Both the position numbers and the translations under genes were made by a program. Positions 1 through 64,000 of a stretch of DNA of 64,000 bases are shown in pieces (positions within the stretch are counted from its first letter, which is position 1; each line of letters opens with the position of its first letter). The stretch is from positions 186,001-250,000 of the forward strand of contig NZ_FNBE01000006.1 in the NCBI RefSeq assembly GCF_900102195.1, given 5' to 3'. This stretch comes from Pseudonocardia oroxyli (lineage in GTDB: Bacteria > Actinomycetota > Actinomycetes > Mycobacteriales > Pseudonocardiaceae). Under the pieces are notes generated by a model that saw only the letters and a list, made by a program, of their open reading frames with translations, was not told the origin of the DNA and did no database searches.

Positions 1-89
1 GCCGGTGCGGACTGCCCGACCCGGCGCACTTCAGCCGGGTGTTCCGCCGCCGGTTCGGCGTCTCGCCGCGCGAGTTCAGGGACGGGTGA
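1..89 (+). CDS. AraC-family regulator, C-terminal end only
   Basis: The frame starting at base 3 reads the last 28 residues of an AraC/XylS-type DNA-binding domain and stops at TGA 87-89. The visible motif DPAHFSRVFRRRFGVSP followed by REF is the second helix-turn-helix signature of the family. The ligand-binding part and the start lie outside the window, so the effector is unknown. No partner gene is visible; the next 275 bases (90-364) hold no convincing gene or terminator. Confidence 0.75.
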   Translation, partial: RCGLPDPAHFSRVFRRRFGVSPREFRDG

Positions 90-364
90 CGCCTTCCTCG
101 AGGCGCCGCCAGGTGTTCACCAGGCCGCAGTCCGCCGTCGACGACGGCCCGTGTGCGGATCCGCTGTCACGGCAAAGGGTGCCGGGAGCCGGGCACGGGC
201 CCCGGGACCCGACCCCGCGAGGACCGGGCGGTCGCCGGCGAGGGCCGCGCGCAGGTCGACCGTTCACCTCGCCGACGCTCCACTGACACGGCCAGGCAGA
301 CCGCCCGACGAGTGGATTTCACTGATCGTTCACGTTCTTCGTAGAGTCCCCCAGACTAGGCCGA

Positions 365-1507
365 GTGGGGGACGAGTTGACGATCGATCATGTGACCCAA
401 CGCGTGGAGCCGGGCGTCTGGCGCGGGCTCGCCGTGTTCGTGGTCCGGGACGTGGTCGCCGCGGCGCTCGACGAGGCCGTCGCCGGCGTCGCGCGCGGCC
501 TGGAGATCCTCGAGACGGTCGTCCTGACCCGGGCGCAGCGGTCGCGGCTCACGCCCGACGCGTACGCGCTGATCGTCGCGTGCGACGTCACCCCGCCCGA
601 GGGGGCGACCGGCGTGCGCAGCGTGGCCCAAAGGGTCGCGGACGTCCTGGACCACACCCGCCGCAGGCTCTCCCCCGACGGCACCCCGGCCCCGCTGGTC
701 GACGTCTCCTCCGGCCCGCGCGAGGCCCTCGCCTTCCTGGCGGCGCTCGGCGACCCCGACCTGCCGACCCGGCTGCTGCCGCGCGTGCAGGCCCTCACCG
801 CGGCCTGCGCCGTGCCGTTCCCGCTGGTGGGCATGCTGGGTGGGGACTCGCCCGGGTTCCGGTCGCGGGTCGCGCTGGTCGACCACCCGGTGCACGGCCG
901 CAGCGTCTGCAAGATCTTCCGCCCGGGCGCCGACGTGTCCTTCCAGCGCGAGCTGCGGGCCCGGACCGAGCTCGCGGACCTCCCCGAGGTGCCCGAGCTG
1001 CTCGAGCACGGCCCGAACTGGCTGCTCACGCCGTTCTACGCCGACAGCGGCGCCCACGTGGTCCGGCCGCTGCCGGGCGGGCTCGCGCAGCTGCACCCGC
1101 ACGTCGTGCGGGACCTGGTGCGCTTCGTGCGCGACCTGCACGAACGCGGCCGCTACGTGCTGGACCTGTCCCCGCACAACCTCGTCACAGACCCGGACGC
1201 GGGCCTCAAGATCCTCGATCTCGAGTTCGTCCTCGACTACCCCGCGCCGCAGCCCGAGTGGGAGGCGTGCTGGAGTCTGCACGGGGTGCCGCAGGCGCTC
1301 CGGTCGGTGGGCGACGGCCTGCCGAACCTCGTGCTGACGAAGGGCGTGGGCAACTCCGTGTTCCATCCGGCCGTCTGTGGGCTGCGGCGCACCCAGCTGC
1401 TCGCGCCCGGTCGTCGTCGGGAGACCCCGCGACGGGTCGCGCGGCAGCTGGCCTGGTCGGCCGCGCTCGGCGTGGCGGGGCGGGTGCACCCGGCGTTCCG
1501 TCCGTGA
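365..1507 (+). CDS. Protein-kinase-fold phosphotransferase-like protein of a surface polysaccharide locus
   Basis: This 380-residue protein is not assigned to a named family. Its C-terminal half carries kinase-like landmarks: VCKIFRP near residue 185 resembles the ATP-binding lysine strand, LDLSPHNLV near residue 264 resembles a catalytic loop (Asp then Asn), and ILDLEFV near residue 280 sits where DFG would be. The N-terminal 130 residues have no recognised motif. The downstream flippase-like gene overlaps it by four bases (GTGA), so the two are probably co-translated and act on the same cell-surface glycan or glycolipid. The GTG at 365 was chosen as the longest start; a TTG at 377 preceded by a GGGGGA stretch is an alternative. 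It could be a sugar or lipid kinase, or a pseudokinase, since the DFG equivalent is altered. Confidence 0.6.
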   Translation: MGDELTIDHVTQRVEPGVWRGLAVFVVRDVVAAALDEAVAGVARGLEILETVVLTRAQRSRLTPDAYALIVACDVTPPEGATGVRSVAQRVADVLDHTRRRLSPDGTPAPLVDVSSGPREALAFLAALGDPDLPTRLLPRVQALTAACAVPFPLVGMLGGDSPGFRSRVALVDHPVHGRSVCKIFRPGADVSFQRELRARTELADLPEVPELLEHGPNWLLTPFYADSGAHVVRPLPGGLAQLHPHVVRDLVRFVRDLHERGRYVLDLSPHNLVTDPDAGLKILDLEFVLDYPAPQPEWEACWSLHGVPQALRSVGDGLPNLVLTKGVGNSVFHPAVCGLRRTQLLAPGRRRETPRRVARQLAWSAALGVAGRVHPAFRP

Positions 1508-3006
1508 ACGACGACGCGAGCGAGGACCCGACCCGACCCCTGCCGACCGTCGCGCCCAGCCTCACCGCCCGGACCGCGCGGGGGTTCGCGTGGGTCTTCA
1601 CCGGCTCGGTCGGGCAGGCGGTGCTGCAGATCGTGGCCACCGTCGTGCTGGCCCGGCTGCTCACGCCGGACGAGTTCGGGTCGGTCGCGGCGGCGCTGCT
1701 CGTCGTCGGGCTGACCCAGCTGGTCACCCAGCTCGGGGTGGCCGCGGCGCTGGTGCACCGGGCGGAGCTGACCGACGGGGACGTCGCGGCCGCGTTCTGG
1801 TTCTCCATGACCCTGTCCGTGGTGATGGCGGCCCTGCTCGCGGGCTTCGCGACGGCGCTCAACCCCCTCGTCGGGCTGCCCGCCGACTCCGACCTGATCC
1901 CGCTGCTGTCGCTGTCGCTGCTGTTCGCGGGGGCCATCGCCGTGCCCACCGGGCTGCTGCAGCGGGAGCTGCGCTTCCGACCGATGGCGACCGTCGACCT
2001 GCTCGCCGCGGGCCCGGCGCTGATCGGCGTCAGCGTGGTGTTGGCGCTCCTCGGGTTCGGCGCGGCCGCGCTCGCCTGGGCGGAGGTCGCGGCGGCGCTG
2101 GTCAAGGCGGTCGGGTACCTCGCGCTGACCCGGCCGCACGTGCGGCTGGACCGGCGCGCGTGGGATCGGCTGCGGCCCATGCTGAACTTCGGCTCCGGCT
2201 ACTCGCTGACCCAGCTCGGCAACTGGTTCGCGCTCAACGCGGACAACCTCGTCGTGGCGAACGTGCTCGGCACCGCCCCGCTCGGGGTGTACACCCGGGC
2301 GTACAACCTGCTCAACGAGCCCGCGAACGTCATCGGCGGGGCCGCGGACAAGGCCCTGTTCCCGGCCATGGCCCGGGTGCGGGAGGACGGAGCGCGGCTG
2401 CGGGCCGCCTACGTCCGGACCGCCAGCCTGGTCGCCCTGGTCACCGTGCCGGCCGCCGTCCTGCTGTTCGTGCTGGCCCCCGAGGTCGTCCACGTGCTGC
2501 TCGGCACCCAGTGGGACGCGGTGGTCCTGCCCGTCCAGGTGTTCGCGCTCGTCCTGCTGCCGCGGACGTCGTACAAGATCAGCACCTCGCTGACCCGTGC
2601 GACGGGCGCGGTGTACCGGGCGGCGTGGCGGCAGTGGCTCTACGCCGCCGAGGTCGTGGCGTTCACCCTGGTCGGGGCGCACTGGTGGGGGGTGGACGGC
2701 GTCGCGGTCGGCGCGTCGGTCGCGATCGTGCTCCACTTCCTGGTCATGCTGCACTTCTCCGCGCGGGTCTCACCCGGGCTGATGGGCGCCGTGCTGGCCA
2801 TGTACGTCAAGCACCTGCCCGCGCTGGTGGTCGTCGCGCTCGCCACGTGGGGCGCCGCCGCGGCCGTGCGGCCCGTGGGCTCGGACCTGCTCACCCTCGC
2901 GGTGGGCGCGCTCGCCGCCGCGATCGGCGCCGTGGCCTCCCTGGCGGTCCTGCGGAAGCGCTTCACCGCCGAGCTCGCGGTGGTGCGGACCCTGGCCCCC
3001 GCATGA
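1504..3006 (+). CDS. Polysaccharide/lipid-linked oligosaccharide flippase (MOP superfamily, Wzx/MviN-like)
   Basis: A 500-residue integral membrane protein with about 12-14 hydrophobic segments and the polysaccharide-transporter signature near the N-terminus (TARGFAWVFTGS, ARLLTPDEFG). Family members flip lipid-linked glycans or teichoic-acid-type intermediates across the cytoplasmic membrane. The mid-protein stretch around TAPLGVYTRAYNLLNEP is typical of the second half of the fold. The GTG start overlaps the stop of the kinase-like gene (GTGA) and its own stop overlaps the following DinB gene (ATGA). The substrate cannot be told from sequence, and no glycosyltransferases or polymerase lie next to it. 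Confidence 0.85.
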   Translation: MNDDASEDPTRPLPTVAPSLTARTARGFAWVFTGSVGQAVLQIVATVVLARLLTPDEFGSVAAALLVVGLTQLVTQLGVAAALVHRAELTDGDVAAAFWFSMTLSVVMAALLAGFATALNPLVGLPADSDLIPLLSLSLLFAGAIAVPTGLLQRELRFRPMATVDLLAAGPALIGVSVVLALLGFGAAALAWAEVAAALVKAVGYLALTRPHVRLDRRAWDRLRPMLNFGSGYSLTQLGNWFALNADNLVVANVLGTAPLGVYTRAYNLLNEPANVIGGAADKALFPAMARVREDGARLRAAYVRTASLVALVTVPAAVLLFVLAPEVVHVLLGTQWDAVVLPVQVFALVLLPRTSYKISTSLTRATGAVYRAAWRQWLYAAEVVAFTLVGAHWWGVDGVAVGASVAIVLHFLVMLHFSARVSPGLMGAVLAMYVKHLPALVVVALATWGAAAAVRPVGSDLLTLAVGALAAAIGAVASLAVLRKRFTAELAVVRTLAPA

Positions 3007-3563
3007 CGGAGGCCGACCGCCGAGAGGACCTGCTGCGCTACCTGCGCCGCGGTTGGGAGGCGCTGCTCTGGAAGCTCGACGGGCTCTCCGAGTACGACGT
3101 GCGCCGCCCCCTGACTCCGACCGGCACGAACCTGTTGGGCCTGGTCAAGCACGTGGCGCTGACGACCTCGGGCTACTTCGGCGCGGTGCTCGGCCGCCCG
3201 GACGCCGTCGAGTGGTCCGACGACGAGGTCAACGCCGACATGTGGGCCAAGCCCGGCGAGTCGCGGGAGCTGATCCTGGACGCGTACGCCAGGGCCGTCG
3301 CGGACGCCGAGGCCGCGCTGACCGAGCTCCCCCTGGACCATCCGGCGCACGTCTCCTGGTGGGCGGAGCCGGACGTGACGCTGCACCGCATCGCGGTCCA
3401 CATGGCCGTGGAGCTGCACCGCCACTGTGGGCACGCGGACATCCTCCGCGAGCTGGTCGACGGCGCCGCGGGCATGGTGCCGGACGCGACCAACGTTCCC
3501 GGGGACCTCGACTGGCCCGGATACGTCGCCCACCTGCAGGCCGAGGCGGACGCCCACCGGTAG
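3003..3563 (+). CDS. DinB-family (DUF664) putative metal-dependent protein
   Basis: A 186-residue four-helix-bundle protein of the DinB/YfiT type. It opens with the actinobacterial DUF664 pattern (WEALLWKLDGLSEYDVRRP, then TNLLGLVKHV) and ends with a His-rich motif (HMAVELHRHCGHADILREL). The histidine of LVKHV and the two histidines of the C-terminal motif are the usual metal ligands of the fold. Members include mycothiol-dependent transferases and many of unknown function, so no reaction is assigned. The ATG overlaps the flippase stop (ATGA), which makes it the third gene of that unit, although a functional link is not evident. Confidence 0.8.
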   Translation: MTEADRREDLLRYLRRGWEALLWKLDGLSEYDVRRPLTPTGTNLLGLVKHVALTTSGYFGAVLGRPDAVEWSDDEVNADMWAKPGESRELILDAYARAVADAEAALTELPLDHPAHVSWWAEPDVTLHRIAVHMAVELHRHCGHADILRELVDGAAGMVPDATNVPGDLDWPGYVAHLQAEADAHR

Positions 3564-3623
3564 TCCTTGCCGAAACGGCAACGATCCTTGCCGACCTCGG
3601 GCGCGCGGCCGCACAGTCGCGTC

Positions 3624-4595
3624 ATGGATTACGACGTGGTGGTGGTCGGCGGCGGGGCCGCGGGCCTCAGTGGTGCGGTGGCCCTGGCCCGGAGCCTGCG
3701 GTCGGTGCTGGTGATCGACGCGGGCGCGCCGCGCAACGCCCCGGCCGACGGCGTGCACAACTACCTGGGCCGAGAGGGCGTGGCACCCCGCGAGCTCGCC
3801 GCGATCGGCCGCGCGGAGGCGGCGGCCTACGGCGTGGAGTTCGTGGACGACCGCGTGCTCGCCGTGCACCCCGGCTTCCGGGTCGAGCTCGCGGACCGGA
3901 CGGTCACCGCGCGGAGGATCCTCCTCGCCACCGGCCTGACCGACGAGCTGCCGGACGTCCCGGGCCTCGCCGCCCGCTGGGGCCGGGACGTCCTGCACTG
4001 CCCCTACTGCCACGGCTACGAGGTCCGCGGCCGGGCCGTCGGCGTGCTGTCCACCGGCAACGGGATGCACCAGGCACTGCTGTTCTCGCAGCTCAGCGCC
4101 GACGTGACGCTGTTCCTGCACACCGGCGACGAGCCGACCGCCGACGAGTGGGCGCAGCTGCGTGCGCGGGGGATCGCCGTCGTCGACGGGGAGGTCGCCG
4201 GGATCGAGGTGACCGACGACCGGCTCACGGGCGTGCGGCTGGCGTCCGGCCGGGTCGTGCCGCGGGACGCGGTGGTGGTCGCGCCGCGGGTCACGGCGAC
4301 CGTCGTGCCGGGGCTCGGGCTGGAGCCCGAACCCGTGGAGATGCTGGGCCGGGTGATCGGCTCCCGGATCCCGGCGGACCCGACCGGCGCCACGGCGGTG
4401 CCGGGTGTGTTCGTCGCGGGCAATGCGACGGACGTGTCCGCCCAGGTCGTGGCGGCCGCCGCGGCGGGGATGCGGGCCGGGGTGATGATCAACGCTGCGC
4501 TCGTCACGGAGGAGACCCGCGAGGCCGTGGAGCGCGGTCGGGTGTTCTCCCCGGCGTCCGAGCGGGAGCTGTGCACGCCGCAGCACGGGGTCTAG
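3624..4595 (+). CDS. Thioredoxin-reductase-like NAD(P)/FAD oxidoreductase with CPYC motif
   Basis: A 323-residue two-dinucleotide-domain flavoprotein. The FAD-binding GGGAAGLSGA lies at residues 8-17, the central region has LLATGLTDELPDVPG, and a C-terminal FAD motif (GVFVAGNATD) is present. HCPYCHGYE near residue 130 holds a CxxC pair where thioredoxin reductases keep their redox disulfide (usually CATC). The NAD(P) GxGxxG following it looks degenerate (GVLSTGNG), so the electron donor is uncertain. The start at 3624 fits family length. This subgroup is often annotated as thioredoxin-reductase-like and sits beside methyltransferases in actinobacteria; the following methyltransferase begins within about 15 bases, which suggests an operon. 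Confidence 0.82.
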   Translation: MDYDVVVVGGGAAGLSGAVALARSLRSVLVIDAGAPRNAPADGVHNYLGREGVAPRELAAIGRAEAAAYGVEFVDDRVLAVHPGFRVELADRTVTARRILLATGLTDELPDVPGLAARWGRDVLHCPYCHGYEVRGRAVGVLSTGNGMHQALLFSQLSADVTLFLHTGDEPTADEWAQLRARGIAVVDGEVAGIEVTDDRLTGVRLASGRVVPRDAVVVAPRVTATVVPGLGLEPEPVEMLGRVIGSRIPADPTGATAVPGVFVAGNATDVSAQVVAAAAAGMRAGVMINAALVTEETREAVERGRVFSPASERELCTPQHGV

Positions 4596-4608
4596 CAGGA
4601 TGGGGAGC

Positions 4609-5277
4609 ATGGAACACGGACACGGGCACGGCCGGGCGATGACCGCGGAGGAGGTCCGGGCGATGCTCGAGCCCTCCGCCTGGGACGAGCGCTACGGCGG
4701 CGAGGAGCTCGTGTGGAGCGGGTTCCCGAACCCGCAGCTCGTGGCGCAGGTGGACGAGCTGACCCCGGGTGCCGCGCTCGACGTCGGCGCGGGCGAGGGG
4801 GCGGACGCCGTGTGGCTCGCCCGCCGCGGCTGGGCGGTCACCGCCGTCGACTTCTCCCAGATGGCGCTCAAGCGGATCGCCGAGCACGCCGCCGAGGCGG
4901 GCGTGGAGATCACGACCGAGCAGGCGGACGTCCGCACCTGGACCCCGCCCGCCGGCGTCTTCCAGCTGGTGAACTCGCAGTTCATGCACCAGCCCGCCGA
5001 GGTGTTCGCCCCGCTGGTGGCCCGCCTCGCGGACGCGGTCGCGCCGGACGGGCACCTGCTGGTCGTGGGGCACCACCCGAAGGACCTCGAGGAGCCCGAG
5101 ATCGGCCGCCCGCCGGTCGGCGACATGCTGTTCACCGCCGAGGAGATCGCGGCCCAGCTCGACCCCTCGACCTGGGAGATCGTCGCGGCGGAGACCCGCC
5201 CGCGGCAGCTGATCGGCCTCGACGGCGAGCCCGTCACCGGGCACGACGCCGTCCTGCACGCCCGCCGCAGGTCCTGA
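4609..5277 (+). CDS. Class I SAM-dependent methyltransferase
   Basis: A Rossmann-fold methyltransferase of 222 residues. SAM motif I is seen as ALDVGAGEGADAVWLA near residue 55 and motif II as VTAVDFSQMAL. The short N-terminal leader is His-rich (HGHGHGR). The acceptor cannot be predicted; relatives include tellurite-resistance-like (TehB-type) and small-molecule methyltransferases. ATG 4600 directly follows the stop of the flavoprotein gene, but the AGGA at 4597-4600 is correctly spaced only for ATG 4609, so the latter was chosen. It is co-directional and almost contiguous with the flavoprotein, so joint action is plausible. Confidence 0.8.
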   Translation: MEHGHGHGRAMTAEEVRAMLEPSAWDERYGGEELVWSGFPNPQLVAQVDELTPGAALDVGAGEGADAVWLARRGWAVTAVDFSQMALKRIAEHAAEAGVEITTEQADVRTWTPPAGVFQLVNSQFMHQPAEVFAPLVARLADAVAPDGHLLVVGHHPKDLEEPEIGRPPVGDMLFTAEEIAAQLDPSTWEIVAAETRPRQLIGLDGEPVTGHDAVLHARRRS

Positions 5278-5417
5278 CCCGTTCACGGAGGGGCGAACGG
5301 CGGCCGTTCCCGTACGCCGATCGCCGAAGCCCGTTGACCGGTCTGCACTCAACCCTGCTGTCACCAGACGTAGTTGCGCCACTACCTTCTGCTGCACGCT
5401 CCCAGGAGGTGACACCA

Positions 5418-5639
5418 GTGGCGCTCGCGTCCATCTTGTCCGCCATGCCCGATCTGTTGCAGCGCACGCTCCAGCAGCACTCCCCCGACCCCGCGGGGTA
5501 CTGCCGCGAGTGTCGCGAGGCGTCCGGAATCGCCGCGATCTGGCCCTGCGCCACCCGTGAGGTGGCGGAGGAGGCCCAGTACATCCGGCGCGGCGGCCTG
5601 CCCGGCACACTCGGCGGCCGACACCGCAACCGCGTCTGA
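5418..5639 (+). CDS. Small Cys-containing actinobacterial protein
   Basis: A 73-residue protein with a near-perfect ribosome binding site (AGGAGGT, 5404-5410) ahead of GTG 5418. It contains YCRECREASG and WPCATREVAE, giving a CxxC plus a third cysteine that could form a small metal site or disulfide. The rest is polar and probably helical. I do not recognise a named family. It is monocistronic: more than 130 bases separate it from the methyltransferase, and a strong hairpin terminator starts 14 bases after its stop. Confidence 0.7.
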   Translation: MALASILSAMPDLLQRTLQQHSPDPAGYCRECREASGIAAIWPCATREVAEEAQYIRRGGLPGTLGGRHRNRV

Positions 5640-5652
5640 CACCCCGCGCACT

Positions 5653-5687
5653 CCGAGGGCCGTCCCGATGATCGGGGCGGCCCTCGG
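5653..5687 (+). terminator. Hairpin terminator after the small Cys-containing gene
   Basis: The arms 5653-5668 and 5672-5687 pair over 16 positions, with one G-T wobble, around a three-base TGA loop, and TCGTTCCT follows. The core arm is CCGAGGGCCG. Its place immediately after the stop at 5639 supports an intrinsic terminator. Confidence 0.75.
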
Positions 5688-6046
5688 TCGTTCCTGATGG
5701 ACTGAACGGAGTAGCGGCCACACCGTTCGCCGGCGCCTCTCGGACTAGGGCGTCTTGCCGCCGCACGTCCGGGCGCGACGAGCGGCCGATGCGCGGTGGC
5801 CCGCGCCACAGCCGGCCGTCCACCGTTACCGACGCCACGTCCGCTGCCGCTCGCCGCTCGGCCCGTTCCGATCGTCTCAGCAGGGGGGATCCGACGCCGT
5901 ACCCCCGCGCGACAGCCCCTAACGTCGGACACGACAGGATCACGGAACGATCACGAACGACCCGTGGAGCCCCCGAAGCTCCGCTCCCCCGGGTCGGGAG
6001 TGCTCCCCGATCGGGCCGTGGTCGCAGTGGAAGAGGAAAGGTCGCA
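5688..6046. other. Non-coding stretch upstream of the first secreted paralogue
   Basis: Together with the terminator this makes about 400 bases without a convincing gene. It contains a direct repeat in the 5938-5957 area (GATCACGGAAC then GATCACGAAC) and short GC-rich self-complementary segments around 5975-6002. I looked for a ydaO-type c-di-AMP riboswitch, common ahead of actinobacterial cell-wall genes, and did not recognise one. A promoter and leader for the gene at 6047 is the likeliest content. Confidence 0.35.
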
Positions 6047-6937
6047 GTGGCCCGGCATCGCTCCCCACGAGGCCGCACCGCGTCCCCCCGCTCCACGGCG
6101 TCGAGCTCCCCACGACGTCGTGCTCCCCGAGCGGGGGACGCGGTCCGGTCCCTCCCCGGTCCCGTCCGTCACGGGGCCGCCGTCGCGCTCGCCGCGGGCG
6201 GCGTCGTCTCCGTCCTCGGTGCGGCCGCCCCGCTCGCGGGCCCACTGGTGTCCGGAGTGGACACCGCGGCCGCCGCGTTCGGCGTGGGCTCCGCGGCGGA
6301 CACCCCGGACCGTCCCGACCAGCCCGTCACCGGCGGCGCGGTGGTCGAGGGTGTCCTCGCGGGCGTGCCCGCAGGCACCGGGGACGCGGCCGCCGCGCCC
6401 CCACCGGCCGTCTCGCTCACCCACCTGTCCGACGCCGTGCGCTCCGCGGGTGATCGCACGGTCGCCGAGCAGCAGCGCGTCGAGCAGGAGGCGCGGGCCG
6501 CCGAGGAGCGCGCGAAGGCCGCGCTCTCCGGGCAGACGCTGCGGGCGGGCTCGGGCAGCACCTCCTGCGGGCTGAACACGAGCGGCCTGGGCGCGGTGAA
6601 GTCCTGGGTCGCCGACGCGGCGGAGTTCCTCGGCTGCCGGTTCGGGCAGCCGCCGCTGCTCGGCGTCGGGAGCCGGGGCAACGCCTCGGACCACCCGGGC
6701 GGCCTCGCCCTCGACCTGATGACGACGAACCAGGTCACGGGGGACTCCATCGCCGCCTGCGCACTGCAGAACATGGACGCACTCGGCGTGACCTACGTGA
6801 TCTGGGACCAGCAGATCAACACGGGCTCGGGCTGGAAGCCCATGGAGGACCGCGGCAGCCCCACGGCCAACCACGAGGACCACGTCCACATCTCGTTCCG
6901 GAGCTCGGCACCGAGCGGGACCCCGGTCACCTGCTGA
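6047..6937 (+). CDS. Secreted protein with ARB-07466-like C-terminal domain (copy 1)
   Basis: A 296-residue exported protein. The basic N-terminus, rich in Arg and Ser, leads into a hydrophobic segment near residues 48-70 (HGAAVALAAGGVVSVLGAA), a signal peptide or anchor. A charged coiled-coil stretch (VAEQQRVEQEARAAEERAKA) precedes the C-terminal domain, which has GLGAVKSWVADAAEFLGC, SDHPGGLALDL, GVTYVIWDQQIN and DHVHIS. That His/Asp pattern (SDHxxGxAxD, then HxDHVHIS) is shared with D-Ala-D-Ala peptidase-like folds, so a cell-wall role is likely but unproven. GTG 6047 was chosen because GAGGAAAG (6033-6040) precedes it. A paralogue follows directly. Confidence 0.72.
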   Translation: MARHRSPRGRTASPRSTASSSPRRRAPRAGDAVRSLPGPVRHGAAVALAAGGVVSVLGAAAPLAGPLVSGVDTAAAAFGVGSAADTPDRPDQPVTGGAVVEGVLAGVPAGTGDAAAAPPPAVSLTHLSDAVRSAGDRTVAEQQRVEQEARAAEERAKAALSGQTLRAGSGSTSCGLNTSGLGAVKSWVADAAEFLGCRFGQPPLLGVGSRGNASDHPGGLALDLMTTNQVTGDSIAACALQNMDALGVTYVIWDQQINTGSGWKPMEDRGSPTANHEDHVHISFRSSAPSGTPVTC

Positions 6938-7094
6938 CCGTTCGCCGCGCGCGCCGACACGCACATCTCACGGCATGGGGAGCGTTTCGGGCGTTTCGTG
7001 ACCTCTCCGCTACATTCGGTCGCGAACACACCGGTTCGGCTCCCCGTTGGACGCTCCCCGCTCCGCCCGGGCCGGCGGTTCGAGAAGGCAGGTC

Positions 7095-7829
7095 GTGTCG
7101 CGGCACCGCTCCGCCCCGTCCCGGGTGTGCGCCCTGCGTCGCGGGGTCACCGCCGCGGCCGTCACGGGCGGCGCGCTCGCGGTCGCGGCCCCCACCGCGG
7201 CGCTGCTGCCGGGCGCGGACGCCGCACCGCGGCAGGCCGCCGCGCAGATCGGGCTGGCCTCGTCCGACGTCGCCGAGGAGGCCCTCCCCGTCGTCGACGG
7301 GACCCGGATCGCGATGAGCGTGCTCCCCGTCCGTGCCGCGTCGTGGGAGCCCCCGGGCCTCGACGCCGCCGAGCGGCTCCGCAAGTCCGCAGCCCTGAAC
7401 GACGCGGCGTGGGCGGCCGAGCAGGAGCGCCTGGCCCGCGAGGCCCGGGTGCACTGCGACGTGCCGCTCGGCGGGCTCGGCGCGGTGAAGTCGCACGTGC
7501 GGGACGCCGCCCGGTTCCTGTCGTGCCTCTACGACCAGCCGGACCTCATCGGGGTGGCGGGCCGGGCCCGCGTCTCCGACCACGCGACGGGCCTGGCGTT
7601 GGACCTCATGGTCCGCGGCGCGCAGGGCGACCGGATCGCGCAGTGCGCGCTGGCCAACCGTGCGGCGCTCGGCATCACGTACGTGATCTGGGAGCAGCGG
7701 ATCAACCACGGGAGCGGCTGGACGCGCATGGAGAACCGCGGCAGCGACACCGAGAACCACGTCGACCACGTGCACATCAGCTTCGGCCGCGGCGCCTCCG
7801 GGACCCCCGACCCCGACCTCTGCACCTAG
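7095..7829 (+). CDS. Secreted protein with ARB-07466-like C-terminal domain (copy 2)
   Basis: A 244-residue paralogue of the preceding protein. It has a signal-like N-terminus (RRGVTAAAVTGGALAVAAP) and a shorter linker. The C-terminal domain runs from GLGAVKSHVRDAARFLSC through SDHATGLALDLM and GITYVIWEQRIN to DHVHISF. The same cysteines and the SDH...D...HVHIS residues are kept, so both copies look functional. The long coiled coil of copy 1 is reduced here to a short helix (AWAAEQERLAREARV). GTG 7095 follows a purine-rich GAGAAGGCAGG. The tandem arrangement indicates a local duplication with linker divergence. Confidence 0.72.
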   Translation: MSRHRSAPSRVCALRRGVTAAAVTGGALAVAAPTAALLPGADAAPRQAAAQIGLASSDVAEEALPVVDGTRIAMSVLPVRAASWEPPGLDAAERLRKSAALNDAAWAAEQERLAREARVHCDVPLGGLGAVKSHVRDAARFLSCLYDQPDLIGVAGRARVSDHATGLALDLMVRGAQGDRIAQCALANRAALGITYVIWEQRINHGSGWTRMENRGSDTENHVDHVHISFGRGASGTPDPDLCT

Positions 7830-7860
7830 CTGCACTGTGGAGCACCGTGGAGCACTGCGG

Positions 7861-9888
7861 TCAGATCCCGATGCGGCCGCGGTCCTCCCGGTAGACGTTG
7901 ACGACGGCCGGGCGCGGCTGGGCGGAGCCGCCGTCGGGCCAGTGCGAGCCCGGGCGGTCGGGTGAGGCGTCGTCGACGTCCCCGGGGTGCTGCACGGAGA
8001 CCAGGACGAAGTCGTCCGTCACGACCGGCCCGCAGGTCTCCGCACCGATCGGCACCGACAGGAACTGGGTGGTCCGCCCCCGGGTCTCGCCGGTGAGCGA
8101 GACGCCGAACAGCCCGTCGTTCTGCTCCAGGGCCTGCGACGAGTCCGTGGAGATCCACAGGTTGCCGTGCGTGTCGAAGGCGAGGTTGTCCGGCGAGGTG
8201 ATCGGGCTGACCTGGGACTTGTCGAAGCCGCCGAAGTAGGTCGACGGGTCGGCGGGATCGCCGCAGACCAGCAGGATCGACCAGGTGAAGGAGGTTCCGG
8301 TCGGGTCGTCGTCCGCCTCGACGAGCTCGATGACGTGCCCGTGCTTGTTGTCTGCGCGCGGGTTCGCCTCGTCCGGGCCCGCCTTGCCCGCCTTGCCGCG
8401 GTCGGTGTTGTTGGTCAGCGCGAGGAACACGTGCCCGTTCGCCGGGTTCGGTTCGACGTCCTCGGGCCGGTCCATCTTCGTGGCGCCCACCTTGTCGCCC
8501 GCCTCGCGGGTGAAGACGTAGACCTCCTCGGCGGTCATCCCGGGCACGAAGCTCGTGGAGCCCGCGGCGAGCTTGATCCACTCACCGGAGCCGTCGTACT
8601 CCCCGTCCTCGGCGCCGTCGCCGGTGAACCTCGCGACGTACAGCGTGCCGTCGGAGAGCAGCGACAGGTTGTGCTCGCGGGCCCGGCGGCTCTGCCCCTT
8701 CCGCATCGTCGCCGAGGAGACGAACTTGTAGACGTAGTCGAACCGCTCGTCGTCGCCCATGTACGCGACGGCATGACCCTCCTTCGACAGCCGGATCGTG
8801 GCGCCCTCGTGCTTGAAGCGCCCGAGCGCGGTGTGCTTGACCGGCCGGGAGTGCGGGTCGTGCGGGTCGACCTCGACCACCCAGCCGAAGCGGTTCGCCT
8901 CGTTCGGCTCCTGCGCCAGGTCGAACCGGCGCTCCACCGTCTCCCAGCCCCGCTCCGACGGGCCCGGCTCGAAGCCGTAGCGCGCGAGCCGCGGGTCCGC
9001 GGGCGCGTTCGCGAAGTACTGGTCGACGTTCTCCTCCCCGGACAGGAAGGTGCCCCACGGCGTGGTGCCGCCCGCGCAGTTGTTGAACGTGCCCAGCACC
9101 AGGGTGCCGGTCGGGTCCGCGGACGTCCGCAGCAGCGGCGACCCGGCGGCGGGCCCGTCGAGCAGGAACTCGGTGCTGCCGGTGATCCGCCGGTTGCGGG
9201 GGCCCTGCACGTCGACGGTCATCCGGCCCTCGCGGTCCCGGACGATCTCGACGACGGAGTGCCCGTGCGCGGCGAGCCCGATCCGCACCTGCTCCTCGGT
9301 CGGCGCCTCGGCGTCGTAGTCGCGGAACATCAGCGGCTCGATCGTGTACTCGTGGTTGGAGAACAGGACCCAGCGCCGCAGCGGCCCCTCCAGCAGGAGG
9401 ATCCCGCAGAAGTCGTTGTTGTAGCCGAACTGCCGGGCCTGCGCCGCGGCCGTCTGGTGGTCGAAGTCGAACTCCGGCGCGCCCGGCAGGATCGGGTCGC
9501 CCCACCGCACCACGACGTTCTGCGCGTACCCGCCGGGCACGCGCACGGCGTCGTCGGTGTTCGGCGGGACGGTCGCGTAGTCCAGGCCGTAGGGAGCGGG
9601 AGACGGCGCCGGAGCGACCGGCGGGCCGGGCGTGGCCGCCGCGGCGAGCGCGGGCCCGCCGACGGCCACCGCGCCGCCGGCCAGCCCGAGCACGGCGCCG
9701 GCGCGCAGCACCCCGCGGCGGTCGAGCACCGCACCGAGGACCTCGCCGAAGTACGGGTTCGCCGAGCGGTTCGGTTCCCGCTTCGCGCAGGCGTCTCCGC
9801 AGCGGAAACGGCAGGTCAGGCCCTGGCGCGCGCGGTGTAGGACCGGCAGGGAGCGGGGCGGGTGGTCGCCGGTGCACGGCTGGGCCAC
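7861..9888 (-). CDS. PhoX-family (DUF839) phosphatase, Tat-exported
   Basis: A 675-residue protein matching the PhoX/DUF839 family of Ca/Fe-dependent alkaline phosphatases, which release phosphate from organic esters outside the cytoplasm. A twin-arginine motif (DRRGVLRAGAVLGLAGG, residues about 56-72) lies unusually far from the first codon, so the true Tat substrate may use a later start. Family hallmarks include NNDFCGILLLEG, LFSNHEYT, FNNCAGGTTPWGTFLSGEEN and FKHEGATI. It faces the secreted paralogues convergently and is probably monocistronic. Phosphate-starvation control is typical of the family, but I did not identify a PhoP box with confidence. Confidence 0.88.
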   Translation of the reverse strand: MAQPCTGDHPPRSLPVLHRARQGLTCRFRCGDACAKREPNRSANPYFGEVLGAVLDRRGVLRAGAVLGLAGGAVAVGGPALAAAATPGPPVAPAPSPAPYGLDYATVPPNTDDAVRVPGGYAQNVVVRWGDPILPGAPEFDFDHQTAAAQARQFGYNNDFCGILLLEGPLRRWVLFSNHEYTIEPLMFRDYDAEAPTEEQVRIGLAAHGHSVVEIVRDREGRMTVDVQGPRNRRITGSTEFLLDGPAAGSPLLRTSADPTGTLVLGTFNNCAGGTTPWGTFLSGEENVDQYFANAPADPRLARYGFEPGPSERGWETVERRFDLAQEPNEANRFGWVVEVDPHDPHSRPVKHTALGRFKHEGATIRLSKEGHAVAYMGDDERFDYVYKFVSSATMRKGQSRRAREHNLSLLSDGTLYVARFTGDGAEDGEYDGSGEWIKLAAGSTSFVPGMTAEEVYVFTREAGDKVGATKMDRPEDVEPNPANGHVFLALTNNTDRGKAGKAGPDEANPRADNKHGHVIELVEADDDPTGTSFTWSILLVCGDPADPSTYFGGFDKSQVSPITSPDNLAFDTHGNLWISTDSSQALEQNDGLFGVSLTGETRGRTTQFLSVPIGAETCGPVVTDDFVLVSVQHPGDVDDASPDRPGSHWPDGGSAQPRPAVVNVYREDRGRIGI

Positions 9889-10001
9889 GGTCGTCCTCCA
9901 GGTGGGGTGGATTCACCGGTTCGGGTCACGGGGACGCTAGGCAACCGCGGTGAGCACCAAGTGGACAGAACGTGAACCTCGGGATGATCGTGACGAATCC
10001 C

Positions 10002-10427
10002 CTATGGGGTCGCGGTGTGTGCCGGGTGCCCGTGGGTGCGGCGGGCCTGCTTCATCTCCGCCTCGAACACGTGCCTGCGGCCGCCCACCAGGTCCTCGCG
10101 CAGCGCGCGCTCGGTGTCGCGCAGGGGCCCGTAGTAGGTGTCGTCGAACTCCTCGACGACCTGGAAGCTCCAGCGCCCCTCGAGCACGTTGCGGCCCAGG
10201 ATCTCCGTCTCGATCCGCTCGGCCCACTCGGGCCTGCCGTCCTTGCGCAGCAGGTCCACGACGTCGTCGAGCATGGCATCGGCACCTCCCATGAGCTGGT
10301 GGAACTCGTACAGGGCGCCGCGGGCGCGCTCGATCCGTTCGAGCATCTCGGAGAGCTTGCCGGTGGCGGCCACCGCGTCGTCGGAGACGCCGGCGGGACG
10401 GGCGTGGGCGGAGTCGAGGTCGGACAT
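10002..10427 (-). CDS. Conserved hypothetical helical protein
   Basis: A 141-residue soluble protein, mostly alpha-helical and charged, with a central FHQLMGGADAMLDDVVDLL and LRKDGRPEWAERIETEILGRN. It has no signal peptide, membrane segment or catalytic motif that I recognise. The ATG at 10427 is the first in-frame methionine after the open upstream region. It is divergent from phosphofructokinase with about 85 bases between them. The His-rich tail (THGHPAHTATP) is disordered in appearance. Confidence 0.6.
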   Translation of the reverse strand: MSDLDSAHARPAGVSDDAVAATGKLSEMLERIERARGALYEFHQLMGGADAMLDDVVDLLRKDGRPEWAERIETEILGRNVLEGRWSFQVVEEFDDTYYGPLRDTERALREDLVGGRRHVFEAEMKQARRTHGHPAHTATP

Positions 10428-10511
10428 GCGGCGGACTACCCCGCACGCGCGCCGTTCAGTGTGACGGCGGTAACATCCAGGTCTTCTGCATCGATGGAGA
10501 TGGAGGCGCGG

Positions 10512-11537
10512 ATGCGAGTCGGGGTCCTGACCGGTGGCGGCGACTGCCCGGGTCTGAACGCGGTGCTGCGGGCGATCGTCCGCAAGGGGGTGCCCGCCTT
10601 CGGGCACGAGTTCGTCGGGTTCCGGGACGGGTGGCGCGGGGTCCTGGAGGCGGACGTCCGGCCGCTCGACATCCCCGACGTCCGCGGCCTGCTCCCGCGC
10701 GGTGGCACCGTCCTGGGCTCCTCCCGGACCAACCCGTTCGCGACGGACGACGGCGTGCAGCGGATCCGGCGCAGCCTCGACGACCTGCGGGTGGACGCGC
10801 TGATCGCGATCGGCGGAGAGGACACCCTCGGCGTCGCGGCCCGGCTGCACGACGAGGGGCTGCGCGTCGTCGGCGTGCCGAAGACGATCGACAACGACCT
10901 GGGCGGCACCGACTACACGTTCGGCTTCGACACCGCGGTGTCCATCGCGACCGAGGCCATCGACCGGTTGCACACCACCGCCGAGTCGCACCACCGGGTG
11001 CTGATCGTCGAGGTCATGGGCAGGCACGCGGGCTGGATCGCGCTGCACGCCGGGATGGCGGGCGGGGCGAACGCCATCCTGATCCCCGAGCAGCGGTTCT
11101 CCGTGGAGCGGGTGCTCGGATGGGTGGAGAGCCGCTTCCGGGACCGGTACGCCTCGATCATCGTGGTGTCGGAGGGCGCGATGCCCGAGGGCGGCGCCGA
11201 GGTGTTGCAGAGCGGCCGGAAGGACGCGTTCGGACACGCCCGGCTCGGCGGCGTCGGCGACTGGCTGGCGCAGCAGATCGAGTCGCGGTCGGGGCGCGAG
11301 GCCCGGACCACCGTGCTGGGCCACGTGCAGCGCGGCGGCACGCCGACGGCGCGCGACCGCTGGCTGGCCACCCGGTTCGGGCTGCACGCGATCGACGCCG
11401 TGCAGGCGGGCGAGTGGGGCACGATGACCGCCCTGCGCGGCACGGACATCGTCACGGTGCCGCTGCTGGAGGCGACCAAGGCGCTCAAGACCGTCGACCC
11501 GGCGCTCTACGCCGAGGCCGAGGTGTTCTTCGGCTAG
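10512..11537 (+). CDS. pfp: 6-phosphofructokinase, probably PPi-dependent
   Basis: A 341-residue PFK-A-fold enzyme that phosphorylates fructose 6-phosphate. It begins MRVGVLTGGGDCPGLNAV, the usual actinobacterial start, preceded by GGAG. In the phosphoryl-donor loop IGGEDTLG the residue equivalent to E. coli Gly104 is Asp, and in VPKTIDNDLGGTD the equivalent of Gly124 is Lys. That Asp/Lys pair is the established signature of pyrophosphate-dependent enzymes, as in Amycolatopsis methanolica, so glycolytic flux here may be reversible and PPi-linked. Substrate motifs EVMGRHAGWIAL and LGHVQRGGTPTARDR are intact. The gene is monocistronic. Confidence 0.85.
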   Translation: MRVGVLTGGGDCPGLNAVLRAIVRKGVPAFGHEFVGFRDGWRGVLEADVRPLDIPDVRGLLPRGGTVLGSSRTNPFATDDGVQRIRRSLDDLRVDALIAIGGEDTLGVAARLHDEGLRVVGVPKTIDNDLGGTDYTFGFDTAVSIATEAIDRLHTTAESHHRVLIVEVMGRHAGWIALHAGMAGGANAILIPEQRFSVERVLGWVESRFRDRYASIIVVSEGAMPEGGAEVLQSGRKDAFGHARLGGVGDWLAQQIESRSGREARTTVLGHVQRGGTPTARDRWLATRFGLHAIDAVQAGEWGTMTALRGTDIVTVPLLEATKALKTVDPALYAEAEVFFG

Positions 11538-11632
11538 AAACACGTCGTAGTCCGGATGTAACCGGTCGGACATCATTCACGCCGGATGGCGGCCTAGAAA
11601 GGAGCCACGCACCCGCCGAATGGAGGTCGACC

Positions 11633-11998
11633 GTGGAGCTGACCCGACTCGCGTGTCCCGCCGAGTGCCGGGGCGACCGTGCCCGGCGGGACCACCACGA
11701 CCGCCTGCTGGCCGTCGAGACGGACCCGGACGCCGTCGTCGAGCTGTTCGAGACCGCCGTGACCTGGGCGGAGCTGGAGTATCCCGCCGAGTCGACGATC
11801 CCACCCGCGCAGTGGGTGGAGTTCGCCGAGAAGCACCGCTGGCAGGACCCCGACCGCGCGCTGCGGATCTTCCTGCTCGCCGCGGACATCGCCCGGCGCG
11901 GCGCCCGCACCCCGGTGCAGCCGCACGCCCGCGCGGTGGGTGACGGGGTCTGCCCCACCCTGGTCCCCGCCCCGCGCCACCTCCGCCTCGCCGAGTAG
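11633..11998 (+). CDS. Small hypothetical protein
   Basis: A 121-residue protein starting at GTG 11633 behind GGAGGT (11622-11627). It is acidic and helical in the middle (VVELFETAVTWAELEYP, EFAEKHRWQDPDRALRIFLLAADIARRG), with two N-terminal and one C-terminal cysteines. No family is recognised. It is followed after 13 bases by a 42-bp palindromic repeat that probably terminates it. Confidence 0.55.
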   Translation: MELTRLACPAECRGDRARRDHHDRLLAVETDPDAVVELFETAVTWAELEYPAESTIPPAQWVEFAEKHRWQDPDRALRIFLLAADIARRGARTPVQPHARAVGDGVCPTLVPAPRHLRLAE

Positions 11999-12011
11999 CG
12001 GCTCCGCCGCC

Positions 12012-12053
12012 CGTGCGTGGGAAGTGGTGCCAGAGCACCACTTACCACGCACG
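12012..12053. repeat. 42-bp palindromic repeat, family A, copy 1
   Basis: An almost perfect inverted repeat whose outer arms are CGTGCGTGG and CCACGCACG and whose inner arms read AAGTGGTGC and GCACCACTT around a short centre. A second 42-base copy lies at 14330-14371. Copy 1 follows a plus-strand gene and precedes the AraC gene, and probably acts as a terminator. The equal length and conserved pairing mark it as a dispersed repeat and not a chance hairpin. Confidence 0.85.
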
Positions 12054-12116
12054 ACCTCGGTGCGGGCTTGTCCGGCGGTGCTTCCTGGAGCATCCTCGAC
12101 GGATCTCGGAGGTGCG

Positions 12117-13055
12117 ATGACGGTCTGGGACACCCGCAGCCACCCCGCGCGGGAGCAGTTCGCGGTCTGGCACGAGGTGATCTGCCAGGCCTTCGTCCCG
12201 CTGCGGCCGACGCGCACGGCGGCCGAGCCGGGCTTCGCGGCCCGCGTCGAGACCCGGGCGCTCGGCGGGGTCAACCGGGCCCGGATCGAGTCCCGGCCGC
12301 AGCTCACCGACCACGGCCCGCGCGAGGTCGGCGGCTCCACCGGGGCGTACGTGTTCGTGAACCTGCAGCTCGCGGGCTCCTGCCGGGTGCGGACGGCGGC
12401 GGGGGACGCGGTCGTCGAGCCCGGCCGGTTCGTGCTGCTGGACACCACCGAGCCCTACTACCTGCGGTTCGACGAGCCGTGGCGGATGCTGTCGTTCCGG
12501 GTCCCGCACGCCCACCTCGGCGGACGGCCCGACTCCCCCGCCCTCGGCCGGGCGCTCGACGGGCGGGCGGGCACCGGGCGGGTCGTGACCGCGCTGATGG
12601 ACGCGTTGTGGGGGCTGGAGGAGACCGCCCCCGCCGACCTGGAGCAGTCCTTCGCCTCGGCGGTCGGTGCCGTCCTCGGCGGTCCCGCCCCCACCGCCGC
12701 GGACCTGCGCGCGGCGGTGCTGCGGCACGTGACCGCGCACCTCGGTGACCCCGGGTTGTCGGTCGCCTCGGTCTGCAGGCGGTTCGCGGTCGCGCCGCGC
12801 ACCCTGCACGCCGCCTTCGAGGGCCATCCCCTGACCTTCGCCGCCACGGTGCGGGAGCTGCGGCTGGAGCGGTGCGCGCGGGCGTTGGCCGACCCGGCCG
12901 AGCGCGGGACGGTCACCGCGATCGCCACCCGCCACGGCTACCCGGACCCGGCCGCGTTCAGCCGAGCCTTCCGCCGCCGCTACGGCGTCGCGCCCCGGGA
13001 GCTGCGCGAACGGCACAGGAACGCCGCACCCGAAGCCAAGACCGCGTCCGGCTGA
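12117..13055 (+). CDS. AraC-family transcriptional regulator
   Basis: A 312-residue regulator. Residues 1-190 resemble the AraC-binding-like domain (FAVWHEVICQAFVPL, then AYVFVNLQLAGSCRV), and the C-terminus has the paired helix-turn-helix (VASVCRRFAVAPRTLHAAF and FSRAFRRRYGVAPRELRERH). ATG 12117 follows CGGAGGT. The acyl-CoA dehydrogenase begins 37 bases after its stop, so control of, or by, that gene is plausible. The family usually activates catabolic genes; the ligand is unknown. Confidence 0.88.
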   Translation: MTVWDTRSHPAREQFAVWHEVICQAFVPLRPTRTAAEPGFAARVETRALGGVNRARIESRPQLTDHGPREVGGSTGAYVFVNLQLAGSCRVRTAAGDAVVEPGRFVLLDTTEPYYLRFDEPWRMLSFRVPHAHLGGRPDSPALGRALDGRAGTGRVVTALMDALWGLEETAPADLEQSFASAVGAVLGGPAPTAADLRAAVLRHVTAHLGDPGLSVASVCRRFAVAPRTLHAAFEGHPLTFAATVRELRLERCARALADPAERGTVTAIATRHGYPDPAAFSRAFRRRYGVAPRELRERHRNAAPEAKTASG

Positions 13056-13092
13056 ACGGACGAGGCTCGGGGCAGCCCAGCGAGGAGGCCCC

Positions 13093-14328
13093 GTGTCCGT
13101 GTCGTTCACCCTGTCCCCGGAACAGCAGCAGCTCAAGGCGGTCGCCCGGGCGTTCGCCGAGGAGCATCTGCGCGATCTCGCCGCCGCCGTGCGCGCCGAA
13201 CCGGACCCGCTGCGCCGGGCCCTGCTGGCCCGGCCGGTGATGGAGAAGGCGGTCGGGATGGGCTTCCTCAAGGGCCTGATCCCGGTGCCGTTCGGTGGCG
13301 CGGCGGGCAGCGGGGTGGACGCCGCGATCCTGATCGAGGAGTGGGCGACGCACAGCCCCGACTTCGTGATCTCGCTGGCCGGTCCGCTGATCGCGCTCGC
13401 CCCGGTCTACGAGGTGGGCACCCCGGAGCAGATCCGCCGGTTCGTCGCGCCGTTCCTGGCCGACTCCGGCGCCCCGGTCGCGGCGATGGCCTACTCCGAG
13501 CCCGGCGGCAGCGCGAACTTCGCGGCGCCCGCGCCGGCGGAGGGCACCCGCACCACCGCCGTCCCCGACGGCGACCACTGGGTGATCAACGGCGCCAAGC
13601 AGTGGGCCTCGCACCTGCCCGGCTGGGACGGCGACGGGCCGGACCTCATGACGATCGTCTGCCGCACCCCGGGCGGGGTCTCCCTGCTCGTCGCGGAGCG
13701 GGCCCAGCTCGCCGGGCACGTCGAGGTGGAGGAGTACCTCGACCTGCCGGGCCTGCGTGGCTGCCTCACCGCGCGCATCCGGCTGCGCGACGTCCGCGTG
13801 CCCCGCGCGAACCTGCTCGGCGCCGAGGGCGACGGGGCCCGGCTCACCCTGAACGCCTTCACCGGCAGTGGGGCGTCCATCGGCACCTTCGCGACGGCGG
13901 CGATGCGGCGGGCCTTCGACGTCGCCTTCCGGTTCGCCACCACCGAGCGCCGCGGCGGTGCCGAACCGATCATCGCCCACCAGGCGGTGTCGGACGTCCT
14001 CGCCGACGCGAAGGGCCGCATCGAGGCGGTCCGCCTGCTGTCCTGGCGGGCGCTCGACGCGGCGCTCTCCGGTGACCCGAACGGGCTCGAGCTGGCGTTG
14101 CACGCCAAGGTGTTCGGCTCCGAGACCGCGGTCGACGTGATCAACGACCTGGTCAAGATCGTGGGCGTGAGCGCCTACGACACCGCGTTCCCGCTGGTCG
14201 ACGCCCTGCACGAGGCGCTGGCCTACCCGGTGATCGAGGGCAGCAACACCGGCGTGCGGCGCCGCCAGCTCCAGGCCCTGCTCCGCGACCCCGCCTACGA
14301 CCCCCTCGCCGCCTCCGGCCTCACCTAG
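13093..14328 (+). CDS. Acyl-CoA dehydrogenase family protein
   Basis: A 411-residue flavoprotein with the three acyl-CoA dehydrogenase domains: an N-terminal helical part, a central beta part (MAYSEPGGSANFAAP, WVINGAKQWASHLPG) and a C-terminal helical part. The residue equivalent to the catalytic glutamate appears in YPVIEGSNTGVRRRQL. The middle of the protein deviates from fatty-acid enzymes, so a branched, cyclic or unusual acyl-CoA is possible. GTG 13093 is preceded by GAGGAGG. It forms a pair with the AraC gene and ends directly at a family A palindrome. Confidence 0.85.
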   Translation: MSVSFTLSPEQQQLKAVARAFAEEHLRDLAAAVRAEPDPLRRALLARPVMEKAVGMGFLKGLIPVPFGGAAGSGVDAAILIEEWATHSPDFVISLAGPLIALAPVYEVGTPEQIRRFVAPFLADSGAPVAAMAYSEPGGSANFAAPAPAEGTRTTAVPDGDHWVINGAKQWASHLPGWDGDGPDLMTIVCRTPGGVSLLVAERAQLAGHVEVEEYLDLPGLRGCLTARIRLRDVRVPRANLLGAEGDGARLTLNAFTGSGASIGTFATAAMRRAFDVAFRFATTERRGGAEPIIAHQAVSDVLADAKGRIEAVRLLSWRALDAALSGDPNGLELALHAKVFGSETAVDVINDLVKIVGVSAYDTAFPLVDALHEALAYPVIEGSNTGVRRRQLQALLRDPAYDPLAASGLT

Positions 14329-14329
14329 C

Positions 14330-14371
14330 CGTGCGTGGTCAGTGGTGCTCTGGCACCATTTACCACGCACG
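14330..14371. repeat. 42-bp palindromic repeat, family A, copy 2
   Basis: It begins one base after the acyl-CoA dehydrogenase stop (TAG 14326-14328) and has the same 42-base architecture as 12012-12053, outer arms CGTGCGTGG and CCACGCACG. Internal differences largely keep pairing: one G-A mismatch in copy 1 becomes T-A here, and one G-C pair becomes a G-T wobble. It sits between convergent genes and can serve as a bidirectional terminator. Confidence 0.85.
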
Positions 14372-14388
14372 AGAGCCGGAGGCGCAGG

Positions 14389-15363
14389 TCAGCGGGGCAG
14401 GCCGGTGATCGGCGTGGTGCGCAGGTCCAGGACCTCGACCCGCTCCTCGCCCCGGCGCAGGGCCAGGCTCCCGCTGGGGTCCAGGGTGCCGACCACCGCC
14501 GCCGCCAGGTCGCGCTCGGCGAACGCGGCCAGGCACTCCGGTTCCCGACCCGCGGGCACGCACAGCAGGAAGCCGAAGCTCGGGAAACAGTTGAACCAGC
14601 GGACGAGCGGCACCCCCGCGGGCGCGGGCACCGCCGGCACGTCGACCGTCACCCCGAGCGCACCCGGCTCCAGCAGCATCGCCAGCGACCCCACGAGCCC
14701 GGCCATGCTGATGTCCTTGGCCGCCACCACGATCCCGGCCTCGGCCAGGGCGCCCAGCAGCCGGACGTCTCCCGCGCTGCGCCGCCCCCGCGACTCGAAG
14801 GCCGGGAAGAAGGGGAAGTCCTCGCGCATCCGCCCGTCGAGCGCCGCCGCGACGACCAGCGACTGCCCGGGGGCCGCGCGGGTGACCGACAGCGGCGCCG
14901 CCGACCGCCCGACGGCGAACGCCGAGATGGACGGCTGGCCGTCGTGCAGGGTGAAGTGCCCGCCGACGATCGGGACGTCGTAGAGCTCGGCGGCCTCCCG
15001 CATGCCGGCGAAGGCCTTGCGCGCCAGGGGTTCCGAGGCGACCACGGTGTCCACGATCCCCAGCGGGACCCCGCCCATCGCGGCCACGTCGTTGACGTTG
15101 GCGAGCACCGCGGCGAACCCGGCGCCGTGCGGGTCGGCGGCCACGAACGGCGGGAACAGGGCCTCCCCGCAGGCGATGATCCCGTCCCCGACGACCGCGC
15201 CGTCGTCTCCCGGTCCGCCCTGCCAGTCGGTGTCCCCCAACACCTCCCCGACGAGCGCGATCTCGGCCTTCGCCGCGAGCCCGGGGTTGGCGAGGCAGGC
15301 GGCGGCGATGTCGGCGAGCGACTCAGAGGTGGAGCCTGCGGAACCGGCCGTCGACTCAGCCAC
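14389..15363 (-). CDS. AIR-synthase-like protein, sll0787 (Nit1C/NitF) family
   Basis: A 324-residue PurM-superfamily protein. It keeps the ATP-binding pattern (GDDGAVV, ANVNDVAAMGGVPLGIVD, IVGGHFTLHDG) and the family-specific KDISMAGLVGSLAMLLE and VPLVRWFNCFPSFGFLL. These match the sll0787 family, one component of the conserved Nit1C / nitrogen-starvation cluster (nitrilase, radical SAM, acetyltransferase, AIR synthase, flavoprotein). In other genomes it usually adjoins the acetyltransferase; here those partners are about 19 kb away at 34.2-35.9 kb. GTG 15363 overlaps the stop of the XRE-cupin gene by eight bases, so the two are translationally coupled. The reaction is unknown. Confidence 0.8.
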   Translation of the reverse strand: MAESTAGSAGSTSESLADIAAACLANPGLAAKAEIALVGEVLGDTDWQGGPGDDGAVVGDGIIACGEALFPPFVAADPHGAGFAAVLANVNDVAAMGGVPLGIVDTVVASEPLARKAFAGMREAAELYDVPIVGGHFTLHDGQPSISAFAVGRSAAPLSVTRAAPGQSLVVAAALDGRMREDFPFFPAFESRGRRSAGDVRLLGALAEAGIVVAAKDISMAGLVGSLAMLLEPGALGVTVDVPAVPAPAGVPLVRWFNCFPSFGFLLCVPAGREPECLAAFAERDLAAAVVGTLDPSGSLALRRGEERVEVLDLRTTPITGLPR

Positions 15364-15943
15364 GCAGCACCACCCAGGTCGCGCGCACCGGGCCATCGCC
15401 CCGGTTGTGCCAGGAGTGGCCCCGGTCGGTCGGATAGTGCACGGTGTCCCCCGCCTCCACCTCGTATGTCTCCCCCGCGACCTCCACGGTCAGCGTGCCC
15501 TCGTGCACCAGCACGAGCTCCTCGCCGGGTCGCCGGGGTCGGGTGTCGCCGCTCTGCCCGCCGGGCTCGACGGTCACCTCGACCGCGGTGGCGTGCAACG
15601 CGTCCGACGCCGTCGCCCGCCCCTCGACCCGGATCCCGAGCGCCGCGGGCGCCCACTCCCCCGGCGGGGGCAACCGCTGACCGGCCTTGACCAGGACGGC
15701 GGCGGGCGGTTCGGACCCGCTGTCGTCGACGAACGCCGACACGGGCTGCCCCAGGGCGCCCGCAAGCTTGAGCAACGTCGTGATCGTGGGCACCATGTCC
15801 CCACGTTCGACCTTGTGCACGGCCGCCGCGGAGACGTCGGCGCGGGCCGCGAGCTGCTGGAGGGACAGACCCAACCGGCTGCGGGCGGCGCGCACCTTCG
15901 GCCCGATCGCGTCGACGATCGGCTCCCAGGACGGCGTGCTCAC
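15356..15943 (-). CDS. XRE-family regulator with C-terminal cupin domain
   Basis: A 195-residue protein with an N-terminal helix-turn-helix (LGLSLQQLAARADVSAAAVHKVERG, residues about 25-50, shown in two adjoining parts in the sequence) and a C-terminal cupin (GEELVLVHEGTLTVEV, then DTVHYPTDRGHSWHN). The family couples small-ligand sensing to DNA binding. It is coupled to the AIR-synthase-like gene, so it likely regulates that operon and perhaps other nitrogen-starvation genes. GTG 15943 directly follows a TAGGAT that could be a -10 element, so the transcript may be nearly leaderless. It is divergent from the GntR gene. Confidence 0.85.
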   Translation of the reverse strand: MSTPSWEPIVDAIGPKVRAARSRLGLSLQQLAARADVSAAAVHKVERGDMVPTITTLLKLAGALGQPVSAFVDDSGSEPPAAVLVKAGQRLPPPGEWAPAALGIRVEGRATASDALHATAVEVTVEPGGQSGDTRPRRPGEELVLVHEGTLTVEVAGETYEVEAGDTVHYPTDRGHSWHNRGDGPVRATWVVLRG

Positions 15944-16004
15944 GTTGACAATCCTAGACGGCGTCCACCTATGGTGAACACCTGACGAGCAGAGGAGTGC
16001 CCCG
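15944..16004. promoter_or_regulatory. Divergent promoter region between XRE-cupin and GntR genes
   Basis: These 61 bases hold TTGACA (15945-15950) and TATGGT (15970-15975) on the plus strand with a 19-base spacer, facing the GntR gene. On the minus strand TAGGAT lies just before the XRE-cupin start. The small palindrome GGTGAACACC (15973-15982) overlaps the -10 and is a candidate operator for one of the two regulators. Confidence 0.45.
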
Positions 16005-16721
16005 GTGGCCGGCACGTACCGACCCTCCCGGCCGCCGTCGGTCTTCGCGCGTCGGCTCGGCCGCGCTCGCAGCGGGACCGAGGGCGTCCTGGACGAGCTG
16101 CGCGGGGTGATCCTCTCCGGCGAGGCGGCACCGGGCGTGCCGATCCCGCTCGACGAGATCGCCCAGGCCCTCGGCGTCAGCCAGATCCCGGTGCGCGAGG
16201 CCCTCAAGACGCTGATCGGCGAGGGCCTGGTCGACCACCGGCCGCGCGGCGGGTACACCGTCGCGCGGATCACGGTCGCCGAGCTGGCCGAGCTGTACGT
16301 GGTGCGGGGCACCCTCGAGCAGGCCGCCCTGGCCGCCGCGCTCCCGCTCGCCTCGGCCGCCGACCACGCCGAGGCCCGCACGGCGCACGAGGCCCTCGAC
16401 GACGCGCTCGCGCGCGGGGACCTGGCCGCCTACCACCGGGCGTCGCGCCGCTTCCACCTCGCCCTCGTCGCGCCGGCCCGGATGCACCGCCTGCAGCGCA
16501 TGCTCGAGTCGGCGTGGAACATCACCGAGCCCTACCGCCCCATGTCCCAGCTCTCCGACGCGGGCCGCGCGGGCCTGCACGCCGACCACGCGGCCATGCT
16601 CGCCGCCTTCGTGTCCGGAGACGCCGAGGCGCTGCTGCGCGAGGCGATCGAGCACCACGAGGACCTCCGCCGAGCCGTGGCGGCGCTGCCGTCGGACCCC
16701 GCCCTCTTCGCCGACCCCTGA
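16005..16721 (+). CDS. GntR-family regulator (FCD subfamily)
   Basis: A 238-residue regulator with an N-terminal winged helix (LDEIAQALGVSQIPVREALK, residues about 46-65) and an all-helical FCD effector domain (ELYVVRGTLEQAALAAA, FHLALVAPARMHRL, HADHAAMLAAF). FCD metal-site residues (Asp/His) are recognisable, so an organic-acid effector is likely. It converges on the dehydratase operon across a palindrome and is divergent from the XRE-cupin gene, so its target could be itself, that pair, or the neighbouring catabolic genes. Confidence 0.87.
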   Translation: MAGTYRPSRPPSVFARRLGRARSGTEGVLDELRGVILSGEAAPGVPIPLDEIAQALGVSQIPVREALKTLIGEGLVDHRPRGGYTVARITVAELAELYVVRGTLEQAALAAALPLASAADHAEARTAHEALDDALARGDLAAYHRASRRFHLALVAPARMHRLQRMLESAWNITEPYRPMSQLSDAGRAGLHADHAAMLAAFVSGDAEALLREAIEHHEDLRRAVAALPSDPALFADP

Positions 16722-16728
16722 CCACCCC

Positions 16729-16768
16729 GTGAGCGGCGATAGTCGCTGGAGCGACCATCGCCGCTCAC
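16729..16768. repeat. 40-bp palindromic repeat, family B, copy 1 (bidirectional terminator)
   Basis: The arms GTGAGCGGCGAT (16729-16740) and ATCGCCGCTCAC (16757-16768) continue inward as AGTCGCT and AGCGACC, so 18 of 20 positions pair. It lies between convergent genes, and the stop codon of the reactivase small subunit (TCA at 16765-16767 on this strand) is part of its right arm. A degenerate copy is at 23084-23123. Confidence 0.85.
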
Positions 16769-17079
16769 AGGTCGGTCAGGGGCAGGATCTTCACGATGCG
16801 CGCGGCGGTGCGGCCCGCGTGTCTGCCGTCCCCGGTGACCTCGGCCGGGTGGTCGCGGGGCAGGCTCGCGTGGTGGACGACGATCTCGTCGCCCTCGATC
16901 CCGATGCCCACCTCCAGGGCCGAGGCGAGCGCGGCCCGGTGGGCCGAGGTGGTCGCGTCCCCCGTCCCCGGCTCCACGGTCACCGGGACGCCCTCCTCCT
17001 CGGCCCCCGCGCAGACCTCGCGCAGCAGCGGGCCCGCGCCGCGGATCACGATCGCGGGCGGCTCTACCGACGCGACCAT
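16765..17079 (-). CDS. ddrB: Diol/glycerol dehydratase reactivase, small subunit
   Basis: A 104-residue protein of the DdrB/PduH/GdrB type. With the large subunit it releases damaged cobalamin from inactivated dehydratase and allows exchange for intact adenosylcobalamin. PAIVIRGAGPLLREVCAGAEEEGVPV and the mid-protein GIGIEGDEIVVHHASLP fit the family's Rossmann-like fold. Its ATG lies 16 bases inside the end of the large-subunit gene. It is the last gene of the operon, and its stop codon falls in palindrome family B. Confidence 0.82.
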   Translation of the reverse strand: MVASVEPPAIVIRGAGPLLREVCAGAEEEGVPVTVEPGTGDATTSAHRAALASALEVGIGIEGDEIVVHHASLPRDHPAEVTGDGRHAGRTAARIVKILPLTDL

Positions 17080-18845
17080 GCGTCCACCAGGCCGCTCGCC
17101 ACGGCGTTGCGCGGCCCCTCGGTGCCGTGCACGTTCCCGATGCCGCAGACGATGCCGTGCGGGGCCAGGGCGTCGGCGATCAGCTCGGGGATCTCGAAGT
17201 CCAGCGCGGACCCGCCGAGCAGCACCACGAACTCCAGCAGCCGCAGCGACCCGCCGGGCGCGACCTGGCGCAGCGCCCGCACCGCGTTGACCGCGAACAC
17301 CTTGCGCTTCGCCTCCCGGCGCACCCGCCGGACGTGGTCGACGGTGTGCCGGGTCCGGACCGGCGCGGGTCCCTCCGGCCCCATCGTGACCACCCGCGCG
17401 AACACGTGCGAGGGCAGCGGTTCGCGGAAGAACTGGACCGTGCCGTCCTCGTGCCGCACGTGGAAGAAGCTCTCCGCCTTGGCCAGCGGGTGCCGCTTGA
17501 CGGCCTCGGCCTGCTCCCGGTCGTCCAGGGCCAGCTCGGAGTCGATCAGCTTGGTGACCAGCTCGCCCGCACCCGCGACGTGCACCGCCGCCGAGCCCTC
17601 GTGGGTCAGCAGCGCCGCGTCGGTGGAGCCCCCGCCCAGGTCGAGCACGGCGATCGGGACGGCGGTGCCGGGCGTGGTGAGCGCGCCGCGCACCGCCATC
17701 TCGCCCTCGACGCCGCCGATCTCGGCACGGCAGCCGAGCGCGGCCGCGACCTGGTCCGCCACGACCTGCATGCGCGAGCGGGAGGTGCGGACCATGGCGG
17801 CGAGCGCCACCGCCCGCTCCGGCGCGATCTCCCCCGCCAGCCCGCCGCGCACCTCGTGCGGGACGGTGGTGTCCACGGCGAGGACGTCCCGGATCCGGAT
17901 CTCGTTCGCGGGCTGCCCCGTCACGTCCGTCATCGTGTCCCTGACCTGCGCCAACATCCCGCCGACGTGGGTGCCGGGCTCGCCGGTCGCGTCGTCGAGG
18001 GGCTGGACCCGGGACAGGACGGTCATGATCTCGTCCGCGCCGGCGTCGACGTCGACCCGCTGGGTCTTGCCCGCGCCGGTCAGGGTCAGCGTGCCGACGG
18101 GGATCCGGCGGTCGGTCACGTCCCCGCTCGGTGTCCGGACGACGACGGCGGACCGGTTGCCCGTCAACGCCCGCGCCACCGGGGAGACCTGCCGGGTCTG
18201 CTCGGGATCGAGGCCGAACACCGAGGCCAGCCCGTAGGCGTCGGACAGGGTGCGGATGGTGCGCCCGGGCGGGGCGACCTCGACGGCCGCGAGCATGCCG
18301 AGGGGCACCTTCTCCACCGCCCCGACCTCGTCGACCACGGGGATCGGCGTGGCCAGGCGGTTGCAGACGAGCACGGCGTCGTCGTGGGCGAGGACGGCCG
18401 CGACCACCTGCGCGGACGAGGAGTCGATCTCGTGCGCCACGTCGTCGAAGTCCCAGCCCGCCGGGACGACCACGATGCAGGGTCCGGACGCGGAGGCCAG
18501 CGCCTCGATCGCCACCGTGGTGCCCACCCCGGTGCCCTCGCCGCCGGGCGTCGCCGGGTTGTGGCCGATCATCGTGGACTCGGTGATGATCGTCTCGGAG
18601 ATCGTCTCCATGGCCAGCCCGGAGATCACCGGGGTGGCCTCGTTGAGCAGCACCAGGTCCGGGGTGCGGCCGTCCAGCGCGCGGCGCACGGCCGCCACCG
18701 CGCCCTGGGTGTTGTCCGGGGTGCCCTTCACCCCGGTGGTGCGGGTCAGCGCGGTCCCCAGGTACTCGACCCGGCCCTCCCCCACCGAGGCCACGCAGGC
18801 CTCGGTGGTGGAGTTGCCGATGTCGACGCCGACGACCAGGGTCAT
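17064..18845 (-). CDS. ddrA: Diol/glycerol dehydratase reactivase, large subunit
   Basis: A 593-residue actin-like ATPase (DdrA/PduG/DhaF family, usually about 605). It opens with MTLVVGVDIGNSTTEACVAS (nucleotide loop 1) and has a second phosphate loop VLDLGGGSTDAALL near residue 410. The family-specific LNEATPVISGLAMETISETIITES and the C-terminal LLGGSALDFEIPELI are intact. It acts as a molecular chaperone for the B12 dehydratase. The ATG overlaps the medium-subunit stop (ATGA), so stoichiometric co-translation is expected. Confidence 0.92.
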   Translation of the reverse strand: MTLVVGVDIGNSTTEACVASVGEGRVEYLGTALTRTTGVKGTPDNTQGAVAAVRRALDGRTPDLVLLNEATPVISGLAMETISETIITESTMIGHNPATPGGEGTGVGTTVAIEALASASGPCIVVVPAGWDFDDVAHEIDSSSAQVVAAVLAHDDAVLVCNRLATPIPVVDEVGAVEKVPLGMLAAVEVAPPGRTIRTLSDAYGLASVFGLDPEQTRQVSPVARALTGNRSAVVVRTPSGDVTDRRIPVGTLTLTGAGKTQRVDVDAGADEIMTVLSRVQPLDDATGEPGTHVGGMLAQVRDTMTDVTGQPANEIRIRDVLAVDTTVPHEVRGGLAGEIAPERAVALAAMVRTSRSRMQVVADQVAAALGCRAEIGGVEGEMAVRGALTTPGTAVPIAVLDLGGGSTDAALLTHEGSAAVHVAGAGELVTKLIDSELALDDREQAEAVKRHPLAKAESFFHVRHEDGTVQFFREPLPSHVFARVVTMGPEGPAPVRTRHTVDHVRRVRREAKRKVFAVNAVRALRQVAPGGSLRLLEFVVLLGGSALDFEIPELIADALAPHGIVCGIGNVHGTEGPRNAVASGLVDAWSRR

Positions 18846-19417
18846 GCCCGCGAGACGACCGGCTCGACCTCGACCGGCTTGCGCCCCGCCACGATGCACT
18901 CGTACTCCTTGAGGTGCAGCAACGCGGCCTTGGCCTGCCAGCGCGGCCGGGCCATCTGGTCGTTGCGGGTGGGGACCGGCGCGGGCGACTCGCCCTTGGC
19001 GTACTGGGCGGCGTTGGACCCGATGCGCCGGAACACCTCCGCGTCGAGCAGCGGGGACTGCGGGAACAGCTCCAGGTTGGACAGCCGCGGCAGGTCCCGC
19101 TGGTGGATCATCGCCGTGCCGCGGGAGAGCAGCCCGATGGAGATGCCGGAGCCGGACAGCCGCGCCCCGGTGTGCGCGACGGCCGCGAGGTCCGCGGTGT
19201 CCCACACCTTCACCATCCGCGCCGCCACCCCCTGCTCCTCGATGCCGGCCAGGATCTGCCGGACCACCTCGGCGTGCGGGACGTCCACGATCGTCTTGGA
19301 GAAGTAGTCCCCGAACGCGGGCGAGACGGCGACGACCACCTCGTCGGGCCGCGAGCCCCGTTGCGCGGGGCCGATCTCCTTCAGCGACAACGTGCGCTGG
19401 ACTGCGGGCGCGGTCAT
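18842..19417 (-). CDS. pduD: Propanediol/glycerol dehydratase, medium subunit
   Basis: A 191-residue medium subunit of the adenosylcobalamin-dependent dehydratase. Typical blocks are DEVVVAVSPAFGDYFSKTIVDVPHAEV, VWDTADLAAVAHTGARLSGSGISIG and the final DQMARPRWQAKAALLHLKE, parts of which line the cobalamin in known structures. The N-terminus is short and lacks the extended leader that targets PduD into microcompartments, consistent with a cytosolic enzyme. ATG 19417 shares one base with the large-subunit stop (TGATG). Confidence 0.9.
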   Translation of the reverse strand: MTAPAVQRTLSLKEIGPAQRGSRPDEVVVAVSPAFGDYFSKTIVDVPHAEVVRQILAGIEEQGVAARMVKVWDTADLAAVAHTGARLSGSGISIGLLSRGTAMIHQRDLPRLSNLELFPQSPLLDAEVFRRIGSNAAQYAKGESPAPVPTRNDQMARPRWQAKAALLHLKEYECIVAGRKPVEVEPVVSRA

Positions 19418-21111
19418 CACGACACCTCCGTCTCGGGGTTCTCGGCGCTGGTGACGTGGCGCAGCTTCTTGAGCTGCTCCCACCGCTCGCCCTGGAGGCG
19501 GTACCCGGAGCCCGGGCCGCCGTAGTCGTTGGCGTCGTTGATCGCGGACCGGGGGACGAAGTCGTCGTCGAGGATGGCCGCGGTCTGCAGCAGGTCGCCG
19601 GAGACGCGCTGGCGCAGCACGGTCAGCAGGTTCTCGGCGACGTCGTGGAACCCGGTGCGCTCCAAGGCCTTCACCAGGTCGAGCCCCGTGACGCCCCGGT
19701 CCATGACCGACTGGGCGCCCTTGAGGTCCTCGAGGACGTCCCGGTCCGGGTAGTCACCGGAGCCGTGGGCGTAGACGGCGGCCTCGACCTCGGTGTCGGT
19801 GATCGCGGGCAGGTCGAGCTCGGCGAACACGGCCTGCAGCGCGCGGGCCGCCTTCTCCCGGGCCTGCAGGATCTCCGGCTCGCGGACGTGCCGGAGGCCC
19901 CCGTCGACCTGGAGGTCCCGCTGGATGGTGTTCCAGTCGTCGTAGTCCTCGACGTCGAAGTTGGAGCCCGCGAACATGTTGTCCGCGTTGGGCACCCCCG
20001 AGAAGCCGGAGCACACGAAGTCGGTGCCGGGCAGCAGCTGCGGCAGGGCCCGGCTGACCCGGCGCATCGACGAGTGCGAGAAGGACTGGTCGTTGCCCGA
20101 GGCGCACTCCAGGTCCATCCAGGAGGCGATCAGGTTCTCCGCCGCCACGGCCCGGATGCCGCCGGGCACCGCACCGGGGACGCCGATGCAGGAGATCGAG
20201 CCGTTCTGCAGACCCTGCACGCCCGCGCCGCGGGCCATCAGGATGCAGCGGATCTCCAGGTACAGCATGGAGCGGCCCTCGGCGTTGCCCATCTGCACCT
20301 CCGACCCGGTGCCCGAGGTGAACCGCATCTTGATCCCGCGCGAGGCGTACGCGCTGGCCAGGAAGGCCTTGGACCAGGGCGTGTCGTCCCCGTCGACGAA
20401 CACCGACTCGGTGCCGTAGACCGAGATCGTCTCGGCGTAGGCGGTGATGCCGCGCATGCCGAGCTCGAGCTCGGTGGCCTCCTCCAGCGCGCACTGGGTG
20501 AGCACGCCGCCCCGCCCGACCTGGCCGCCGACCTGCAGCGCGATCGCGATCAGCGGCGCGTAGCGCACCACGCCGAGCGTGGTCTCCAGCTCGGCGAAGC
20601 CGCGCAGGGCGCCCTCGGCCGCGTCGGCCGCGACCTGGATCGGGTTGTCCTTCGCGCTGGTGGAGTGCGCCTGGTTGGCGGGCGTGCGGCGGGACCGCAT
20701 CTTCTGCATCGCCATCATGATCTCGACGACGTTCATCAGCTTGACGACGTCGAGGATCTTCGCCGGGGTGAGCCCGCGGCCGATGCGGATGAGCTCGTCC
20801 CGCGAGGCACCCGGATCGACCAGTGCCCGCGCGATCTCCACGGACGGGATCGCGGTGACCTCCTCGGCCGTCTCCACGTCGATGGCGTGGTCGGCGATGA
20901 AGGTGTCCATGAAGTCGAAGTCCGCGCGCACGCGGCCGTCGAGCTCGACGATCCGGCCGTCCTCGACGCGGACCGACGGCGCGGGGTCGAAGTCCGACTC
21001 CATCGCGACGAGGCCCTTCTCGGGCCACTCCTCGACGAACCCGTCGAGGTTGACCGGCCGGTCCTCCAGGATCTCCGTGCGCTTCGAGCGGCGGTTCTCC
21101 GTCGTCGTCAT
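19417..21111 (-). CDS. pduC: Propanediol/glycerol dehydratase, large (catalytic) subunit
   Basis: A 564-residue TIM-barrel subunit (family about 555) that converts 1,2-diols or glycerol to aldehydes by a radical mechanism. Active-site segments known from the Klebsiella enzyme are all present: ANQAHSTSAKDNP (Gln/His pair), EGALRGFAELETT (Glu), VFVDGDDTPWSK, LQNGSISCIGVP, SGNDQSFSHSSM (Asp-Gln) and the serine of DFVCSGFSGVPN. Small changes relative to enteric enzymes (GVPGAVPGGIRAV, CSGFSGV) might shift substrate range. It sits between the small and medium subunits and shares one-base start/stop overlaps with both. Confidence 0.95.
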   Translation of the reverse strand: MTTTENRRSKRTEILEDRPVNLDGFVEEWPEKGLVAMESDFDPAPSVRVEDGRIVELDGRVRADFDFMDTFIADHAIDVETAEEVTAIPSVEIARALVDPGASRDELIRIGRGLTPAKILDVVKLMNVVEIMMAMQKMRSRRTPANQAHSTSAKDNPIQVAADAAEGALRGFAELETTLGVVRYAPLIAIALQVGGQVGRGGVLTQCALEEATELELGMRGITAYAETISVYGTESVFVDGDDTPWSKAFLASAYASRGIKMRFTSGTGSEVQMGNAEGRSMLYLEIRCILMARGAGVQGLQNGSISCIGVPGAVPGGIRAVAAENLIASWMDLECASGNDQSFSHSSMRRVSRALPQLLPGTDFVCSGFSGVPNADNMFAGSNFDVEDYDDWNTIQRDLQVDGGLRHVREPEILQAREKAARALQAVFAELDLPAITDTEVEAAVYAHGSGDYPDRDVLEDLKGAQSVMDRGVTGLDLVKALERTGFHDVAENLLTVLRQRVSGDLLQTAAILDDDFVPRSAINDANDYGGPGSGYRLQGERWEQLKKLRHVTSAENPETEVS

Positions 21112-21542
21112 CAGCCCTCCTCACGGGCGAGCAGGTCACGCCGCTCGTAGACCTCGGCGGCCTCGCGGACCAGCGCCCCGCACACCGTCGCGCCGTACTT
21201 GCTCTCCAGGTTGTCGGCGATCTCCAGGAGCTTCGCCTTGCTCGACGCCCGCGGGCGCAGCGCGTTGTACATGGCCAGGACCTCGGCGTCGGGCACGGCG
21301 GTCAGCTCCGCGGCCCGGCGGAAGTTCTGGGCGAGCTGGCGCCGGTGCACCGACTCGGCCAGCGTCGCCTGCAGCTGCAGCGTCTCGGGGGTGATCCGCA
21401 GGTCCTCGGCGGTGATCTCCCCGGAGACGACGGCGTCCATCGTCAGCGCGGTGATCGGCTTGCCCGTGGGGGTGCGGAGCAGGTCCTGGCGGTTGACCGA
21501 GAGCGGGTAGTCGGCCGGACCGAGGTCGGGGGCTGTACTCAC
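21111..21542 (-). CDS. pduE: Propanediol/glycerol dehydratase, small subunit
   Basis: A 143-residue small subunit. It includes YPLSVNRQDLLRTPTGKPI, LTMDAVVSGEITAEDLRITPETL and the helical AQNFRRAAELTAVPDAEVLAMYNALRPR, all characteristic. GTG 21542 was chosen over GTG 21551 because GAGAGGTG is then six bases upstream. In most known operons the small subunit is the third dehydratase gene; here it is the first. It follows the aquaglyceroporin gene by about 130 bases on the same strand. Confidence 0.92.
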   Translation of the reverse strand: MSTAPDLGPADYPLSVNRQDLLRTPTGKPITALTMDAVVSGEITAEDLRITPETLQLQATLAESVHRRQLAQNFRRAAELTAVPDAEVLAMYNALRPRASSKAKLLEIADNLESKYGATVCGALVREAAEVYERRDLLAREEG

Positions 21543-21675
21543 GCCTGACACCTCTCGTCGTCGTCGAACGTTCGGTAGGGAGACCGTCGCAGCGTTCCCG
21601 TTGCACGACCGTTGCGCACCTGCGCAGGTACGCGAAACCCTCCAGCCCCGAACGGCCCCTGCCCGACCGGGCAGG
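21543..21675 (-). promoter_or_regulatory. Leader region of the dehydratase genes
   Basis: These 133 bases between glpF and the small-subunit gene contain two perfect palindromes, CGAACGTTCG (21565-21574) and ACCTGCGCAGGT (21618-21629), and the nonamer CGTTGCACG (21599-21607), which also occurs upstream of the GAF regulator (29956-29964). They may be operators of an internal promoter. No cobalamin riboswitch core was recognised. Confidence 0.4.
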
Positions 21676-22431
21676 TCACGACACTCCCAGGGCGAGCAGG
21701 CCCGCCAGCACCGCGCCGACGACCGGGCCCACGACGGGCACCCAGGAGTAGCCCCACTCGGGGCTGCCCTTGCCCTTGATCGGCAGCACCGCGTAGGCGA
21801 TCCGCGGGCCCAGGTCGCGGGCCGGGTTGATCGCGTAGCCGGTCGGCCCGCCGAGCGAGCACCCGATGCCGATCACCACGAAGGCGACCGCCGCGTACCC
21901 GAGTGCGCCGTTGCCGAACTGCGGGACGCCCGAGCCGTCCGGGGCCTGCGCGGCCGGGTTGGACAGGATCCAGAACACGAGCACGAACGTCGCGACGACC
22001 TCGGTCACCACGTTCCAGGCGGAACGGGCGACGACCGGGCCGGTGCAGAAGATCCCGCGGGTGTCCCGGTTGGCCTCGGGATCGTCCTCGTAGTTCTTGT
22101 CGAAGTTCGCCTTGTACGCCAACCAACCCAGGCAGGCGCCCACGAACGCACCCACGAACTGGCCGATGAGGTAGAAGGGCACCATGCCCCACTCGGTGGC
22201 GCCCGCGACCGCGAGCCCGATGGTCACCGCCGGGTTGAGGTGCGCCCCGGAGGGCTCGGCGATGCTCGCGCCCGCGAACACCGCGAAACCCCACCCGAAG
22301 GTGATCATCAGCCATCCGCCGCCGGTGCCGAGCGTGGGTCGCAGCACCACGTTCGCCACCACCCCGCTGCCGAGCAGGATGAGCACGGCGGTGCCCAAGC
22401 CCTCGTAGAGCACGATCGATCCTGCGGTCAT
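21676..22431 (-). CDS. glpF: Aquaglyceroporin / glycerol uptake facilitator
   Basis: A 251-residue MIP-family channel with six membrane segments and both NPA half-helices: GAHLNPAVTIG near residue 65 and GYAINPARDLGPR near residue 200. The Asp after NPAR is the GlpF-type residue that favours glycerol and small polyols over water alone. As the promoter-proximal gene of the dehydratase operon it presumably supplies glycerol, 1,2-propanediol or ethylene glycol. ATG 22431 follows GAGGGAG. An 18-bp palindrome is centred about 25 bases upstream. Confidence 0.93.
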   Translation of the reverse strand: MTAGSIVLYEGLGTAVLILLGSGVVANVVLRPTLGTGGGWLMITFGWGFAVFAGASIAEPSGAHLNPAVTIGLAVAGATEWGMVPFYLIGQFVGAFVGACLGWLAYKANFDKNYEDDPEANRDTRGIFCTGPVVARSAWNVVTEVVATFVLVFWILSNPAAQAPDGSGVPQFGNGALGYAAVAFVVIGIGCSLGGPTGYAINPARDLGPRIAYAVLPIKGKGSPEWGYSWVPVVGPVVGAVLAGLLALGVS

Positions 22432-22446
22432 GCCGTTCTCCCTCGG

Positions 22447-22464
22447 TCCGACGACGTCGTCGGA
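22447..22464. promoter_or_regulatory. 18-bp perfect palindrome upstream of glpF, candidate operator
   Basis: TCCGACGACGTCGTCGGA is perfectly self-complementary. It sits about 16 bases before the glpF start, in the divergent region shared with the GlcG/HbpS-like gene. Its position suits an operator controlling the dehydratase operon. The binding protein is unknown; the GAF regulator at 30.0 kb and the LuxR regulator at 29.1 kb are candidates. Confidence 0.5.
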
Positions 22465-22618
22465 ACCGCACGATCCACAGTGCTCCCGCCCGCGGGCAAG
22501 GGTGGGCCGGGCGAGACTCACGGGAGAGTGAGGTCGGACCTGACCGAAGGCGGAGCTGCGGTCAACGGTCCCCGTCCGGTTGGGTGGAGGGACCGGCACT
22601 TCACGGCAGGAGGACCCG

Positions 22619-23038
22619 ATGAGTGGACTGACGCTCGCCGAGGCGCAGAAGGCCCTCGCGGCAGGACTGAAGAAGGCGGAGGCGATCGGACAGCCGATGA
22701 ACGTCGCCGTGGTCGACGGGGGCGGGCACCTGCTCGCCTTCGCCCGCCAGGACGGCGCGATCCGGGCGAGCATCGACATCTCGCAGCGCAAGGCCCTGAC
22801 GTCGATCCTGATGGCCGCCCCGACGGGCGCCCTGACCCCGCTCGTCCAGCCCGGCGCCGAGCTGTACGGCCTGGAGCAGCTGGCGGGCGGGCTCGTCATC
22901 TTCGGCGGCGGCATCCCGATCGAGCGCGACGGCGAGATCGTCGGCGCGGTGGGGGTGAGCGCGGGCAGCGTGGAGCAGGACACCCAGGTGGCGGAGGCGG
23001 CCGTGGCGGCGGTGACCCGCAAGCCCCGCACCCGCTGA
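22619..23038 (+). CDS. GlcG/HbpS-like (PduO C-terminal domain-type) protein
   Basis: A 139-residue single-domain protein of the GlcG/HbpS family. Hallmarks are LAEAQKALAAGLKKAEAIG, VDGGGHLLAFARQDGA, a basic RKALTSI segment and GGLVIFGGGIPIERDGEIVGAVGVSAGS. HbpS binds heme, and the same domain forms the C-terminus of PduO, where it has been linked to cofactor binding in B12-dependent diol use. Its divergent position next to the B12 dehydratase fits a stand-alone cofactor-handling partner. The RBS CAGGAGG (22608-22614) fixes ATG 22619. No adenosyltransferase domain is attached. Confidence 0.85.
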   Translation: MSGLTLAEAQKALAAGLKKAEAIGQPMNVAVVDGGGHLLAFARQDGAIRASIDISQRKALTSILMAAPTGALTPLVQPGAELYGLEQLAGGLVIFGGGIPIERDGEIVGAVGVSAGSVEQDTQVAEAAVAAVTRKPRTR

Positions 23039-23083
23039 GCCGTGTGCGGCGGCCGGGGGTCGGCAGCCGCCGGAGGCGGCGGG

Positions 23084-23123
23084 GTGGGCGAGCGGAGTCG
23101 CCAGGGCGACCATCGCCGCTCAC
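23084..23123. repeat. 40-bp palindromic repeat, family B, copy 2 (degenerate left arm)
   Basis: It has the same 40-base layout as 16729-16768. The right 18 bases (GCGACCATCGCCGCTCAC) are identical, while the outer left arm has drifted (GTGGGCGAGCGG). The inner stem GTCGCC/GGCGAC is kept. The stop codon of the aldehyde dehydrogenase (TCA 23120-23122) is inside the right arm, as in copy 1. It lies between convergent genes. Confidence 0.75.
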
Positions 23124-24457
23124 GGTCGGTGGAGCTCGCTGGGGAGCAGGTCGGCGGGGATGTTCTGGTAGGCCACGGGGCGGAGCCAGCGCGCCGCGGC
23201 CGCGGTGCCGACGGACGTCGTCAGCGGCGCGGTGCTCGCCGGGTACGGCCCGCCGTGCTGCTGCGCGTCGCTGACCGTGACGCCGGTGGGCCACTGGTTC
23301 CAGATCACCCGGCCGACGTGCTCGGCCAGGCGGGCCAGGATCTCCGGGGCGTCCGGGTCCGCCGGAGCCCCCTGCACGGTGCCGGTGAGCTGCCCCTCCA
23401 GCGCGTCCAGCACCTCGAGGGCCTCGGCCGGGGAGGTGTACTCCACGATCAGCGCGGCGGGTCCGAAGACCTCCAGCTCCAGCAGCGTCGGCTCGGCCAG
23501 GACCTCCGCCGCGGACGCCCGGAACAGCACCGGGCCGCCGTCCAGCTCGCCGCGCGCGACCTTGGCGGACTCGGCCAGCTCGGCCGCCGCGGACCGGTAG
23601 CCCGCCTCGATCCGGTCGTTGAGCATGGCGTGGGCGGACAGCTCCGGGACGGCGGCGAGGAAGCCGTCCGCGTCCGGCACCAGGACCACGCCGGGGTTGG
23701 TGCAGAACTGGCCCGCGCCGAGGGTCACCGAGCCGGCGAAGCCCTCCGCGATCTCCGCCGACCGCGCCGCCCAGCCCGCGGGCGTGACGACGACCGGGTT
23801 GGTGGAGCCGAGCTCGCCGTAGAAGGGGATGGGATCCGGGCGCCGCGCCGCGAGGTCGAACAGCGCCCGGCCACCGCGCGTCGAGCCGGTGAAGCCGACG
23901 GCCTTGATCCGCGGGTCCTGCACCGCGGCGGCCCCTTCGGCCTCCCCCTCGATCAGGGCGAACACGCCCTCGGGGAAGTGCGGCGCGACCAGCGCGGCGG
24001 TCCGCCGGGACAGCTCCGGGTGGCCCGGGTGGGCCTTGACGACGACCGGGCAGCCCGCGGCCAGCGCGGAGACCGTGTCGCCGCCGAACACCGAGAAGGC
24101 GAACGGGAAGTTGCTCGCCGCGAACACCAGCACCGGCCCGATCGGGACCTGGGTGCGCCGGATGTCCGGGCGCGGGCCCATGCCCCACTCCGGGTCCGCC
24201 TCGTCCACCCGCACGTCCAGCAGGACGCCCTGCTCCAGCCGCTCGGCGAACAGCCGGGCCTGGAACGTGGTGCGGGTCAGCTCACCGCTCAGCCGTCCCT
24301 CCGCCAGGTGGGTCTCGGCCATCGCGAGCGGGACGAGCTCGGCCGCGGCGGCGTCCAGCGCGTCCGCGGCGGCGCGCAGCATCGCGGCGCGCTCGGCGGG
24401 GGTGGTGCGTCCGTACGCGCGCGCGGCGGCGGCCGCGCCCGCGAGGGCCTTCTCCAT
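23120..24457 (-). CDS. Aldehyde dehydrogenase, 2-oxoglutarate-semialdehyde (2,5-dioxovalerate) type
   Basis: A 445-residue NAD(P)-dependent aldehyde dehydrogenase. The block VPIGPVLVFAASNFPFAFSVFGGDT followed by AAGCPVVVKAHPGHPE is characteristic of 2-oxoglutarate-semialdehyde dehydrogenases. The catalytic glutamate is in YGELGSTNP and the cysteine in GAGQFCTNPG. The product would be 2-oxoglutarate. It is slightly short for the family (about 480), lacking part of the N-terminal region. It lies downstream of the GntR gene (nine-base gap) and the DHDPS-family gene, all on one strand. Action on the aldehyde made by the nearby dehydratase cannot be excluded, but the motif points to KGSA. Confidence 0.85.
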   Translation of the reverse strand: MEKALAGAAAAARAYGRTTPAERAAMLRAAADALDAAAAELVPLAMAETHLAEGRLSGELTRTTFQARLFAERLEQGVLLDVRVDEADPEWGMGPRPDIRRTQVPIGPVLVFAASNFPFAFSVFGGDTVSALAAGCPVVVKAHPGHPELSRRTAALVAPHFPEGVFALIEGEAEGAAAVQDPRIKAVGFTGSTRGGRALFDLAARRPDPIPFYGELGSTNPVVVTPAGWAARSAEIAEGFAGSVTLGAGQFCTNPGVVLVPDADGFLAAVPELSAHAMLNDRIEAGYRSAAAELAESAKVARGELDGGPVLFRASAAEVLAEPTLLELEVFGPAALIVEYTSPAEALEVLDALEGQLTGTVQGAPADPDAPEILARLAEHVGRVIWNQWPTGVTVSDAQQHGGPYPASTAPLTTSVGTAAAARWLRPVAYQNIPADLLPSELHRP

Positions 24458-24466
24458 GACAGTCCT

Positions 24467-25138
24467 TTACGTCGAGATCGCGTGTGAGTCCATGTCCGCG
24501 ACCGTCCACTCCTCGACCTCGTCGAGGTGGACGGCGGCGGCCGCCTGCGCGGCCGCGACGTCGCGGACCGCCATGGCGTCCAGAATCTCCAGGTGCCGCT
24601 TCGTCGAGCCCGCGGCGCGGTGCGGGCCGGTCGCCCCCAGGATCCGCAGCCAGGCGACGAACGGCTCGACCGAGCTGCGCGCCCGGACCAGCCGCTCGTT
24701 CCCGGTGGCGGCGACGATCTCGCGGTGGATGCGGAAGTCGCTGTGGAAGAACGGCTCGAAGTCGCCCTTCTCCACCGCGGCCAGCGCCTCCACCGCCTCC
24801 GCCCGCAGGTCGGCGATCTGCGCGCCGGGCATGACCGACGCGGCGAGCCCCGTCGCCACCCACTCGATGCCCTTGCGCAGCTGACAGACCTCGCGGACGT
24901 CCGCGGTGCCCGGGCGCGCGACGAAGGTGCCGGAGCGCGGGCGGGTCTCGATCAGCTGGTCGTGCTCGAGCCGGGCCAACGCGTCCCGCACCGGGGTGCG
25001 GGACACGCCGAACTCGTCCGCGACGGCCTGGGGATCCAGCCGGGAGCCGGGCGCGAACACGCCGGTGGTGATCCGCTCGACCAGGATCGTGTAGAGCTGG
25101 TCGGCGATCGACTCGACGACGAGTGCGGTCCTAGCCAC
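24467..25138 (-). CDS. GntR-family regulator (FCD subfamily) of the KGSA/DHA-kinase locus
   Basis: A 223-residue regulator with a winged helix (PQAVADEFGVSRTPVRDAL) and an FCD effector domain (DFRIHREIVAATGNERLV, HLEILDAMAVRD). GTG 25138 follows a CAGGGGG stretch. It lies between the lyase and dehydrogenase genes, which it probably represses. TCTGATACCTAG (25153-25164) just upstream of it resembles TCTGATACATTA (26086-26097) in the divergent promoter of the lyase and transporter genes, suggesting one regulator with two sites. Confidence 0.87.
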   Translation of the reverse strand: MARTALVVESIADQLYTILVERITTGVFAPGSRLDPQAVADEFGVSRTPVRDALARLEHDQLIETRPRSGTFVARPGTADVREVCQLRKGIEWVATGLAASVMPGAQIADLRAEAVEALAAVEKGDFEPFFHSDFRIHREIVAATGNERLVRARSSVEPFVAWLRILGATGPHRAAGSTKRHLEILDAMAVRDVAAAQAAAAVHLDEVEEWTVADMDSHAIST

Positions 25139-25160
25139 GGCGGCCCCCTGGTTCTGATAC

Positions 25161-26051
25161 CTAGTCGATCAGGTTAGCGGCTCGCAGCGCCGTGGCGATG
25201 CGCTCCCGCTCCTCGGCCGTCGCCGGGGCGAAGGGCTTGCGGGGCAGACCGCCCTCGCGGCCCTGCAGCTGCAGGGCGGCCTTCAGCGTGGCGGGCAGGT
25301 TGGGTCCGTCGATCGCGCGCCACACGGTGAGAATGCGCTCGTGGAGCTTCAGCGCCTCCGTGTGGTCCCCGGCCTGGACCGCGTCCCACAGCTCGACCGA
25401 CAGCTTCGGCGTGACGGTCGGGATCGCCGCGAGCGCACCGTGCGCGCCCATCACGAACGCCGGGTAGTGCAGGTCGTCCAGGGCGGCGAGGATGGTGAAC
25501 CGGTCCCGGACCCGCAGCAGCAGGTCGGCGAGCTTGTGCGCGTCCCCACCGGACTGCTTGACGGCGATGACCTGCGGCACGACCGAGCCCATCTTCTCGA
25601 TGGTGTCCACCGGCACGAGGGCCCACGGTACCACGTTGTAGAGCACGATCGGCAGGTCGGTGGCCTCGCCGACGAGCCGGTAGTGCTCGATGGTCTCGGC
25701 CTCGGACGGGGCGAAGACGTAGTGCACGGGGGTGACCTGCAGCGCGTCCACCCCGGCCTCCTTGAGCGCCAGCGAGTAGCGGATCGCCTGCGCGGTGGAG
25801 TTCTGGATGACGCCGCCGATCACCGGCACGCGGCCGCCGACCTCATCCACGACGACCTCGCAGATCGCCTTGCTCTCCTCCAGCGACAGGGTCTGGCCCT
25901 CGCCGGTGCTGCCGCAGGCGCAGATCGCGGTCACGCCCTGGTCGAGCAGGTACTTGACCTCGCCGCGGAGCAGCTCGAGATCGACCTGGTCGGCCTCGTC
26001 GAACGGGGTGACGACCGTGCTGATCATCCCGTGCAGTGCCAGGTCCTTCAT
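25161..26051 (-). CDS. Dihydrodipicolinate synthase-family lyase/dehydratase/deaminase
   Basis: A 296-residue class I aldolase-fold enzyme. Family motifs are CGSTGEGQTLSLEES, the tyrosine of VLYNVVPWAL and the Schiff-base lysine in VIAVKQSGGDAHK. Three known DHDPS-family reactions end in 2-oxoglutarate semialdehyde: dehydration of 5-dehydro-4-deoxyglucarate, dehydration of 2-keto-3-deoxy-L-arabonate and deamination of pyrroline-4-hydroxy-2-carboxylate (hydroxyproline pathway). The linked KGSA-type dehydrogenase supports one of these over lysine synthesis, but the sequence alone does not decide which. Its stop lies 22 bases before the GntR start. Confidence 0.82.
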   Translation of the reverse strand: MKDLALHGMISTVVTPFDEADQVDLELLRGEVKYLLDQGVTAICACGSTGEGQTLSLEESKAICEVVVDEVGGRVPVIGGVIQNSTAQAIRYSLALKEAGVDALQVTPVHYVFAPSEAETIEHYRLVGEATDLPIVLYNVVPWALVPVDTIEKMGSVVPQVIAVKQSGGDAHKLADLLLRVRDRFTILAALDDLHYPAFVMGAHGALAAIPTVTPKLSVELWDAVQAGDHTEALKLHERILTVWRAIDGPNLPATLKAALQLQGREGGLPRKPFAPATAEERERIATALRAANLID

Positions 26052-26080
26052 CACGCCTCCTGAGGGGCTTGTCTTGCATC

Positions 26081-26097
26081 TAGTGTCTGATACATTA
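26081..26097. promoter_or_regulatory. Candidate GntR operator in the divergent promoter
   Basis: TAGTGTCTGATACATTA is an imperfect palindrome: TAGTGT and ACATTA match at five of six positions around five bases. It is noticeably AT-richer than its surroundings. It lies between the lyase gene (starts 26051, minus) and the MHS transporter gene (starts 26142, plus), so one site could control both. A related half occurs at 25153-25164. Confidence 0.55.
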
Positions 26098-26141
26098 GCC
26101 GTCACACGCAGGAAACACCAGCAGGTACGAGGGAGTGCCGA

Positions 26142-27473
26142 ATGTCTGCTCCAGAACCCGGTTCCGCCGAGAAGTCCGGCACGCCCGTCAGGCGGGTCGT
26201 CTGGGCCTCCGCGCTCGGCACGACGGTCGAGTACTACGACTTCACGCTGTACGCGACGACCGCCGCGCTCGTCTTCAACAAGGTCTTCTTCCCCGCCGAG
26301 AACGCGCTGGTGGGCACGCTCGCCGCGTTCGCGACGTTCTTCGTCGGCTATCTCGCCCGCCCACTCGGCGGCATCGTCTTCGGCCACTACGGGGACCGCC
26401 TGGGCCGCAAGACCATCCTGATCATCACGATGGTGCTGATGGGCGGCGGCACGTTCGCCGTCGGTCTGCTGCCCGGCTACGACACGATCGGCATCTGGGC
26501 GCCGATCCTGCTCGTGCTCATCCGGTTGCTGCAGGGACTCGGCATGGGCGGCGAGTACGGCGGCGGCGTCCTGATGGCGCTGGAGTACAGCCCCAAGCAG
26601 CGGCAGGGCTTCTTCACCTCGCTCGTGCACATCGGCACCCCCGCGGGCGTGCTGCTGCCGGTCGCGATCGTGACCATCCTGAACTCCGCGCTGCCCGAGG
26701 GCGCGTACGAGAGCTGGGCGTGGCGGCTGCCCTTCCTGGCCAGCATCATCCTGATCGGACTGGGCGTCTACATCCGCACGCACGTCAGCGAGAGCCCCGA
26801 GTTCGTCAAGGCCCGCGCCGAGAAGGAGGCGCACGCGCTCCCGGTGAAGGAGCTCTTCCGCACGCACAGCAACCGGGTCGTGCTGTCCATCCTCGCGAAG
26901 ATCGCCGAGTCCGGGCTGTTCAACGTCTACTACGTCGTCGCGATCGCCTACGTCACCACCGAGCTGGGGCTGCCCCGGCAGCCCGTGCTGATCGCCGTGC
27001 TCATCGCCTGCGCCGTGGAATGCCTCACGCTCCCGGTGTTCGGCGCGCTGTCGGACCGGATCGGCCGCCGCAAGGTCTACATCGGCGGGGCGCTGTTCCA
27101 GGTCGTCCTCGCGGTGCCCTTCTTCCTCATGCTCTCCACCGGGAACTTCTGGCTCACCGTGCTGGGCATGACGCTGGGCCTGGCCGTCGGGCACGGTGCG
27201 ATGTACGGCTCGCAGGCCGCGCTGTTCGCCAACCTGTACCCGGTCTCCGTCCGCTACACCGGCCTCTCGGTGACCCAGCAGGTCGGCGCCACCCTCGGCG
27301 GCGGACTCGCCCCGCTGGCGGGCACCGCGCTGCTCGCCGCGGGCGGTGGACACTGGACCTGGCTGGTCGTCTACGCGATCGGCATCGCCCTGATCTCGTC
27401 GGTCGCCGCATCCCGGCTGGTGTGGGGCGAGGCACGCCACACCTCGACCGACCGTTCCTTGGAGAACGCCTGA
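26142..27473 (+). CDS. MHS-type major facilitator transporter
   Basis: A 443-residue transporter with 12 predicted membrane segments. It belongs to the metabolite:H+ symporter branch (ShiA/ProP/KgtP-like), shown by ASALGTTVEYYDFTLYATTAAL, the loop motif GHYGDRLGRKT and QGLGMGGEYGGGVL. Substrates in this branch are organic acids, aromatic acids or betaines. It is the first gene of a three-gene unit with dhaK and dhaL (TGATG overlap with dhaK), so it probably imports the compound fed into the kinase/lyase pathway. Confidence 0.88.
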   Translation: MSAPEPGSAEKSGTPVRRVVWASALGTTVEYYDFTLYATTAALVFNKVFFPAENALVGTLAAFATFFVGYLARPLGGIVFGHYGDRLGRKTILIITMVLMGGGTFAVGLLPGYDTIGIWAPILLVLIRLLQGLGMGGEYGGGVLMALEYSPKQRQGFFTSLVHIGTPAGVLLPVAIVTILNSALPEGAYESWAWRLPFLASIILIGLGVYIRTHVSESPEFVKARAEKEAHALPVKELFRTHSNRVVLSILAKIAESGLFNVYYVVAIAYVTTELGLPRQPVLIAVLIACAVECLTLPVFGALSDRIGRRKVYIGGALFQVVLAVPFFLMLSTGNFWLTVLGMTLGLAVGHGAMYGSQAALFANLYPVSVRYTGLSVTQQVGATLGGGLAPLAGTALLAAGGGHWTWLVVYAIGIALISSVAASRLVWGEARHTSTDRSLENA

Positions 27474-28480
27474 TGGCACCACCCTTCCTCCCCGCCGACG
27501 GCGACCCGGTCCCGCCCGCCCTGCGCGGGTTCGCCCGGGCGCACGCGGACCTCGTCGAGCTGGTCGAGAAACCGGCCCACCTCGTCGCCAGGGACCGCGA
27601 CCCGGCCCGGCGGGTGGGCCTGGTCTCCGGCGGCGGCTCCGGCCACGAGCCGCTGCACGCCGGGTTCCTGGGCCGCGGCATGCTCGACGCCGTCGCCCCC
27701 GGCAAGGTGTTCGCCTCCCCGCACAACCTGCAGGTCCTCGAGGCCTCGCGGCGCGCCGCGGGCCCCGAGGGCGTCCTCCACGTCGTCAAGAACTACACCG
27801 GCGACCGGATCAACTTCGGGATCGCGGCCGAGCGGCTGCGCCTGGAGGGCGTCGAGGTCCGCCGGGTGCTCGTCGACGACGACCTGGCCACCGAGTCGGA
27901 CGAGACCGCCACCGGGCGGCGCGGGACCGGGGCCACCGTCGTCGTGGAGAAGCTGCTCGGCGGGGCCGCGGACACCGGCCTGGGGCTGGACGAGCTGGCC
28001 GCCCTGGGCGCCGAGTTCGCGGCGGCCTCGCGCAGCCTCGCCGTGGCCTCGCGGGCGCAGACCTCGCTGCACACCGGCGAGCCCTCGTTCGCGCTGGACG
28101 CGGGTGAGCTGGAGTACGGCGTGGGCATCCACGGCGAGCGCGCCCAGAAGTCGATCGACCGCCCCTCGACCGAGGCGCTGGTCTCGCGGCTGCTCGACGA
28201 GCTGGTGGCCGGGCTCCCCGCGGGCCCGTCCGAGGTGATCGCGGTGGTCAACGGGCTCGGCGGCACCACGCTGCTGGAGCTCTACGGGCTGCACGACCTG
28301 GTCCTCGACGGGCTCGCGCAGCGCGGCCTCACCGTGTCCGCGGCGCTGGTCGGCACGTTCGTCCCGGCCCTGGACATGACCGGGTTCTCGCTCACCCTGA
28401 CCCGCCTGCAGCCGTCCTGGTCGGCCTACTGGACCGCCCCGGCCGTGACGCCCGCCCTGACCGTCGGAGCCCAGCCGTGA
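27473..28480 (+). CDS. dhaK: Dihydroxyacetone kinase subunit DhaK (or related ketose kinase)
   Basis: A 335-residue substrate-binding subunit. GLVSGGGSGHEPLHAGF near residue 50 contains the glycine/histidine substrate pocket, and YGVGIHGERAQKS near residue 220 contains the histidine that forms a hemiaminal bond with dihydroxyacetone. KNYTGDRINFGIAAERL is also conserved. Stand-alone DhaK plus DhaL normally need a PTS protein, DhaM, as phosphate donor, but none is in the window. ATP-using homologues that act on erythrulose and similar ketoses exist in actinobacteria and are an alternative. It is co-translated with the transporter gene and dhaL. Confidence 0.9.
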   Translation: MAPPFLPADGDPVPPALRGFARAHADLVELVEKPAHLVARDRDPARRVGLVSGGGSGHEPLHAGFLGRGMLDAVAPGKVFASPHNLQVLEASRRAAGPEGVLHVVKNYTGDRINFGIAAERLRLEGVEVRRVLVDDDLATESDETATGRRGTGATVVVEKLLGGAADTGLGLDELAALGAEFAAASRSLAVASRAQTSLHTGEPSFALDAGELEYGVGIHGERAQKSIDRPSTEALVSRLLDELVAGLPAGPSEVIAVVNGLGGTTLLELYGLHDLVLDGLAQRGLTVSAALVGTFVPALDMTGFSLTLTRLQPSWSAYWTAPAVTPALTVGAQP

Positions 28481-29064
28481 ACCAGGAAGCAGTCCTGCGG
28501 ACCTTCGCCCGGGCCGCCGAGGACGCCCACGCCGCGCTCACCGAGCTGGACCAGCGCTCCGGCGACGGCGACTTCGGGGACAACCTGCGCGGCGGGCTCC
28601 GGGAAGCCGTCGCCCGCTTCGACGCGGGCGGGACGAGTGCCTTCGGCGCCCTCGGCGAGGTGTTCCTCGACGAGGTCGGCGGCACCAGCGGGCCGCTGCT
28701 GGGCCTGTTGTTCACCGAGATCGCGCAGGCCCTCGACCGCGGCGGGTCCTTCGGCGACGGCGCCCGCGCGGGCCTCGCCGCGATCCAGCGGGTCGGCGAG
28801 GCGCAGGTCGGCGACCGGACCCTGGTCGACGCCCTCTCCCCCGCCGTCGACGCGTTCGCGACCGGCGGGTTCGTCGCCGCGGCGGCCGCCGCGAAGAAGG
28901 GCGCCGACCACACGGCCGAGCTGCGCGCCCGGATGGGCCGGGCCAGCTACGTCGGGGACCGGGCGAAGGGCGAGCCGGACCCCGGCGCCGTCGGGATCGC
29001 GGTGCTGTTCTGGGCCGCGGCGACGGTGGAGAGTCCGGACGCCGCCGTCGAGAAGCCCCTGTGA
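28477..29064 (+). CDS. dhaL: Dihydroxyacetone kinase subunit DhaL (nucleotide-binding)
   Basis: A 195-residue all-helical nucleotide subunit. The Mg-coordinating aspartates occur in LDQRSGDGDFGDNL, and the lid/phosphate segment ends with MGRASYVGDRAKGEPDPGA. It transfers phosphate to the ketose held by DhaK. GTG 28477 overlaps the dhaK stop (GTGA). A strong hairpin follows four bases after its stop, so the operon ends here. Confidence 0.9.
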   Translation: MNQEAVLRTFARAAEDAHAALTELDQRSGDGDFGDNLRGGLREAVARFDAGGTSAFGALGEVFLDEVGGTSGPLLGLLFTEIAQALDRGGSFGDGARAGLAAIQRVGEAQVGDRTLVDALSPAVDAFATGGFVAAAAAAKKGADHTAELRARMGRASYVGDRAKGEPDPGAVGIAVLFWAAATVESPDAAVEKPL

Positions 29065-29067
29065 TCA

Positions 29068-29101
29068 CCGGATGGCGCCGGGATCCGCCGGCGCCATCCG
29101 G
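29068..29101. terminator. Bidirectional hairpin terminator between dhaL and the LuxR regulator
   Basis: The arms 29068-29081 (CCGGATGGCGCCGG) and 29088-29101 are perfectly complementary over 14 bp around a six-base loop (GATCCG). It lies between convergent genes ending at 29064 and 29119. Confidence 0.8.
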
Positions 29102-29118
29102 GAGCTCCTCGTGCGCCG

Positions 29119-29889
29119 CTAGACGATGCCCTGGCGGGTCGCGGTGTAGACGATCTCGGTGCGGCGGCGGACGTCGAGCTTGTCGCGGAGGTTGCGGACG
29201 TGGAACTTCACCGTCGCCTCGCTGATCACCAGCTCGGTGGCGATCTCCCGGTTCGACATCCCCGTGGCCAGGAGCTTGAGCACCTGGTTCTCGCGGTCGG
29301 TGAGCAGGGGGCCGCGCGGGTTCTGGATCGACGGCTCGCGGGGGTCTCGCAGCGCGTCCATCATCATCGTGGTGATGCGGGAGTCGAACACCGCGTCGCC
29401 GCGCAGCAGCGTGCGCACGGCGGCGACGATGTCCGCGGTGTCGGCGCCCTTGCGCAGGTAGCCGTGCACGCCGAGGCGGACGGTGCGCAGCATCGTCTCG
29501 CGGTCCCGGCAGCCGGTCAGCACGAGGATCCGGGTGCCGCGGTGGCGCTGGAGCAGCGCGCGGGCCACGTCGATCCCGGCGGAGTCGCCGCGCCCGAGGT
29601 CGACGTCCAGGAGCACGACGTCCGGGCGCAGCCGGTCCGCCGCGACCAGCGCGTCCCGCGGGGTCGCGGCCTCGCCCACGATCCGCAGGTCCGGCTCGAC
29701 GGCGAACAGCTGGCGCAGGCCGAGCCGCACGATGCCCTCGGCGTCGACCACGAGGATCCGGCCCGTGCGCACGGTGGCCGTCGGGCCGTCACCGCGCAGG
29801 TGCTCGGGCGCGGCCCCGACGCCCGGGACGCGGGTGGGGCGGGTGGGGCGGGAATCGAGGATCCGGACGTCGGCGAGCTCTGCGGTCAT
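29119..29889 (-). CDS. NarL/LuxR-type response regulator (orphan)
   Basis: A 256-residue regulator. After a Pro/Arg-rich leader of about 40 residues comes a receiver domain (RILVVDAEGIVRLGLRQLF, phospho-acceptor in VVLLDVDLG, lysine in YLRKGAD). It ends in a LuxR helix-turn-helix (LTDRENQVLKLLATGMSNREIA). No histidine kinase is adjacent, so its partner is elsewhere. It is divergent from the GAF regulator with 135 bases between them and convergent with dhaL. A role in sensing polyol or ketose use is suggested only by position. Confidence 0.88.
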   Translation of the reverse strand: MTAELADVRILDSRPTRPTRVPGVGAAPEHLRGDGPTATVRTGRILVVDAEGIVRLGLRQLFAVEPDLRIVGEAATPRDALVAADRLRPDVVLLDVDLGRGDSAGIDVARALLQRHRGTRILVLTGCRDRETMLRTVRLGVHGYLRKGADTADIVAAVRTLLRGDAVFDSRITTMMMDALRDPREPSIQNPRGPLLTDRENQVLKLLATGMSNREIATELVISEATVKFHVRNLRDKLDVRRRTEIVYTATRQGIV

Positions 29890-30024
29890 CGGGGTGCCTC
29901 CGATCGTCGACGGGCCGTTGTCGCCGCGACGGTAAGCTGAGTCACGTTGCCCGTTCGTTGCACGCGGGGACTGCCCCCTCGGACAGGCGCAACCTCGCCT
30001 TGCCGGCGGGGCGGACGTGAGGCG

Positions 30025-31605
30025 ATGATGAGGCGCATCAGGACGCGGGAAGTCGGGGTGCCGGTGCCAGTCGACGGGGTGGTCGAGCGCGAGCCGAGCT
30101 CCGGCCTGCCCGCGTCGATGTCCTCGTCGCTCTCCTCGTCGCTCGCCTCCTCGTTCTCGTCGTCCCAGCGGATCGACGAGCTGTTCGAGGCCGTGCTGGA
30201 CGACACCGGGGACGCGACCGTCCGCAGGCTCGTCTCCGAGTCCTGGGAGCGCAGCCTCGCCGCCGCGATCGACCCGGCCACGCCGCTGCCGCCGCTGCGG
30301 TTCGACCCGGCCGAGAGCCGAGCCCGGCTCGACGCGCATCCGCTGCACAAGGTCATGCCGCTGTTGCGGGACAACCTGTTGAGCATCGCCGAGGAGGCCA
30401 AGCACGTCGTCGTCGTGACCGACGAGGAGGGCACGGTCCTGTGGCGGGACGGGGCCAGCGCCGTGCTCGGCCCCGCCGACCGGGTCGGTCTCGTCGAGGG
30501 GTCGAACTGGTCCGAGGAGGCCATCGGCACCAACGCGATGGGCACCGGGCTCGCGCTCGGGCGGCCGGTGCAGATCCACTCCACCGAGCACCTGGTCCGC
30601 GCCGTGCACGCGTGGACCTGCGTCGCCGCGCCCGTGATGGACCCCGACACCGGGCGGATCATCGGCGCCATCGACATCACCGGCCCGCGCCGCACCATCC
30701 ATCCGGCGATGTTGGCGCTGGTCACGGCCACCGCGCAGCTCGCCGAGAACCAGATGCGGATGCAGCTCGCCATCGCCGACGAGCGGCTGCGTGCCCGCAA
30801 CCAGGGACACCTGGCCTCGCTGCGGGGCACGCCCGGCGCGCTCGTCACCCCCACCGGCCGGATCATCGCCGGGGACCCGTTCGGCGACTGGCCGGAGCGG
30901 GTGCGGCTGGAGGCGGGCCAGGACCGCCTGCGGCTCGCGGACGGCCGGGAGATGCACGTCGAGCCGCTGGCCGAGGGCTTCCTGCTGTCGGCGACCCGCA
31001 GGCGCGCCTCGGCGTCCGCCGCGCCGGGTCACTCGCTGTCCCTGCGGTTCCTCGGGGACGGCAACCCGTCGGTCGTCCTCGACGGCGAGACGCACGCGCT
31101 CACCACCCGGCCCGCCGAGCTGCTCGCCGCCCTCGCGCTGCACCCGGAGGGCCTGACCGCCGAGCGGCTCGCCCTGCTGCTCTACGGCGACGACGGCAAC
31201 CAGACCACCGTGCGCGGCGAGATCCACCGGCTGCGCCAGCTGATCGGCACCGACGTGCTGAAGACCCGCCCCTACCGGCTCGCCGCGACGGTGGACGCGG
31301 ACTTCGACACCGTCCGCCGCGCGCTGCGGGAGGGGCGGATCGCGGACGCGCTGCACGCGTGCGCGGGTCCACTGCTCCCCCGCTCGGACGCCCCGGAGAT
31401 CCGCGGCGCGCGAGACGAGCTCGAGGTCGGCCTGCGCCGCGCGGTCCTGGACTCCGACGACGCCGAGCTCGTCCATGCCTACGCGACCCACCGCATGGGG
31501 CGTGACGACCTGGAGGCGCACGAGCGCCTCGTCGAGACGCTGCCCGCGGGCGACCCGCGGCGGGCGATGGCCGAGTCGCGGGTGGCGCGGCTACTGGCCG
31601 AGTAG
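30025..31605 (+). CDS. GAF-domain regulator with C-terminal winged helix (AcoR/DhaR-like, no AAA+ domain)
   Basis: A 526-residue regulator. Residues about 30-45 form a serine-rich tract (SSSLSSSLASSFSSSQ). A helical N-region (RRLVSESWERSLAAAIDP) leads into a GAF domain with the AcoR-type motif EGSNWSEEAIGTNAMGTGLALG and HAWTCVAAPVMDPDTG. Enteric AcoR/DhaR proteins continue into a sigma-54 AAA+ domain; here the C-terminus instead carries a winged-helix segment (RPAELLAALALHPEGLTAERLALLLYG). DhaR controls glycerol/dihydroxyacetone genes in enterics, so control of dhaKL or the dehydratase operon is plausible. ATG 30025 follows GTGAGG; ATG 30028 is nearly equivalent. Confidence 0.8.
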   Translation: MMRRIRTREVGVPVPVDGVVEREPSSGLPASMSSSLSSSLASSFSSSQRIDELFEAVLDDTGDATVRRLVSESWERSLAAAIDPATPLPPLRFDPAESRARLDAHPLHKVMPLLRDNLLSIAEEAKHVVVVTDEEGTVLWRDGASAVLGPADRVGLVEGSNWSEEAIGTNAMGTGLALGRPVQIHSTEHLVRAVHAWTCVAAPVMDPDTGRIIGAIDITGPRRTIHPAMLALVTATAQLAENQMRMQLAIADERLRARNQGHLASLRGTPGALVTPTGRIIAGDPFGDWPERVRLEAGQDRLRLADGREMHVEPLAEGFLLSATRRRASASAAPGHSLSLRFLGDGNPSVVLDGETHALTTRPAELLAALALHPEGLTAERLALLLYGDDGNQTTVRGEIHRLRQLIGTDVLKTRPYRLAATVDADFDTVRRALREGRIADALHACAGPLLPRSDAPEIRGARDELEVGLRRAVLDSDDAELVHAYATHRMGRDDLEAHERLVETLPAGDPRRAMAESRVARLLAE

Positions 31606-32412
31606 GCCGCTCGTCTCGACGACCACCTCGGGCACGAACCGGACCCGCCGGTCGGTGCCCGACCACTCGATCTGCGCCGTGCCGGACAGCTGCAGGCTGC
31701 GCCCATGGCGGAGGTCCAGGACCAGCATCGCCGCCTCCGGGTCCACCGCGAGGTTGCCCAGGCTGTTGAACAGGTTGTTGCCCGGGAGCTCCGGCCAGCC
31801 GACGACGCCGTCGTCCACCTGCACGAACCCGGCCGGGCCGCCGCGGTGCGAGGCGTCCGCGCCCCGCTCGGGGTGCACGGTGCCGAGCAGGAACGAGTCC
31901 GCCGCGCGCAGCCGCTCCGCCACCTCGGGGGTGAGCCCCTCGTGGCGGGTGACGACCGGACGGACCTCGCCGATCGCCGTCGCCTCCCGGCACGGGATGT
32001 GCTGGGGGCAGTTGCCGTAGGCCTGGTCCGCCTCGATCGTGAACCCCGCCCGGCCGACGCGGGCCAGGGTCCCGTTGACCCGCAGCCGCCGCCTGCGGGC
32101 GTAGTCGACCATGATCGAGCCCACCGGGCCGCCCTCGGTGAGCACGTGCAGCGGATCGCCCGGCAGCGGGACGGCGTGCACCTCCAGGGTGGCGCCGTAC
32201 GCCCGCAGGAAGCCGGGCTCGCCGAACACCGGCGAGGTCCAGAGCCTGCCCTCGGGGTCCCGGGCGGTGATCACCGCGTGGTCCCGCTCGGCCGCGAACG
32301 CGGCCATGCCGCCGTCGAGCCGCGGGGCCCGCAGCATGCCGGCGAGCTGGTCCGCGCGGTCTGCGACCTGCGCGCGCTGTTGGACGAGCAGCTCGCCCTC
32401 GTGGAAGCCCAT
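31591..32412 (-). CDS. Pyridoxamine-phosphate-oxidase-like FMN-binding protein
   Basis: A 273-residue PPOX split-barrel protein. ERDHAVITARDPEGRLWTSPVFG and the YGNCPQHIPCREA motif place it in the large group of FMN-binding PPOX proteins with a repeated barrel, whose substrates are unknown. Its stop overlaps the end of the GAF gene by 15 bases. ATG 32412 was preferred to ATG 32424 because GGTGG then lies about five bases upstream. It is divergent from a CGNR regulator across a clear operator-like inverted repeat, the usual pattern for a flavoprotein controlled by its neighbour. Confidence 0.82.
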   Translation of the reverse strand: MGFHEGELLVQQRAQVADRADQLAGMLRAPRLDGGMAAFAAERDHAVITARDPEGRLWTSPVFGEPGFLRAYGATLEVHAVPLPGDPLHVLTEGGPVGSIMVDYARRRRLRVNGTLARVGRAGFTIEADQAYGNCPQHIPCREATAIGEVRPVVTRHEGLTPEVAERLRAADSFLLGTVHPERGADASHRGGPAGFVQVDDGVVGWPELPGNNLFNSLGNLAVDPEAAMLVLDLRHGRSLQLSGTAQIEWSGTDRRVRFVPEVVVETSGLLGQ

Positions 32413-32413
32413 G

Positions 32414-32444
32414 CTAACCACCATAGACGCATTATGACGGTTAG
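32414..32444. promoter_or_regulatory. Operator-like inverted repeat between PPOX and CGNR genes
   Basis: CTAACCACCATA (32414-32425) and TATGACGGTTAG (32433-32444) are inverted repeats matching at 10 of 12 positions with a seven-base spacer. The site lies immediately upstream of both divergent genes in an unusually AT-rich patch. It is a strong candidate for binding by the CGNR-type regulator. Confidence 0.6.
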
Positions 32445-32462
32445 TCGAGTACGGTGGTCGAC

Positions 32463-33041
32463 GTGAGCTTCCTGTTCCGCGGCGGCGACCCGGCCCTCGA
32501 CCTGGTGAACACGGTGATCGTGGAGGCCGGGGCGCCGCTCGACCTGATCCCCACCCCCGCGGACCTCGCCGCCTGGACGGCCGCGGCGGGCCTCGGATCA
32601 CCCGCGGCGGTGTCGCCGGAGGTGCACGCCGCGGTGCTGGACGTGCGGAGCGCACTGAAGGAGGCCTTCGACGCCGTCCTCGCGGAGCAGCCCGTCCCGA
32701 CCGACCGACTGAACGCCGTGCTCGCGGACGCCCCCGGCACCGTGCTGCGCGCCGGTCCCGACGGCCTGCAGCTCCTCCCCCGGGTGGACCTGACGGCGGA
32801 TCCCGCGGCGCTGCCGTGGGTGCTGGCGGACGCGGGCGCCCGGGTGCTCACCGGTGGCGGGCTGCTGCGGCGCTGCGCCAACCACGACACCTGCGTGCTG
32901 CTGTTCCTCGACACCTCGCGCAGCCACACCCGGCGGTGGTGCAGCATGGAGGCGTGCGGCAACCGGAACAAGGTCGCCGCCCACGCGGCTAGAGCGTCCG
33001 GTAGACCTCCTGGTGCGCGGCCGCGGCGTTCGCCCAGGTGA
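32463..33041 (+). CDS. CGNR zinc-finger (ABATE) transcriptional regulator
   Basis: A 192-residue protein with an N-terminal stress-responsive-type domain (FLFRGGDPALDLVNTV) and a C-terminal CGNR zinc finger: RRCANHDTCVLLFLD followed by RRWCSMEACGNRNKVAAHA. Four cysteines are available for zinc. These proteins are DNA-binding regulators, usually of a divergent neighbour. GTG 32463 is preceded by GGTGG; GTG 32454 is possible. The basic, low-complexity tail overlaps the end of the convergent glycosyltransferase gene by about 50 bases, so the last residues may be dispensable. Confidence 0.82.
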   Translation: MSFLFRGGDPALDLVNTVIVEAGAPLDLIPTPADLAAWTAAAGLGSPAAVSPEVHAAVLDVRSALKEAFDAVLAEQPVPTDRLNAVLADAPGTVLRAGPDGLQLLPRVDLTADPAALPWVLADAGARVLTGGGLLRRCANHDTCVLLFLDTSRSHTRRWCSMEACGNRNKVAAHAARASGRPPGARPRRSPR

Positions 33042-34128
33042 AGGCGCTCGTCGTGGCCCGGCCCGCCGCGCGCAGGGACTCGCGCAGCGCGGGCTCGGTG
33101 ATCACCCGCCGCAGCGCGCCCGCCAGCGCGGCGTCGTCGCCGACCGGCGGCAGCAGGGCGTCGACGCCGTCGGTCAGGTGCTCGCGGAACACCGCGAGGT
33201 CGCTCGCCACCACGGGCAGGCCGAGCGCCATCGCCTCGATCGGCACCAGACCGAAGCCCTCGGCGACCGACGGGTAGGCCAGCGCGTCCGCGGCGGCGTA
33301 CCAGCCGGCCAGCTCGTCGTCGGTCAGGGTGCCGACCTCGTGGACCGCGACGCCGAGGTCCGCGGCCTCCTTGAGCGTCGCGTCCCGGTAGGGCGCGAAG
33401 TCCTGGAACGAGTGCCCGCCGACGACGACCAGCGCGGGCGCGAGCTCGCCGAGCCGGGCGAGCGCGCGGACGAGGTGCACGGTGCCCTTGCGCGGCTCGA
33501 TCCCGCCCACGGCGAGCAGCAGGAAGCCCGGCGGGCGCGGAACCGGCGCGGGGGTGGCGAACCGGCGGAGGTCCACGCCGTTGGGCACGATCGTCGCGGC
33601 CACCCCGAAGTCGCGCGCGAGGATGTCCTGCCACATCCGGGACACCACGAGCACCCGGTCCGGTTCGGTGATCGCGCGACGCTGGCACTCCACGAGCACC
33701 GGGGTGGTGAAGTCGTCCACGTGGTGGGCGGTGCGCAGCACGGTCACGTCCGCGCCGGTCCGGGCCCGGGCCGCGGACGCGGCGCGGGCGGCGATGCAGT
33801 CCTGGGCGTGCAGGACGTCGAACCGGTCGATGTGCTCCGCCAGCGCGACGGTCAGCCGTTCGATGCCGTCCAGGGTGCGCTCGGTCAGCGTCGTCCCGTC
33901 GCGGCGGGGGCCGGGGACGAGCGTGTGCGGGAGGTCGACGTCCCGGTAGAGCCGCTCGCCGAGCGCGAACAGGTGCACGGGGTGACCGGCGCGGTGCAGC
34001 GCCTCGCCCAGACCGAGCGTGTGCACGTGGCCGCCACGGGGAGTCGTGGAGTGAGTGATCAGGGCGACCCGCTCACCCACCCCGTCGGCTCCGCCTCCTG
34101 CCACCCCCGGATCAACGATGTTGCGCAC
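32989..34128 (-). CDS. MSMEG_0565-family glycosyltransferase (GT4-type)
   Basis: A GT-B-fold glycosyltransferase of 379 residues. The N-terminal VALITHSTTPRGGHVHTLGLGEAL is the MSMEG_0565 signature, and the C-terminal half has the GT4 donor pocket (AVGGIEPRKG, YPSVAEGFGLVPIEAMALGLPVVAS). Members co-occur with the MSMEG_0567-0572 nitrogen-starvation genes. It is divergent from the radical SAM gene here, so the association is preserved. GTG 34128 is used; GTG 34080 just before the conserved block and behind GGCGGAG is a credible alternative. Acceptor and donor are unknown. Confidence 0.85.
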   Translation of the reverse strand: MRNIVDPGVAGGGADGVGERVALITHSTTPRGGHVHTLGLGEALHRAGHPVHLFALGERLYRDVDLPHTLVPGPRRDGTTLTERTLDGIERLTVALAEHIDRFDVLHAQDCIAARAASAARARTGADVTVLRTAHHVDDFTTPVLVECQRRAITEPDRVLVVSRMWQDILARDFGVAATIVPNGVDLRRFATPAPVPRPPGFLLLAVGGIEPRKGTVHLVRALARLGELAPALVVVGGHSFQDFAPYRDATLKEAADLGVAVHEVGTLTDDELAGWYAAADALAYPSVAEGFGLVPIEAMALGLPVVASDLAVFREHLTDGVDALLPPVGDDAALAGALRRVITEPALRESLRAAGRATTSAFTWANAAAAHQEVYRTL

Positions 34129-34191
34129 GCGTCCACCATAGTGAATTCTCTGATGGGAAACGACCGTGTCCGATAGTGGAGGAGCCCACGC
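34129..34191. promoter_or_regulatory. Divergent promoter between glycosyltransferase and radical SAM genes
   Basis: A short, AT-enriched region (AGTGAATTCTCTGATGGG) surrounded by GC-rich DNA. The radical SAM gene has a strong RBS (GGAGGAG, about 34177-34183). CCGATAGTGG could hold its -10 element. Both nitrogen-starvation genes are probably co-controlled from here. Confidence 0.45.
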
Positions 34192-35346
34192 ATGACCGTG
34201 GTGGACGACCGGACGTCGACGCAGACCGCCGAGCTGATCATGGATCTGCAGGCGGTGGGCCTGCGGATCGAGACCGAGCTGGAGACGGGACGCAAGGGCG
34301 GGGCCGGGCCGTCGGACTCCGGGTTCCTCTGGATCGACGGCGTGCCGGTGACAGTGCCGCCGAACCCGACGTCGCCGTACGCGCTGCGCGCCGAGGACGA
34401 CGGTCAGGGGGTCTACCGCGACGGGGTGAAGGTCGCCTCGGTGTCCGGCACCAAGCGGCCGCGGTTCTACGACCTCGAGACCGCGGACGGTGTGCCCTAC
34501 CACAAGATCGCACTGCTGCACCTGGACTCGCTCGCCTCGACCGTGGTCCAGGCCTGCAACTACTGGGGCAACTCCGACCAGTGCGGATTCTGCGGGATCG
34601 GGCTCTCGCTCGCCGCGGGCTCGACGATCGCGAAGAAGACCCCCGAGATGCTGGCCGAGGTGGCCGTGGCCGCCCGCGACCTCGACGGCGCCGTCGACGC
34701 CACGCTGACCACCGGGTCCTCGGTCGCGCCGGACCGCGGGGCGCTGTACGTGGCGCGCTGCGGGCAGGCGGTGAAGGAGGCCGCGGGTCTGCCGGTGGAG
34801 GTGCAGTTCGAGCCGCCGCGGGACCTGGACGTGATCGACCAGGTCCACGACATGGGCGTCGACTCCGTCGGGATCCACATCGAGACGTTCGACCCGCAGG
34901 TGCTGGCGCGCGTCGCCCCGGGCAAGTTCCGCACCGGGATCGACACGTACTTCCGCGCCTGGGAGCGGGCCGTCTCGCTGTTCGGCGAGGGCCGGGTGTC
35001 GACGTACGTGATCCTCGGGATGGGCGAGGACCCCGAGCTCACCGTCGAGATGTGCCGACGCGCGGTGGACATCGGGGTGTACCCGTTCGTGGTGCCGCTG
35101 CGGCCCGTGGCGGGGTCGCTGATGGCGGACGTGCCCGCGCCGTCCCGGGAGTACACCGAGCCGATCTACCGGCGCGTGGCCGGTTTCCTCGAGGCCAAGG
35201 GGCTCGGCGCCGACACCGCGGTCGCCGGGTGCGCGCGCTGCCAGGCCTGCTCGTCGCTGAACCTGGTGCAGCAGTCCGGCGGGGCCACGCCGTGCGGGTC
35301 CGGCGGCGGCACCCCGGGCGTCTTCCAGATCGGCATGCGGAAGTGA
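34192..35346 (+). CDS. MSMEG_0568-family radical SAM protein (Nit1C/NitD type)
   Basis: A 384-residue radical SAM protein of the nitrogen-starvation cluster. The presumed cluster motif is VQACNYWGNSDQCGFCGIG near residue 121, in which the cysteines are spaced C-x8-C-x2-C and not the usual C-x3-C-x2-C. A second cysteine group near the C-terminus (AGCARCQACSSL plus a final Cys) could bind an auxiliary cluster. The barrel is supported by VGIHIETFDPQVL and TYVILGMGEDPELT. The Nit1C cluster has been tied to cyanide/nitrile nitrogen use in other bacteria, but the radical reaction is not known. Its stop overlaps the acetyltransferase start (GTGA). Confidence 0.88.
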   Translation: MTVVDDRTSTQTAELIMDLQAVGLRIETELETGRKGGAGPSDSGFLWIDGVPVTVPPNPTSPYALRAEDDGQGVYRDGVKVASVSGTKRPRFYDLETADGVPYHKIALLHLDSLASTVVQACNYWGNSDQCGFCGIGLSLAAGSTIAKKTPEMLAEVAVAARDLDGAVDATLTTGSSVAPDRGALYVARCGQAVKEAAGLPVEVQFEPPRDLDVIDQVHDMGVDSVGIHIETFDPQVLARVAPGKFRTGIDTYFRAWERAVSLFGEGRVSTYVILGMGEDPELTVEMCRRAVDIGVYPFVVPLRPVAGSLMADVPAPSREYTEPIYRRVAGFLEAKGLGADTAVAGCARCQACSSLNLVQQSGGATPCGSGGGTPGVFQIGMRK

Positions 35347-35918
35347 CCGCGGTCGTCCCCGAGCGGGCGACCCGGATCCGGCCCGTCGCCCCGGTGAGCG
35401 TGCTGGTGGGGGTGGACCCGGTGCTGGTCCGCCCGGCCCGCCGCCCGGACGTCCGGGCCGCGCACCACGCCATCCGCCACGCGGTGTTCGTCGAGGAGCA
35501 GGGCCTGTTCGGGGACAACGGGGGCACGGACGTCGACGCGCACGACGCCCGGGACGACGTCGTCCACGTGCTGGCGACCCACCTCGGCCGCCCCGCGGGC
35601 ACGGTCCGGCTCTACCCGCTCGGCGGCGGCGAATGGATGGGCGACCGCCTGGCGGTGTTGCCGGAGTTCCGCTCCGCCGCGATCGGCGGCCCGCTGGTGC
35701 GGTTCGCGGTGGCGGCCGCGGGCGCCCACGACGGCACCCGCATGCACGCCCACGTGCAGGTGGCCAACGAGCGCTTCTTCCACCGCCTCGGCTGGAGCAC
35801 CGCGGGACCGCGCGAGATCTACGTCGGCACCGAGCACGTCCCGATGACCACCGCCCTACAAACCCCGACGACAGAATGGCTGGCCGGCCCCCGCCCCGAA
35901 TGCATTATGGAACCTTAA
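35343..35918 (+). CDS. MSMEG_0567/Sll0786-family nitrogen-starvation N-acetyltransferase
   Basis: A 191-residue GNAT-fold protein. RRPDVRAAHHAIRHAVFVEEQGLF and the acetyl-CoA region around AAIGGPLVRFAVAAA and VANERFFHRLGW fit the MSMEG_0567/Sll0786 family, the NitE component of Nit1C clusters. In some genomes this gene adjoins the sll0787 AIR-synthase gene; here that gene is at 14.4-15.4 kb. Notably its last codons (Ile-Met-Glu-Pro-stop) are encoded by the left arm of a 61-bp palindromic repeat, so the C-terminus has been shaped by that element. Confidence 0.85.
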   Translation: MTAVVPERATRIRPVAPVSVLVGVDPVLVRPARRPDVRAAHHAIRHAVFVEEQGLFGDNGGTDVDAHDARDDVVHVLATHLGRPAGTVRLYPLGGGEWMGDRLAVLPEFRSAAIGGPLVRFAVAAAGAHDGTRMHAHVQVANERFFHRLGWSTAGPREIYVGTEHVPMTTALQTPTTEWLAGPRPECIMEP

Positions 35919-35962
35919 TGCGCGGGTAAGCGCTTCAATTCAGCAACAAGGTTCCATAGTGC
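35902..35962. repeat. 61-bp palindromic repeat, family C, copy 1
   Basis: The arms 35902-35916 (GCATTATGGAACCTT) and 35948-35962 (AAGGTTCCATAGTGC) are inverted with one mismatch. The 31-base middle contains AAGCGCTT, itself a palindrome. The left arm overlaps the end of the acetyltransferase gene and supplies Met-Glu-Pro-TAA. A 61-base sister copy is at 36931-36991; the two bracket the AbiEi/DUF559 gene. Confidence 0.88.
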
Positions 35963-36065
35963 GGTGGGTTTCGGGCTGTGGATGGGCCGGGGTTCGTGTG
36001 GATGGATTCGGCCTCCCGGGCCCTTGACGGCCTGGCCTCGGGGAGGGGTGTCGCACGATGGCGGC

Positions 36066-36947
36066 ATGAGATCCTCGTCCGTCGCCGGCATCGCCCATCT
36101 CGAACTGTTTCGCGGTTCCGAGGCCGTGACGCACGGCTACCTGAGCCGCAACGACCTCCGTAGGCCCCGGGTTCAGCGCCTGTTCCGTGACGTCTACACC
36201 TGGTCCGGCATTCCCGTCACCCACGAGCTGAGGGCCCGGGCGGCCGCGCTGGCCCTTCCAGCGGGGGCGGTGATCACGGGACGGGCGGCCGCGAGCGTGC
36301 GCGGCGCCCCGGTCGCCTGGCGAGACGATCCGGTGGACGTCGTGGCGCCGTTGACGCTCCGGATCGGTCGCCGAAGCGGTGTCCTCCTGAGACGGACCGA
36401 GCTGCGGGCGGAGGACTCTGCGCCGTGGGGTGGCGGATTGATCGCCTCGCCGCTGCGTATGGGCCTGGACCTGCTCCTCGGCCGCGCGTTGCCCGACTCG
36501 ACCGCCGACCTCGACCAGGTGCTCCGATGCGGTCTCGTCGACCGTGCCGAGCTGGCCGCAGCGCTCCGCGCGCGTCACGACAACGGGATCGTGGTGGCTC
36601 GGCAGGCCGAGCAGCTGGCCACGGGCGTCGCCGACTCCGTACCGGAGTCGAAGGTGCGGGTCCATCTCGTCCTGGCAGGCCTCGACCCGGTGGCCCAGTA
36701 TTGGATCGAGGTCGGAGGCGAGCGGATCGCACTCGTCGACCTCGCGTTCCCCGCGCGCAAGGTCGCGGTCGAGTACGACGGGGCGTGGCGCGACAATCAG
36801 ATCTGGGCGTTGAACAAGGACCGGGAACGTCTGAACCGCGTCCAGGCGGCGGGGTGGCGGGTCGTCTTCGTCACGGCGGCTCTCCTCCGCAACCCCGCCC
36901 GCATGGTCGCGGAGATCCGCGGCGCCCTCAGCACTATGGAACCTTGA
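36066..36947 (+). CDS. AbiEi-antitoxin-like / DUF559 domain protein bracketed by palindromes
   Basis: A 293-residue protein. The N-terminal half resembles the winged-helix AbiEi antitoxin region (VTHGYLSRNDLRRPRVQRLF, then ALPAGAVITGRAAASVRGAP). The C-terminal half resembles the DUF559 / very-short-patch-repair-endonuclease fold (VAVEYDGAWR, a DRERLNRVQAAGWRVVFVT stretch), with Glu/Asp residues placed as in that nuclease fold. Such proteins are abundant, often multicopy, in actinobacteria; no AbiEii toxin gene is beside it. The last codons (Thr-Met-Glu-Pro-stop) lie in the left arm of palindrome family C copy 2, and copy 1 ends about 100 bases before its start. It separates two genes that would otherwise be directly convergent. 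Confidence 0.78.
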   Translation: MRSSSVAGIAHLELFRGSEAVTHGYLSRNDLRRPRVQRLFRDVYTWSGIPVTHELRARAAALALPAGAVITGRAAASVRGAPVAWRDDPVDVVAPLTLRIGRRSGVLLRRTELRAEDSAPWGGGLIASPLRMGLDLLLGRALPDSTADLDQVLRCGLVDRAELAAALRARHDNGIVVARQAEQLATGVADSVPESKVRVHLVLAGLDPVAQYWIEVGGERIALVDLAFPARKVAVEYDGAWRDNQIWALNKDRERLNRVQAAGWRVVFVTAALLRNPARMVAEIRGALSTMEP

Positions 36948-36991
36948 TGCGAAAGGAAAGCGCTTCACCGCGCATCAAGGTTCCATAGTGC
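36931..36991. repeat. 61-bp palindromic repeat, family C, copy 2 (perfect 21-bp arms)
   Basis: The arms 36931-36951 and 36971-36991 are perfectly complementary over 21 bp, beginning GCACTATGGAACCTTGATG. The loop again contains AAGCGCTT. The left arm encodes Thr-Met-Glu-Pro-TGA of the AbiEi/DUF559 gene, and the last base of the right arm is the last base of the glmS stop codon. It can terminate transcription from both sides. Confidence 0.92.
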
Positions 36992-38826
36992 TATTCGACC
37001 GTGACGGACTTCGCGAGGTTTCTGGGGCGGTCGACGTCTCTTTCCAGGGCCACTGCGGCGTGGTAGGCCAGGAGCTGCAGGGGGACGCTCATCAGGATGC
37101 TGTCCAGCTCCGGCTCGCTGCGCGGGACGACGATCGTGCGGTCGGCCAGGTCCTCGGGCAGCGCGCGGTGGGCCAGCGCGACCACCGGGCCGCGGCGGGC
37201 CCTGATCTCGGCGAGCGTCGAGGTGTTCTTGTCGAACAGGTCGTCGTCCGGCACGCAGGCCACGGTCGGCAGCTCGGGGCTGACCAGGGCCAGCGGCCCG
37301 TGCTTGAGCTCGGCGGACGCGTAGGCCTCCGCGTGCACGTAGGAGACCTCCTTGAACTTCTGCGCGCCCTCCTTCGCGACCGGCCACCCGCGCCTGCGCC
37401 CGATGAACAGCACCGAGTTGCGCCGCGCGATCTCCTGCGCGACGGCCTCGATGGTCCCGTCCCGCTTCTCCGCGTCGAGGATCTCCTCGATCTGCCCCGG
37501 GAGCGCCGCGAGACCGTCGAGGATGCGCCTGCCCTCCGTCGGGGCGAGGTCCCGCATCCGGCCCAGGTGCACCGCGAGCAGCGCGAAGGCCGCCACGGTG
37601 GAGGTGAAGGACTTGGTGGCGGCCACGGACATCTCCGCGCCCGCGTGGATGTAGATGCCGCCGTCGACGGCGCGGGCGATCGTCGAGCCCACCACGTTGA
37701 CGATCCCGATCACCCGCCCGCCCTTGCGCTGCAGCTCCTGTACCGCGGCGAGGGTGTCGACGGTCTCGCCGGACTGGGACACCGCGACGTAGAGGGTGTC
37801 CGGCTCGACGACCGGGTTGCGGTAGCGGAACTCACTCGCCGACTCCGAGGTGGCCGGCATCCGGGCCAGGTCCTCGATGAGCTGGGCGCCGAGGTCACCG
37901 GCGTAGCAGGCCGAGCCGCAGCCGAGGATCTTCACCCGACGGAACTCGCGGGCCTCCCGCACGGAGAGGTTGAGCCCGCCGAGGTGGGCGGTGTTGAAGC
38001 GCTCGTCGATCCGGCCGCGCAGGGTGCGCTCGATGGACCGCGGCTGCTCGCCGATCTCCTTGATCAGGAAGTGCGCGTGGTCGCCGATCTCGGCGCCGAC
38101 GACGTCCCAGTCGACCTCGGAGACCGACTTGGCGGTGGTGCGCGCGTCGAGGGTGAAGGTGCGGTAGCCGCCCGCGGTGATGGTGGCCAGCTCGCCGTCG
38201 TCGAGGTAGACGACCTGGCGGGTGTAGCCGACGAGCGCCGCGACGTCCGACGCGACGAACATCTCCCGCTCCCCCACGCCGAGCAGCACCGGGGAGCCGT
38301 TGCGGGCGACGACGATCCGGTCCGGGTTCTCCGTGTCGACGACCGCGATCCCGTAGGCCCCCACGACCTGCCGCAGCGCCTGCCGGACGGCCTGCTCGAG
38401 GTCCTCGGCGCCGCCCGCGAGCGCGGCGGCGACGAGGTGCGCGACGGTCTCGGTGTCCGTCTGCGAGGTGAACTCCACACCGTCCGCCTGCAGCTTGGCG
38501 CGCAGCTCCTCGGCGTTCTCGATGATGCCGTTGTGCACGACGGCGATCCGGCCCGCCCCGTCGACGTGCGGGTGGGCGTTCGCGACGGTGGGCTCGCCGT
38601 GGGTGGCCCACCGGGTGTGCCCGATCCCGACCGAGCCCTTGAACCGCGCGGGCAGCTCCTCCTGCAGGTCCGCGACCCGCCCGCTGACCTTGCACAGCTT
38701 CAGCCGGCCGCGGTCGATCACCGCCACGCCCGCGGAGTCGTACCCGCGGTACTCGAGCCGGTTGAGGCCCTCGATCAGGATGGGCGCCGCATCAGCGCTG
38801 CCGACATACCCCACGATGCCGCACAT
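36991..38826 (-). CDS. glmS: Glutamine-fructose-6-phosphate aminotransferase (isomerising)
   Basis: A 611-residue GlmS that makes glucosamine 6-phosphate, the entry to peptidoglycan and mycothiol precursors. The catalytic cysteine is residue 2 (MCGIVGYVG), the glutaminase pocket includes GIGHTRWATHG and HNGIIEN, and both SIS domains are present (LGCGSACYAGDLGAQLIE, VAVSQSGETVDT, SVAATKSFTS). The C-terminal SAELKHGPLALV and the final LAKSVTVE are canonical. Length is standard. Its stop abuts palindrome C copy 2. A 95-residue gene lies eight bases upstream and may be co-transcribed. Confidence 0.97.
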   Translation of the reverse strand: MCGIVGYVGSADAAPILIEGLNRLEYRGYDSAGVAVIDRGRLKLCKVSGRVADLQEELPARFKGSVGIGHTRWATHGEPTVANAHPHVDGAGRIAVVHNGIIENAEELRAKLQADGVEFTSQTDTETVAHLVAAALAGGAEDLEQAVRQALRQVVGAYGIAVVDTENPDRIVVARNGSPVLLGVGEREMFVASDVAALVGYTRQVVYLDDGELATITAGGYRTFTLDARTTAKSVSEVDWDVVGAEIGDHAHFLIKEIGEQPRSIERTLRGRIDERFNTAHLGGLNLSVREAREFRRVKILGCGSACYAGDLGAQLIEDLARMPATSESASEFRYRNPVVEPDTLYVAVSQSGETVDTLAAVQELQRKGGRVIGIVNVVGSTIARAVDGGIYIHAGAEMSVAATKSFTSTVAAFALLAVHLGRMRDLAPTEGRRILDGLAALPGQIEEILDAEKRDGTIEAVAQEIARRNSVLFIGRRRGWPVAKEGAQKFKEVSYVHAEAYASAELKHGPLALVSPELPTVACVPDDDLFDKNTSTLAEIRARRGPVVALAHRALPEDLADRTIVVPRSEPELDSILMSVPLQLLAYHAAVALERDVDRPRNLAKSVTVE

Positions 38827-38833
38827 GGCACTC

Positions 38834-39121
38834 CTATCCGTAGACGAGGCGCCGGAGCTGGCGCGCGGACAGCGCGGGGGGCGCCACCCGGCGCACCGCC
38901 AGCTCGGCGCCGATCCGGTCGAAGATCCGGTCGTTGTGGAGCCCGCGCGTGCGGAGCTCGGCGTGCCGCCTCCGGACGAACGCCTCGGTGGACTCGCCGA
39001 AGTACGTGAGCACCTCGTCGACCACGCGGGCGGCCTCCCCCGGGCTGAGCGACGTGGTACCGGTCAGGTACTCGACCAGCTCGGCATGCTGCGGCACACC
39101 CCGGATCGTGCCGGATGACAC
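38834..39121 (-). CDS. Small hypothetical protein upstream of glmS
   Basis: A 95-residue helical protein with LSPGEAARVVDEVLTYFGE and FVRRRHAELRTRGLHNDRIF. It is basic at the C-terminus (ALSARQLRRLVYG). Such small proteins occur next to selenocysteine/mycothiol or wall genes in actinobacteria, but I cannot name the family. GTG 39121 lacks a clear ribosome binding site; a GTG at 39097 is a second option. The eight-base gap to glmS indicates co-transcription. Confidence 0.55.
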   Translation of the reverse strand: MSSGTIRGVPQHAELVEYLTGTTSLSPGEAARVVDEVLTYFGESTEAFVRRRHAELRTRGLHNDRIFDRIGAELAVRRVAPPALSARQLRRLVYG

Positions 39122-39158
39122 GAGGAAGTCAAAATCGCTGCCCGATTCCGGGCAGGGA

Positions 39159-42100
39159 TCAGGCGGAACGCGCCGTGGAGCCGTCCTCGACCTCCGCGTC
39201 GGCGACCGGTTCGAGCTCGCCGGCCCGCCACAGCGCGGCGTACCGCCCGTCCGCCGCGAGCAGCTCGGCGTGCGGCCCCTCCTCGACGACCCGACCCCGG
39301 TGCAACACGACGATCCGGTCCGCGGCGGCGGCCGTGGCGAGCCGGTGGGCCACCACGAACGCCGTGCGACGCGCGGTGAGCCGGTCCCCCGCGGCCAGCA
39401 CGGCCGCCTCGGTGGCCGGGTCCAGCGCGGCGGTGGCCTCGTCGAAGATCAGCACGTCCGGGTCGACGAGCTCGGCGCGGGCCAGGGCGACGAGCTGGCG
39501 CTGCCCGGCCGAGAGCCCCTGCCCGCGCTCGCCGACGGGCTGGCGGAACCCGTTCGGCAGGGTCCGGACCAGCTCCAACGCGCCGACCGCACGCGCCGCC
39601 GTCTCGATCTCCGCGGGCGCGGCGGAGGGCCGCCCGTAGGCGATGTTGGCCGCGACGTCCCCGGTGAACAGGTGCGGTTCCTGGGGCACGAACCCGAGCC
39701 GGCGCCGGTAGCCCTCCAAGGGATAGTCCCGCACGTCCACCCCGTCGACCAGCAACGACCCGGAGCCCACGTCGTAGAACCGGGCGAGCAGCTTGACCAG
39801 CGTGGACTTGCCCGCCCCTGTGGCCCCGACCAGGGCGACGGTCTCCCCCGGACGCACCGACAGCGACACGTCCGCCAGAGCGGGCTCCTCCACGCCGGGG
39901 TACTGGAACGTGACCTCCCGCAGCTCGACCGCGCCGCGCAGCCGCGCCGGCGCCGGGACGGTCGGGTCCTCGCGGATCGAGCTCGGCGTGCGGAGCAGGT
40001 CCGAGATGCGCAGCAGGCCGATCCGGGCCTGCTGGTAGCCGTCGAACACCTGGGACAGCTGCTGCACGGGCGCGAAGAACAGGCCCAGGTACAGCAGGAA
40101 CGCGGTCAGCACGCCGGGGGTCAGGTCGCCGCCCGCCACCCGGGCGGCCCCGACGCCGAGCACCGCGGCCTGCGCGATGTCGCTGAGGAAGGCGACGCCC
40201 GGGAAGTACGTGGCGATGTAGCCCTGCGCGCGGATGCGGGTGCGGCGGTAGGCGTCGCTGCGGGCGGTGAACGCCTCGGCGCTGCGCTCCTCGCGCACGA
40301 ACGCCTGCGCCACGCGGACGCCGGTGACGTTCTCCTGCATGTCCGCGTTGACGATGCTGACCCGTTCGCGGGCCTCGGCGTAGGCCCGCGAGGACTTGCG
40401 CCGGAAGACCACGGTCGCGGCCAGCAGGACCGGCAGCACCGCGAGCGCCACCAGGGCGAGCTCGGGGTCGGTGACCAGCAGCGCCACCGCCACGCCGCCG
40501 ACCGTCAGCAGGCTGACCACGGCCTGGGCGAGCCCGGTCTGCAGGAACGTCGACAGCGCGTCCACGTCCGTGGTCATCCGGGTCATGATCCGGCCGGACA
40601 GCTCGCGCTCGTAGTAGTCCAGCCCGAGCCGCTGCAGGTGCGCGTAGCTGCGGATGCGCAGCAGGTAGAGCAGGCTCTCCCCGGCGCGCGCGGTGACGAT
40701 CGTCTGGAACCCGACGACCAGGGCGTCCGCCAGCACGATGCCGACCCCGGCGAGGGTCGCGATCAGCAGCACCTGCGACACCCCGGCGGTGATCCCGCCG
40801 TCCACGGCGTAGCGGGCGACGGTCGGGAACGCGAGCGTGGCCAGCGCGTCGAGCGCGACGAGGACCATGCCCAGCGCGAGGGTCCACCGGACCGGCCGCA
40901 GCAGCGTGGCCAGGCGGAACGCGGGGTCCGGCGCCACCGGGTCGACGTCCCCGAGCTGCGGGGTGTCCCGGGCGGGCCGCAGCGCGGCGACGGCCGCGAG
41001 GAGCTCCGGCGTGGCCGCGATGCCGCCGACCATCCCGCCGGCGCCCGGGCCGGTGCGGCCCGACGGCGGTCCCCCCGGCCCGCCCGCCTGGGCGGCGGCG
41101 GTGCGCAGTGCCCGATCGGACTCGACGACGGCCGCGGATGCCCCGGACTCCGCGGACTCCTGCGGCCACAGCTCGGCGGTGACCCCGTCCGCGGGCACGG
41201 CGACGGCGGGCGCCGCCGCGGGCAGCGGATCCCCCGCGGGGCCCGCGCTCGGCGGCGCGACCGGCTCGCGGGTCCCCGCCGTGGCGAGCAGCTCGCGGAA
41301 CAGCGGACAGCGGCGCTGCAGCTCCGCCTCGGTCCCGACGTCCACGAGGCGGCCCCCGTCGAGCACCGCCACCCGGTCGGCGAGCGCGATGGTGGAGCGC
41401 CGGTGGGCGACGAGGATCGTGGTACGCCCCCGCACGAGCGTGTGCAGGGCCTCGTGGATCGCGGCCTCGGTGGCGGTGTCCACGGCCGAGGTCGCGTCGT
41501 CCAGGACGAGCACCCGCGGATCGGTCAGCAGGGCCCTGGCCAGGGCGATCCGCTGCCGCTGCCCGCCGGACAGGGTGAGCCCGCGCTCGCCGACCTCGGT
41601 CTCGTAGCCGGCGGGCAGGGCCTCGACGAACGACGCCACCTGAGCGGCCTCGGCGGCGGTGCGGATCTCCTCCTCGGTGGCGTCCGGCCTGCCGTAGGCG
41701 ATGTTGCCCCGGATGGTGTCGGAGAACAGGAACGCCTCCTCGAACACCACCCCCAGCTCGGAGCGCAGGTCGTGCAGCCGCAGCTCCCGCACGTCCACGC
41801 CGCCGATCCGCACGGCCCCGTCCCAGGGGTCGTAGAAGCGCGGGACGAGCTGCGCCGCGGTGGACTTGCCCGAGCCCGCGGTGCCGACGATCGCCAGGGT
41901 CTCCCCGGGCTCGGCGCGCACCGACACGCCGTCGAGCACCGGGCGGCCGGGCTCGTACCCGAACCGCACCCCGTCGAGCTCCACGGCGAGCGGGCCCTCC
42001 GGCAGGGCCCGGGGCGCGGCCGGGTCCCGCACCTCCGACTCCGCGTCCACCAGGTCGTACACCCGCTCGACGCCGGCCCGCGCGAGCTGCGCGGACACCA

Positions 42101-43001
42101 CCAGCGAGCCCACCAGGCGGGCGGGCCCCACGAGCTGGGCGACGTAGGTGGTGAACGCCAGGAACGTGCCCAGCGTGATCGACCCGGTCATCGCCATGTA
42201 CCCGCCCGCGCCGATCACCGCGACCTGCCCGAGCGTGGGCAGCGCGAGCAGCACCGGGTTGAGCCGGGCGGTCATCCGCGCGGCGCGCAGGCGCTCGCCG
42301 AACAGCCGCCGCGCCAGGCCCTCCAGCGTGGCGACCTCGCGGTTCTCCTGCCCGAAGCCCTTCACCACGCGCACGCCGGTGACGGTCTCCTCGACCTGCT
42401 GCGCCACGTCCGCCGCCCGCTGCTGGGCGGACCAGGTGGCGGGGAACAGCGACCGGCGGGTGCGGCTGGTGATGTACGCCGCGAGCGGCAGCATGACCAG
42501 CGAGATCACGGTGAGCAGCGGCGAGAGCCACAGCATCGCGGCCACGGAGGCGACGACCAGCGCGATCGTGCCCGCGGTCAGCGGGACCATCGACAGCAGG
42601 GACTGCACGAGCTGCAGGTCGGTGATGGCCCGGGAGGCGACCTGGCCGGTGCGCAACGCGTCCTGGCGCCGCCCGTCGAGCCGCTGCACGGCGGTGAAGA
42701 CCTGCCGCCGCAGGTCGTGCTGCACGTCCAGGGCCAGCCTGCCCGCGAGGTAGCGGCGCAGGAAGGACGCGCCGAACCGGATCACGGCGAGGCCGAGGAA
42801 CGCCCCGACGATCACGGTCAGGGTGTCGGTGACGCCCGCCACCGCGTCGTCCACCGCGGCGCGGGTGAGCAGCGGACCCAGCGCGTCGAGACTGACCCCC
42901 AGCACCGAGGCGACCAACGCGCCGATCGCCACGCCCCGGTGCGTCAGACACTCGCGGGCGAGGCGGCGGATCCAGGAGCGGGTGGGGGGAGCGTCGGGCA
43001 C
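39159..43001 (-). CDS. Fused ABC exporter (two membrane-ATPase halves in one chain)
   Basis: A 1280-residue full-length type IV ABC exporter, similar in layout to mycobacterial Rv0194. Half 1 has six membrane segments then an ATPase (Walker A GTAGSGKST, signature LSGGQRQRIALARAL). Half 2 repeats this after an Ala/Pro/Gly-rich linker (Walker A GATGAGKST, signature LSAGQRQ). After Walker B, half 1 reads VLVLDDATSAVD, with Asp replacing the catalytic Glu, while half 2 reads VLIFDEATAALD. One ATP site is therefore degenerate, as in heterodimeric exporters. Likely role is drug or lipid export. It is followed on the minus strand, after about 37 bases, by the hypothetical gene upstream of glmS. Confidence 0.92.
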   Translation of the reverse strand: MPDAPPTRSWIRRLARECLTHRGVAIGALVASVLGVSLDALGPLLTRAAVDDAVAGVTDTLTVIVGAFLGLAVIRFGASFLRRYLAGRLALDVQHDLRRQVFTAVQRLDGRRQDALRTGQVASRAITDLQLVQSLLSMVPLTAGTIALVVASVAAMLWLSPLLTVISLVMLPLAAYITSRTRRSLFPATWSAQQRAADVAQQVEETVTGVRVVKGFGQENREVATLEGLARRLFGERLRAARMTARLNPVLLALPTLGQVAVIGAGGYMAMTGSITLGTFLAFTTYVAQLVGPARLVGSLVVSAQLARAGVERVYDLVDAESEVRDPAAPRALPEGPLAVELDGVRFGYEPGRPVLDGVSVRAEPGETLAIVGTAGSGKSTAAQLVPRFYDPWDGAVRIGGVDVRELRLHDLRSELGVVFEEAFLFSDTIRGNIAYGRPDATEEEIRTAAEAAQVASFVEALPAGYETEVGERGLTLSGGQRQRIALARALLTDPRVLVLDDATSAVDTATEAAIHEALHTLVRGRTTILVAHRRSTIALADRVAVLDGGRLVDVGTEAELQRRCPLFRELLATAGTREPVAPPSAGPAGDPLPAAAPAVAVPADGVTAELWPQESAESGASAAVVESDRALRTAAAQAGGPGGPPSGRTGPGAGGMVGGIAATPELLAAVAALRPARDTPQLGDVDPVAPDPAFRLATLLRPVRWTLALGMVLVALDALATLAFPTVARYAVDGGITAGVSQVLLIATLAGVGIVLADALVVGFQTIVTARAGESLLYLLRIRSYAHLQRLGLDYYERELSGRIMTRMTTDVDALSTFLQTGLAQAVVSLLTVGGVAVALLVTDPELALVALAVLPVLLAATVVFRRKSSRAYAEARERVSIVNADMQENVTGVRVAQAFVREERSAEAFTARSDAYRRTRIRAQGYIATYFPGVAFLSDIAQAAVLGVGAARVAGGDLTPGVLTAFLLYLGLFFAPVQQLSQVFDGYQQARIGLLRISDLLRTPSSIREDPTVPAPARLRGAVELREVTFQYPGVEEPALADVSLSVRPGETVALVGATGAGKSTLVKLLARFYDVGSGSLLVDGVDVRDYPLEGYRRRLGFVPQEPHLFTGDVAANIAYGRPSAAPAEIETAARAVGALELVRTLPNGFRQPVGERGQGLSAGQRQLVALARAELVDPDVLIFDEATAALDPATEAAVLAAGDRLTARRTAFVVAHRLATAAAADRIVVLHRGRVVEEGPHAELLAADGRYAALWRAGELEPVADAEVEDGSTARSA

Positions 43002-43061
43002 CGACCCAACGTACGCCCGGGCACCGACGGGTTTGAGCGACCGGCCACGGCCGGGACCACC

Positions 43062-43292
43062 GGCTGGTTCACGATGCTGACGCTGACCACGGCCGCCGTC
43101 GGCCTGCCGCCCGCCGTGATCGCGGCCGGGATCGCCGTCGTCATCGGCATCGACCCGATCCTGGACATGATGCGCACGGCGACGAACGTCGCGGGCCAGA
43201 TCACCGTCCCGGTGCTGGTCGCCGCGCAGGAGGACCTGCCGGACCGGGAGCCGCAGCAGGAGCCGACCGCCCCGGAGCCCGTCGCTAGGTGA
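43062..43292 (+). pseudogene. C-terminal relic of a dicarboxylate/amino acid:cation symporter (DAACS)
   Basis: The plus-strand frame here reads FTMLTLTTAAVGLPPAVIAA, then IGIDPILDMMRTATNVAGQI, followed by an acidic tail and a stop. IDxxLDMxRTxxNVxGD is the closing signature of DctA/GltP-type sodium or proton symporters. The preceding roughly 350 residues are missing: upstream DNA is the exporter gene on the other strand. The piece has no plausible ribosome binding site and is interpreted as the remnant of a deletion. Its end overlaps the next ABC permease gene by eight bases. Confidence 0.7.
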
Positions 43293-44118
43293 TGTCCCGC
43301 CGGTCCCCGACGACCCAGGCCAGCGCCATCCCCGCGCCCGCCCAGACCAGCAGGACGAGGAGCGCGCCCCAGCCCGGCGGCGGCCCGGAGACGCCCGCCA
43401 GGCCCTCCACCAGCGACGTGCCGAAGCGGCCGCCGAGCTCGTGGGCGGGCAGGTCGTAGAGGGCGATGTCGGTGGCGTTGCCCGGCAGGAAGGACGAGAG
43501 CCGGGCGACGGCGCCGGGGGCGCGATCGTCGTCCGCGCCGGAGCGCAGCACCAGCGCGATCAGGTTCTCGGCGACCAGCAGGTACACCAGCAGCGAGACG
43601 ACGGCGCCCGCCTGGTTGGTCACCAGCGTGCCGACCGCGACGCCGAGTGCCCCCCACACGGCGCACACGGCGATCCCGAACGCGATCACCCCGAGCAGCA
43701 GTCCGACCGGGGGCAGCCGGGCCGCGCCCTGGCCGAGCAGCCCGGCGAACAGCCCGAGCACCCCCGCGAGGAGCGCGTACCCGGCCCCGACCCCCGCGGC
43801 CACCGCCGCCTTGGCCAGCAGCACGGGATGCCGCCCGCCGGTGAGGTAGGTGGTGCTGACGGTCCGGTGCCGGAACTCCGCGGTCGCCGACACCGCGCCG
43901 TACACCGCGGCGAACACACTCGTCAGGGACAGGGAGTAGGCGAGCGAGGCGAGGAGCACGCCGGGGAGCCCCTCGTCGAGGCCGCTCCCGACGGCCGCCC
44001 CGAACACCCCGCCGAAGATGTTGATCATGATGGCCAGCGCCGCCACGGGCAGCGCGAGGGTCCACCAGGACCGGACGGTCAGCGCCTTGAGCGCCTCCGA
44101 GCGCAGCACCGGCGTCAT
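43285..44118 (-). CDS. ABC-2-type permease
   Basis: A 277-residue membrane protein with six predicted segments. The opening VLRSEALKALTVRSWWTLAL and EFRHRTVSTTYLTGGRHPVLLAKA are typical of ABC-2 permeases of the Nod/CcmA class in actinobacteria. It partners the ATPase whose gene overlaps by four bases (ATGA). Possible roles are drug or peptide resistance, or lipid export; nothing in the sequence fixes this. Confidence 0.85.
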   Translation of the reverse strand: MTPVLRSEALKALTVRSWWTLALPVAALAIMINIFGGVFGAAVGSGLDEGLPGVLLASLAYSLSLTSVFAAVYGAVSATAEFRHRTVSTTYLTGGRHPVLLAKAAVAAGVGAGYALLAGVLGLFAGLLGQGAARLPPVGLLLGVIAFGIAVCAVWGALGVAVGTLVTNQAGAVVSLLVYLLVAENLIALVLRSGADDDRAPGAVARLSSFLPGNATDIALYDLPAHELGGRFGTSLVEGLAGVSGPPPGWGALLVLLVWAGAGMALAWVVGDRRDIT

Positions 44119-45014
44119 GCCACACCCCCCGTGAGCCGCAGGAACATCTGCTCCAGATCGCCCCGTTCCTCGACCAGCCCGTACAGCGCGACCCCCGCGG
44201 CCAGCGCGGTGTCCCCGACGAGCACGGCGTCGGCGGCCACGGCCAGCTCGCCGTCCGCGAGGTGGTCGATCTCCAGCACCCCGCGGGCGGCGAGCGCTTC
44301 GGCGAGGCGGGCCGGGTCGGCACACCGCACCCGGACGGCGGCGCGGCCGCGGACGCCGTCGAGCCCGCCCTGGTAGACGCAGGAGCCGCCGTCGACCACC
44401 ACGAGCCGGTCGACGGTCTGGCCGATCTCGGCGAGCTGGTGGCTGGAGACGAGCACGGTCCGCCCCGAGCGCGCGAAGCCGCGCAGGAACGTCCGCAGCC
44501 AGGCGATGCCCTGGGGGTCCAGGCCGTTGCCCGGCTCGTCGAGCACCAGGATCCGCGGGTCGCCGAGCAGCGCGGTCGCCAGCGCGAGCCGCTGGTTCAT
44601 GCCGAGCGAGAACCCGCCCGCGAGGCGGTCCGCGGCGTCGGCGAGCCCGACGAGCTCCAGCACCTGCGCGACCCGCTCGTCGCTCACCCCGACCGCCGCC
44701 GCGACGGCCTCCAGGTGGCGGCGCGCGGTGCGGCCCGGGTGCACGCCCTGGGCCTCGAGCACCGCGCCGACGACGCGGCCCGGCTGCGCCAGCTGCGCGT
44801 ACGGGACCCCCTCGACCAGCGCCGACCCGGTGGTCGGCCGCACCAGCCCGAGGATCGCCCGCAGCGTGGTCGTCTTGCCCGAGCCGTTCGGCCCCAGGAA
44901 CCCGGTGACCGCCCCGGGCTCGACGGTGAAGCTGAGCCCCCGCACGGCCGCGACCGCCCCGAAGGTCTTGCCGAGCCCGTCGACCCGGATCCGCCCGCTG
45001 CCGTCCGGCTGCAC
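44115..45014 (-). CDS. ABC transporter ATP-binding protein (ABC-2 exporter type)
   Basis: A 299-residue ATPase with Walker A FLGPNGSGKTTTLR, signature FSLGMNQRLALATALLG, Walker B ILVLDEPGNGLDP and the switch histidine in LVSSHQLAE. The C-terminal 80 residues form the accessory region of CcmA-type subunits. GTG 45014 was chosen because GAGGGA lies at proper distance; GTG 45020 is close by. It is divergent from the acyl-CoA ligase and forms a two-gene operon with the permease. Confidence 0.9.
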   Translation of the reverse strand: MQPDGSGRIRVDGLGKTFGAVAAVRGLSFTVEPGAVTGFLGPNGSGKTTTLRAILGLVRPTTGSALVEGVPYAQLAQPGRVVGAVLEAQGVHPGRTARRHLEAVAAAVGVSDERVAQVLELVGLADAADRLAGGFSLGMNQRLALATALLGDPRILVLDEPGNGLDPQGIAWLRTFLRGFARSGRTVLVSSHQLAEIGQTVDRLVVVDGGSCVYQGGLDGVRGRAAVRVRCADPARLAEALAARGVLEIDHLADGELAVAADAVLVGDTALAAGVALYGLVEERGDLEQMFLRLTGGVA

Positions 45015-45155
45015 ACCCACTCCCTCGTTCGCGTGCGCCCCATCGTGCCTCCCCCGCCTGCGGCGCCGGGTGCGGGGGCGTGCTCGGTTCGGCCCTTCTG
45101 TCCGGTCCGGAACCCGAATAGTGTGGTCGCGATCACCTCGACGAGGAGGCTCCGC

Positions 45156-46712
45156 ATGACCCTGTCCCCCGAACGCCCCGTCGTCTCCGACATCCCCGGT
45201 CTGCTCGATCGCTGGGCCGCGGAGCGGCCCGAGGCCGAGGCCCTGCGGTTCGGCGAGGTGCGCCGCACCTGGGCCGAGCTCGACGAGCGGGTCCGGCGGC
45301 TCGCCGCGGCGCTGCGGGCCGAGGGGATCGGGCCGGGCGACCGGGTCGCGGTGCTGGACCTGAACCACCCGTCGTGTCTGGAGATGACGCTGGCGTGCGC
45401 GCGGATCGGGGCCGCCAACGCCATCGTCAACTTCCGGCTGGCGCCGCCGGAGATCGTCTACGTGATCAACGACGCGGGCGCGTCGCTCCTGCTCGTCGGG
45501 CCGGAGTTCGCGGCCGCGGCGGCCGCGATCGGCGACCGGATCCCGAGCGTGCGCCGCACCGTCGGGACGGACGAGTACGAGGCCTGGCTCGCCGCGCACG
45601 AGCCGGAGCCGGGCCCCGCCCAGGTGGATCCCGCGGACTGCTTCGTGCAGCTCTACACGTCCGGGACCACGGGTTTCCCGAAGGGCGTCCTGCTGACCCA
45701 CCGCGCGATGCTGGCGCACTCGGACAACGTGGGGCACAGCTTCGAGGTCGACCCGACCGCCGTCGTGCAGGTGGCGATGCCGCTGTTCCACGTCGGCGGC
45801 ACGTCCTACGCCCTGCTCGCGATCGCGCACGGCGCCCGGATCGTGATGCTGCGGATCCCGGACCCGGCGGCGGTCGTCGCCCAGCTGGAGCAGGAGCGGA
45901 TCACGCACACGTTCCTGGTCCCGGCGCTGCTCGCGGGCGTCGCGCAGGTGCCCGGGGTGGCCGAGCGGGACCTGTCGGCGATCCGCACGCTGTCCTACGG
46001 CGCCTCGCCGATGCCGCTGCCGGTCCTGCGTGCCTGCCTGCCGCTGTTCCCGGGCCGGATGCACCAGGTCTACGGCATGACCGAGGCCTGCGGCGTGGTG
46101 TCGGCGCTCGGCCCGGCGGACCACGAGGACCCGTCGGTCGCCCACCGCCTGATCAGCGCGGGCACGCCGATCCACGGCTGCGAGATCGAGGTCCGGGACC
46201 CGGCGACCGGGGACCCGGTGCCGACCGGCGAGCCCGGCGAGATCTGGGTGCGGTCCGCGCAGCTGATGGCCGGGTACTGGACGCAGCCGGAGGCCTCGGC
46301 GGCGGCCGTCACCCCCGACGGCTGGCTGCGCTCCGGGGACGGCGGCCACCTCGACGCGGACGGCTACGTGTACGTGACCGACCGGGTCAAGGACATGATC
46401 GTCAGCGGCGGGGAGAACGTGTACCCGGCCGAGATCGAACGGGTACTGGCCGAGTACCCGGGCATCACGGACGTCGCGGTGATCGGGGTGCCGGACGAGC
46501 GGTGGGGCGAGGTGCCCCGCGCGGTCGTCGTGGCACCCGGCGGCCTCGACGAGGCGGCCGTGCTCGCCCACTGCCGCGCGCACCTGGCCGCATTCAAGTG
46601 CCCGAAGGGGATCAACGTCGTGGACGAGCTGCCGCGCAACCCGACCGGCAAGATCCTCAAGAAGGACCTCCGCGCCCCGTACTGGGCCGGCCGCGAACGC
46701 CGCACGGTCTGA
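45156..46712 (+). CDS. Acyl-CoA synthetase (class I AMP-forming)
   Basis: A 518-residue ANL-superfamily ligase. The AMP-binding P-loop is LYTSGTTGFPKGVLLTH, followed by YGMTEACGVVS (A5), WLRSGDGGHLDADGYVYV (A7) and the C-terminal catalytic lysine in LPRNPTGKILKKDLR. Substrate is a medium/long-chain or aromatic acid; the family is too broad to say. ATG 45156 follows GAGGAGG. The LLM oxidoreductase begins 48 bases downstream, so both may belong to one catabolic unit. Confidence 0.9.
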   Translation: MTLSPERPVVSDIPGLLDRWAAERPEAEALRFGEVRRTWAELDERVRRLAAALRAEGIGPGDRVAVLDLNHPSCLEMTLACARIGAANAIVNFRLAPPEIVYVINDAGASLLLVGPEFAAAAAAIGDRIPSVRRTVGTDEYEAWLAAHEPEPGPAQVDPADCFVQLYTSGTTGFPKGVLLTHRAMLAHSDNVGHSFEVDPTAVVQVAMPLFHVGGTSYALLAIAHGARIVMLRIPDPAAVVAQLEQERITHTFLVPALLAGVAQVPGVAERDLSAIRTLSYGASPMPLPVLRACLPLFPGRMHQVYGMTEACGVVSALGPADHEDPSVAHRLISAGTPIHGCEIEVRDPATGDPVPTGEPGEIWVRSAQLMAGYWTQPEASAAAVTPDGWLRSGDGGHLDADGYVYVTDRVKDMIVSGGENVYPAEIERVLAEYPGITDVAVIGVPDERWGEVPRAVVVAPGGLDEAAVLAHCRAHLAAFKCPKGINVVDELPRNPTGKILKKDLRAPYWAGRERRTV

Positions 46713-46760
46713 CCGAACGGGGCCTGTGCCTGCGCGGAACGATCTGACAGTCTCACTGTC

Positions 46761-47789
46761 ATGAAGCTCTCGACACAGCTGCCGTACTCCGACGACCCGG
46801 TCGGCGGGGCCGAGCGGATCGTCGAGCTGGAGAAGGCGGGCCTCGACGTCGTCTGGGTCGCCGAAGCCTACAGCTACGACGCCGTCTCGGTGATGGGGTA
46901 CCTCGCCGCCCGCACCGAGCGGGTCGAGATCGGCTCGGGGATCCTGCCGATCTACTCCCGCACCCCCACCCTGACGGCGATGACGGCGGCGGGGTTGGAC
47001 GCCCTGACGAACGGCCGGGCCATCCTGGGCATCGGCACCTCCGGCCCGCAGGTGATCGAGGGCTTCCACGGCGTGCCGTTCGACAAGCCCGTGGCCCGCA
47101 CCCGCGAGGTGATCGAGATCTGCAGGCAGGTGTGGCGGCGGGAGAAGATCGACCACCACGGGATCTACGACATCCCGCTCTCCGGCGGCACCGGGCTGGG
47201 CAAGCCGCTCAAGCTCGTCAACCACCCGAAGCGCAGCGACATCCCGATCTGGGTCGCGGCCCTCGGCGACAAGAACCTCGAGATGACCGCCGAGCTGGCC
47301 CAGGGGTGGCTGCCGCACGCCGTCGTCCCGGAGCGGATCCAGCAGGCCTTCGGCGGCCCGCTCGCGGCGGGCCTGGCCAAGCGGGACCCCGCGCTGGGGC
47401 CGCTGCAGATCGCGGGCGGCGGGTTCCTCGCCCTCGAGCCGGAGATGTTCGAGCACGCCCGCAACGCCGCCCGGTCGATGTTCGCGCTCTACGTCGGCGG
47501 CATGGGCGCGCGCGGCAAGAACTTCTACAACACCGTCATGCAGCGGCAGGGCTGGCCGGACGAGGCGAAGCTCGTGCAGGACCTCTACCTCGACGGGCGC
47601 AAGGAGGAGGCCGCCGCCGCGCTGCCCCAGGAGTTCATCGACTCCGTGACGCTGGTCGGCGAACCCGGGTTCGTGAAGGAGCGGATCGCCGCGCTGCACG
47701 AGGCGGGCGTCACGCACCTGCAGGTCACTCCGGTCACCGCGGACGCCCCGAAGGTCTTGTCGCAGGTCAAGGAGTGGCTCCCGGCGTGA
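46761..47789 (+). CDS. LLM-class oxidoreductase, probably F420-dependent
   Basis: A 342-residue luciferase-like TIM-barrel enzyme. KAGLDVVWVAEAYSYDAVSVMGYLAA, IGSGILPIYSRTPTLTAM and RAILGIGTSGPQVIEGFHG are typical of actinobacterial F420-dependent members. Family reactions include oxidations or reductions of acyl-CoA-derived and xenobiotic substrates. It follows the acyl-CoA ligase, and a shared pathway is plausible. Confidence 0.88.
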   Translation: MKLSTQLPYSDDPVGGAERIVELEKAGLDVVWVAEAYSYDAVSVMGYLAARTERVEIGSGILPIYSRTPTLTAMTAAGLDALTNGRAILGIGTSGPQVIEGFHGVPFDKPVARTREVIEICRQVWRREKIDHHGIYDIPLSGGTGLGKPLKLVNHPKRSDIPIWVAALGDKNLEMTAELAQGWLPHAVVPERIQQAFGGPLAAGLAKRDPALGPLQIAGGGFLALEPEMFEHARNAARSMFALYVGGMGARGKNFYNTVMQRQGWPDEAKLVQDLYLDGRKEEAAAALPQEFIDSVTLVGEPGFVKERIAALHEAGVTHLQVTPVTADAPKVLSQVKEWLPA

Positions 47790-47811
47790 CCCGGGGGGTC
47801 GGTCACGGCGC

Positions 47812-48633
47812 GTGAGGAGCCCGTTCCACAATGGGGTGGTGCCGGATCTGCCCGTACGTACCTCGGACGAGCCGCTCGCCGCGGACGCCTACCGGTACAT
47901 CGCGACGCACGCGTGGTGGATGGGGACCTTCTGGGACGACGCCGCGGACGACCCGTCGTGCTACGTCCACCTCTCCGAGCACCTGCTCCAGCAGTGGACC
48001 CCGGCGATGCAGGAGTCCGACTGGCTCCTCGACCGGGTCCTCACCGGCCGCGTGCAGTGGCTGGCGGGGTCCGGTGAGGCCGCCGTCGCCGCCGGGTTCA
48101 CCCTGACCGACCACTGGCCCGTCGGCCGCTTCCGGGCGCCGTTCGGCGACTTCTACGCGGAGCTGAACGAGCTCGAGCCGCGGCGGCCCGCGGGCGGCTG
48201 GGCGAACCCGACGCCGGAGTTCGTCGCCCTGCTCCCCCGCGATCCGCGCGCCCTGCGCGCCCGGCTCGAGGAGGACTCCCCGCCCGGGCGCAGCTACAGC
48301 GGCCCCTTCCGCAGCGCCGTCGACGCGCTGCGCACGTGCATGCTGCCCGCCGACCTGCGCGGCGCGCTGTACGCGGCCCTGCTCGAGCTGCCGGACGTCA
48401 CGCTCGTCGACGAGGTCAAGGACCTCGACGGCAACCTCTGCCAGGCCCTCGTGCACGACGCCGGGCCGACCCGCACCGAGCTCCTCGTCGACCCCGTCGA
48501 CGGCCAGTACGCCGGGGAGCGGGACGTGCTGCGCCGGAGCTCGCCGTGCGGATTGGCGGCGGGAACCATGATCGCCGAAACGTCGGTCCGCACGTCCGTG
48601 GTCGGCTTGATCGGTTCACCGCCCGGGTTCTAG
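47812..48633 (+). CDS. Hypothetical protein, CU044_5270-like C-terminal half
   Basis: A 273-residue soluble protein. The C-terminal half (LPADLRGALYAALLELPDVTLVDEVKDLDG, then TELLVDPVDGQYAGERDVL) resembles the CU044_5270-type domain found with actinobacterial anti-sigma-like proteins. The N-terminal membrane part of those proteins is missing here and is replaced by a short segment with YIATHAWWMGTFWDDAAD. No ribosome binding site is convincing: GTG 47812, 47836 and 47839 are all possible. The function is unknown. Confidence 0.6.
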   Translation: MRSPFHNGVVPDLPVRTSDEPLAADAYRYIATHAWWMGTFWDDAADDPSCYVHLSEHLLQQWTPAMQESDWLLDRVLTGRVQWLAGSGEAAVAAGFTLTDHWPVGRFRAPFGDFYAELNELEPRRPAGGWANPTPEFVALLPRDPRALRARLEEDSPPGRSYSGPFRSAVDALRTCMLPADLRGALYAALLELPDVTLVDEVKDLDGNLCQALVHDAGPTRTELLVDPVDGQYAGERDVLRRSSPCGLAAGTMIAETSVRTSVVGLIGSPPGF

Positions 48634-48762
48634 CCCGCGCAACGAAACGGACACGTGATACGCGACGAACACCGTGGGTACGCCCGATTGAAGAGGACTA
48701 CCCTGGGAACCCGGTCATCGGCGATCGAGAAGCGTCAGGCGAACCAAGGCGGTTGAGAGCGA

Positions 48763-51700
48763 GTGTCCACAGGCAGTACGACCGGCCATACCGGCGAATT
48801 CGGGGCGAACGACTTCGGCCCGAACGAATGGCTCGTGGAGGAGATGTATCAGCGCTTCCTCGACGATCCGAAGGACGTCGACCCGGCCTGGCACGACTTC
48901 TTCGCCGACTACCGACCCGGAGGCTCGCTGTCGGGCGCCGCCCCCGCCGAGGACAGCCCGACCGCGCAGGCGGCCGCCGAGCAGGCCGATGCCGAGCAGG
49001 CCGCCGCCGCCGCGCCCGCCGAGCCCGCCGCACCCGCAGCCAAGTCGTCCACCAACGGTTCCACCCCCGCCGCCGCCGAGACTGGAAAGCAGAACGTGGC
49101 CCCCGTCAGCTCCGCCACCACGTCCGCCACCGAGACCCGCGCGAACGGGACCCGCACGCCCGCCGCCGCGCCCGCCAAGCCCGCCGCGGGCAGCACCTCG
49201 CAGGCCGCCGCGAGGCCGGCTGCGGAGAACAAGGACCAGGTCGCGCCGATCCGCGGCGCCGCGAACGCGGTCGTCAAGAACATGAACGCCTCGCTGGCCG
49301 TGCCGACGGCCACCAGCGTGCGCGCCGTGCCCGCCAAGCTGCTGGCGGACAACCGGATCGTCATCAACAACCAGCTCAAGCGCACCCGTGGCGGGAAGAT
49401 CTCCTTCACGCACCTGATCGGCTACGCGGTCGTGCGGGCGCTCGCGGACTTCCCCGGGATGAACAAGTCCTTCGCGGAGACCGACGGCAAGCCCACGATC
49501 GTCACGCCCGAGCACGTCAACCTGGGCCTCGCGATCGACCTGCCCGGCAAGAACGGCCAGCGCTCGCTCGTCGTCGTGTCGATCAAGGGCTGCGAGAACA
49601 TGACGTTCGCGCAGTTCTGGTCCGCCTACGAGGGCATGGTCCACAAGGCGCGCAACGGCGCGCTCACCGCCGAGGACTTCCAGGGCACCACGATCTCGCT
49701 GACCAACCCGGGCACGCTCGGCACCAACCACTCGGTGCCGCGGCTGATGCAGGGCCAGGGCGCGATCATCGGCGTCGGGGCCATGGAGTACCCGGCCGAG
49801 TTCCAGGGCGCGTCCGAGGAGCGGCTCGCCCAGATCGGCGTCAGCAAGATCATCACGCTGACCTCGACCTACGACCACCGGATCATCCAGGGCGCCGAGT
49901 CCGGGGACTTCCTGCGCCGGGTCCACCGCCTGCTGCTGGGCGACGACGGCTTCTACGACGACATCTTCACGTCGCTGCGGGTGCCGTACGAGCCGATCCG
50001 CTGGGTGCAGGACTTCCCCGAGGGCGAGGTCGACAAGACCGCGCGCGTCCTCGAGCTGATCGAGTCCTACCGGACCCGCGGCCACCTGATGGCCGACACG
50101 GACCCGCTGAACTACCGCCAGCGCCGGCACCCGGACCTGGACGTGCTCAGCCACGGGCTCACCCTGTGGGACCTCGACCGGGACTTCGCCGTCGGCGGGT
50201 TCGGCGGCGAGCACCACATGAAGCTCCGGGACGTGCTGGGCCTGCTGCGGGACTCCTACTGCCGCACCGTCGGCACCGAGTACATGCACATCGCGGACCC
50301 GGAGCAGCGCGCCTGGCTGCAGGAGCGCATCGAGGTCCCGCACCAGAAGCCGAGCGTCGTCGAGCAGAAGTACATCCTCTCGAAGCTGAACGCCGCCGAG
50401 GCGTTCGAGACCTTCCTGCAGACCAAGTACGTCGGCCAGAAGCGGTTCTCCCTCGAGGGCGGCGAGACCGTCATCCCGCTGCTCGACGCCGTGTTGGACA
50501 AGGCCGCCGAGAACGAGCTGGACGAGGTCGTCATCGGCATGCCGCACCGCGGCAGGCTGAACGTCCTGGCGAACATCGTCGGCAAGCCGATCAGCCAGAT
50601 CTTCCGCGAGTTCGAGGGCAACCTCGACCCGGGCCAGGCGCACGGCTCCGGCGACGTTAAGTACCACCTGGGCGCCGAGGGCAAGTACTTCCGGATGTTC
50701 GGCGACGGCGAGACGGTCGTGTCGCTGGCGTCGAACCCGAGCCACCTCGAGGCGGTCGACCCGGTGCTCGAGGGCATCGTCCGCGCCAAGCAGGACCTCC
50801 TCGACAAGGGCGAGGGCGGGTTCACCGTCCTGCCGCTGATGATGCACGGCGACGCGGCGTTCGCGGGCCAGGGCGTCGTCGCGGAGACGCTGAACCTCGC
50901 GCTGCTGCGCGGCTACCGCACCGGCGGCACCGTGCACGTCGTCGTCAACAACCAGGTCGGCTTCACCACCGCCCCGGAGCACTCCCGCAGCTCGCAGTAC
51001 TGCACGGACGTCGCGAAGATGATCGGCGCGCCGGTCTTCCACGTGAACGGGGACGACCCCGAGGCCTGCGTCTGGGTCGCCAAGCTGGCGGTCGAGTACC
51101 GCGAGCGCTGGAACAACGACGTCGTGATCGACATGATCTGCTACCGCAGGCGCGGCCACAACGAGGGGGACGACCCCTCGATGACGCAGCCCGCGATGTA
51201 CGACGTGATCGACGCGAAGCGCTCGGTGCGCAAGATCTACACCGAGTCGCTGATCGGTCGGGGCGACATCACGATGGAGGAGGCCGAGCACGCGCTCAAG
51301 GACTTCTCCTCGCAGCTGGAGCACGTGTTCAACGAGGTCCGCGAGCTGGAGAAGAACCCGCCCGTCGTCTCGACCTCGGTCGAGAGCGAGCAGGTCATCC
51401 CGAAGGACCTCGACACCGCCATCCCGCTCGAGGTGGTGCACCGCATCGGGGACGCGCACGTCGACCTGCCCGAGGGCTTCACCCCGCACCAGCGGGTCAA
51501 GCCGGTGCTGGCGAAGCGCTCGACGATGTCACGCGAAGGGAATATCGACTGGGCCTTCGGCGAGCTGCTCGCCTTCGGCTCGCTGGCGATGGACGGCAAG
51601 CTCGTCCGCCTCTCCGGTCAGGACTCCCGGCGCGGCACCTTCGTGCAGCGCCACTCGGTGGTCATCGACCGCAAGACCGGCGAGGAGTACTACCCGCTGC

Positions 51701-52581
51701 GCCACCTGTCCGAGGACCAGGGCCGGTTCCTGCCCTACGACTCGGCGCTGTCGGAGTTCGCGGCCGTCGGCTTCGAGTACGGCTACTCGGTGGCGAACCC
51801 GGAGGCGCTGGTCCTCTGGGAGGCGCAGTTCGGCGACTTCGTCAACGGCGCCCAGTCGATCATCGACGAGTTCATCTCGTCCGGTGAGGCCAAGTGGGGC
51901 CAGATGAGCGACGTCGTGCTGCTGCTGCCGCACGGCCTCGAGGGCCAGGGCCCGGACCACAGCTCCGGTCGCATCGAGCGGTTCCTGCAGCTGTGCGCCG
52001 AGGGCTCGATGACCGTCGCGCTGCCCAGCGAGCCCGCGAACTACTTCCACCTGCTGCGCAGGCACGCGCTCGACGGGGTCCGCCGCCCGCTCGTCGTCTT
52101 CACCCCGAAGTCGATGCTGCGGAACAAGGCCGTGGTCTCGCGAGTCGAGGACTTCACCGAGGGCAGCCGGTTCCGCCCCGTGATCGACGACCCGCAGTTC
52201 CGCTCCGGCGGCGACACCGCCGGCGTCACGAAGGTCCTGCTGTGCAGCGGCAAGATCTTCTGGGAGCTGCACCAGCACCGGCAGAAGAACGAGATCACCG
52301 ACACGGCCATCGTGCGCGTGGAGCAGCTCTACCCGGTGCCGGACGCGGAGCTCACCGAGATCCTCGAGCGGTACCCGAACGCGGGTGACGTCCGCTGGGT
52401 CCAGGAGGAGCCCGCGAACCAGGGCGCCTGGCCGCACATGGGTCTGGAGCTGCCGGAGAAGGTCGAGCGGCTGGCGAGCATCAAGCGGGTCTCCCGGCGC
52501 CGGATGGCGGCACCCGCGGCGGGGTCGTCGAAGGTGCACGAGGTCGAGCAGCGCGAGCTGATCGGCAAGGCCTTCAGCTAG
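48763..52581 (+). CDS. kgd: Multifunctional 2-oxoglutarate metabolism enzyme Kgd (decarboxylase/E1o-E2o fusion)
   Basis: A 1272-residue actinobacterial Kgd/SucA. The N-terminal [23 protein letters not shown] segment is followed by an Ala/Pro-rich linker (residues about 60-160). An acyltransferase domain follows, with the catalytic motif [14 protein letters not shown] near residue 370, then the thiamine-diphosphate E1 domain ([22 protein letters not shown]). It serves 2-oxoglutarate dehydrogenase, decarboxylase and carboligase reactions in the TCA cycle. In mycobacteria it is controlled by the FHA protein GarA/OdhI, not seen here. GTG 48763 is the family start. A long 5' region (48634-48762) presumably carries its promoter. 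Confidence 0.97.
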
Positions 52582-52585
52582 TCGG

Positions 52586-52759
52586 ATGTACTTCACCGAC
52601 AGGGGCATCGAGGAGCTGGTCTCCCGGCGTGGGGACGAGGCGGTCAGCGTGGAGTGGCTGGCCGCCCGGCTCCGAGACTTCGTCGACGAGCACCCGCACT
52701 ACGAGGACGCGGTGGAACGCCTCGCCACCTACCTGGCCCGCCAGGACGAGGACGAGTAG
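52586..52759 (+). CDS. DUF6104-family small protein
   Basis: A 57-residue protein that starts four bases after the kgd stop. MYFTDRGIEELVSRRGDE, SVEWLAARLRDFVDEHP and the ending RLATYLARQDEDE match the DUF6104 family, which typically follows kgd in actinobacteria. Conservation of that position suggests a role with Kgd, although no function is known. A strong hairpin directly follows. Confidence 0.82.
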   Translation: MYFTDRGIEELVSRRGDEAVSVEWLAARLRDFVDEHPHYEDAVERLATYLARQDEDE

Positions 52760-52763
52760 GCGG

Positions 52764-52802
52764 ACGGCGCGTTCGCTCACACCTGGTGGGCGAACGCGCC
52801 GT
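52764..52802. terminator. Bidirectional 17-bp-stem terminator after kgd/DUF6104
   Basis: The arms 52764-52780 (ACGGCGCGTTCGCTCAC) and 52786-52802 pair along 17 positions with a single G-T type wobble around the loop ACCTG. It stands between the DUF6104 gene and the convergent four-gene FtsK module. Confidence 0.82.
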
Positions 52803-52825
52803 TCGTCGGTCGGCGGGGCGGGGAC

Positions 52826-53191
52826 TCAGCGGCGGAAGCCGAACTTGGTGCGCTGGATCAGGGCCATCAGGGCCTGGTGGGCCGCGTACATCTCCTGCTC
52901 GTACTCCGCCAGGCGCCGTGGGTCCGCGCTCGGGTCGGGGCGGGGAAAGGGGCGGACGGTCATCCACGCCTCCGACCACATGGCGTCCAGCGCGGTCTCC
53001 CAGTGCGAGCGCGCCGCGAGCTCGCTCATCGCGGCCCGCTCCCCGATCCGGCCCATGCGGTCGTCGAGCACCGCGAGCCGGTCCTCCAGCTCCGCGGCCC
53101 GCACCGCGTCCCGCCTGCGCAGCGCCTCGGCGGCGGAGGCGATCCGGGCCGTCTCCGCGCGGTAGCGCTCGGCGGGCGACTGCTCGGTCAC
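52826..53191 (-). CDS. Small helical protein, last gene of the FtsK/SpoIIIE module
   Basis: A 121-residue protein, almost entirely charged helix (AETARIASAAEALRRRDAVRAAELEDRL, then YEQEMYAAHQALMALIQRTK). No signal peptide, membrane segment or enzyme motif. The GTG overlaps the stop of the ATPase gene (GTGA), so it is made together with it. A coiled-coil adaptor or chaperone is a reasonable guess. Family unknown to me. Confidence 0.65.
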   Translation of the reverse strand: MTEQSPAERYRAETARIASAAEALRRRDAVRAAELEDRLAVLDDRMGRIGERAAMSELAARSHWETALDAMWSEAWMTVRPFPRPDPSADPRRLAEYEQEMYAAHQALMALIQRTKFGFRR

Positions 53192-55968
53192 GACATCTCC
53201 CCCGGCCCCGGCGCCGCCTCGTCCGGTCCGGGGACCAGGACCACCTCGGGCCGGGCGTGTTGGGCGCGGTCGAAGAACAGGCCGCGGCCCGCGCGGGGGC
53301 TCCACGCGACCGCCGTCATCGAGGCGAACGGGGCGAGCTCGGCGCCCTGGACGTCGAGCCCGATCCAGGCTCCGACGTCGTCCGGGCTCGCGGACAGGGT
53401 GAGCAGCTGTTTGAGCCGCATGGGCGAGCGCCACCAGCCGACGACGTGCACGCCGACCTCCGGCCCGAACCGCACGACGGTCCGCAGCGCGTCGGTGCCG
53501 CTGCGTTCGAGCAGGGGATCGGCCGCGTCCGCCCCCTGGACCAGCAGGAACACCGGGCTGCGGTCGCCGCCTGCGGCGCGGCCGCGCACCTGCTCCGCGA
53601 GGTCCTCGACGGCGGCGCGGAACCCGGTCAGGGTGACGGTGACCAGATCCGGGTCGGACGTCCCCTGCCGCACCGCGGCCGCCACCGTCTCGGTGTCCCC
53701 GACCAGCGGGGCGACGAGGAACCGGGCCCGCGGGCTGGTAAGGGCCAGCGACCGCGCCGCGGCGGCGAGCACGCGCACGGCGTCCTCACTGCTGCCCAGC
53801 ACCGCGACGTTGCGCCCCGGCGCGTCCGGCAGCCGGACGCGCGCGGCGGTGCCGTCGATGTCGATCACCTGGCCGAGCACCGCCTGGACGGGATCCTCGG
53901 GCGAGACGCGGGCGACGAGCGCGGCCGCGGACGGCGAGCGCGCGCCGTCGAACAGCCGCGGCGGCTCGCCCGCATACCGCTGGTGGGCCTCCTTCTGGAC
54001 CTGGTGCACCGCGGACCCGGCGCCGGCGTCCGGGATCCGGGCGATCTCGTTGGCGTGCCGGATCCCGGACTCGTGGTTGATCACCGCATGCCACTTGGGC
54101 AGCGTCAGCGCCACCTCGTTGAGCTGGGCCAGCACCCGGCGGGCCCGGGGCAGCGCGATGCGCAGCACGAACTGCTCGAAGATCGCGGGCCTGCCCCAGA
54201 AGGCCTCGATGCCGGACACGTCCTGGCTGGCGAAGACCAGGTGGATGCCCTGCGAGCGCCCGCGCCGGGCGACGTCCTCGAGCAGGTTGGTCGCCCGCTT
54301 GGCCAGCGCGTCGTTCTCGGCGAACAGGTACTGGAACTCGTCGATCACCGCGACGATCCGCGGCCACTGCCGCTCGTGGTCGGGCAGCCCGCGCAGCTCC
54401 TGGAGCTTGGTCACCTCGTTGGCCTTCGCGACCTCCGAGCGGGTGCGCATCTCGTCCGCGAGGAACTGCAGCAGCGCCAGCCCGAACTCCCGGTCGGTGT
54501 TGACGTTGATCCCGATCAGCCGCGCGTGCGGCAGCCAGGTCTGGTCCCGGCGGCCGGGCGCGAACTGCGCGAAGGAGACGCCCTCCTTGAAGTCGAGCAG
54601 GTAGAAGGCGAGCTGGTCGGGGCGGTAGCGGGCGGCGAGCGAGGCGATCATGCCCAGCAGCAGGTTGGTCTTGCCGGAGCCGCTGGGGCCGCCGATCAGC
54701 GCGTGCGGGGAGCTGTCGTCGAGCCGCAGCTCGACGACCGTGCCGTCGTTGAAGCCGATCTCGGTCTGCAGCCCGGGCGCGGAGTCGCCCTCCCCCCGTT
54801 CGGCCGGAAGCAGGTCGTCGAAGCGGCGCACCAGCGCCCGCCACCGCTCGTGCGCGCTGACGATCGTGGTGCAGGCGGCGGTGACGGCGGCCCGGTCCAG
54901 CGGCGGGTCCGGCGCCACCTCCACGGCGGGCCCGGTCATCGAGCAGCGGACGTCGGTCTCGGTCAGCCGCACGCTCTCCACGGGCGCGGCCACCGTGATC
55001 GGCAGGTCCAGCAGTACGAGCACGATCCCGCAGGCCAGGCCGCTGCGGGCGATGCGCTGCAGCTGCCGCTGCTGCTCGTCCGGCAGCGCCGAGCGGTGGC
55101 CGGCCAGCACCACGACCACCCACGGCTCGCTGCGTTGCCCCTTGGCCGCGGCATGCGCGGACACCGAGGTGTAGCCCTCGATCAGCACCTGCTGGTGCAC
55201 CCGGCGGATGCGGGCCGAGAGCTCCTCAAGCAGGTCGTCGAGCCGGTTGGGGTCGTGTGCCACGAGCAGGTCGGTCCGCGAGAGCGGGTGCATCGCGGGG
55301 AACATCGAGTACTGGCTGCCGTCCCAGACGTCCACCCGCAGCACCCCCGGCCGGAAGGCGGACAGCAGCCGCATGAGCAGCCGCTCCACCAGTGCCTCGC
55401 CGTCCGCCCGGGTGTTCGGGGTGGTGTCCACGCGCAGGTGGGCCTCGTCCAGCAGCGGGACCGCGACCGGGAACTCGCCCCCGTCGTCCCCGCCGCCCTC
55501 CACCCGGCCCGCGCCGATCCGCCACAACCGGGGAAAGCCCTCGATGCCGCCCCGCGCCGGGTCGTCCCCGCGGGACTCGCCGCCGACCGGGGGCAGCGGC
55601 ACGTCCCCCATCCAGCCCAGACCGGGGTCACCCGCGGCGCCGGGCGCGGCCTCGGCCAGGAGGTCCCGCAGCCGCCCGGGCCCGTCCGTGGCCCACTCCG
55701 CCAGCGCCGCGCTGCGGTCCGCCTCCGCGCGCGCGGCGACGGGGCCGAGCAGCCGGGAGCCGAACGCGGGCCCCAGACCGGGGTCCCGGGCCGCGCCGTC
55801 GACCCCTTCGCGGCGCAGCCACAGCTCGAACATCGCCACGGCCTGGCGGTGCACCGCCTCGTCCCGCAGCCCACCGGCCGCGCCGAGTACGCGCGCGGTG
55901 GCGGCGTGGAAGGCGTCGAACGCCGCGGCGACGCGCTCGCGCCGCCGCGCACCGGGCAGTCCCGCCAT
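53188..55968 (-). CDS. Soluble FtsK/SpoIIIE-type ATPase
   Basis: A 926-residue ATPase. The functional domain is central: Walker A ALIGGPSGSGKTNLLLGMIAS near residue 440, Walker B VAVIDEFQYLFAEND near residue 540, and RRGRSQGIHLVFASQDVSG following, as in the FtsK/SpoIIIE/EccC family. A second, C-terminal nucleotide-binding-like region (GRNVAVLGSSEDAVRVLAAA) lacks a proper P-loop. No membrane segments are visible, unlike EccCa or FtsK. The N-terminal 430 residues are Gly/Asp-rich and have no known match. Neighbouring small helical proteins, one WXG100-like, suggest a secretion or conflict system resembling a stripped-down type VII apparatus. DNA translocation is the alternative. Confidence 0.8.
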   Translation of the reverse strand: MAGLPGARRRERVAAAFDAFHAATARVLGAAGGLRDEAVHRQAVAMFELWLRREGVDGAARDPGLGPAFGSRLLGPVAARAEADRSAALAEWATDGPGRLRDLLAEAAPGAAGDPGLGWMGDVPLPPVGGESRGDDPARGGIEGFPRLWRIGAGRVEGGGDDGGEFPVAVPLLDEAHLRVDTTPNTRADGEALVERLLMRLLSAFRPGVLRVDVWDGSQYSMFPAMHPLSRTDLLVAHDPNRLDDLLEELSARIRRVHQQVLIEGYTSVSAHAAAKGQRSEPWVVVVLAGHRSALPDEQQRQLQRIARSGLACGIVLVLLDLPITVAAPVESVRLTETDVRCSMTGPAVEVAPDPPLDRAAVTAACTTIVSAHERWRALVRRFDDLLPAERGEGDSAPGLQTEIGFNDGTVVELRLDDSSPHALIGGPSGSGKTNLLLGMIASLAARYRPDQLAFYLLDFKEGVSFAQFAPGRRDQTWLPHARLIGINVNTDREFGLALLQFLADEMRTRSEVAKANEVTKLQELRGLPDHERQWPRIVAVIDEFQYLFAENDALAKRATNLLEDVARRGRSQGIHLVFASQDVSGIEAFWGRPAIFEQFVLRIALPRARRVLAQLNEVALTLPKWHAVINHESGIRHANEIARIPDAGAGSAVHQVQKEAHQRYAGEPPRLFDGARSPSAAALVARVSPEDPVQAVLGQVIDIDGTAARVRLPDAPGRNVAVLGSSEDAVRVLAAAARSLALTSPRARFLVAPLVGDTETVAAAVRQGTSDPDLVTVTLTGFRAAVEDLAEQVRGRAAGGDRSPVFLLVQGADAADPLLERSGTDALRTVVRFGPEVGVHVVGWWRSPMRLKQLLTLSASPDDVGAWIGLDVQGAELAPFASMTAVAWSPRAGRGLFFDRAQHARPEVVLVPGPDEAAPGPGEMS

Positions 55969-56217
55969 CTACAGCCCGGCCCCGAGGCCGCCGATCAGCT
56001 CGCCCGCCTCGTACAACGCGACCGCCACGTCGTCGACCTCCTCGCGCGCCCGGCTCAGGTGCTCGGCGGGCAGGTCGGTACCCGCCCGCGCCGTGAGCTC
56101 CTCCAGGATGCGCGCCGCCTCGCTCAATCGCTCGGCGGCGACGAGGGTGTGCGCACGGGCCTCGGCGGTGAGCCCACCGATCCCGTCCAGCGCGGCGCGC
56201 AGTTCACCGAGGGACAC
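55969..56217 (-). CDS. Small helical protein of the FtsK/SpoIIIE module
   Basis: An 82-residue protein: LGELRAALDGIGGLTAEARAHTLVAAERLSEA leads to a second helix ending AGELIGGLGAGL. It is similar in size and composition to ESX-like helical hairpins but lacks a WXG. Its stop directly adjoins the ATPase ATG, and its GTG overlaps the stop of the WXG100-like gene (TAGTG), so stoichiometric expression is expected. Confidence 0.62.
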   Translation of the reverse strand: MSLGELRAALDGIGGLTAEARAHTLVAAERLSEAARILEELTARAGTDLPAEHLSRAREEVDDVAVALYEAGELIGGLGAGL

Positions 56218-56477
56218 TACAAGCGCGCGGAGACGCCCTCGGCGGCCTCCATCGCGGCGTTCACGGCCTGCTGGACGTCCCCGATCTTGCTGGCCGCGTC
56301 GGCGAAGTAGGCGTTGGCCTGCTCCACGTCGCTCTGGCTGCTGCCCTCGGTCACCTGGGCCAGCGCGGTCTGCGCCTGCTCGATGCAGTCCTGGGCCTGT
56401 TGCAGGGCCCCCAGGCTCTCCGACGCCCGGTCGTTGGCCTGCGCGATCCCGGACCGCACTTCCTCGATGCTCGCCAC
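56217..56477 (-). CDS. WXG100-like small helical protein
   Basis: An 86-residue predicted helical hairpin: EEVRSGIAQANDRASESLGALQQAQDCIEQAQ, then a turn at TEGSSQSDVEQANAYF and a second helix to GVSARL. Size and hairpin shape match WXG100/ESAT-6 proteins, although the central WXG is replaced by a GSS-type turn. It is the first gene of the module with the EccC-related ATPase, as in type VII loci. GTG 56477 was chosen because GAGAGGGA lies upstream; a TTG at 56519 would add 14 residues. Confidence 0.62.
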   Translation of the reverse strand: MASIEEVRSGIAQANDRASESLGALQQAQDCIEQAQTALAQVTEGSSQSDVEQANAYFADAASKIGDVQQAVNAAMEAAEGVSARL

Positions 56478-56619
56478 GGCGGCAGTCGTCCCTCTCTGTG
56501 CAGATGATTTCGCGAGCAACGTACCGCGTGGGTGTCGTCACCGGCAGTGAAGCCCTCGTCCTGCGGGACGGACCGGACATCCTTACCGTGACCCGGGACA
56601 CCCACCCCGGGAGGCCGCG

Positions 56620-56832
56620 GTGAGCACCGAGCAGGTCGGTACCACCGAGCAGCCGCCGCCGACCGGGGTCGGCCCGGGCGACCTCGTCGCCACGATGGTC
56701 GCCGGTGCTGTTGCTGCTCAACCCGACGCGGGTGGCGCGGGAGGGGCGCTCGGGGTGGGTCTCGAACCTGTTCCTGGGTACCGCGTCGCTGCTGTTCCTC
56801 GTCCTGCTCGTCACGGACCTGGTGAATCGCTC
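56620..56832 (+). pseudogene. Frameshifted small membrane protein gene
   Basis: The frame opens at GTG 56620 (STEQVGTTEQPPPTG, then VGPGDLVATMVAG). After about base 56704 the meaningful reading moves to another frame: LLLLNPTRVAREGRSGW, then SNLFLGTASLLFLVLLVTDL, a clear membrane segment. Joining them needs a one-base shift. No stop follows in that frame before the opposite-strand DUF5134 gene, so the C-terminus is also lost. I read this as a decayed gene; a sequencing error remains possible. It is divergent from the FtsK module. Confidence 0.45.
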
Positions 56833-57513
56833 TCAGATCATGGTGAGCAGCATGACCGCCATCGCGGAGGCCATGACGAGGTGCGCCACGGCGGCGGCCT
56901 GCGGGGTCCGCAGGACGGCGAGCCGGGTGCCCTCGATGGCCGGGGCGTGGGCGGCGCAGCCCGCGGAGTGGACGGAGTGCGCGGGGTGGGCGGAGTGCGG
57001 CTCCTGCTCCGCCGGGCCGCCCGCGGTGGCGAGCACCGCGGTGCGCGAGCGGTGGGCCGCGGCGAAGCGGTCTCCGCAGCGCATGACGTGCCAGGCGAAG
57101 TACCCGGCCAGCCCGATCGCGACGACCGACGCCCAGGCCCCCGGGCCCGTCGCGCCGCCGTGGTGGGCGTGCCCGCCGGCACCGGACGCCTCGGTCTGCA
57201 GGCCGATCCCGAGCATGAACAGCATGGCGATGCCGCAGACGACGTGATGCCCCGCGTCGTCCGTCTCGAGGCCGGTGCGCAGCACCGAGGCCGCGAACCA
57301 GGCGGCGCTCAGCCCGAACACGGCGATCCAGGCGGCGGCGGGCAGCGGGTCACCGAGCGGCGAGAACATCGCGGCCATCCCGAACCCCATGGCGGCGTGC
57401 GAGGCCTCCCCGACCGCGGGCCGACCGTCTCGGCGGGCCGTGGCCAGCCGTACCAGGTGCAGCAGCCCGAGGCCGAGGGAGACGGCGGCGAGCAGGGCGG
57501 TGAACCAGGTCAT
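56833..57513 (-). CDS. DUF5134-family membrane protein, His-rich loops
   Basis: A 226-residue protein with about six membrane segments (LLAAVSLGLGLLHLVRLA, AAWIAVFGLSAAWFAASVL, VMASAMAVMLLTMI). Loops are rich in histidine and contain a cysteine (GGHAHHGGATG; SAHPAHSVHSAGCAAH), suggesting metal binding, perhaps copper. DUF5134 proteins are actinobacterial and uncharacterised. It is monocistronic, with a 400-base region beyond its start. Confidence 0.75.
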   Translation of the reverse strand: MTWFTALLAAVSLGLGLLHLVRLATARRDGRPAVGEASHAAMGFGMAAMFSPLGDPLPAAAWIAVFGLSAAWFAASVLRTGLETDDAGHHVVCGIAMLFMLGIGLQTEASGAGGHAHHGGATGPGAWASVVAIGLAGYFAWHVMRCGDRFAAAHRSRTAVLATAGGPAEQEPHSAHPAHSVHSAGCAAHAPAIEGTRLAVLRTPQAAAVAHLVMASAMAVMLLTMI

Positions 57514-57833
57514 GAACGGTCGACTCCCTCAGGCCGGACTACTGCTCGGTCGGGCCGGAGAGTAAGCAGAACGGAGCAATCGAATCCACTCCGTGGTCGG
57601 GTACCCACAGCGGGTGACAGGCGGTCCGGGGCACTTCAGTGTCCCAGCCCGACGCCCGTGGCGGAACCACCGGCAGCGGTCCGGACATTCGTCCTGGACT
57701 CCGCCGACACGAGGGGGCTGTCGGCCCTGCCTCCCAAGGGCGCGGACGCGCCACCCCGCACCCGTCGAATGACCGGACCGGTCCGACTGTGCGACAGATC
57801 ACACCCGGAGCACCGCGATGATCCACTCGTCAG
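57514..57833. other. Intergenic stretch upstream of the DUF5134 gene
   Basis: About 320 bases without a credible gene. It should hold the DUF5134 promoter, and lower-GC patches such as AGTAAGCAGAACGGAG (about 57561-57576) could be part of it. I see no repeat or RNA structure I can name. The right boundary is a strong terminator hairpin at 57834. Confidence 0.35.
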
Positions 57834-57866
57834 GAGCGGAGCGGTCGGAGATCGACCGCTCCGCTC
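57834..57866 (-). terminator. Hairpin terminator of the osmolyte transporter operon
   Basis: GAGCGGAGCGGTCG (57834-57847) and CGACCGCTCCGCTC (57853-57866) are perfectly complementary over 14 bp with loop GAGAT. It lies about 50 bases past the stop of the substrate-binding gene at 57919 on the minus strand. Confidence 0.75.
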
Positions 57867-57918
57867 TCGTCGGACGGATCAGTGGCGGATCAGGGCGGCG
57901 CGGCGCCGCGCGGGGCCG

Positions 57919-58842
57919 CTAGAGGCCCTGCTGGGTCAGCCAGTTCTTGGCGACGGTGTCCAGGTTGGGCTTGTCCGGCGCGTTCGCGGTCTTGTTGAGC
58001 TCCAGCAGCCCCTCGGTGGTGAGCTTGGCCTGCACCGCGTTCAGGATCTGCTTGACCTGGTCGGTCGCCTTCGCCGAGTTGATCAGCGGGACGACGTTCT
58101 GCGCGGCGAAGTTGTTCTGCGGGTCCTCGAGCACCACGAAGTTGTTCGCCTCGATGCTCGGGTCCGTGGTGAACAGGTCCGCGGCCTGGACCTGGCCGTC
58201 CGCCAGCGCCTTGACCGTGACCGGGCCGCCCGCGTCCAGCGCGGTGTAGCCCTTGAACTCGAGGCCGTAGGTCTCCTTGAGACCCGGGATGCCGTCCGGC
58301 CGGGTCTGGAACTCCGAGGGCCCGCCGAAGGTGACGTTCGCGGCCAGCGGCGCCAGGTCGGCGATCGACTTCAGGTTGTTCTGCTGCGCGAACGCCTGGG
58401 TGACCACCACGGCGTCCTTGTCCTCGGCCGCGGCCTTGTCCAGCACCGTCAGCGGGGCGGGGACGACGGACCGCAGCGCCGTGTAGACCGCGTCCGGCGC
58501 GGTCTCGGTGGCGTCCTTCTTGATGTACTGCAGCAGGGTGCCGGTGTACTCGGGCACCATGTCGATCGAGCCGTCGGTGAGCGCCGGGTAGTAGACCTCG
58601 CGGCTGCCGATCGGCGGCGTGACCTCGACCTGGACGCCCTTGGCCTGCAGGGCCTGCGCGTAGATCTGGGCGAGCAGCTGGCTCTCGGTGAAGTCGGCGG
58701 AGCCGATCCGGATGGTGTCGCCCGCGGCGGGCGCCTGGCTGGATCCGCCCGCGACCGGGTTGCCCCCGCCGCCGCAGGCGGTGAGGCCCAGCACCAGGGC
58801 CGCGCCTGCGGCCACGAGAGTGAGGGGTCGTCTGAGGTTCAC
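57919..58842 (-). CDS. Osmolyte (glycine betaine/choline-type) ABC substrate-binding lipoprotein
   Basis: A 307-residue lipoprotein with a signal peptide and lipobox (ALVLGLTACGGG). The mature part is of the OpuAC/OsmF/ProX type: IRIGSADFTESQLLAQIYAQ, IDMVPEYTGTLLQYI and ADGQVQAADLFTTDPSI. It captures quaternary amines or related osmolytes outside the membrane. The GTG overlaps the preceding permease stop (GTGA). It is the last gene of the four-gene operon. Confidence 0.9.
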   Translation of the reverse strand: MNLRRPLTLVAAGAALVLGLTACGGGGNPVAGGSSQAPAAGDTIRIGSADFTESQLLAQIYAQALQAKGVQVEVTPPIGSREVYYPALTDGSIDMVPEYTGTLLQYIKKDATETAPDAVYTALRSVVPAPLTVLDKAAAEDKDAVVVTQAFAQQNNLKSIADLAPLAANVTFGGPSEFQTRPDGIPGLKETYGLEFKGYTALDAGGPVTVKALADGQVQAADLFTTDPSIEANNFVVLEDPQNNFAAQNVVPLINSAKATDQVKQILNAVQAKLTTEGLLELNKTANAPDKPNLDTVAKNWLTQQGL

Positions 58843-59594
58843 GGCGTCGCTCCTGCCGGTTCGGGTGTCGCAGTGGTGGTGTCGGTGGAATCGGGGGACG
58901 AGTCGGGGGTGGTGATCTCCGCGGTCGGCGAGCGCCTGCCGCCGCCGCGCAGGCCGGGTGAGACGACGGCGCGCTGCACAAGCGCGAGCAGTCCCTCCAC
59001 GGCGAGGGCCAGCAGGGCGACCAGGATCGCCCCGGCCGCCATCTGGGAGTAGTCGAGGGACTTGAGCCCGTCGATGAGGAAGCGGCCGAGGCCGCCGAAG
59101 CTGACGTAGGCCGCGACCGCCGCGGTGGCGATGACCTGCAGGGCCGAGGCGCGCAGCCCGCCGAGGATCAGGGGCAGCGCGTTCGGGATCTCGACCTTGA
59201 ACAGGATCTGCCACTCGCGCATGCCCATCCCGCGGGCCGCGTCCACGGCGCCCTGGTCGACGTTGCGCACCCCGGAGTAGGTGCCCGCCAGCAGCGGCGG
59301 CACGGCCAGGACGGCGAGCGCGATGGTGACCGGCAGCAGGTCGATGCCCATGAGCAGCACCAGCAGCGTGAGCAGGCCGAGCTCGGGCAGCGCCCGCATC
59401 CCGTTCGCGATCCCGACGACCAGGAACCCGCCGCGGCGGGTGTGGCCGATCAGCGCGCCGAGGGGCACCGCGACGACCGCGCCCAGGGCCAGGGCCAGCA
59501 CCGAGTAGAACAGGTGCTCCCCGATCCGCGCCGGGATGCCCGTGGGCCCCGACCAGTGCGCCGCATCGAAGAGGTAGGAGAACAGGAGGCTCAT
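58839..59594 (-). CDS. Osmolyte ABC transporter permease (second)
   Basis: A 251-residue permease with five or six segments and the BPD-type EAA region (DAARGMGMREWQILFKVEIPNALPLILGG). A Ser/Thr/Pro-rich tail of about 40 residues extends into the cytoplasm. ATG 59594 follows CAGGAGG and overlaps the stop of the other permease gene. It works as a heterodimer with that gene's product. Confidence 0.9.
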   Translation of the reverse strand: MSLLFSYLFDAAHWSGPTGIPARIGEHLFYSVLALALGAVVAVPLGALIGHTRRGGFLVVGIANGMRALPELGLLTLLVLLMGIDLLPVTIALAVLAVPPLLAGTYSGVRNVDQGAVDAARGMGMREWQILFKVEIPNALPLILGGLRASALQVIATAAVAAYVSFGGLGRFLIDGLKSLDYSQMAAGAILVALLALAVEGLLALVQRAVVSPGLRGGGRRSPTAEITTPDSSPDSTDTTTATPEPAGATP

Positions 59595-60235
59595 GCCGCC
59601 ACCCGGGCCCACGGAGTGATGAAGCGGCCCGCCAAGACCAGCAGCCCGTCCACGACCAGCGCCAGGAGCACGATCAGCACGATCCCGACGATGATCTCGG
59701 TCGGGAAGTCCCGCTGGTAGCCCTCGGTGAACAGCTGCCCCAGGCCGCCGACACCGATCAGCGCGCCCACCGACACCAGGCTGATGTTCGACACCGCGGC
59801 CACCCGCAACCCGGCGATCAGCACCGGCACGGCGAGCGGCAGCTCCACGGACACGAACCGGCGCCCCGGCTTGTAACCCATGGCCGTGGCGGCCGCGACG
59901 ACCAGCGCCGGGACGGCGGCGAGCGCGTCCGCCACCGACCGGACGAGCAGGGCGACGGTGTAGATCGTCAGCGCCACGACGACGTTCAGCGGGTCGAGGA
60001 TCTGGGTGCCCAGGATCGCGGGCAACACGATGAACACCGCCAGCGACGGGATCGTGTAGAGCACGCTGGCCGCGGGGATGAACACGGCCCGCACGGCGCC
60101 GTTGCGGCTGGCCAGCCAGCCCAGGGGGACCGCGAGCACCAGCCCGGCGACCACCGGGATCAGCGCCAGCACGACGTGGACCTGCAAGGCCCCCCAGATC
60201 AGCGCGGTGTTGCGCGGGATCCAGTCCCAGACCAT
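59591..60235 (-). CDS. Osmolyte ABC transporter permease (first)
   Basis: A 214-residue permease opening MVWDWIPRNTALIWGALQVH, with an EAA region (ATAMGYKPGRRFVSVELPLAVPVLIAGL) and the closing GGLGQLFTEGY. OpuCB/OpuCD-type proteins match in length. It begins 16 bases after the ATPase gene and overlaps the second permease (ATGA). Confidence 0.9.
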   Translation of the reverse strand: MVWDWIPRNTALIWGALQVHVVLALIPVVAGLVLAVPLGWLASRNGAVRAVFIPAASVLYTIPSLAVFIVLPAILGTQILDPLNVVVALTIYTVALLVRSVADALAAVPALVVAAATAMGYKPGRRFVSVELPLAVPVLIAGLRVAAVSNISLVSVGALIGVGGLGQLFTEGYQRDFPTEIIVGIVLIVLLALVVDGLLVLAGRFITPWARVAA

Positions 60236-60251
60236 CAGCCGGTCCTGCCCC

Positions 60252-61316
60252 TCACGCCGCTTCGCGGGCCGCGGCGAGGGCCGCGAGCACCGCATCCGCC
60301 GAGATCGAGCCCGCGAGCCTGCCCTCGTCGTCCACCGCCACGCCCTGCCCGGACGGGGAGGACAGCGCGGCGTCCAGCGCGCTGCGCAGCGACCCGCTCG
60401 CCACGGGGTGCAGGGTGCCGCCGGGCAGCACGTCCGCCTCCGCGACCGGGCCCGCCCCGGTGACCCACCCGAGCGGCTTGTCCTCCTCGTCGACGACCAG
60501 CGTCCAGCCGCCCGTCGCGGACTCCCCCACGTGCACCGGGGTGATGGTGCCGAGCGGCACCTCGTCCGACAGGAAGCCCAGCGTGCGGTACCCGCGGTCG
60601 CGGCCGACGAAGCCGTCCACGAAGTCGTCCGCCGGGCGGGCGAGCAGCTCGGCGGGCTCGGCGTACTGCGCGAGGTGCCCGCCGGTGCGGAACACGGCGA
60701 CCTTGTCCCCCAGCTTCACGGCCTCGTCGATGTCGTGGGTGACGAACACGATGGTCTTGCCCAGCTCGCCCTGCAGCCGCAGCAGCTCGTCCTGCAGGCT
60801 CTCCCGGACCACCGGGTCGACGGCGCTGAACGGCTCGTCCATGAGCAGGACGGGCGGATCCGCGGCCAGCGCGCGGGCCACCCCGACCCGCTGCTGCTGC
60901 CCGCCGGAGAGCTGCGCCGGGTAGCGGCCCGCCATCTCCGGCCCGAGCCCGACGGTCTGCATCAGCTCCTCGGCCCGCGCCCGCGCCTTCGGCTTGGACC
61001 AGCCGAGCAGCAGGGGGACGGTGGCGATGTTGTCCCGGATCGTCTTGTGCGGGAACAGCCCCGCCTGCTGGATGACGTAGCCGATGCCGCGCCGCAGGTC
61101 GGCGGGGTGGCCCGCCATGACGTCCCGCCCGTCCACCGTGATGGTGCCCTCGGTCGGCTCGATCATGCGGTTGATCATGCGCAGCGAGGTGGTCTTGCCG
61201 CAGCCCGAGGGCCCGACGAACACGGTGATCTTCCCGGACTCCACCACGAGGTCCAGCCCGTCCACCGCGACCGTGCCGTCGGCGAACCGTTTCGTGACGC
61301 TCCGGAACTCGATCAC
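60252..61316 (-). CDS. Osmolyte ABC transporter ATPase with C-terminal CBS region
   Basis: A 354-residue ATPase of the OpuCA/ProV class. Walker A FVGPSGCGKTTSLR, signature LSGGQQQRVGVARAL, Walker B VLLMDEPFSAVDP and switch THDIDEA are intact. A CBS-type region follows (HPVASGSLRSALDAALSSPSGQGVAVDDEGRLAG); in OpuA/OpuC such domains sense ionic strength or second messengers and gate transport. GTG 61316 is set by GGGGGA immediately upstream. First gene of the operon. Confidence 0.92.
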   Translation of the reverse strand: MIEFRSVTKRFADGTVAVDGLDLVVESGKITVFVGPSGCGKTTSLRMINRMIEPTEGTITVDGRDVMAGHPADLRRGIGYVIQQAGLFPHKTIRDNIATVPLLLGWSKPKARARAEELMQTVGLGPEMAGRYPAQLSGGQQQRVGVARALAADPPVLLMDEPFSAVDPVVRESLQDELLRLQGELGKTIVFVTHDIDEAVKLGDKVAVFRTGGHLAQYAEPAELLARPADDFVDGFVGRDRGYRTLGFLSDEVPLGTITPVHVGESATGGWTLVVDEEDKPLGWVTGAGPVAEADVLPGGTLHPVASGSLRSALDAALSSPSGQGVAVDDEGRLAGSISADAVLAALAAAREAA

Positions 61317-61447
61317 GTCGATTCCCCCGTCCACAGACGCCCGCCGTTCGGGCGCCTTGGGACCCTAACCGCACCCACCGACAAGAGCGACACGAATGGC
61401 GGACCGTGATCCCATCGGGACCGGTCGGGGCGGCGCCGCGCGGGCCC

Positions 61448-64000
61448 TCAGGCGCCGAGGGCCCGGGCGGGGGTGGCGAGGCGGCCGCCCGCGAGGGTGC
61501 GGCGCAGGGCGTCCGGCTCGAGGGGCCGGGCGAAGAGCCAGCCCTGGTAGGCGTCCACGCCGAGGCCGCGCAGCACGTGGAACTGCTCGGCGGTCTCCAC
61601 GCCCTCGGCGACCGTCGTGCGGCCGAGTGCCCTGGCCATGTCGACGACCGCGCGGGCGACCGCGAAGTCCGCCGGGTCCGCCGCCACACCGGTCACGAAG
61701 GCCCGGTCGACCTTCACCGTCTGGGCGGGCAGCTGCTTGAGCCGGGCCAGCGAGGAGTAGCCGGTGCCGAAGTCGTCGACGGCGAACCGGACGCCCAGCC
61801 CGACCAGCTCGGCCATGGCGTCGAGCGCGGACTGCGGCAGCTCGACGAGGCTGGTCTCGACCAGCTCGAGGATCAGCCGGTTCCAGCCCAGCCCCGCCGC
61901 CTCCACGGCCGCGGTGACCTCGGCGAGGAACAGCGGGTCGCTGGGCAGCAGCCCGGCGAGGTTCACCGCGACGGCGGCCGGCGCGGGCCAGTCCGCGGCC
62001 TCCCGCACCGCGGTGCGCAGGACCCAGAGGTCGAGCTCGCGCATCATCCCGGCGCGCTCGGCGACCGGGAGGAACTCCCCCGGGCTGACCGTCCCGCGCT
62101 CGGGGTGGCGCCAGCGCACCAGGGCCTCCGCGGACAGCACGGTCCCGTCCGGACCGACGACCGGCTGGTACTCCAGCACCAGCTGGTCGTCCGCGAGGGC
62201 CGCGCGCAGCTCGGCCTCGAGCTCCAGCTGCTGGTCCGCGGCGGCCACCACCGAGGCCGTCGCGACGACGACCTCGCCGCGGCCGGTGCGCTTGGCGTGC
62301 TGCATCGCGACCTCGGCGTAGCGGAGCAGGTCCGTCTCGCCGTCGGGGAGGACGTCCGGGGTGACGACGCCGACGGACGCGGTGATCCGGACCGTCGCGC
62401 CGTGCACCGGCGCCGTCGCCCGCAGCAGGCCCGCGACCGTGTGGGCGAGTGCCTCCGGGCCGTCGGTGAGGGCGTGGTCGGCGCAGAGCACCGCGAACTG
62501 GTCGGCGGACAGCCGTGCGGCGGTGCAGGAGGCGGGCAGTCCGCGCCGCAGCCGCTCCGCGGTCTCGACCAGCAGGTCGTCCCCCGCGTCGTGGCCCAGT
62601 GAGGAGTTGACGCGGGCGAAGTCGTCCAGGTCGCCGCAGACGACCGCGACCCGGTCGTGGCCCGCGCCCGCGAGCAGGTCGGCCAGCAGCGCGACGGCGC
62701 CCGCGCGGTCGAGCAGGCCGGTGAGGTCGTCGTCGCCCATCGCGGCGGGGACCGCCGGGCGTTCCGGGCGGGTGGCCGTGACCAGCCAGAACGGATCGCC
62801 GTCGTCGGACAGCGAGGCGCTGACGCCGACCCGGCAGGTGAGGGTGGTGCCGTCGCCGCGGGCGAAGCGCACGGCGTCGAGCCGGTAGCCCTCGCCGCCC
62901 GGCGCGATCCGGCGCAGCCAGATGGGCAGCTCGGCGGCGCCGGTGTCCGGCTGGGGGGTGGCGTCGGCCGAGAGGGCCAGCGCGGTCCGCGAGCGCAGGT
63001 CCTCGAGGGGGCGGTCGAGCAGCCTGCAGAAGGTCGGGTTGGCGTCGGTCAGGCGACCGGAGGCGTCGAACAGGGCGACGCCGTCCGCGACGGTCGCCAT
63101 GAGCGCCGCGAACCGCTCGGCGGCGTGGTCGGAGCGGGGTCGGACCGGCTGCTCGGGCGTGACGTCCCGGACCATGCCCGCCAGCCGCAGCGGCCGCCCG
63201 TCCGGACCGCGCTCGACGCGGGCGCGGCAGGTCAGCACGTGACCACCGGACGAATGGTCGGCTCCGCGAGCTCCGCCTCCGCCGACCCGCAGCTCCACCT
63301 GCTGCTCCTCCGGCACCTCACCGGCGCGCAGCGCGCGGCACAGCGCCGCGACCTGCTCGCCCTCGATCGGGCCGAGCGGCCCGTCCGGCCGCACGCCGAG
63401 CTCGGCGTAGAGCCGGTCCAGCGAGGGGCTGCGCCGCAGGGTCGCGGTGGCGAGGTCGTAGCCCCAGGTCCCGACGCGGGCCATCCGCTCCAGCTCGGCC
63501 GTCCAGCGTCGGTCGGGCTCGGGCTGCTCGACGAACAGCACGGCCTCGAGCCCGCCCGGCAGCGCCCAGCGGACGACCCGCACCCGGACGGTCACGCCGT
63601 CCGCGCGCCGCAGCCGGGCGTCGGCGTCCGGGCCGCTGAGGATGCGGTCGAGCGGAAGCCCGATCGGGTCCGGGCCGTGGTGGGCCGCCAGCCGCAGGAA
63701 GGCCGGGTTGACCCGCAGGATCCGGTCCCGCGCGTCGCAGACCACCGACGGCGCGGTCGGCAGCGGCACCACCTCCACGGGCGGCGGGCCGAACGCGGCG
63801 TCCCGCACGGTCGGCGGCACCCCCGGGTCGGTGATCTCGGCGGGCGGGAGGAGGTGCGGGCCGGAGTACTGCTCCGGCGGAGCGACCACCTGCACGGTGC
63901 CGGGCTCGGTGCCGGCCTCGGCGTCCCCGTCGTCCACAGGCTCGGCTTCGACCGGGAGCGGCGTCGGCCTGCGCGAGGTCGGGACGCGACCGCCCGAGGG
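61448..64000 (-). CDS. PAS-GGDEF-EAL protein, probable c-di-GMP phosphodiesterase (may be 5'-incomplete)
   Basis: At least 829 residues in view. Two or three PAS-type sensor regions (VCDARDRILRVNPAFLRLA, ALFDASGRLTDANPTFCRLLD) are followed by a GGDEF-fold domain and an EAL domain. The GGDEF signature is replaced by LSADQF, so cyclase activity is unlikely. The EAL domain keeps SAEALVRWRHP, the glutamates of LILELVETSLVE and DDFGTGYSSL, so it should hydrolyse c-di-GMP. GTG 63937 is the last start in view, but the frame stays open to the window edge, so the real start may be outside. It shares no operon with the transporter: about 130 bases separate them. Confidence 0.88.
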   Translation of the reverse strand, partial: PSGGRVPTSRRPTPLPVEAEPVDDGDAEAGTEPGTVQVVAPPEQYSGPHLLPPAEITDPGVPPTVRDAAFGPPPVEVVPLPTAPSVVCDARDRILRVNPAFLRLAAHHGPDPIGLPLDRILSGPDADARLRRADGVTVRVRVVRWALPGGLEAVLFVEQPEPDRRWTAELERMARVGTWGYDLATATLRRSPSLDRLYAELGVRPDGPLGPIEGEQVAALCRALRAGEVPEEQQVELRVGGGGARGADHSSGGHVLTCRARVERGPDGRPLRLAGMVRDVTPEQPVRPRSDHAAERFAALMATVADGVALFDASGRLTDANPTFCRLLDRPLEDLRSRTALALSADATPQPDTGAAELPIWLRRIAPGGEGYRLDAVRFARGDGTTLTCRVGVSASLSDDGDPFWLVTATRPERPAVPAAMGDDDLTGLLDRAGAVALLADLLAGAGHDRVAVVCGDLDDFARVNSSLGHDAGDDLLVETAERLRRGLPASCTAARLSADQFAVLCADHALTDGPEALAHTVAGLLRATAPVHGATVRITASVGVVTPDVLPDGETDLLRYAEVAMQHAKRTGRGEVVVATASVVAAADQQLELEAELRAALADDQLVLEYQPVVGPDGTVLSAEALVRWRHPERGTVSPGEFLPVAERAGMMRELDLWVLRTAVREAADWPAPAAVAVNLAGLLPSDPLFLAEVTAAVEAAGLGWNRLILELVETSLVELPQSALDAMAELVGLGVRFAVDDFGTGYSSLARLKQLPAQTVKVDRAFVTGVAADPADFAVARAVVDMARALGRTTVAEGVETAEQFHVLRGLGVDAYQGWLFARPLEPDALRRTLAGGRLATPARALGA

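Follow-up and report, generated by a model that had tools for sequence, protein, structure and literature searches.

Palindrome-bracketed AbiEi/DUF559 nuclease genes in Pseudonocardia and relatives: a probable REPtron-like system on a different enzyme

The BIMEs, or REP clusters, of enterobacteria are built of extragenic palindromic units that alternate in orientation and are joined by linkers. To our knowledge, the HUH transposases are the one enzyme family to which REP elements have so far been linked. In the REPtron, which comprises TnpA-REP (RAYT) with its REP elements and REPINs, a single-copy enzyme is coupled to a cognate palindromic doublet that flanks its gene and is also dispersed (PMC3116915; PMC8266576). 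Inverted repeats are also bound by the AbiEi/Rv2827c-type antitoxins of type IV toxin–antitoxin systems, for which 23-bp operator repeats have been described (PMC7319586). In the window, by which we mean the whole 64-kb stretch of DNA analysed here, an AbiEi/DUF559-like nuclease gene lies between two palindromes. We consider that this is probably a REPtron-like system on a different enzyme, in which the nuclease is bracketed by, and disperses, its cognate palindrome. A sequence-only reading of the window had likened the locus to a REP/RAYT arrangement with another protein family, and the comparison has held, the enzyme being a DUF559/MTES_1575 protein flanked by its own palindromes.

The two 61-bp palindromes lie where that reading had placed them and have AAGCGCTT in common in their loops (Table 1). 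It was also correct that the GNAT and nuclease genes both end Met-Glu-Pro-stop within the left arms of their respective palindromes (stops at 35918 and 36947), and that the right arm of the second copy adjoins the glmS stop codon. Arm complementarity is 85% in the left palindrome and 100%, over 22-nt arms, in the right one, and RNA folding gave −32.4 kcal/mol (z −5.4) and −42.7 kcal/mol (z −9.8) respectively. With at most one mismatch, TATGGAACCTT occurs four times in the window against 0.03 expected, every time within the arms of these two palindromes. Taken singly, each arm is nearly palindromic as well, GCATTATGG-AA-CC(A/T)TAATGC, so that each 61-bp element consists of two 22-bp units whose centres are 41 bp apart and which are separated by 19 bp of spacer; the consensus of the unit is CGCATTATGG-AA-CCATAATGCG. 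Rfam models matched nothing within the window. Like the BIMEs, these elements are extragenic and alternate palindromic units with linkers, but the unit sequences are other ones, the spacers are near-constant at 19–20 bp and a nuclease gene is associated with them.

Table 1. Positions in the window of the palindromes, the genes around them and the empty site
Feature	Position	Strand	Remarks
Left palindrome	35902..35962		22-bp units 35901-35922 and 35942-35963, 41 bp apart, spacer CGGGTAAGCGCTTCAATTC
Right palindrome	36931..36991		22-bp units 36930-36951 and 36971-36992, 41 bp apart, spacer AAAGGAAAGCGCTTCACCG
GNAT acetyltransferase, upstream	35346..35918	+	Host gene, outside the element; Met-Glu-Pro-stop end within left palindrome
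AbiEi/DUF559-like nuclease gene, 293 aa	36066..36947	+	Met-Glu-Pro-stop end within right palindrome
glmS, convergent neighbour	36991..38826	-	Host gene, outside the element; stop codon adjoins right palindrome
Empty site, between small ORF after kgd (stop 52757-52759) and convergent small gene 52826-53191	52760..52825		Ordinary hairpin GGCGCGTTCGC...GCGAACGCGCC

The MTES_1575/DUF559 domain is C-terminal in the window protein. Among 54 homologs, the family models matched were MTES_1575 in 45, DUF559 in 39 and AbiEi_1 in nine, and five residues were invariant (E194, D225, E236, D252 and R255, the first four of catalytic type). Profile matches were obtained to 3hrl (E 2e-5), to the Vsr-like homing endonuclease 3r3p (E 7.5e-4) and to Vsr (about 0.8), and by homology we infer a nuclease of the Vsr/PD-(D/E)XK type. 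The N-terminal part may be AbiEi-like, as annotation habit and a weak AbiEi_1 match in part of the family suggest; structure prediction from four sequences gave a pLDDT of 39. The family shares with the AbiEi/Rv2827c antitoxins this AbiEi-type signature in some of its members and the presence of inverted repeats of about 22–23 bp adjoining the gene. It differs in its nuclease-type C-terminal domain, in lacking an adjacent AbiEii toxin here (the gene stands next to GNAT and glmS in the window, and next to various genes at other loci) and in the placing of its repeats, which flank the gene on both sides and also occur at 3' ends throughout the genome. The C-terminal domain is related by profile to those of I-Bth0305I (PDB 3r3p) and Vsr, whereas the gene described here lies outside introns, inteins and phages, is bracketed by palindromes and does not multiply.

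The palindrome is by no means confined to this locus. The genome of the soil actinobacterium from which the window comes (G000) has twelve exact copies of TATGGAACC-N35-GGTTCCATA. Searches that allowed 20–40 bp and then 20–50 bp found a gap of 35 bp in every one, and the presence of these copies rules out a single local duplication of the window palindrome. Single units with at most three mismatches numbered 60 in G000, 82 in G156, 139 in each of G164 and G165, 322 in G168, 124 in G180 and 220 in G203, while most other Pseudonocardia genomes had none; a reversed-pattern control gave 0 in G000 and 0–1 across genomes. Arrays of two to six units occur in P. autotrophica, P. halophobica, P. kujensis and P. 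terrae. Array spacers, those of G000 included, measure 19 bp in 123 of 136 cases and 20 bp in 11, and the unit period in G156 is 42 bp. The 104 distinct 19-nt spacers are almost all mutually unrelated. A CRISPR-like array was considered and rejected, as the spacers, although almost all unique, fall much below CRISPR spacer length and the unit also occurs in doublets at gene ends; the regular period of the arrays is better explained by site spacing. A viral origin was likewise rejected, viral contigs having neither the strict palindrome pattern nor relatives of the protein. We note that a Thermoguttaceae MAG, A05DMB26, contained many TATGGAACC-gap-GGTTCCATA matches (L063, L102, L111, L114 and others; 38–39 bp in total where listed), and in this unrelated organism they are probably a dispersed repeat of the MAG's own.

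Most copies stand alone at gene ends and without a nuclease, and they prefer convergent 3' ends. Where genes were called on both sides (by a simple coding-potential script outside annotated records), 50 distinct arrays comprised 38 between convergent genes, 12 between codirectional genes and none between divergent genes, compared with 67, 132 and 59 respectively for all gene pairs at the same loci (P 4e-11 and 2e-5 for the array bias). A majority of the arrays span the distance from stop codon to stop codon or provide the stop themselves, at an offset of −18 in the Met-Glu-Pro-stop frame, and array ends mostly lie within about 15 nt of stops. At four junctions common to P. autotrophica/P. halophobica and P. 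kujensis/P. terrae, where the flanking proteins are about 90–98% identical, units were 88% and spacers 64% identical; the units are thus old, conserved and stable in position in that group of Pseudonocardia. Spacer halves in the GGNNCC family were not significantly self-complementary when tested, so selection for a hairpin rests on the arms.

The link between gene and palindrome was examined by a sequence-blind comparison of the two 450-bp flanks at 67 homolog loci from many Pseudonocardiaceae genera (28–100% identity). Matching flank repeats with a score of at least 20 were present at 42 of these 67 loci and at none of 107 control genes of the same size from the same genomes (P 4e-23), which strongly supports the view that gene and palindromes belong together. 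Most of these repeats are palindromic and some 60 bp long, and their sequence differs gene by gene. Each of the five paralogs in G000 has a different repeat pair around it (scores 37, 24.5, 46, 20.5 and 59.5), and the palindrome of one of them, C30, has five further paired loci in G000 with 39-bp spacing, four of them convergent; at most sites the ends of the copies fall at 0 or −9 of stops. The sequence-only reading had proposed a cassette of the nuclease gene with a duplicated palindrome, together with a search for the arm and for AbiEi/DUF559 genes across the genome and its relatives. That search found the units and bracketed homologs described above. The link to DUF559 genes stood; the restriction of the palindrome to the cassette did not, with 60–322 units per genome that are mostly alone at gene ends. 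As the palindrome is genome-wide and yet linked to these genes, the cassette idea survives in an altered form, with a gene that is single copy per palindrome family and units that reach hundreds.

Close homologs of the window protein, mostly 57–76% identical to it, are present in about 20 of 62 Pseudonocardia genomes. At least three units occur in 13 of the 20 genomes with a close homolog and in five of the other 42 (P 4e-5, a nominal value as the genomes are related). The close-homolog genomes without the standard unit mostly have a diverged unit around the gene, and nearly every close homolog with readable flanks has units of its own species' sequence on both sides. Loci with more similar proteins also tend to have more similar palindromes (Mantel rho 0.34, exceeded in 0 of 2000 permutations), a signal for which shared ancestry partly accounts. 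About one third of the 67 loci have no flanking pair. Among these are L238, L239 and L247–L250 from other Pseudonocardiaceae genera (42–44% identity, several in g24), a subfamily that may either have become domesticated or offer a natural control. In G203 (L170), which is rated 100% complete and has 220 units, a close nuclease ortholog was not found in the genome; the gene was either lost, missed in the assembly or replaced in its role by another paralog. At one further locus, L292, a G634 homolog, both flanks have a tandem CCGTTGACCGTGCGTCGTAAT-type repeat instead of a palindrome.

Within the genus the gene appears to have moved between loci: close homologs occupy at least eight distinguishable junctions and are bracketed, with few exceptions, wherever both flanks can be read. 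One of these junctions lies after kgd. In G164, G168 and G156 it holds an array–nuclease–array structure, whereas in the window it holds an ordinary bidirectional hairpin and no palindrome of the nuclease's family. The empty site thus belongs to another junction than the one next to glmS, where the sequence-only reading had supposed a single ancestral palindrome joined later by the gene, and where no such history was seen. The G156 copy and the G164/G168 copies do not form one clade (p-AU 3e-9), and the junction was therefore filled twice or its resident replaced. Flank copies are frequently best matched as direct repeats, although both direct and inverted arrangements were seen; at G154:C24 (L218) the two copies are direct repeats identical over 63 of 63 positions, and the other gene copy in G154 has a different palindrome. 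Split or frameshifted copies of the gene are present in G200, G190, G205:C156 and G166. A near-identical strain pair with and without a copy was not found among the genomes compared.

Several properties are shared with the REPtron: a single-copy enzyme gene between its own palindromes, several enzymes per genome each with a private palindrome family, inverted palindrome doublets with a spacer fixed in length and variable in sequence, and an extragenic position at gene ends in tens to hundreds of copies. The enzyme here, however, is a DUF559/MTES_1575 nuclease and not an HUH Y1 transposase, the units are regularly spaced at 36–42 bp in arrays of up to six, the host belongs to the Actinomycetota and the gene itself changes locus. 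PF01797, the model for the Y1 HUH transposase, had no match in G000, G164, G165, G168, G180 or G203, and a RAYT/Y1 transposase was rejected as mobiliser on account of its absence from the main unit-bearing genomes, G156 excepted. The GTAG tag was likewise missing within 10 nt of the array end in all 50 arrays. As these two features, the Y1 transposase and GTAG, define the REPtron, the present system would work like one and yet not be one. A survey of GTAG/CGTC REPs makes no mention of actinobacteria, Pseudonocardia, Streptomyces or mycobacteria, and the open-access papers that we searched contained no description of DUF559 genes with palindromes, mobile repeats or homing.

We propose that the AbiEi-like N-terminal part and the nuclease domain may together recognise the cognate palindrome, either as duplex sites or as a hairpin or cruciform, and that the nuclease would cleave it and so bring about its copying and movement. 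Cleavage would promote copying of the palindrome into hairpin-forming terminator regions between genes, and occasionally the whole palindrome–gene–palindrome unit would be copied into such regions likewise. Inserted copies could be tolerated because they act as replacement bidirectional terminators and give in-frame stops (Met-Glu-Pro-stop). By analogy with the AbiEi and Rv2827c repeats, a role as operator or terminator may coexist with mobility, since many convergent gene pairs have no other structure between them than these copies.

As to the way in which the gene itself moves, the chief alternative is a cassette of the homing-endonuclease kind, in which the nuclease cuts palindromes at other sites, the break is repaired from palindrome–gene–palindrome and the palindromes spread in some other way. 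The profile relation to 3r3p, the homologous arms on both sides of the gene, a kgd junction occupied twice and the split or frameshifted genes, which the homing life cycle predicts, would all fit. Homing should multiply the gene, however, and there are tens to hundreds of palindromes but one gene per family; in addition, a private palindrome family for each paralog needs a separate cause of palindrome spread anyway. We regard homing as unlikely. The palindromes could also be immobile, serving as operators and bidirectional terminators maintained by selection, with the AbiEi-like protein as a DNA-binding regulator. AbiEi and Rv2827c do bind to their own promoters, at inverted repeats of 23 bp (PMC7319586), the hairpins are strong, the fixed 41-bp period would suit binding on the same face and units are better conserved than spacers at orthologous junctions. 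The solo copies, however, are at 3' ends and never, in 50 arrays, at divergent promoters, every paralog and every genome has palindrome sequences of its own, the gene is found at many junctions and the nuclease residues are invariant, and purely regulatory sites seem to us unlikely as well.

It would be most improbable that the palindromes are only landing pads, that is, host terminator families spread by another agent into which DUF559 genes merely insert. Arrays and terminators do occupy the same places, G203 has units without the gene and the empty kgd junction has an ordinary hairpin; against this, single genomes can hold two or more nucleases, each with a separate dispersed family that brackets and matches it, and the unit-rich genomes except G156 have no Y1 transposase.

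The REPtron-like reading may extend well beyond Pseudonocardia. On balance we favour an undescribed, phylum-wide class of mobile palindromic elements in the Actinomycetota, in which several DUF559/MTES_1575 nucleases per genome each propagate private palindromes, set at regular intervals, which take the place of bidirectional terminators where genes converge. If true, the REP/RAYT lifestyle would have originated here independently and without a transposase, and a second, unrelated nuclease family with REP-like genome-wide logic would mean that it had more than one origin. Such a system would also supply a testable role for the AbiEi/DUF559 proteins, which are abundant and unexplained in actinobacteria, including mycobacteria, and would account for intergenic hairpin families in such genomes and for the turnover of bidirectional terminators. 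As there are several enzyme–palindrome pairs per genome, cognate specificity is directly testable by swapping pairs. Outside the Pseudonocardiaceae, 15 of 28 loci had matching flanks, a few of which resemble simple repeats and not palindromes. These loci include a Mycobacterium-like genus, inferred as such from a neighbour resembling a mycolic-acid methyltransferase, and in G661 a Mycobacterium-like family is repeated with a spacing of strictly 36 bp. All four loci from records named as Tsukamurella or Arthrobacter were bracketed. The palindrome of the Arthrobacter paralog is found at 40 places, a count that may include both strands, and the two paralogs of Tsukamurella tyrosinosolvens NCTC13231 have different palindromes at 20 and 11 places, where again both strands may be counted. 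Both of the latter palindromes were confined to T. tyrosinosolvens within the collection searched, and of the eight solo Tsukamurella copies that were read, six were convergent and none divergent by RefSeq annotation. The records NZ_LR134446-NZ_LR134468 of T. tyrosinosolvens NCTC13231 are labelled as plasmids; they contain the core chromosomal genes purB, purD, ftsH and ectB and look like pieces of the chromosome.

Follow-up and report, generated by a model that had tools for sequence, protein, structure and literature searches.

A soluble EccC/EssC-type ATPase and its small helical partner proteins in Pseudonocardia oroxyli

The locus and its motor protein

The window, a stretch of 64,000 nucleotides from contig NZ_FNBE01000006.1 of Pseudonocardia oroxyli, carries four genes in the order g1, g2, ATPase and g4 on the minus strand (Table 1). 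Every junction abuts or overlaps. The genes g1 and g2 have one base in common (TAGTG), g2 and the ATPase gene adjoin with zero spacing (TAGATG), and the ATPase gene overlaps g4 by four bases (GTGA). Chance or overlapping reading frames have been ruled out, all genes being kept in frame in relatives, and the four genes are considered real because of their conservation within the genus. Coordinates, junctions and conservation in 29 same-genus loci confirm the initial annotation, which had described a fused four-gene module with a soluble FtsK/SpoIIIE ATPase. Hydropathy placed a membrane segment in none of the four proteins. Searches with Pfam, NCBIfam and PADLOC did not assign any of g1, g2 and g4 to a family with confidence.

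Table 1. Genes of the module, with positions in the window.
Gene	Position	Strand	Description
g1	56217..56477	(-)	86-aa predicted helical hairpin, GTG start; WXG100-like in fold and place, without WxG
g2	55969..56217	(-)	82-aa paralogue of g1
ATPase	53188..55968	(-)	926 aa, soluble, EccC/EssC-type, FtsK/SpoIIIE
g4	52826..53191	(-)	121-aa helical protein, GTG start

The ATPase matches FtsK_SpoIIIE (PF01580) as the only Pfam family above cut-off (residues 409-585, E 2.6e-21); the FtsK gamma domain was not found by Pfam. An AlphaFold2 model with 57 homologues in the alignment (pLDDT 91, pTM 0.84) comprises an N-terminal helical coiled coil (residues 5-107) and three NTPase-like domains at about 146-380, 385-680 and 690-915, the limits being our reading of the secondary structure in the model. 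Walker A (427-434) and Walker B (539-544) motifs occur in the middle domain only. Across the 57 homologues, the middle domain has GxxxxGK[ST] in 55 cases, the outer domains in no case (0/57). Of the three domains, one is predicted to have an intact nucleotide site. No transmembrane segment was recognized, the sole hydrophobic stretch (about 310-330) being a buried strand in the confident model.

A profile of the 57 homologues scored 179 bits with EccC versus 77 bits with FtsK. Foldseek ranked EccC and EssC above FtsK and gave the cytoplasmic region of T. curvata EccC as top match (4nh0, E 1.3e-29, 917 columns). The TM-scores of the Foldseek matches are low, about 0.4, as would be expected for domains in different orientations. 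Sequence comparison places the intact domain closest to EccC ATPase 1, and the alignment by Foldseek extends over almost all of the cytoplasmic part of EccC; domain-by-domain matching to EccC ATPase 1-3 is ambiguous. PADLOC reported matches to SspH and mad8, both confined to the NTPase domain. Sequence and model characterize the protein as a probable EccC-lineage motor, in which a coiled coil replaces the N-terminal transmembrane helices. The earlier proposal of a type VII-related motor core devoid of membrane segments is supported by the EccC profile, the Foldseek matches and the buried position of the hydrophobic stretch.

The small partner proteins

Structure prediction of g1 with AlphaFold2 yielded a two-helix hairpin with helices 4-42 and 48-85 (pLDDT 90). 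The g1 profile matched the T. curvata EsxA:EsxB dimer weakly (4lws, E 0.0066) and ESAT-6 co-linearly (E about 2). In Foldseek, the best five matches are all WXG100 proteins; these structural matches are suggestive only, since each has an E above 0.6 and is not significant. A PF06013 match was obtained for 4 of 32 hairpin members (best E 0.009). The motifs WxG and YxxxD/E occur in 0 of 69 g1 proteins, and a C-terminal leucine is present in 67 of the 69. In more remote relatives, the hairpin is replaced by proteins with a match to the WXG100 family, and true WXG100 proteins adjoin related ATPases (PF06013, E 2e-4 to 4e-7). Altogether, g1 is predicted to be a helical hairpin with weak similarity to WXG100. 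The original label 'WXG100-like' holds for the hairpin prediction, but not for the WxG motif or the YxxxD/E signal.

Comparison of g1 and g2 by hhalign (probability 97%, E 1e-10) indicates that the two are paralogous. The earlier description of g2 as another kind of small helical protein is corrected accordingly. The g2 protein also aligns with the N-terminal 80 residues of a Micromonosporaceae protein of about 300 aa in the same place (hhalign 88%, E 3e-6). Upstream of the ATPase gene, this longer protein with its g2-like N-terminal hairpin is encoded in L143:6539-7675 and in about 30 Micromonosporaceae/Glycomycetaceae loci. Its C-terminal region has no Pfam match. A polymorphic-toxin reading of this form is disfavoured, the C-terminal region appearing to be of one type within Micromonosporaceae as judged by eye.

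The g4 protein was aligned with the N-terminal part of a coiled-coil protein of about 220 aa, which takes the same position in Micromonosporaceae (hhalign 59%, E 1e-4); this match is less firm than that of g2. A simple count based on hydropathy predicts two to three membrane helices in the counterparts from Micromonosporaceae and Glycomycetaceae. Among the named loci, the soluble form of g4 occurs in 38 and the longer form in 39. Judged by sequence, g4 is a putative coiled-coil partner, soluble in Pseudonocardiaceae and predicted to be membrane-anchored in the sister families.

Distribution, inheritance and genomic neighbourhood

The ATPase gene is present in 32 of 35 same-genus genomes (two in pieces), and in 29 of 30 Pseudonocardia genomes with a completeness of at least 90%. 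ATPase identity ranges from 52 to 67% across the 29 same-genus loci. The partner g4 lies beside the ATPase gene in 29/29 loci. All but one contain g1, the exception being cut by a contig end, and one more copy is partial; g2 is missing from about ten of the 29. Of the 151 Pseudonocardiaceae genomes, 120 carry the ATPase, almost always as a single copy, and they represent 35 of 45 genera. A class sample gave a relative at E 1e-25 in 48/297 genomes, a phylum sample one at E 1e-60 in 8/297. Most sampled genomes of one family (f8) are without a relative. In the ATPase tree, Pseudonocardiaceae separate cleanly from Micromonosporaceae together with Glycomycetaceae, and the copy in the window falls among Pseudonocardia. 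The module is vertically inherited and near-core in Pseudonocardiaceae. A phage or plasmid origin of the copy has been ruled out by the vertical tree and by the plasmid and phage records, none of which covers 80% of the ATPase.

A gene-neighbourhood survey revealed a constant order of the partner genes in most of 80 named loci, with flanking genes varying between families. In the wide Pseudonocardia loci, kgd and its small companion are usually near the module, and a gene for an NRAMP-like transporter often lies upstream; these names rest on sequence recognition. No recurring nuclease or recombinase adjoins the module in the named loci, as judged from protein sequences rather than a full domain scan. 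Other lineages, not Pseudonocardia, have Hsp70-type neighbours: DnaJ-TPR and Hsp70 genes lie beside the ATPase gene, and on a Rhodococcus plasmid it adjoins Hsp70-TPR-GrpE.

Several further arrangements were observed. Six loci of one class-level family (L082-L086, L100) carry the hairpin gene after the ATPase, in the order ATPase, coiled-coil protein, 87-aa hairpin and a trehalose-phosphate-synthase-like gene. In another family (L088-L090), the ATPase and a g4-like gene are followed by helical proteins of 201 aa and 120-140 aa, near trxA/trxB-like genes. A PP2C-type phosphatase gene is located near the module in four Amycolatopsis loci (L122:6430-7176 and three others), close upstream in L122 and L176. 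Plasmid pSBC2-5 of the betaproteobacterium Caballeronia (L102) harbors an operon of a soluble FtsK-type ATPase with vWA, WXG100, CARF, PP2C, kinase and AAA genes.

Homologues of EccB, EccD, mycosin and two true WxG proteins numbered 0 in the 1816 genes of 113 module loci, the queries being the host genome's own proteins, with EccE not among them. This agrees with the initial annotation, which had seen neither EccB, D or E nor mycosin or PE/PPE-like genes in the vicinity; across the 113 loci, membrane-anchored Ecc partners did not appear beside the predicted hairpin and its motor. The host genome encodes its own ESX locus (L186, C50:355808-365263) with EccB, mycosin, EccD, EccC with a membrane segment, and two WxG proteins. 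EccB was named by a family model, the others by place, length, membrane segments and motif. This locus looks complete and canonical, and is set among ribosomal-protein and rpoA/truA-like genes. Membership of the module in the host's ESX locus has been ruled out, the ESX genes lying together on that other contig. EccB is found in the host genome and in nearly all well-assembled Pseudonocardia genomes.

Relation to known systems and proposed function

In some CoCoNuT operons, described in 2024, a coiled coil replaces the membrane helices of an EssC-homologous ATPase. It has three ATPase domains, of which the central one alone is predicted to be active, and is encoded with two WXG100 proteins, one without WxG; secretion was predicted by the authors for the related operons (PMC11090510). 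Stand-alone versions of the ATPase/WXG100 operon are credited, in a passage of that article, to Anantharaman et al., 2012 (via PMC11090510). The WxG/FtsK pair of H. pylori (HP0062/HP0066) was termed a minimal type VII set in 2016, and a DnaK homologue was listed with a WxG100 family protein (PMC4978471). The suggestion that the module type had not been described is therefore not supported, as operons of a soluble EssC-like ATPase with WXG100 proteins have been published for CoCoNuT/TerY-P (PMC11090510) and H. pylori (PMC4978471).

Like the CoCoNuT (Type III-A) and TerY-P operons, the module combines a soluble EssC-like ATPase, an N-terminal coiled coil and a central site that alone appears intact with two adjacent small hairpins. 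At least one of these is without WxG; in the module neither has it. The module differs in being chromosomal core and vertical, in its extra g4 partner, and in the absence of flanking TerY-like vWA, kinase, PP2C and McrBC-type/nuclease genes, a PP2C gene being nearby only in the four Amycolatopsis loci. HP0062/HP0066 is likened by description, as a small WXG100-type protein and an FtsK/SpoIIIE protein with a DnaK homologue in a neighbouring cluster, whereas the Pseudonocardia copy is without DnaK and nuclease neighbours. EccC of ESX (T7SSa) and EssC/YukB of T7SSb likewise pair a multi-domain FtsK/SpoIIIE motor with small helical hairpins. In contrast to both, the module has no membrane helices, no EccB/D or MycP, one of three NTPase sites predicted intact and no hairpin export motif. 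FtsK/SpoIIIE DNA translocases belong to the same ATPase superfamily, but are less similar, and the module has hairpin partners and no membrane domain. The module is an actinobacterial core-genome variant of the soluble EssC-like ATPase/WXG100 operons, an identity reported here with high confidence. New against the related-operon literature found are the near-core vertical status in Pseudonocardiaceae, the presence in Micromonosporaceae, the g1/g2 paralogy, and the soluble and predicted membrane forms of g4.

A minimal type VII exporter would secrete the hairpins as substrates, its soluble ATPase using g4-type membrane proteins or the host ESX channel in trans. Kinship of the motor with EccC, the predicted membrane helices of g4 counterparts, the wide occurrence of EccB in Pseudonocardia and the secretion predicted for related operons (PMC11090510) are consistent with it. 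Still, this reading is rather unlikely given that no g1 protein carries the export motifs, that EccB, EccD and mycosin genes are missing from the module loci, and that the window's proteins are all without membrane segments. Since export motifs and membrane parts are lacking in Pseudonocardiaceae, a cytosolic or peripheral machine is favoured over a complete exporter. Action on DNA, in segregation, recombination or the processing of plasmid or phage DNA, would fit the FtsK/SpoIIIE domain itself and the nucleases linked to related operons. It is judged improbable: EccC is a much closer match to the ATPase than FtsK or TcpA, small hairpins typically accompany motors of the ESX branch, and the named loci showed no recurring nuclease or recombinase by sequence.

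Defence had also been considered in the initial annotation. A role like that of the TerY-P/CoCoNuT modules would fit the soluble EssC-like ATPase and WXG100 pairs inside CoCoNuT and TerY-P loci, the vWA, CARF, PP2C and kinase genes at the Caballeronia plasmid copy, and the SspH and mad8 matches. The latter are limited to the NTPase domain, however, and no kinase, vWA or nuclease partner stands at the module, whose location is the same in most of the Pseudonocardia loci examined. A mobile defence role fits the copy in the window poorly because the gene set is single-copy and vertically inherited, and defence as a whole has a low probability.

The preferred reading, offered tentatively and at somewhat less than an even chance, is a cytosolic type VII motor derivative acting as a protein-handling motor and not as a complete secretion channel. 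Protein clients are favoured over DNA by the EccC kinship, the hairpin partners and the Hsp70-type neighbours in relatives. The ATPase would hexamerise, as FtsK and EccC do. The products of g1 and g2 would pair as a WXG100-like dimer, or g1 as a homodimer where g2 is missing. The C-terminal tail of this dimer, of fixed length and with a conserved final leucine, may dock on the motor and cause its recruitment or activation. As a scaffold, g4 would pair with the N-terminal coiled coil of the motor, and in the sister families tether it to the membrane. The middle domain would then hydrolyse ATP to unfold or move a protein client. Against the protein-handling motor, the membrane form of g4 in the sister families suggests a membrane task and leaves room for a role in export or at the envelope. 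A widespread, housekeeping-like cytosolic offshoot of type VII in actinomycetes, with an EccC-derived, hairpin-regulated remodelling motor that is coupled to Hsp70/DnaJ/GrpE in some lineages and secretes nothing, is conceivable but doubtful.

If the protein-handling reading is true, the role of the ESX/EssC motor with its hairpins goes beyond secretion. The cytosolic form of the motor counts as near-core in Pseudonocardiaceae and is common among Micromonosporaceae. In many soil actinomycetes, the module is an ordinary inherited chromosomal operon. What a minimal type VII motor does can be tested in non-pathogenic genera such as Salinispora, Micromonospora and Saccharopolyspora, given that the gene set is constant, that g4 comes in a soluble and a predicted membrane form, and that some clades have g2 and others do not.
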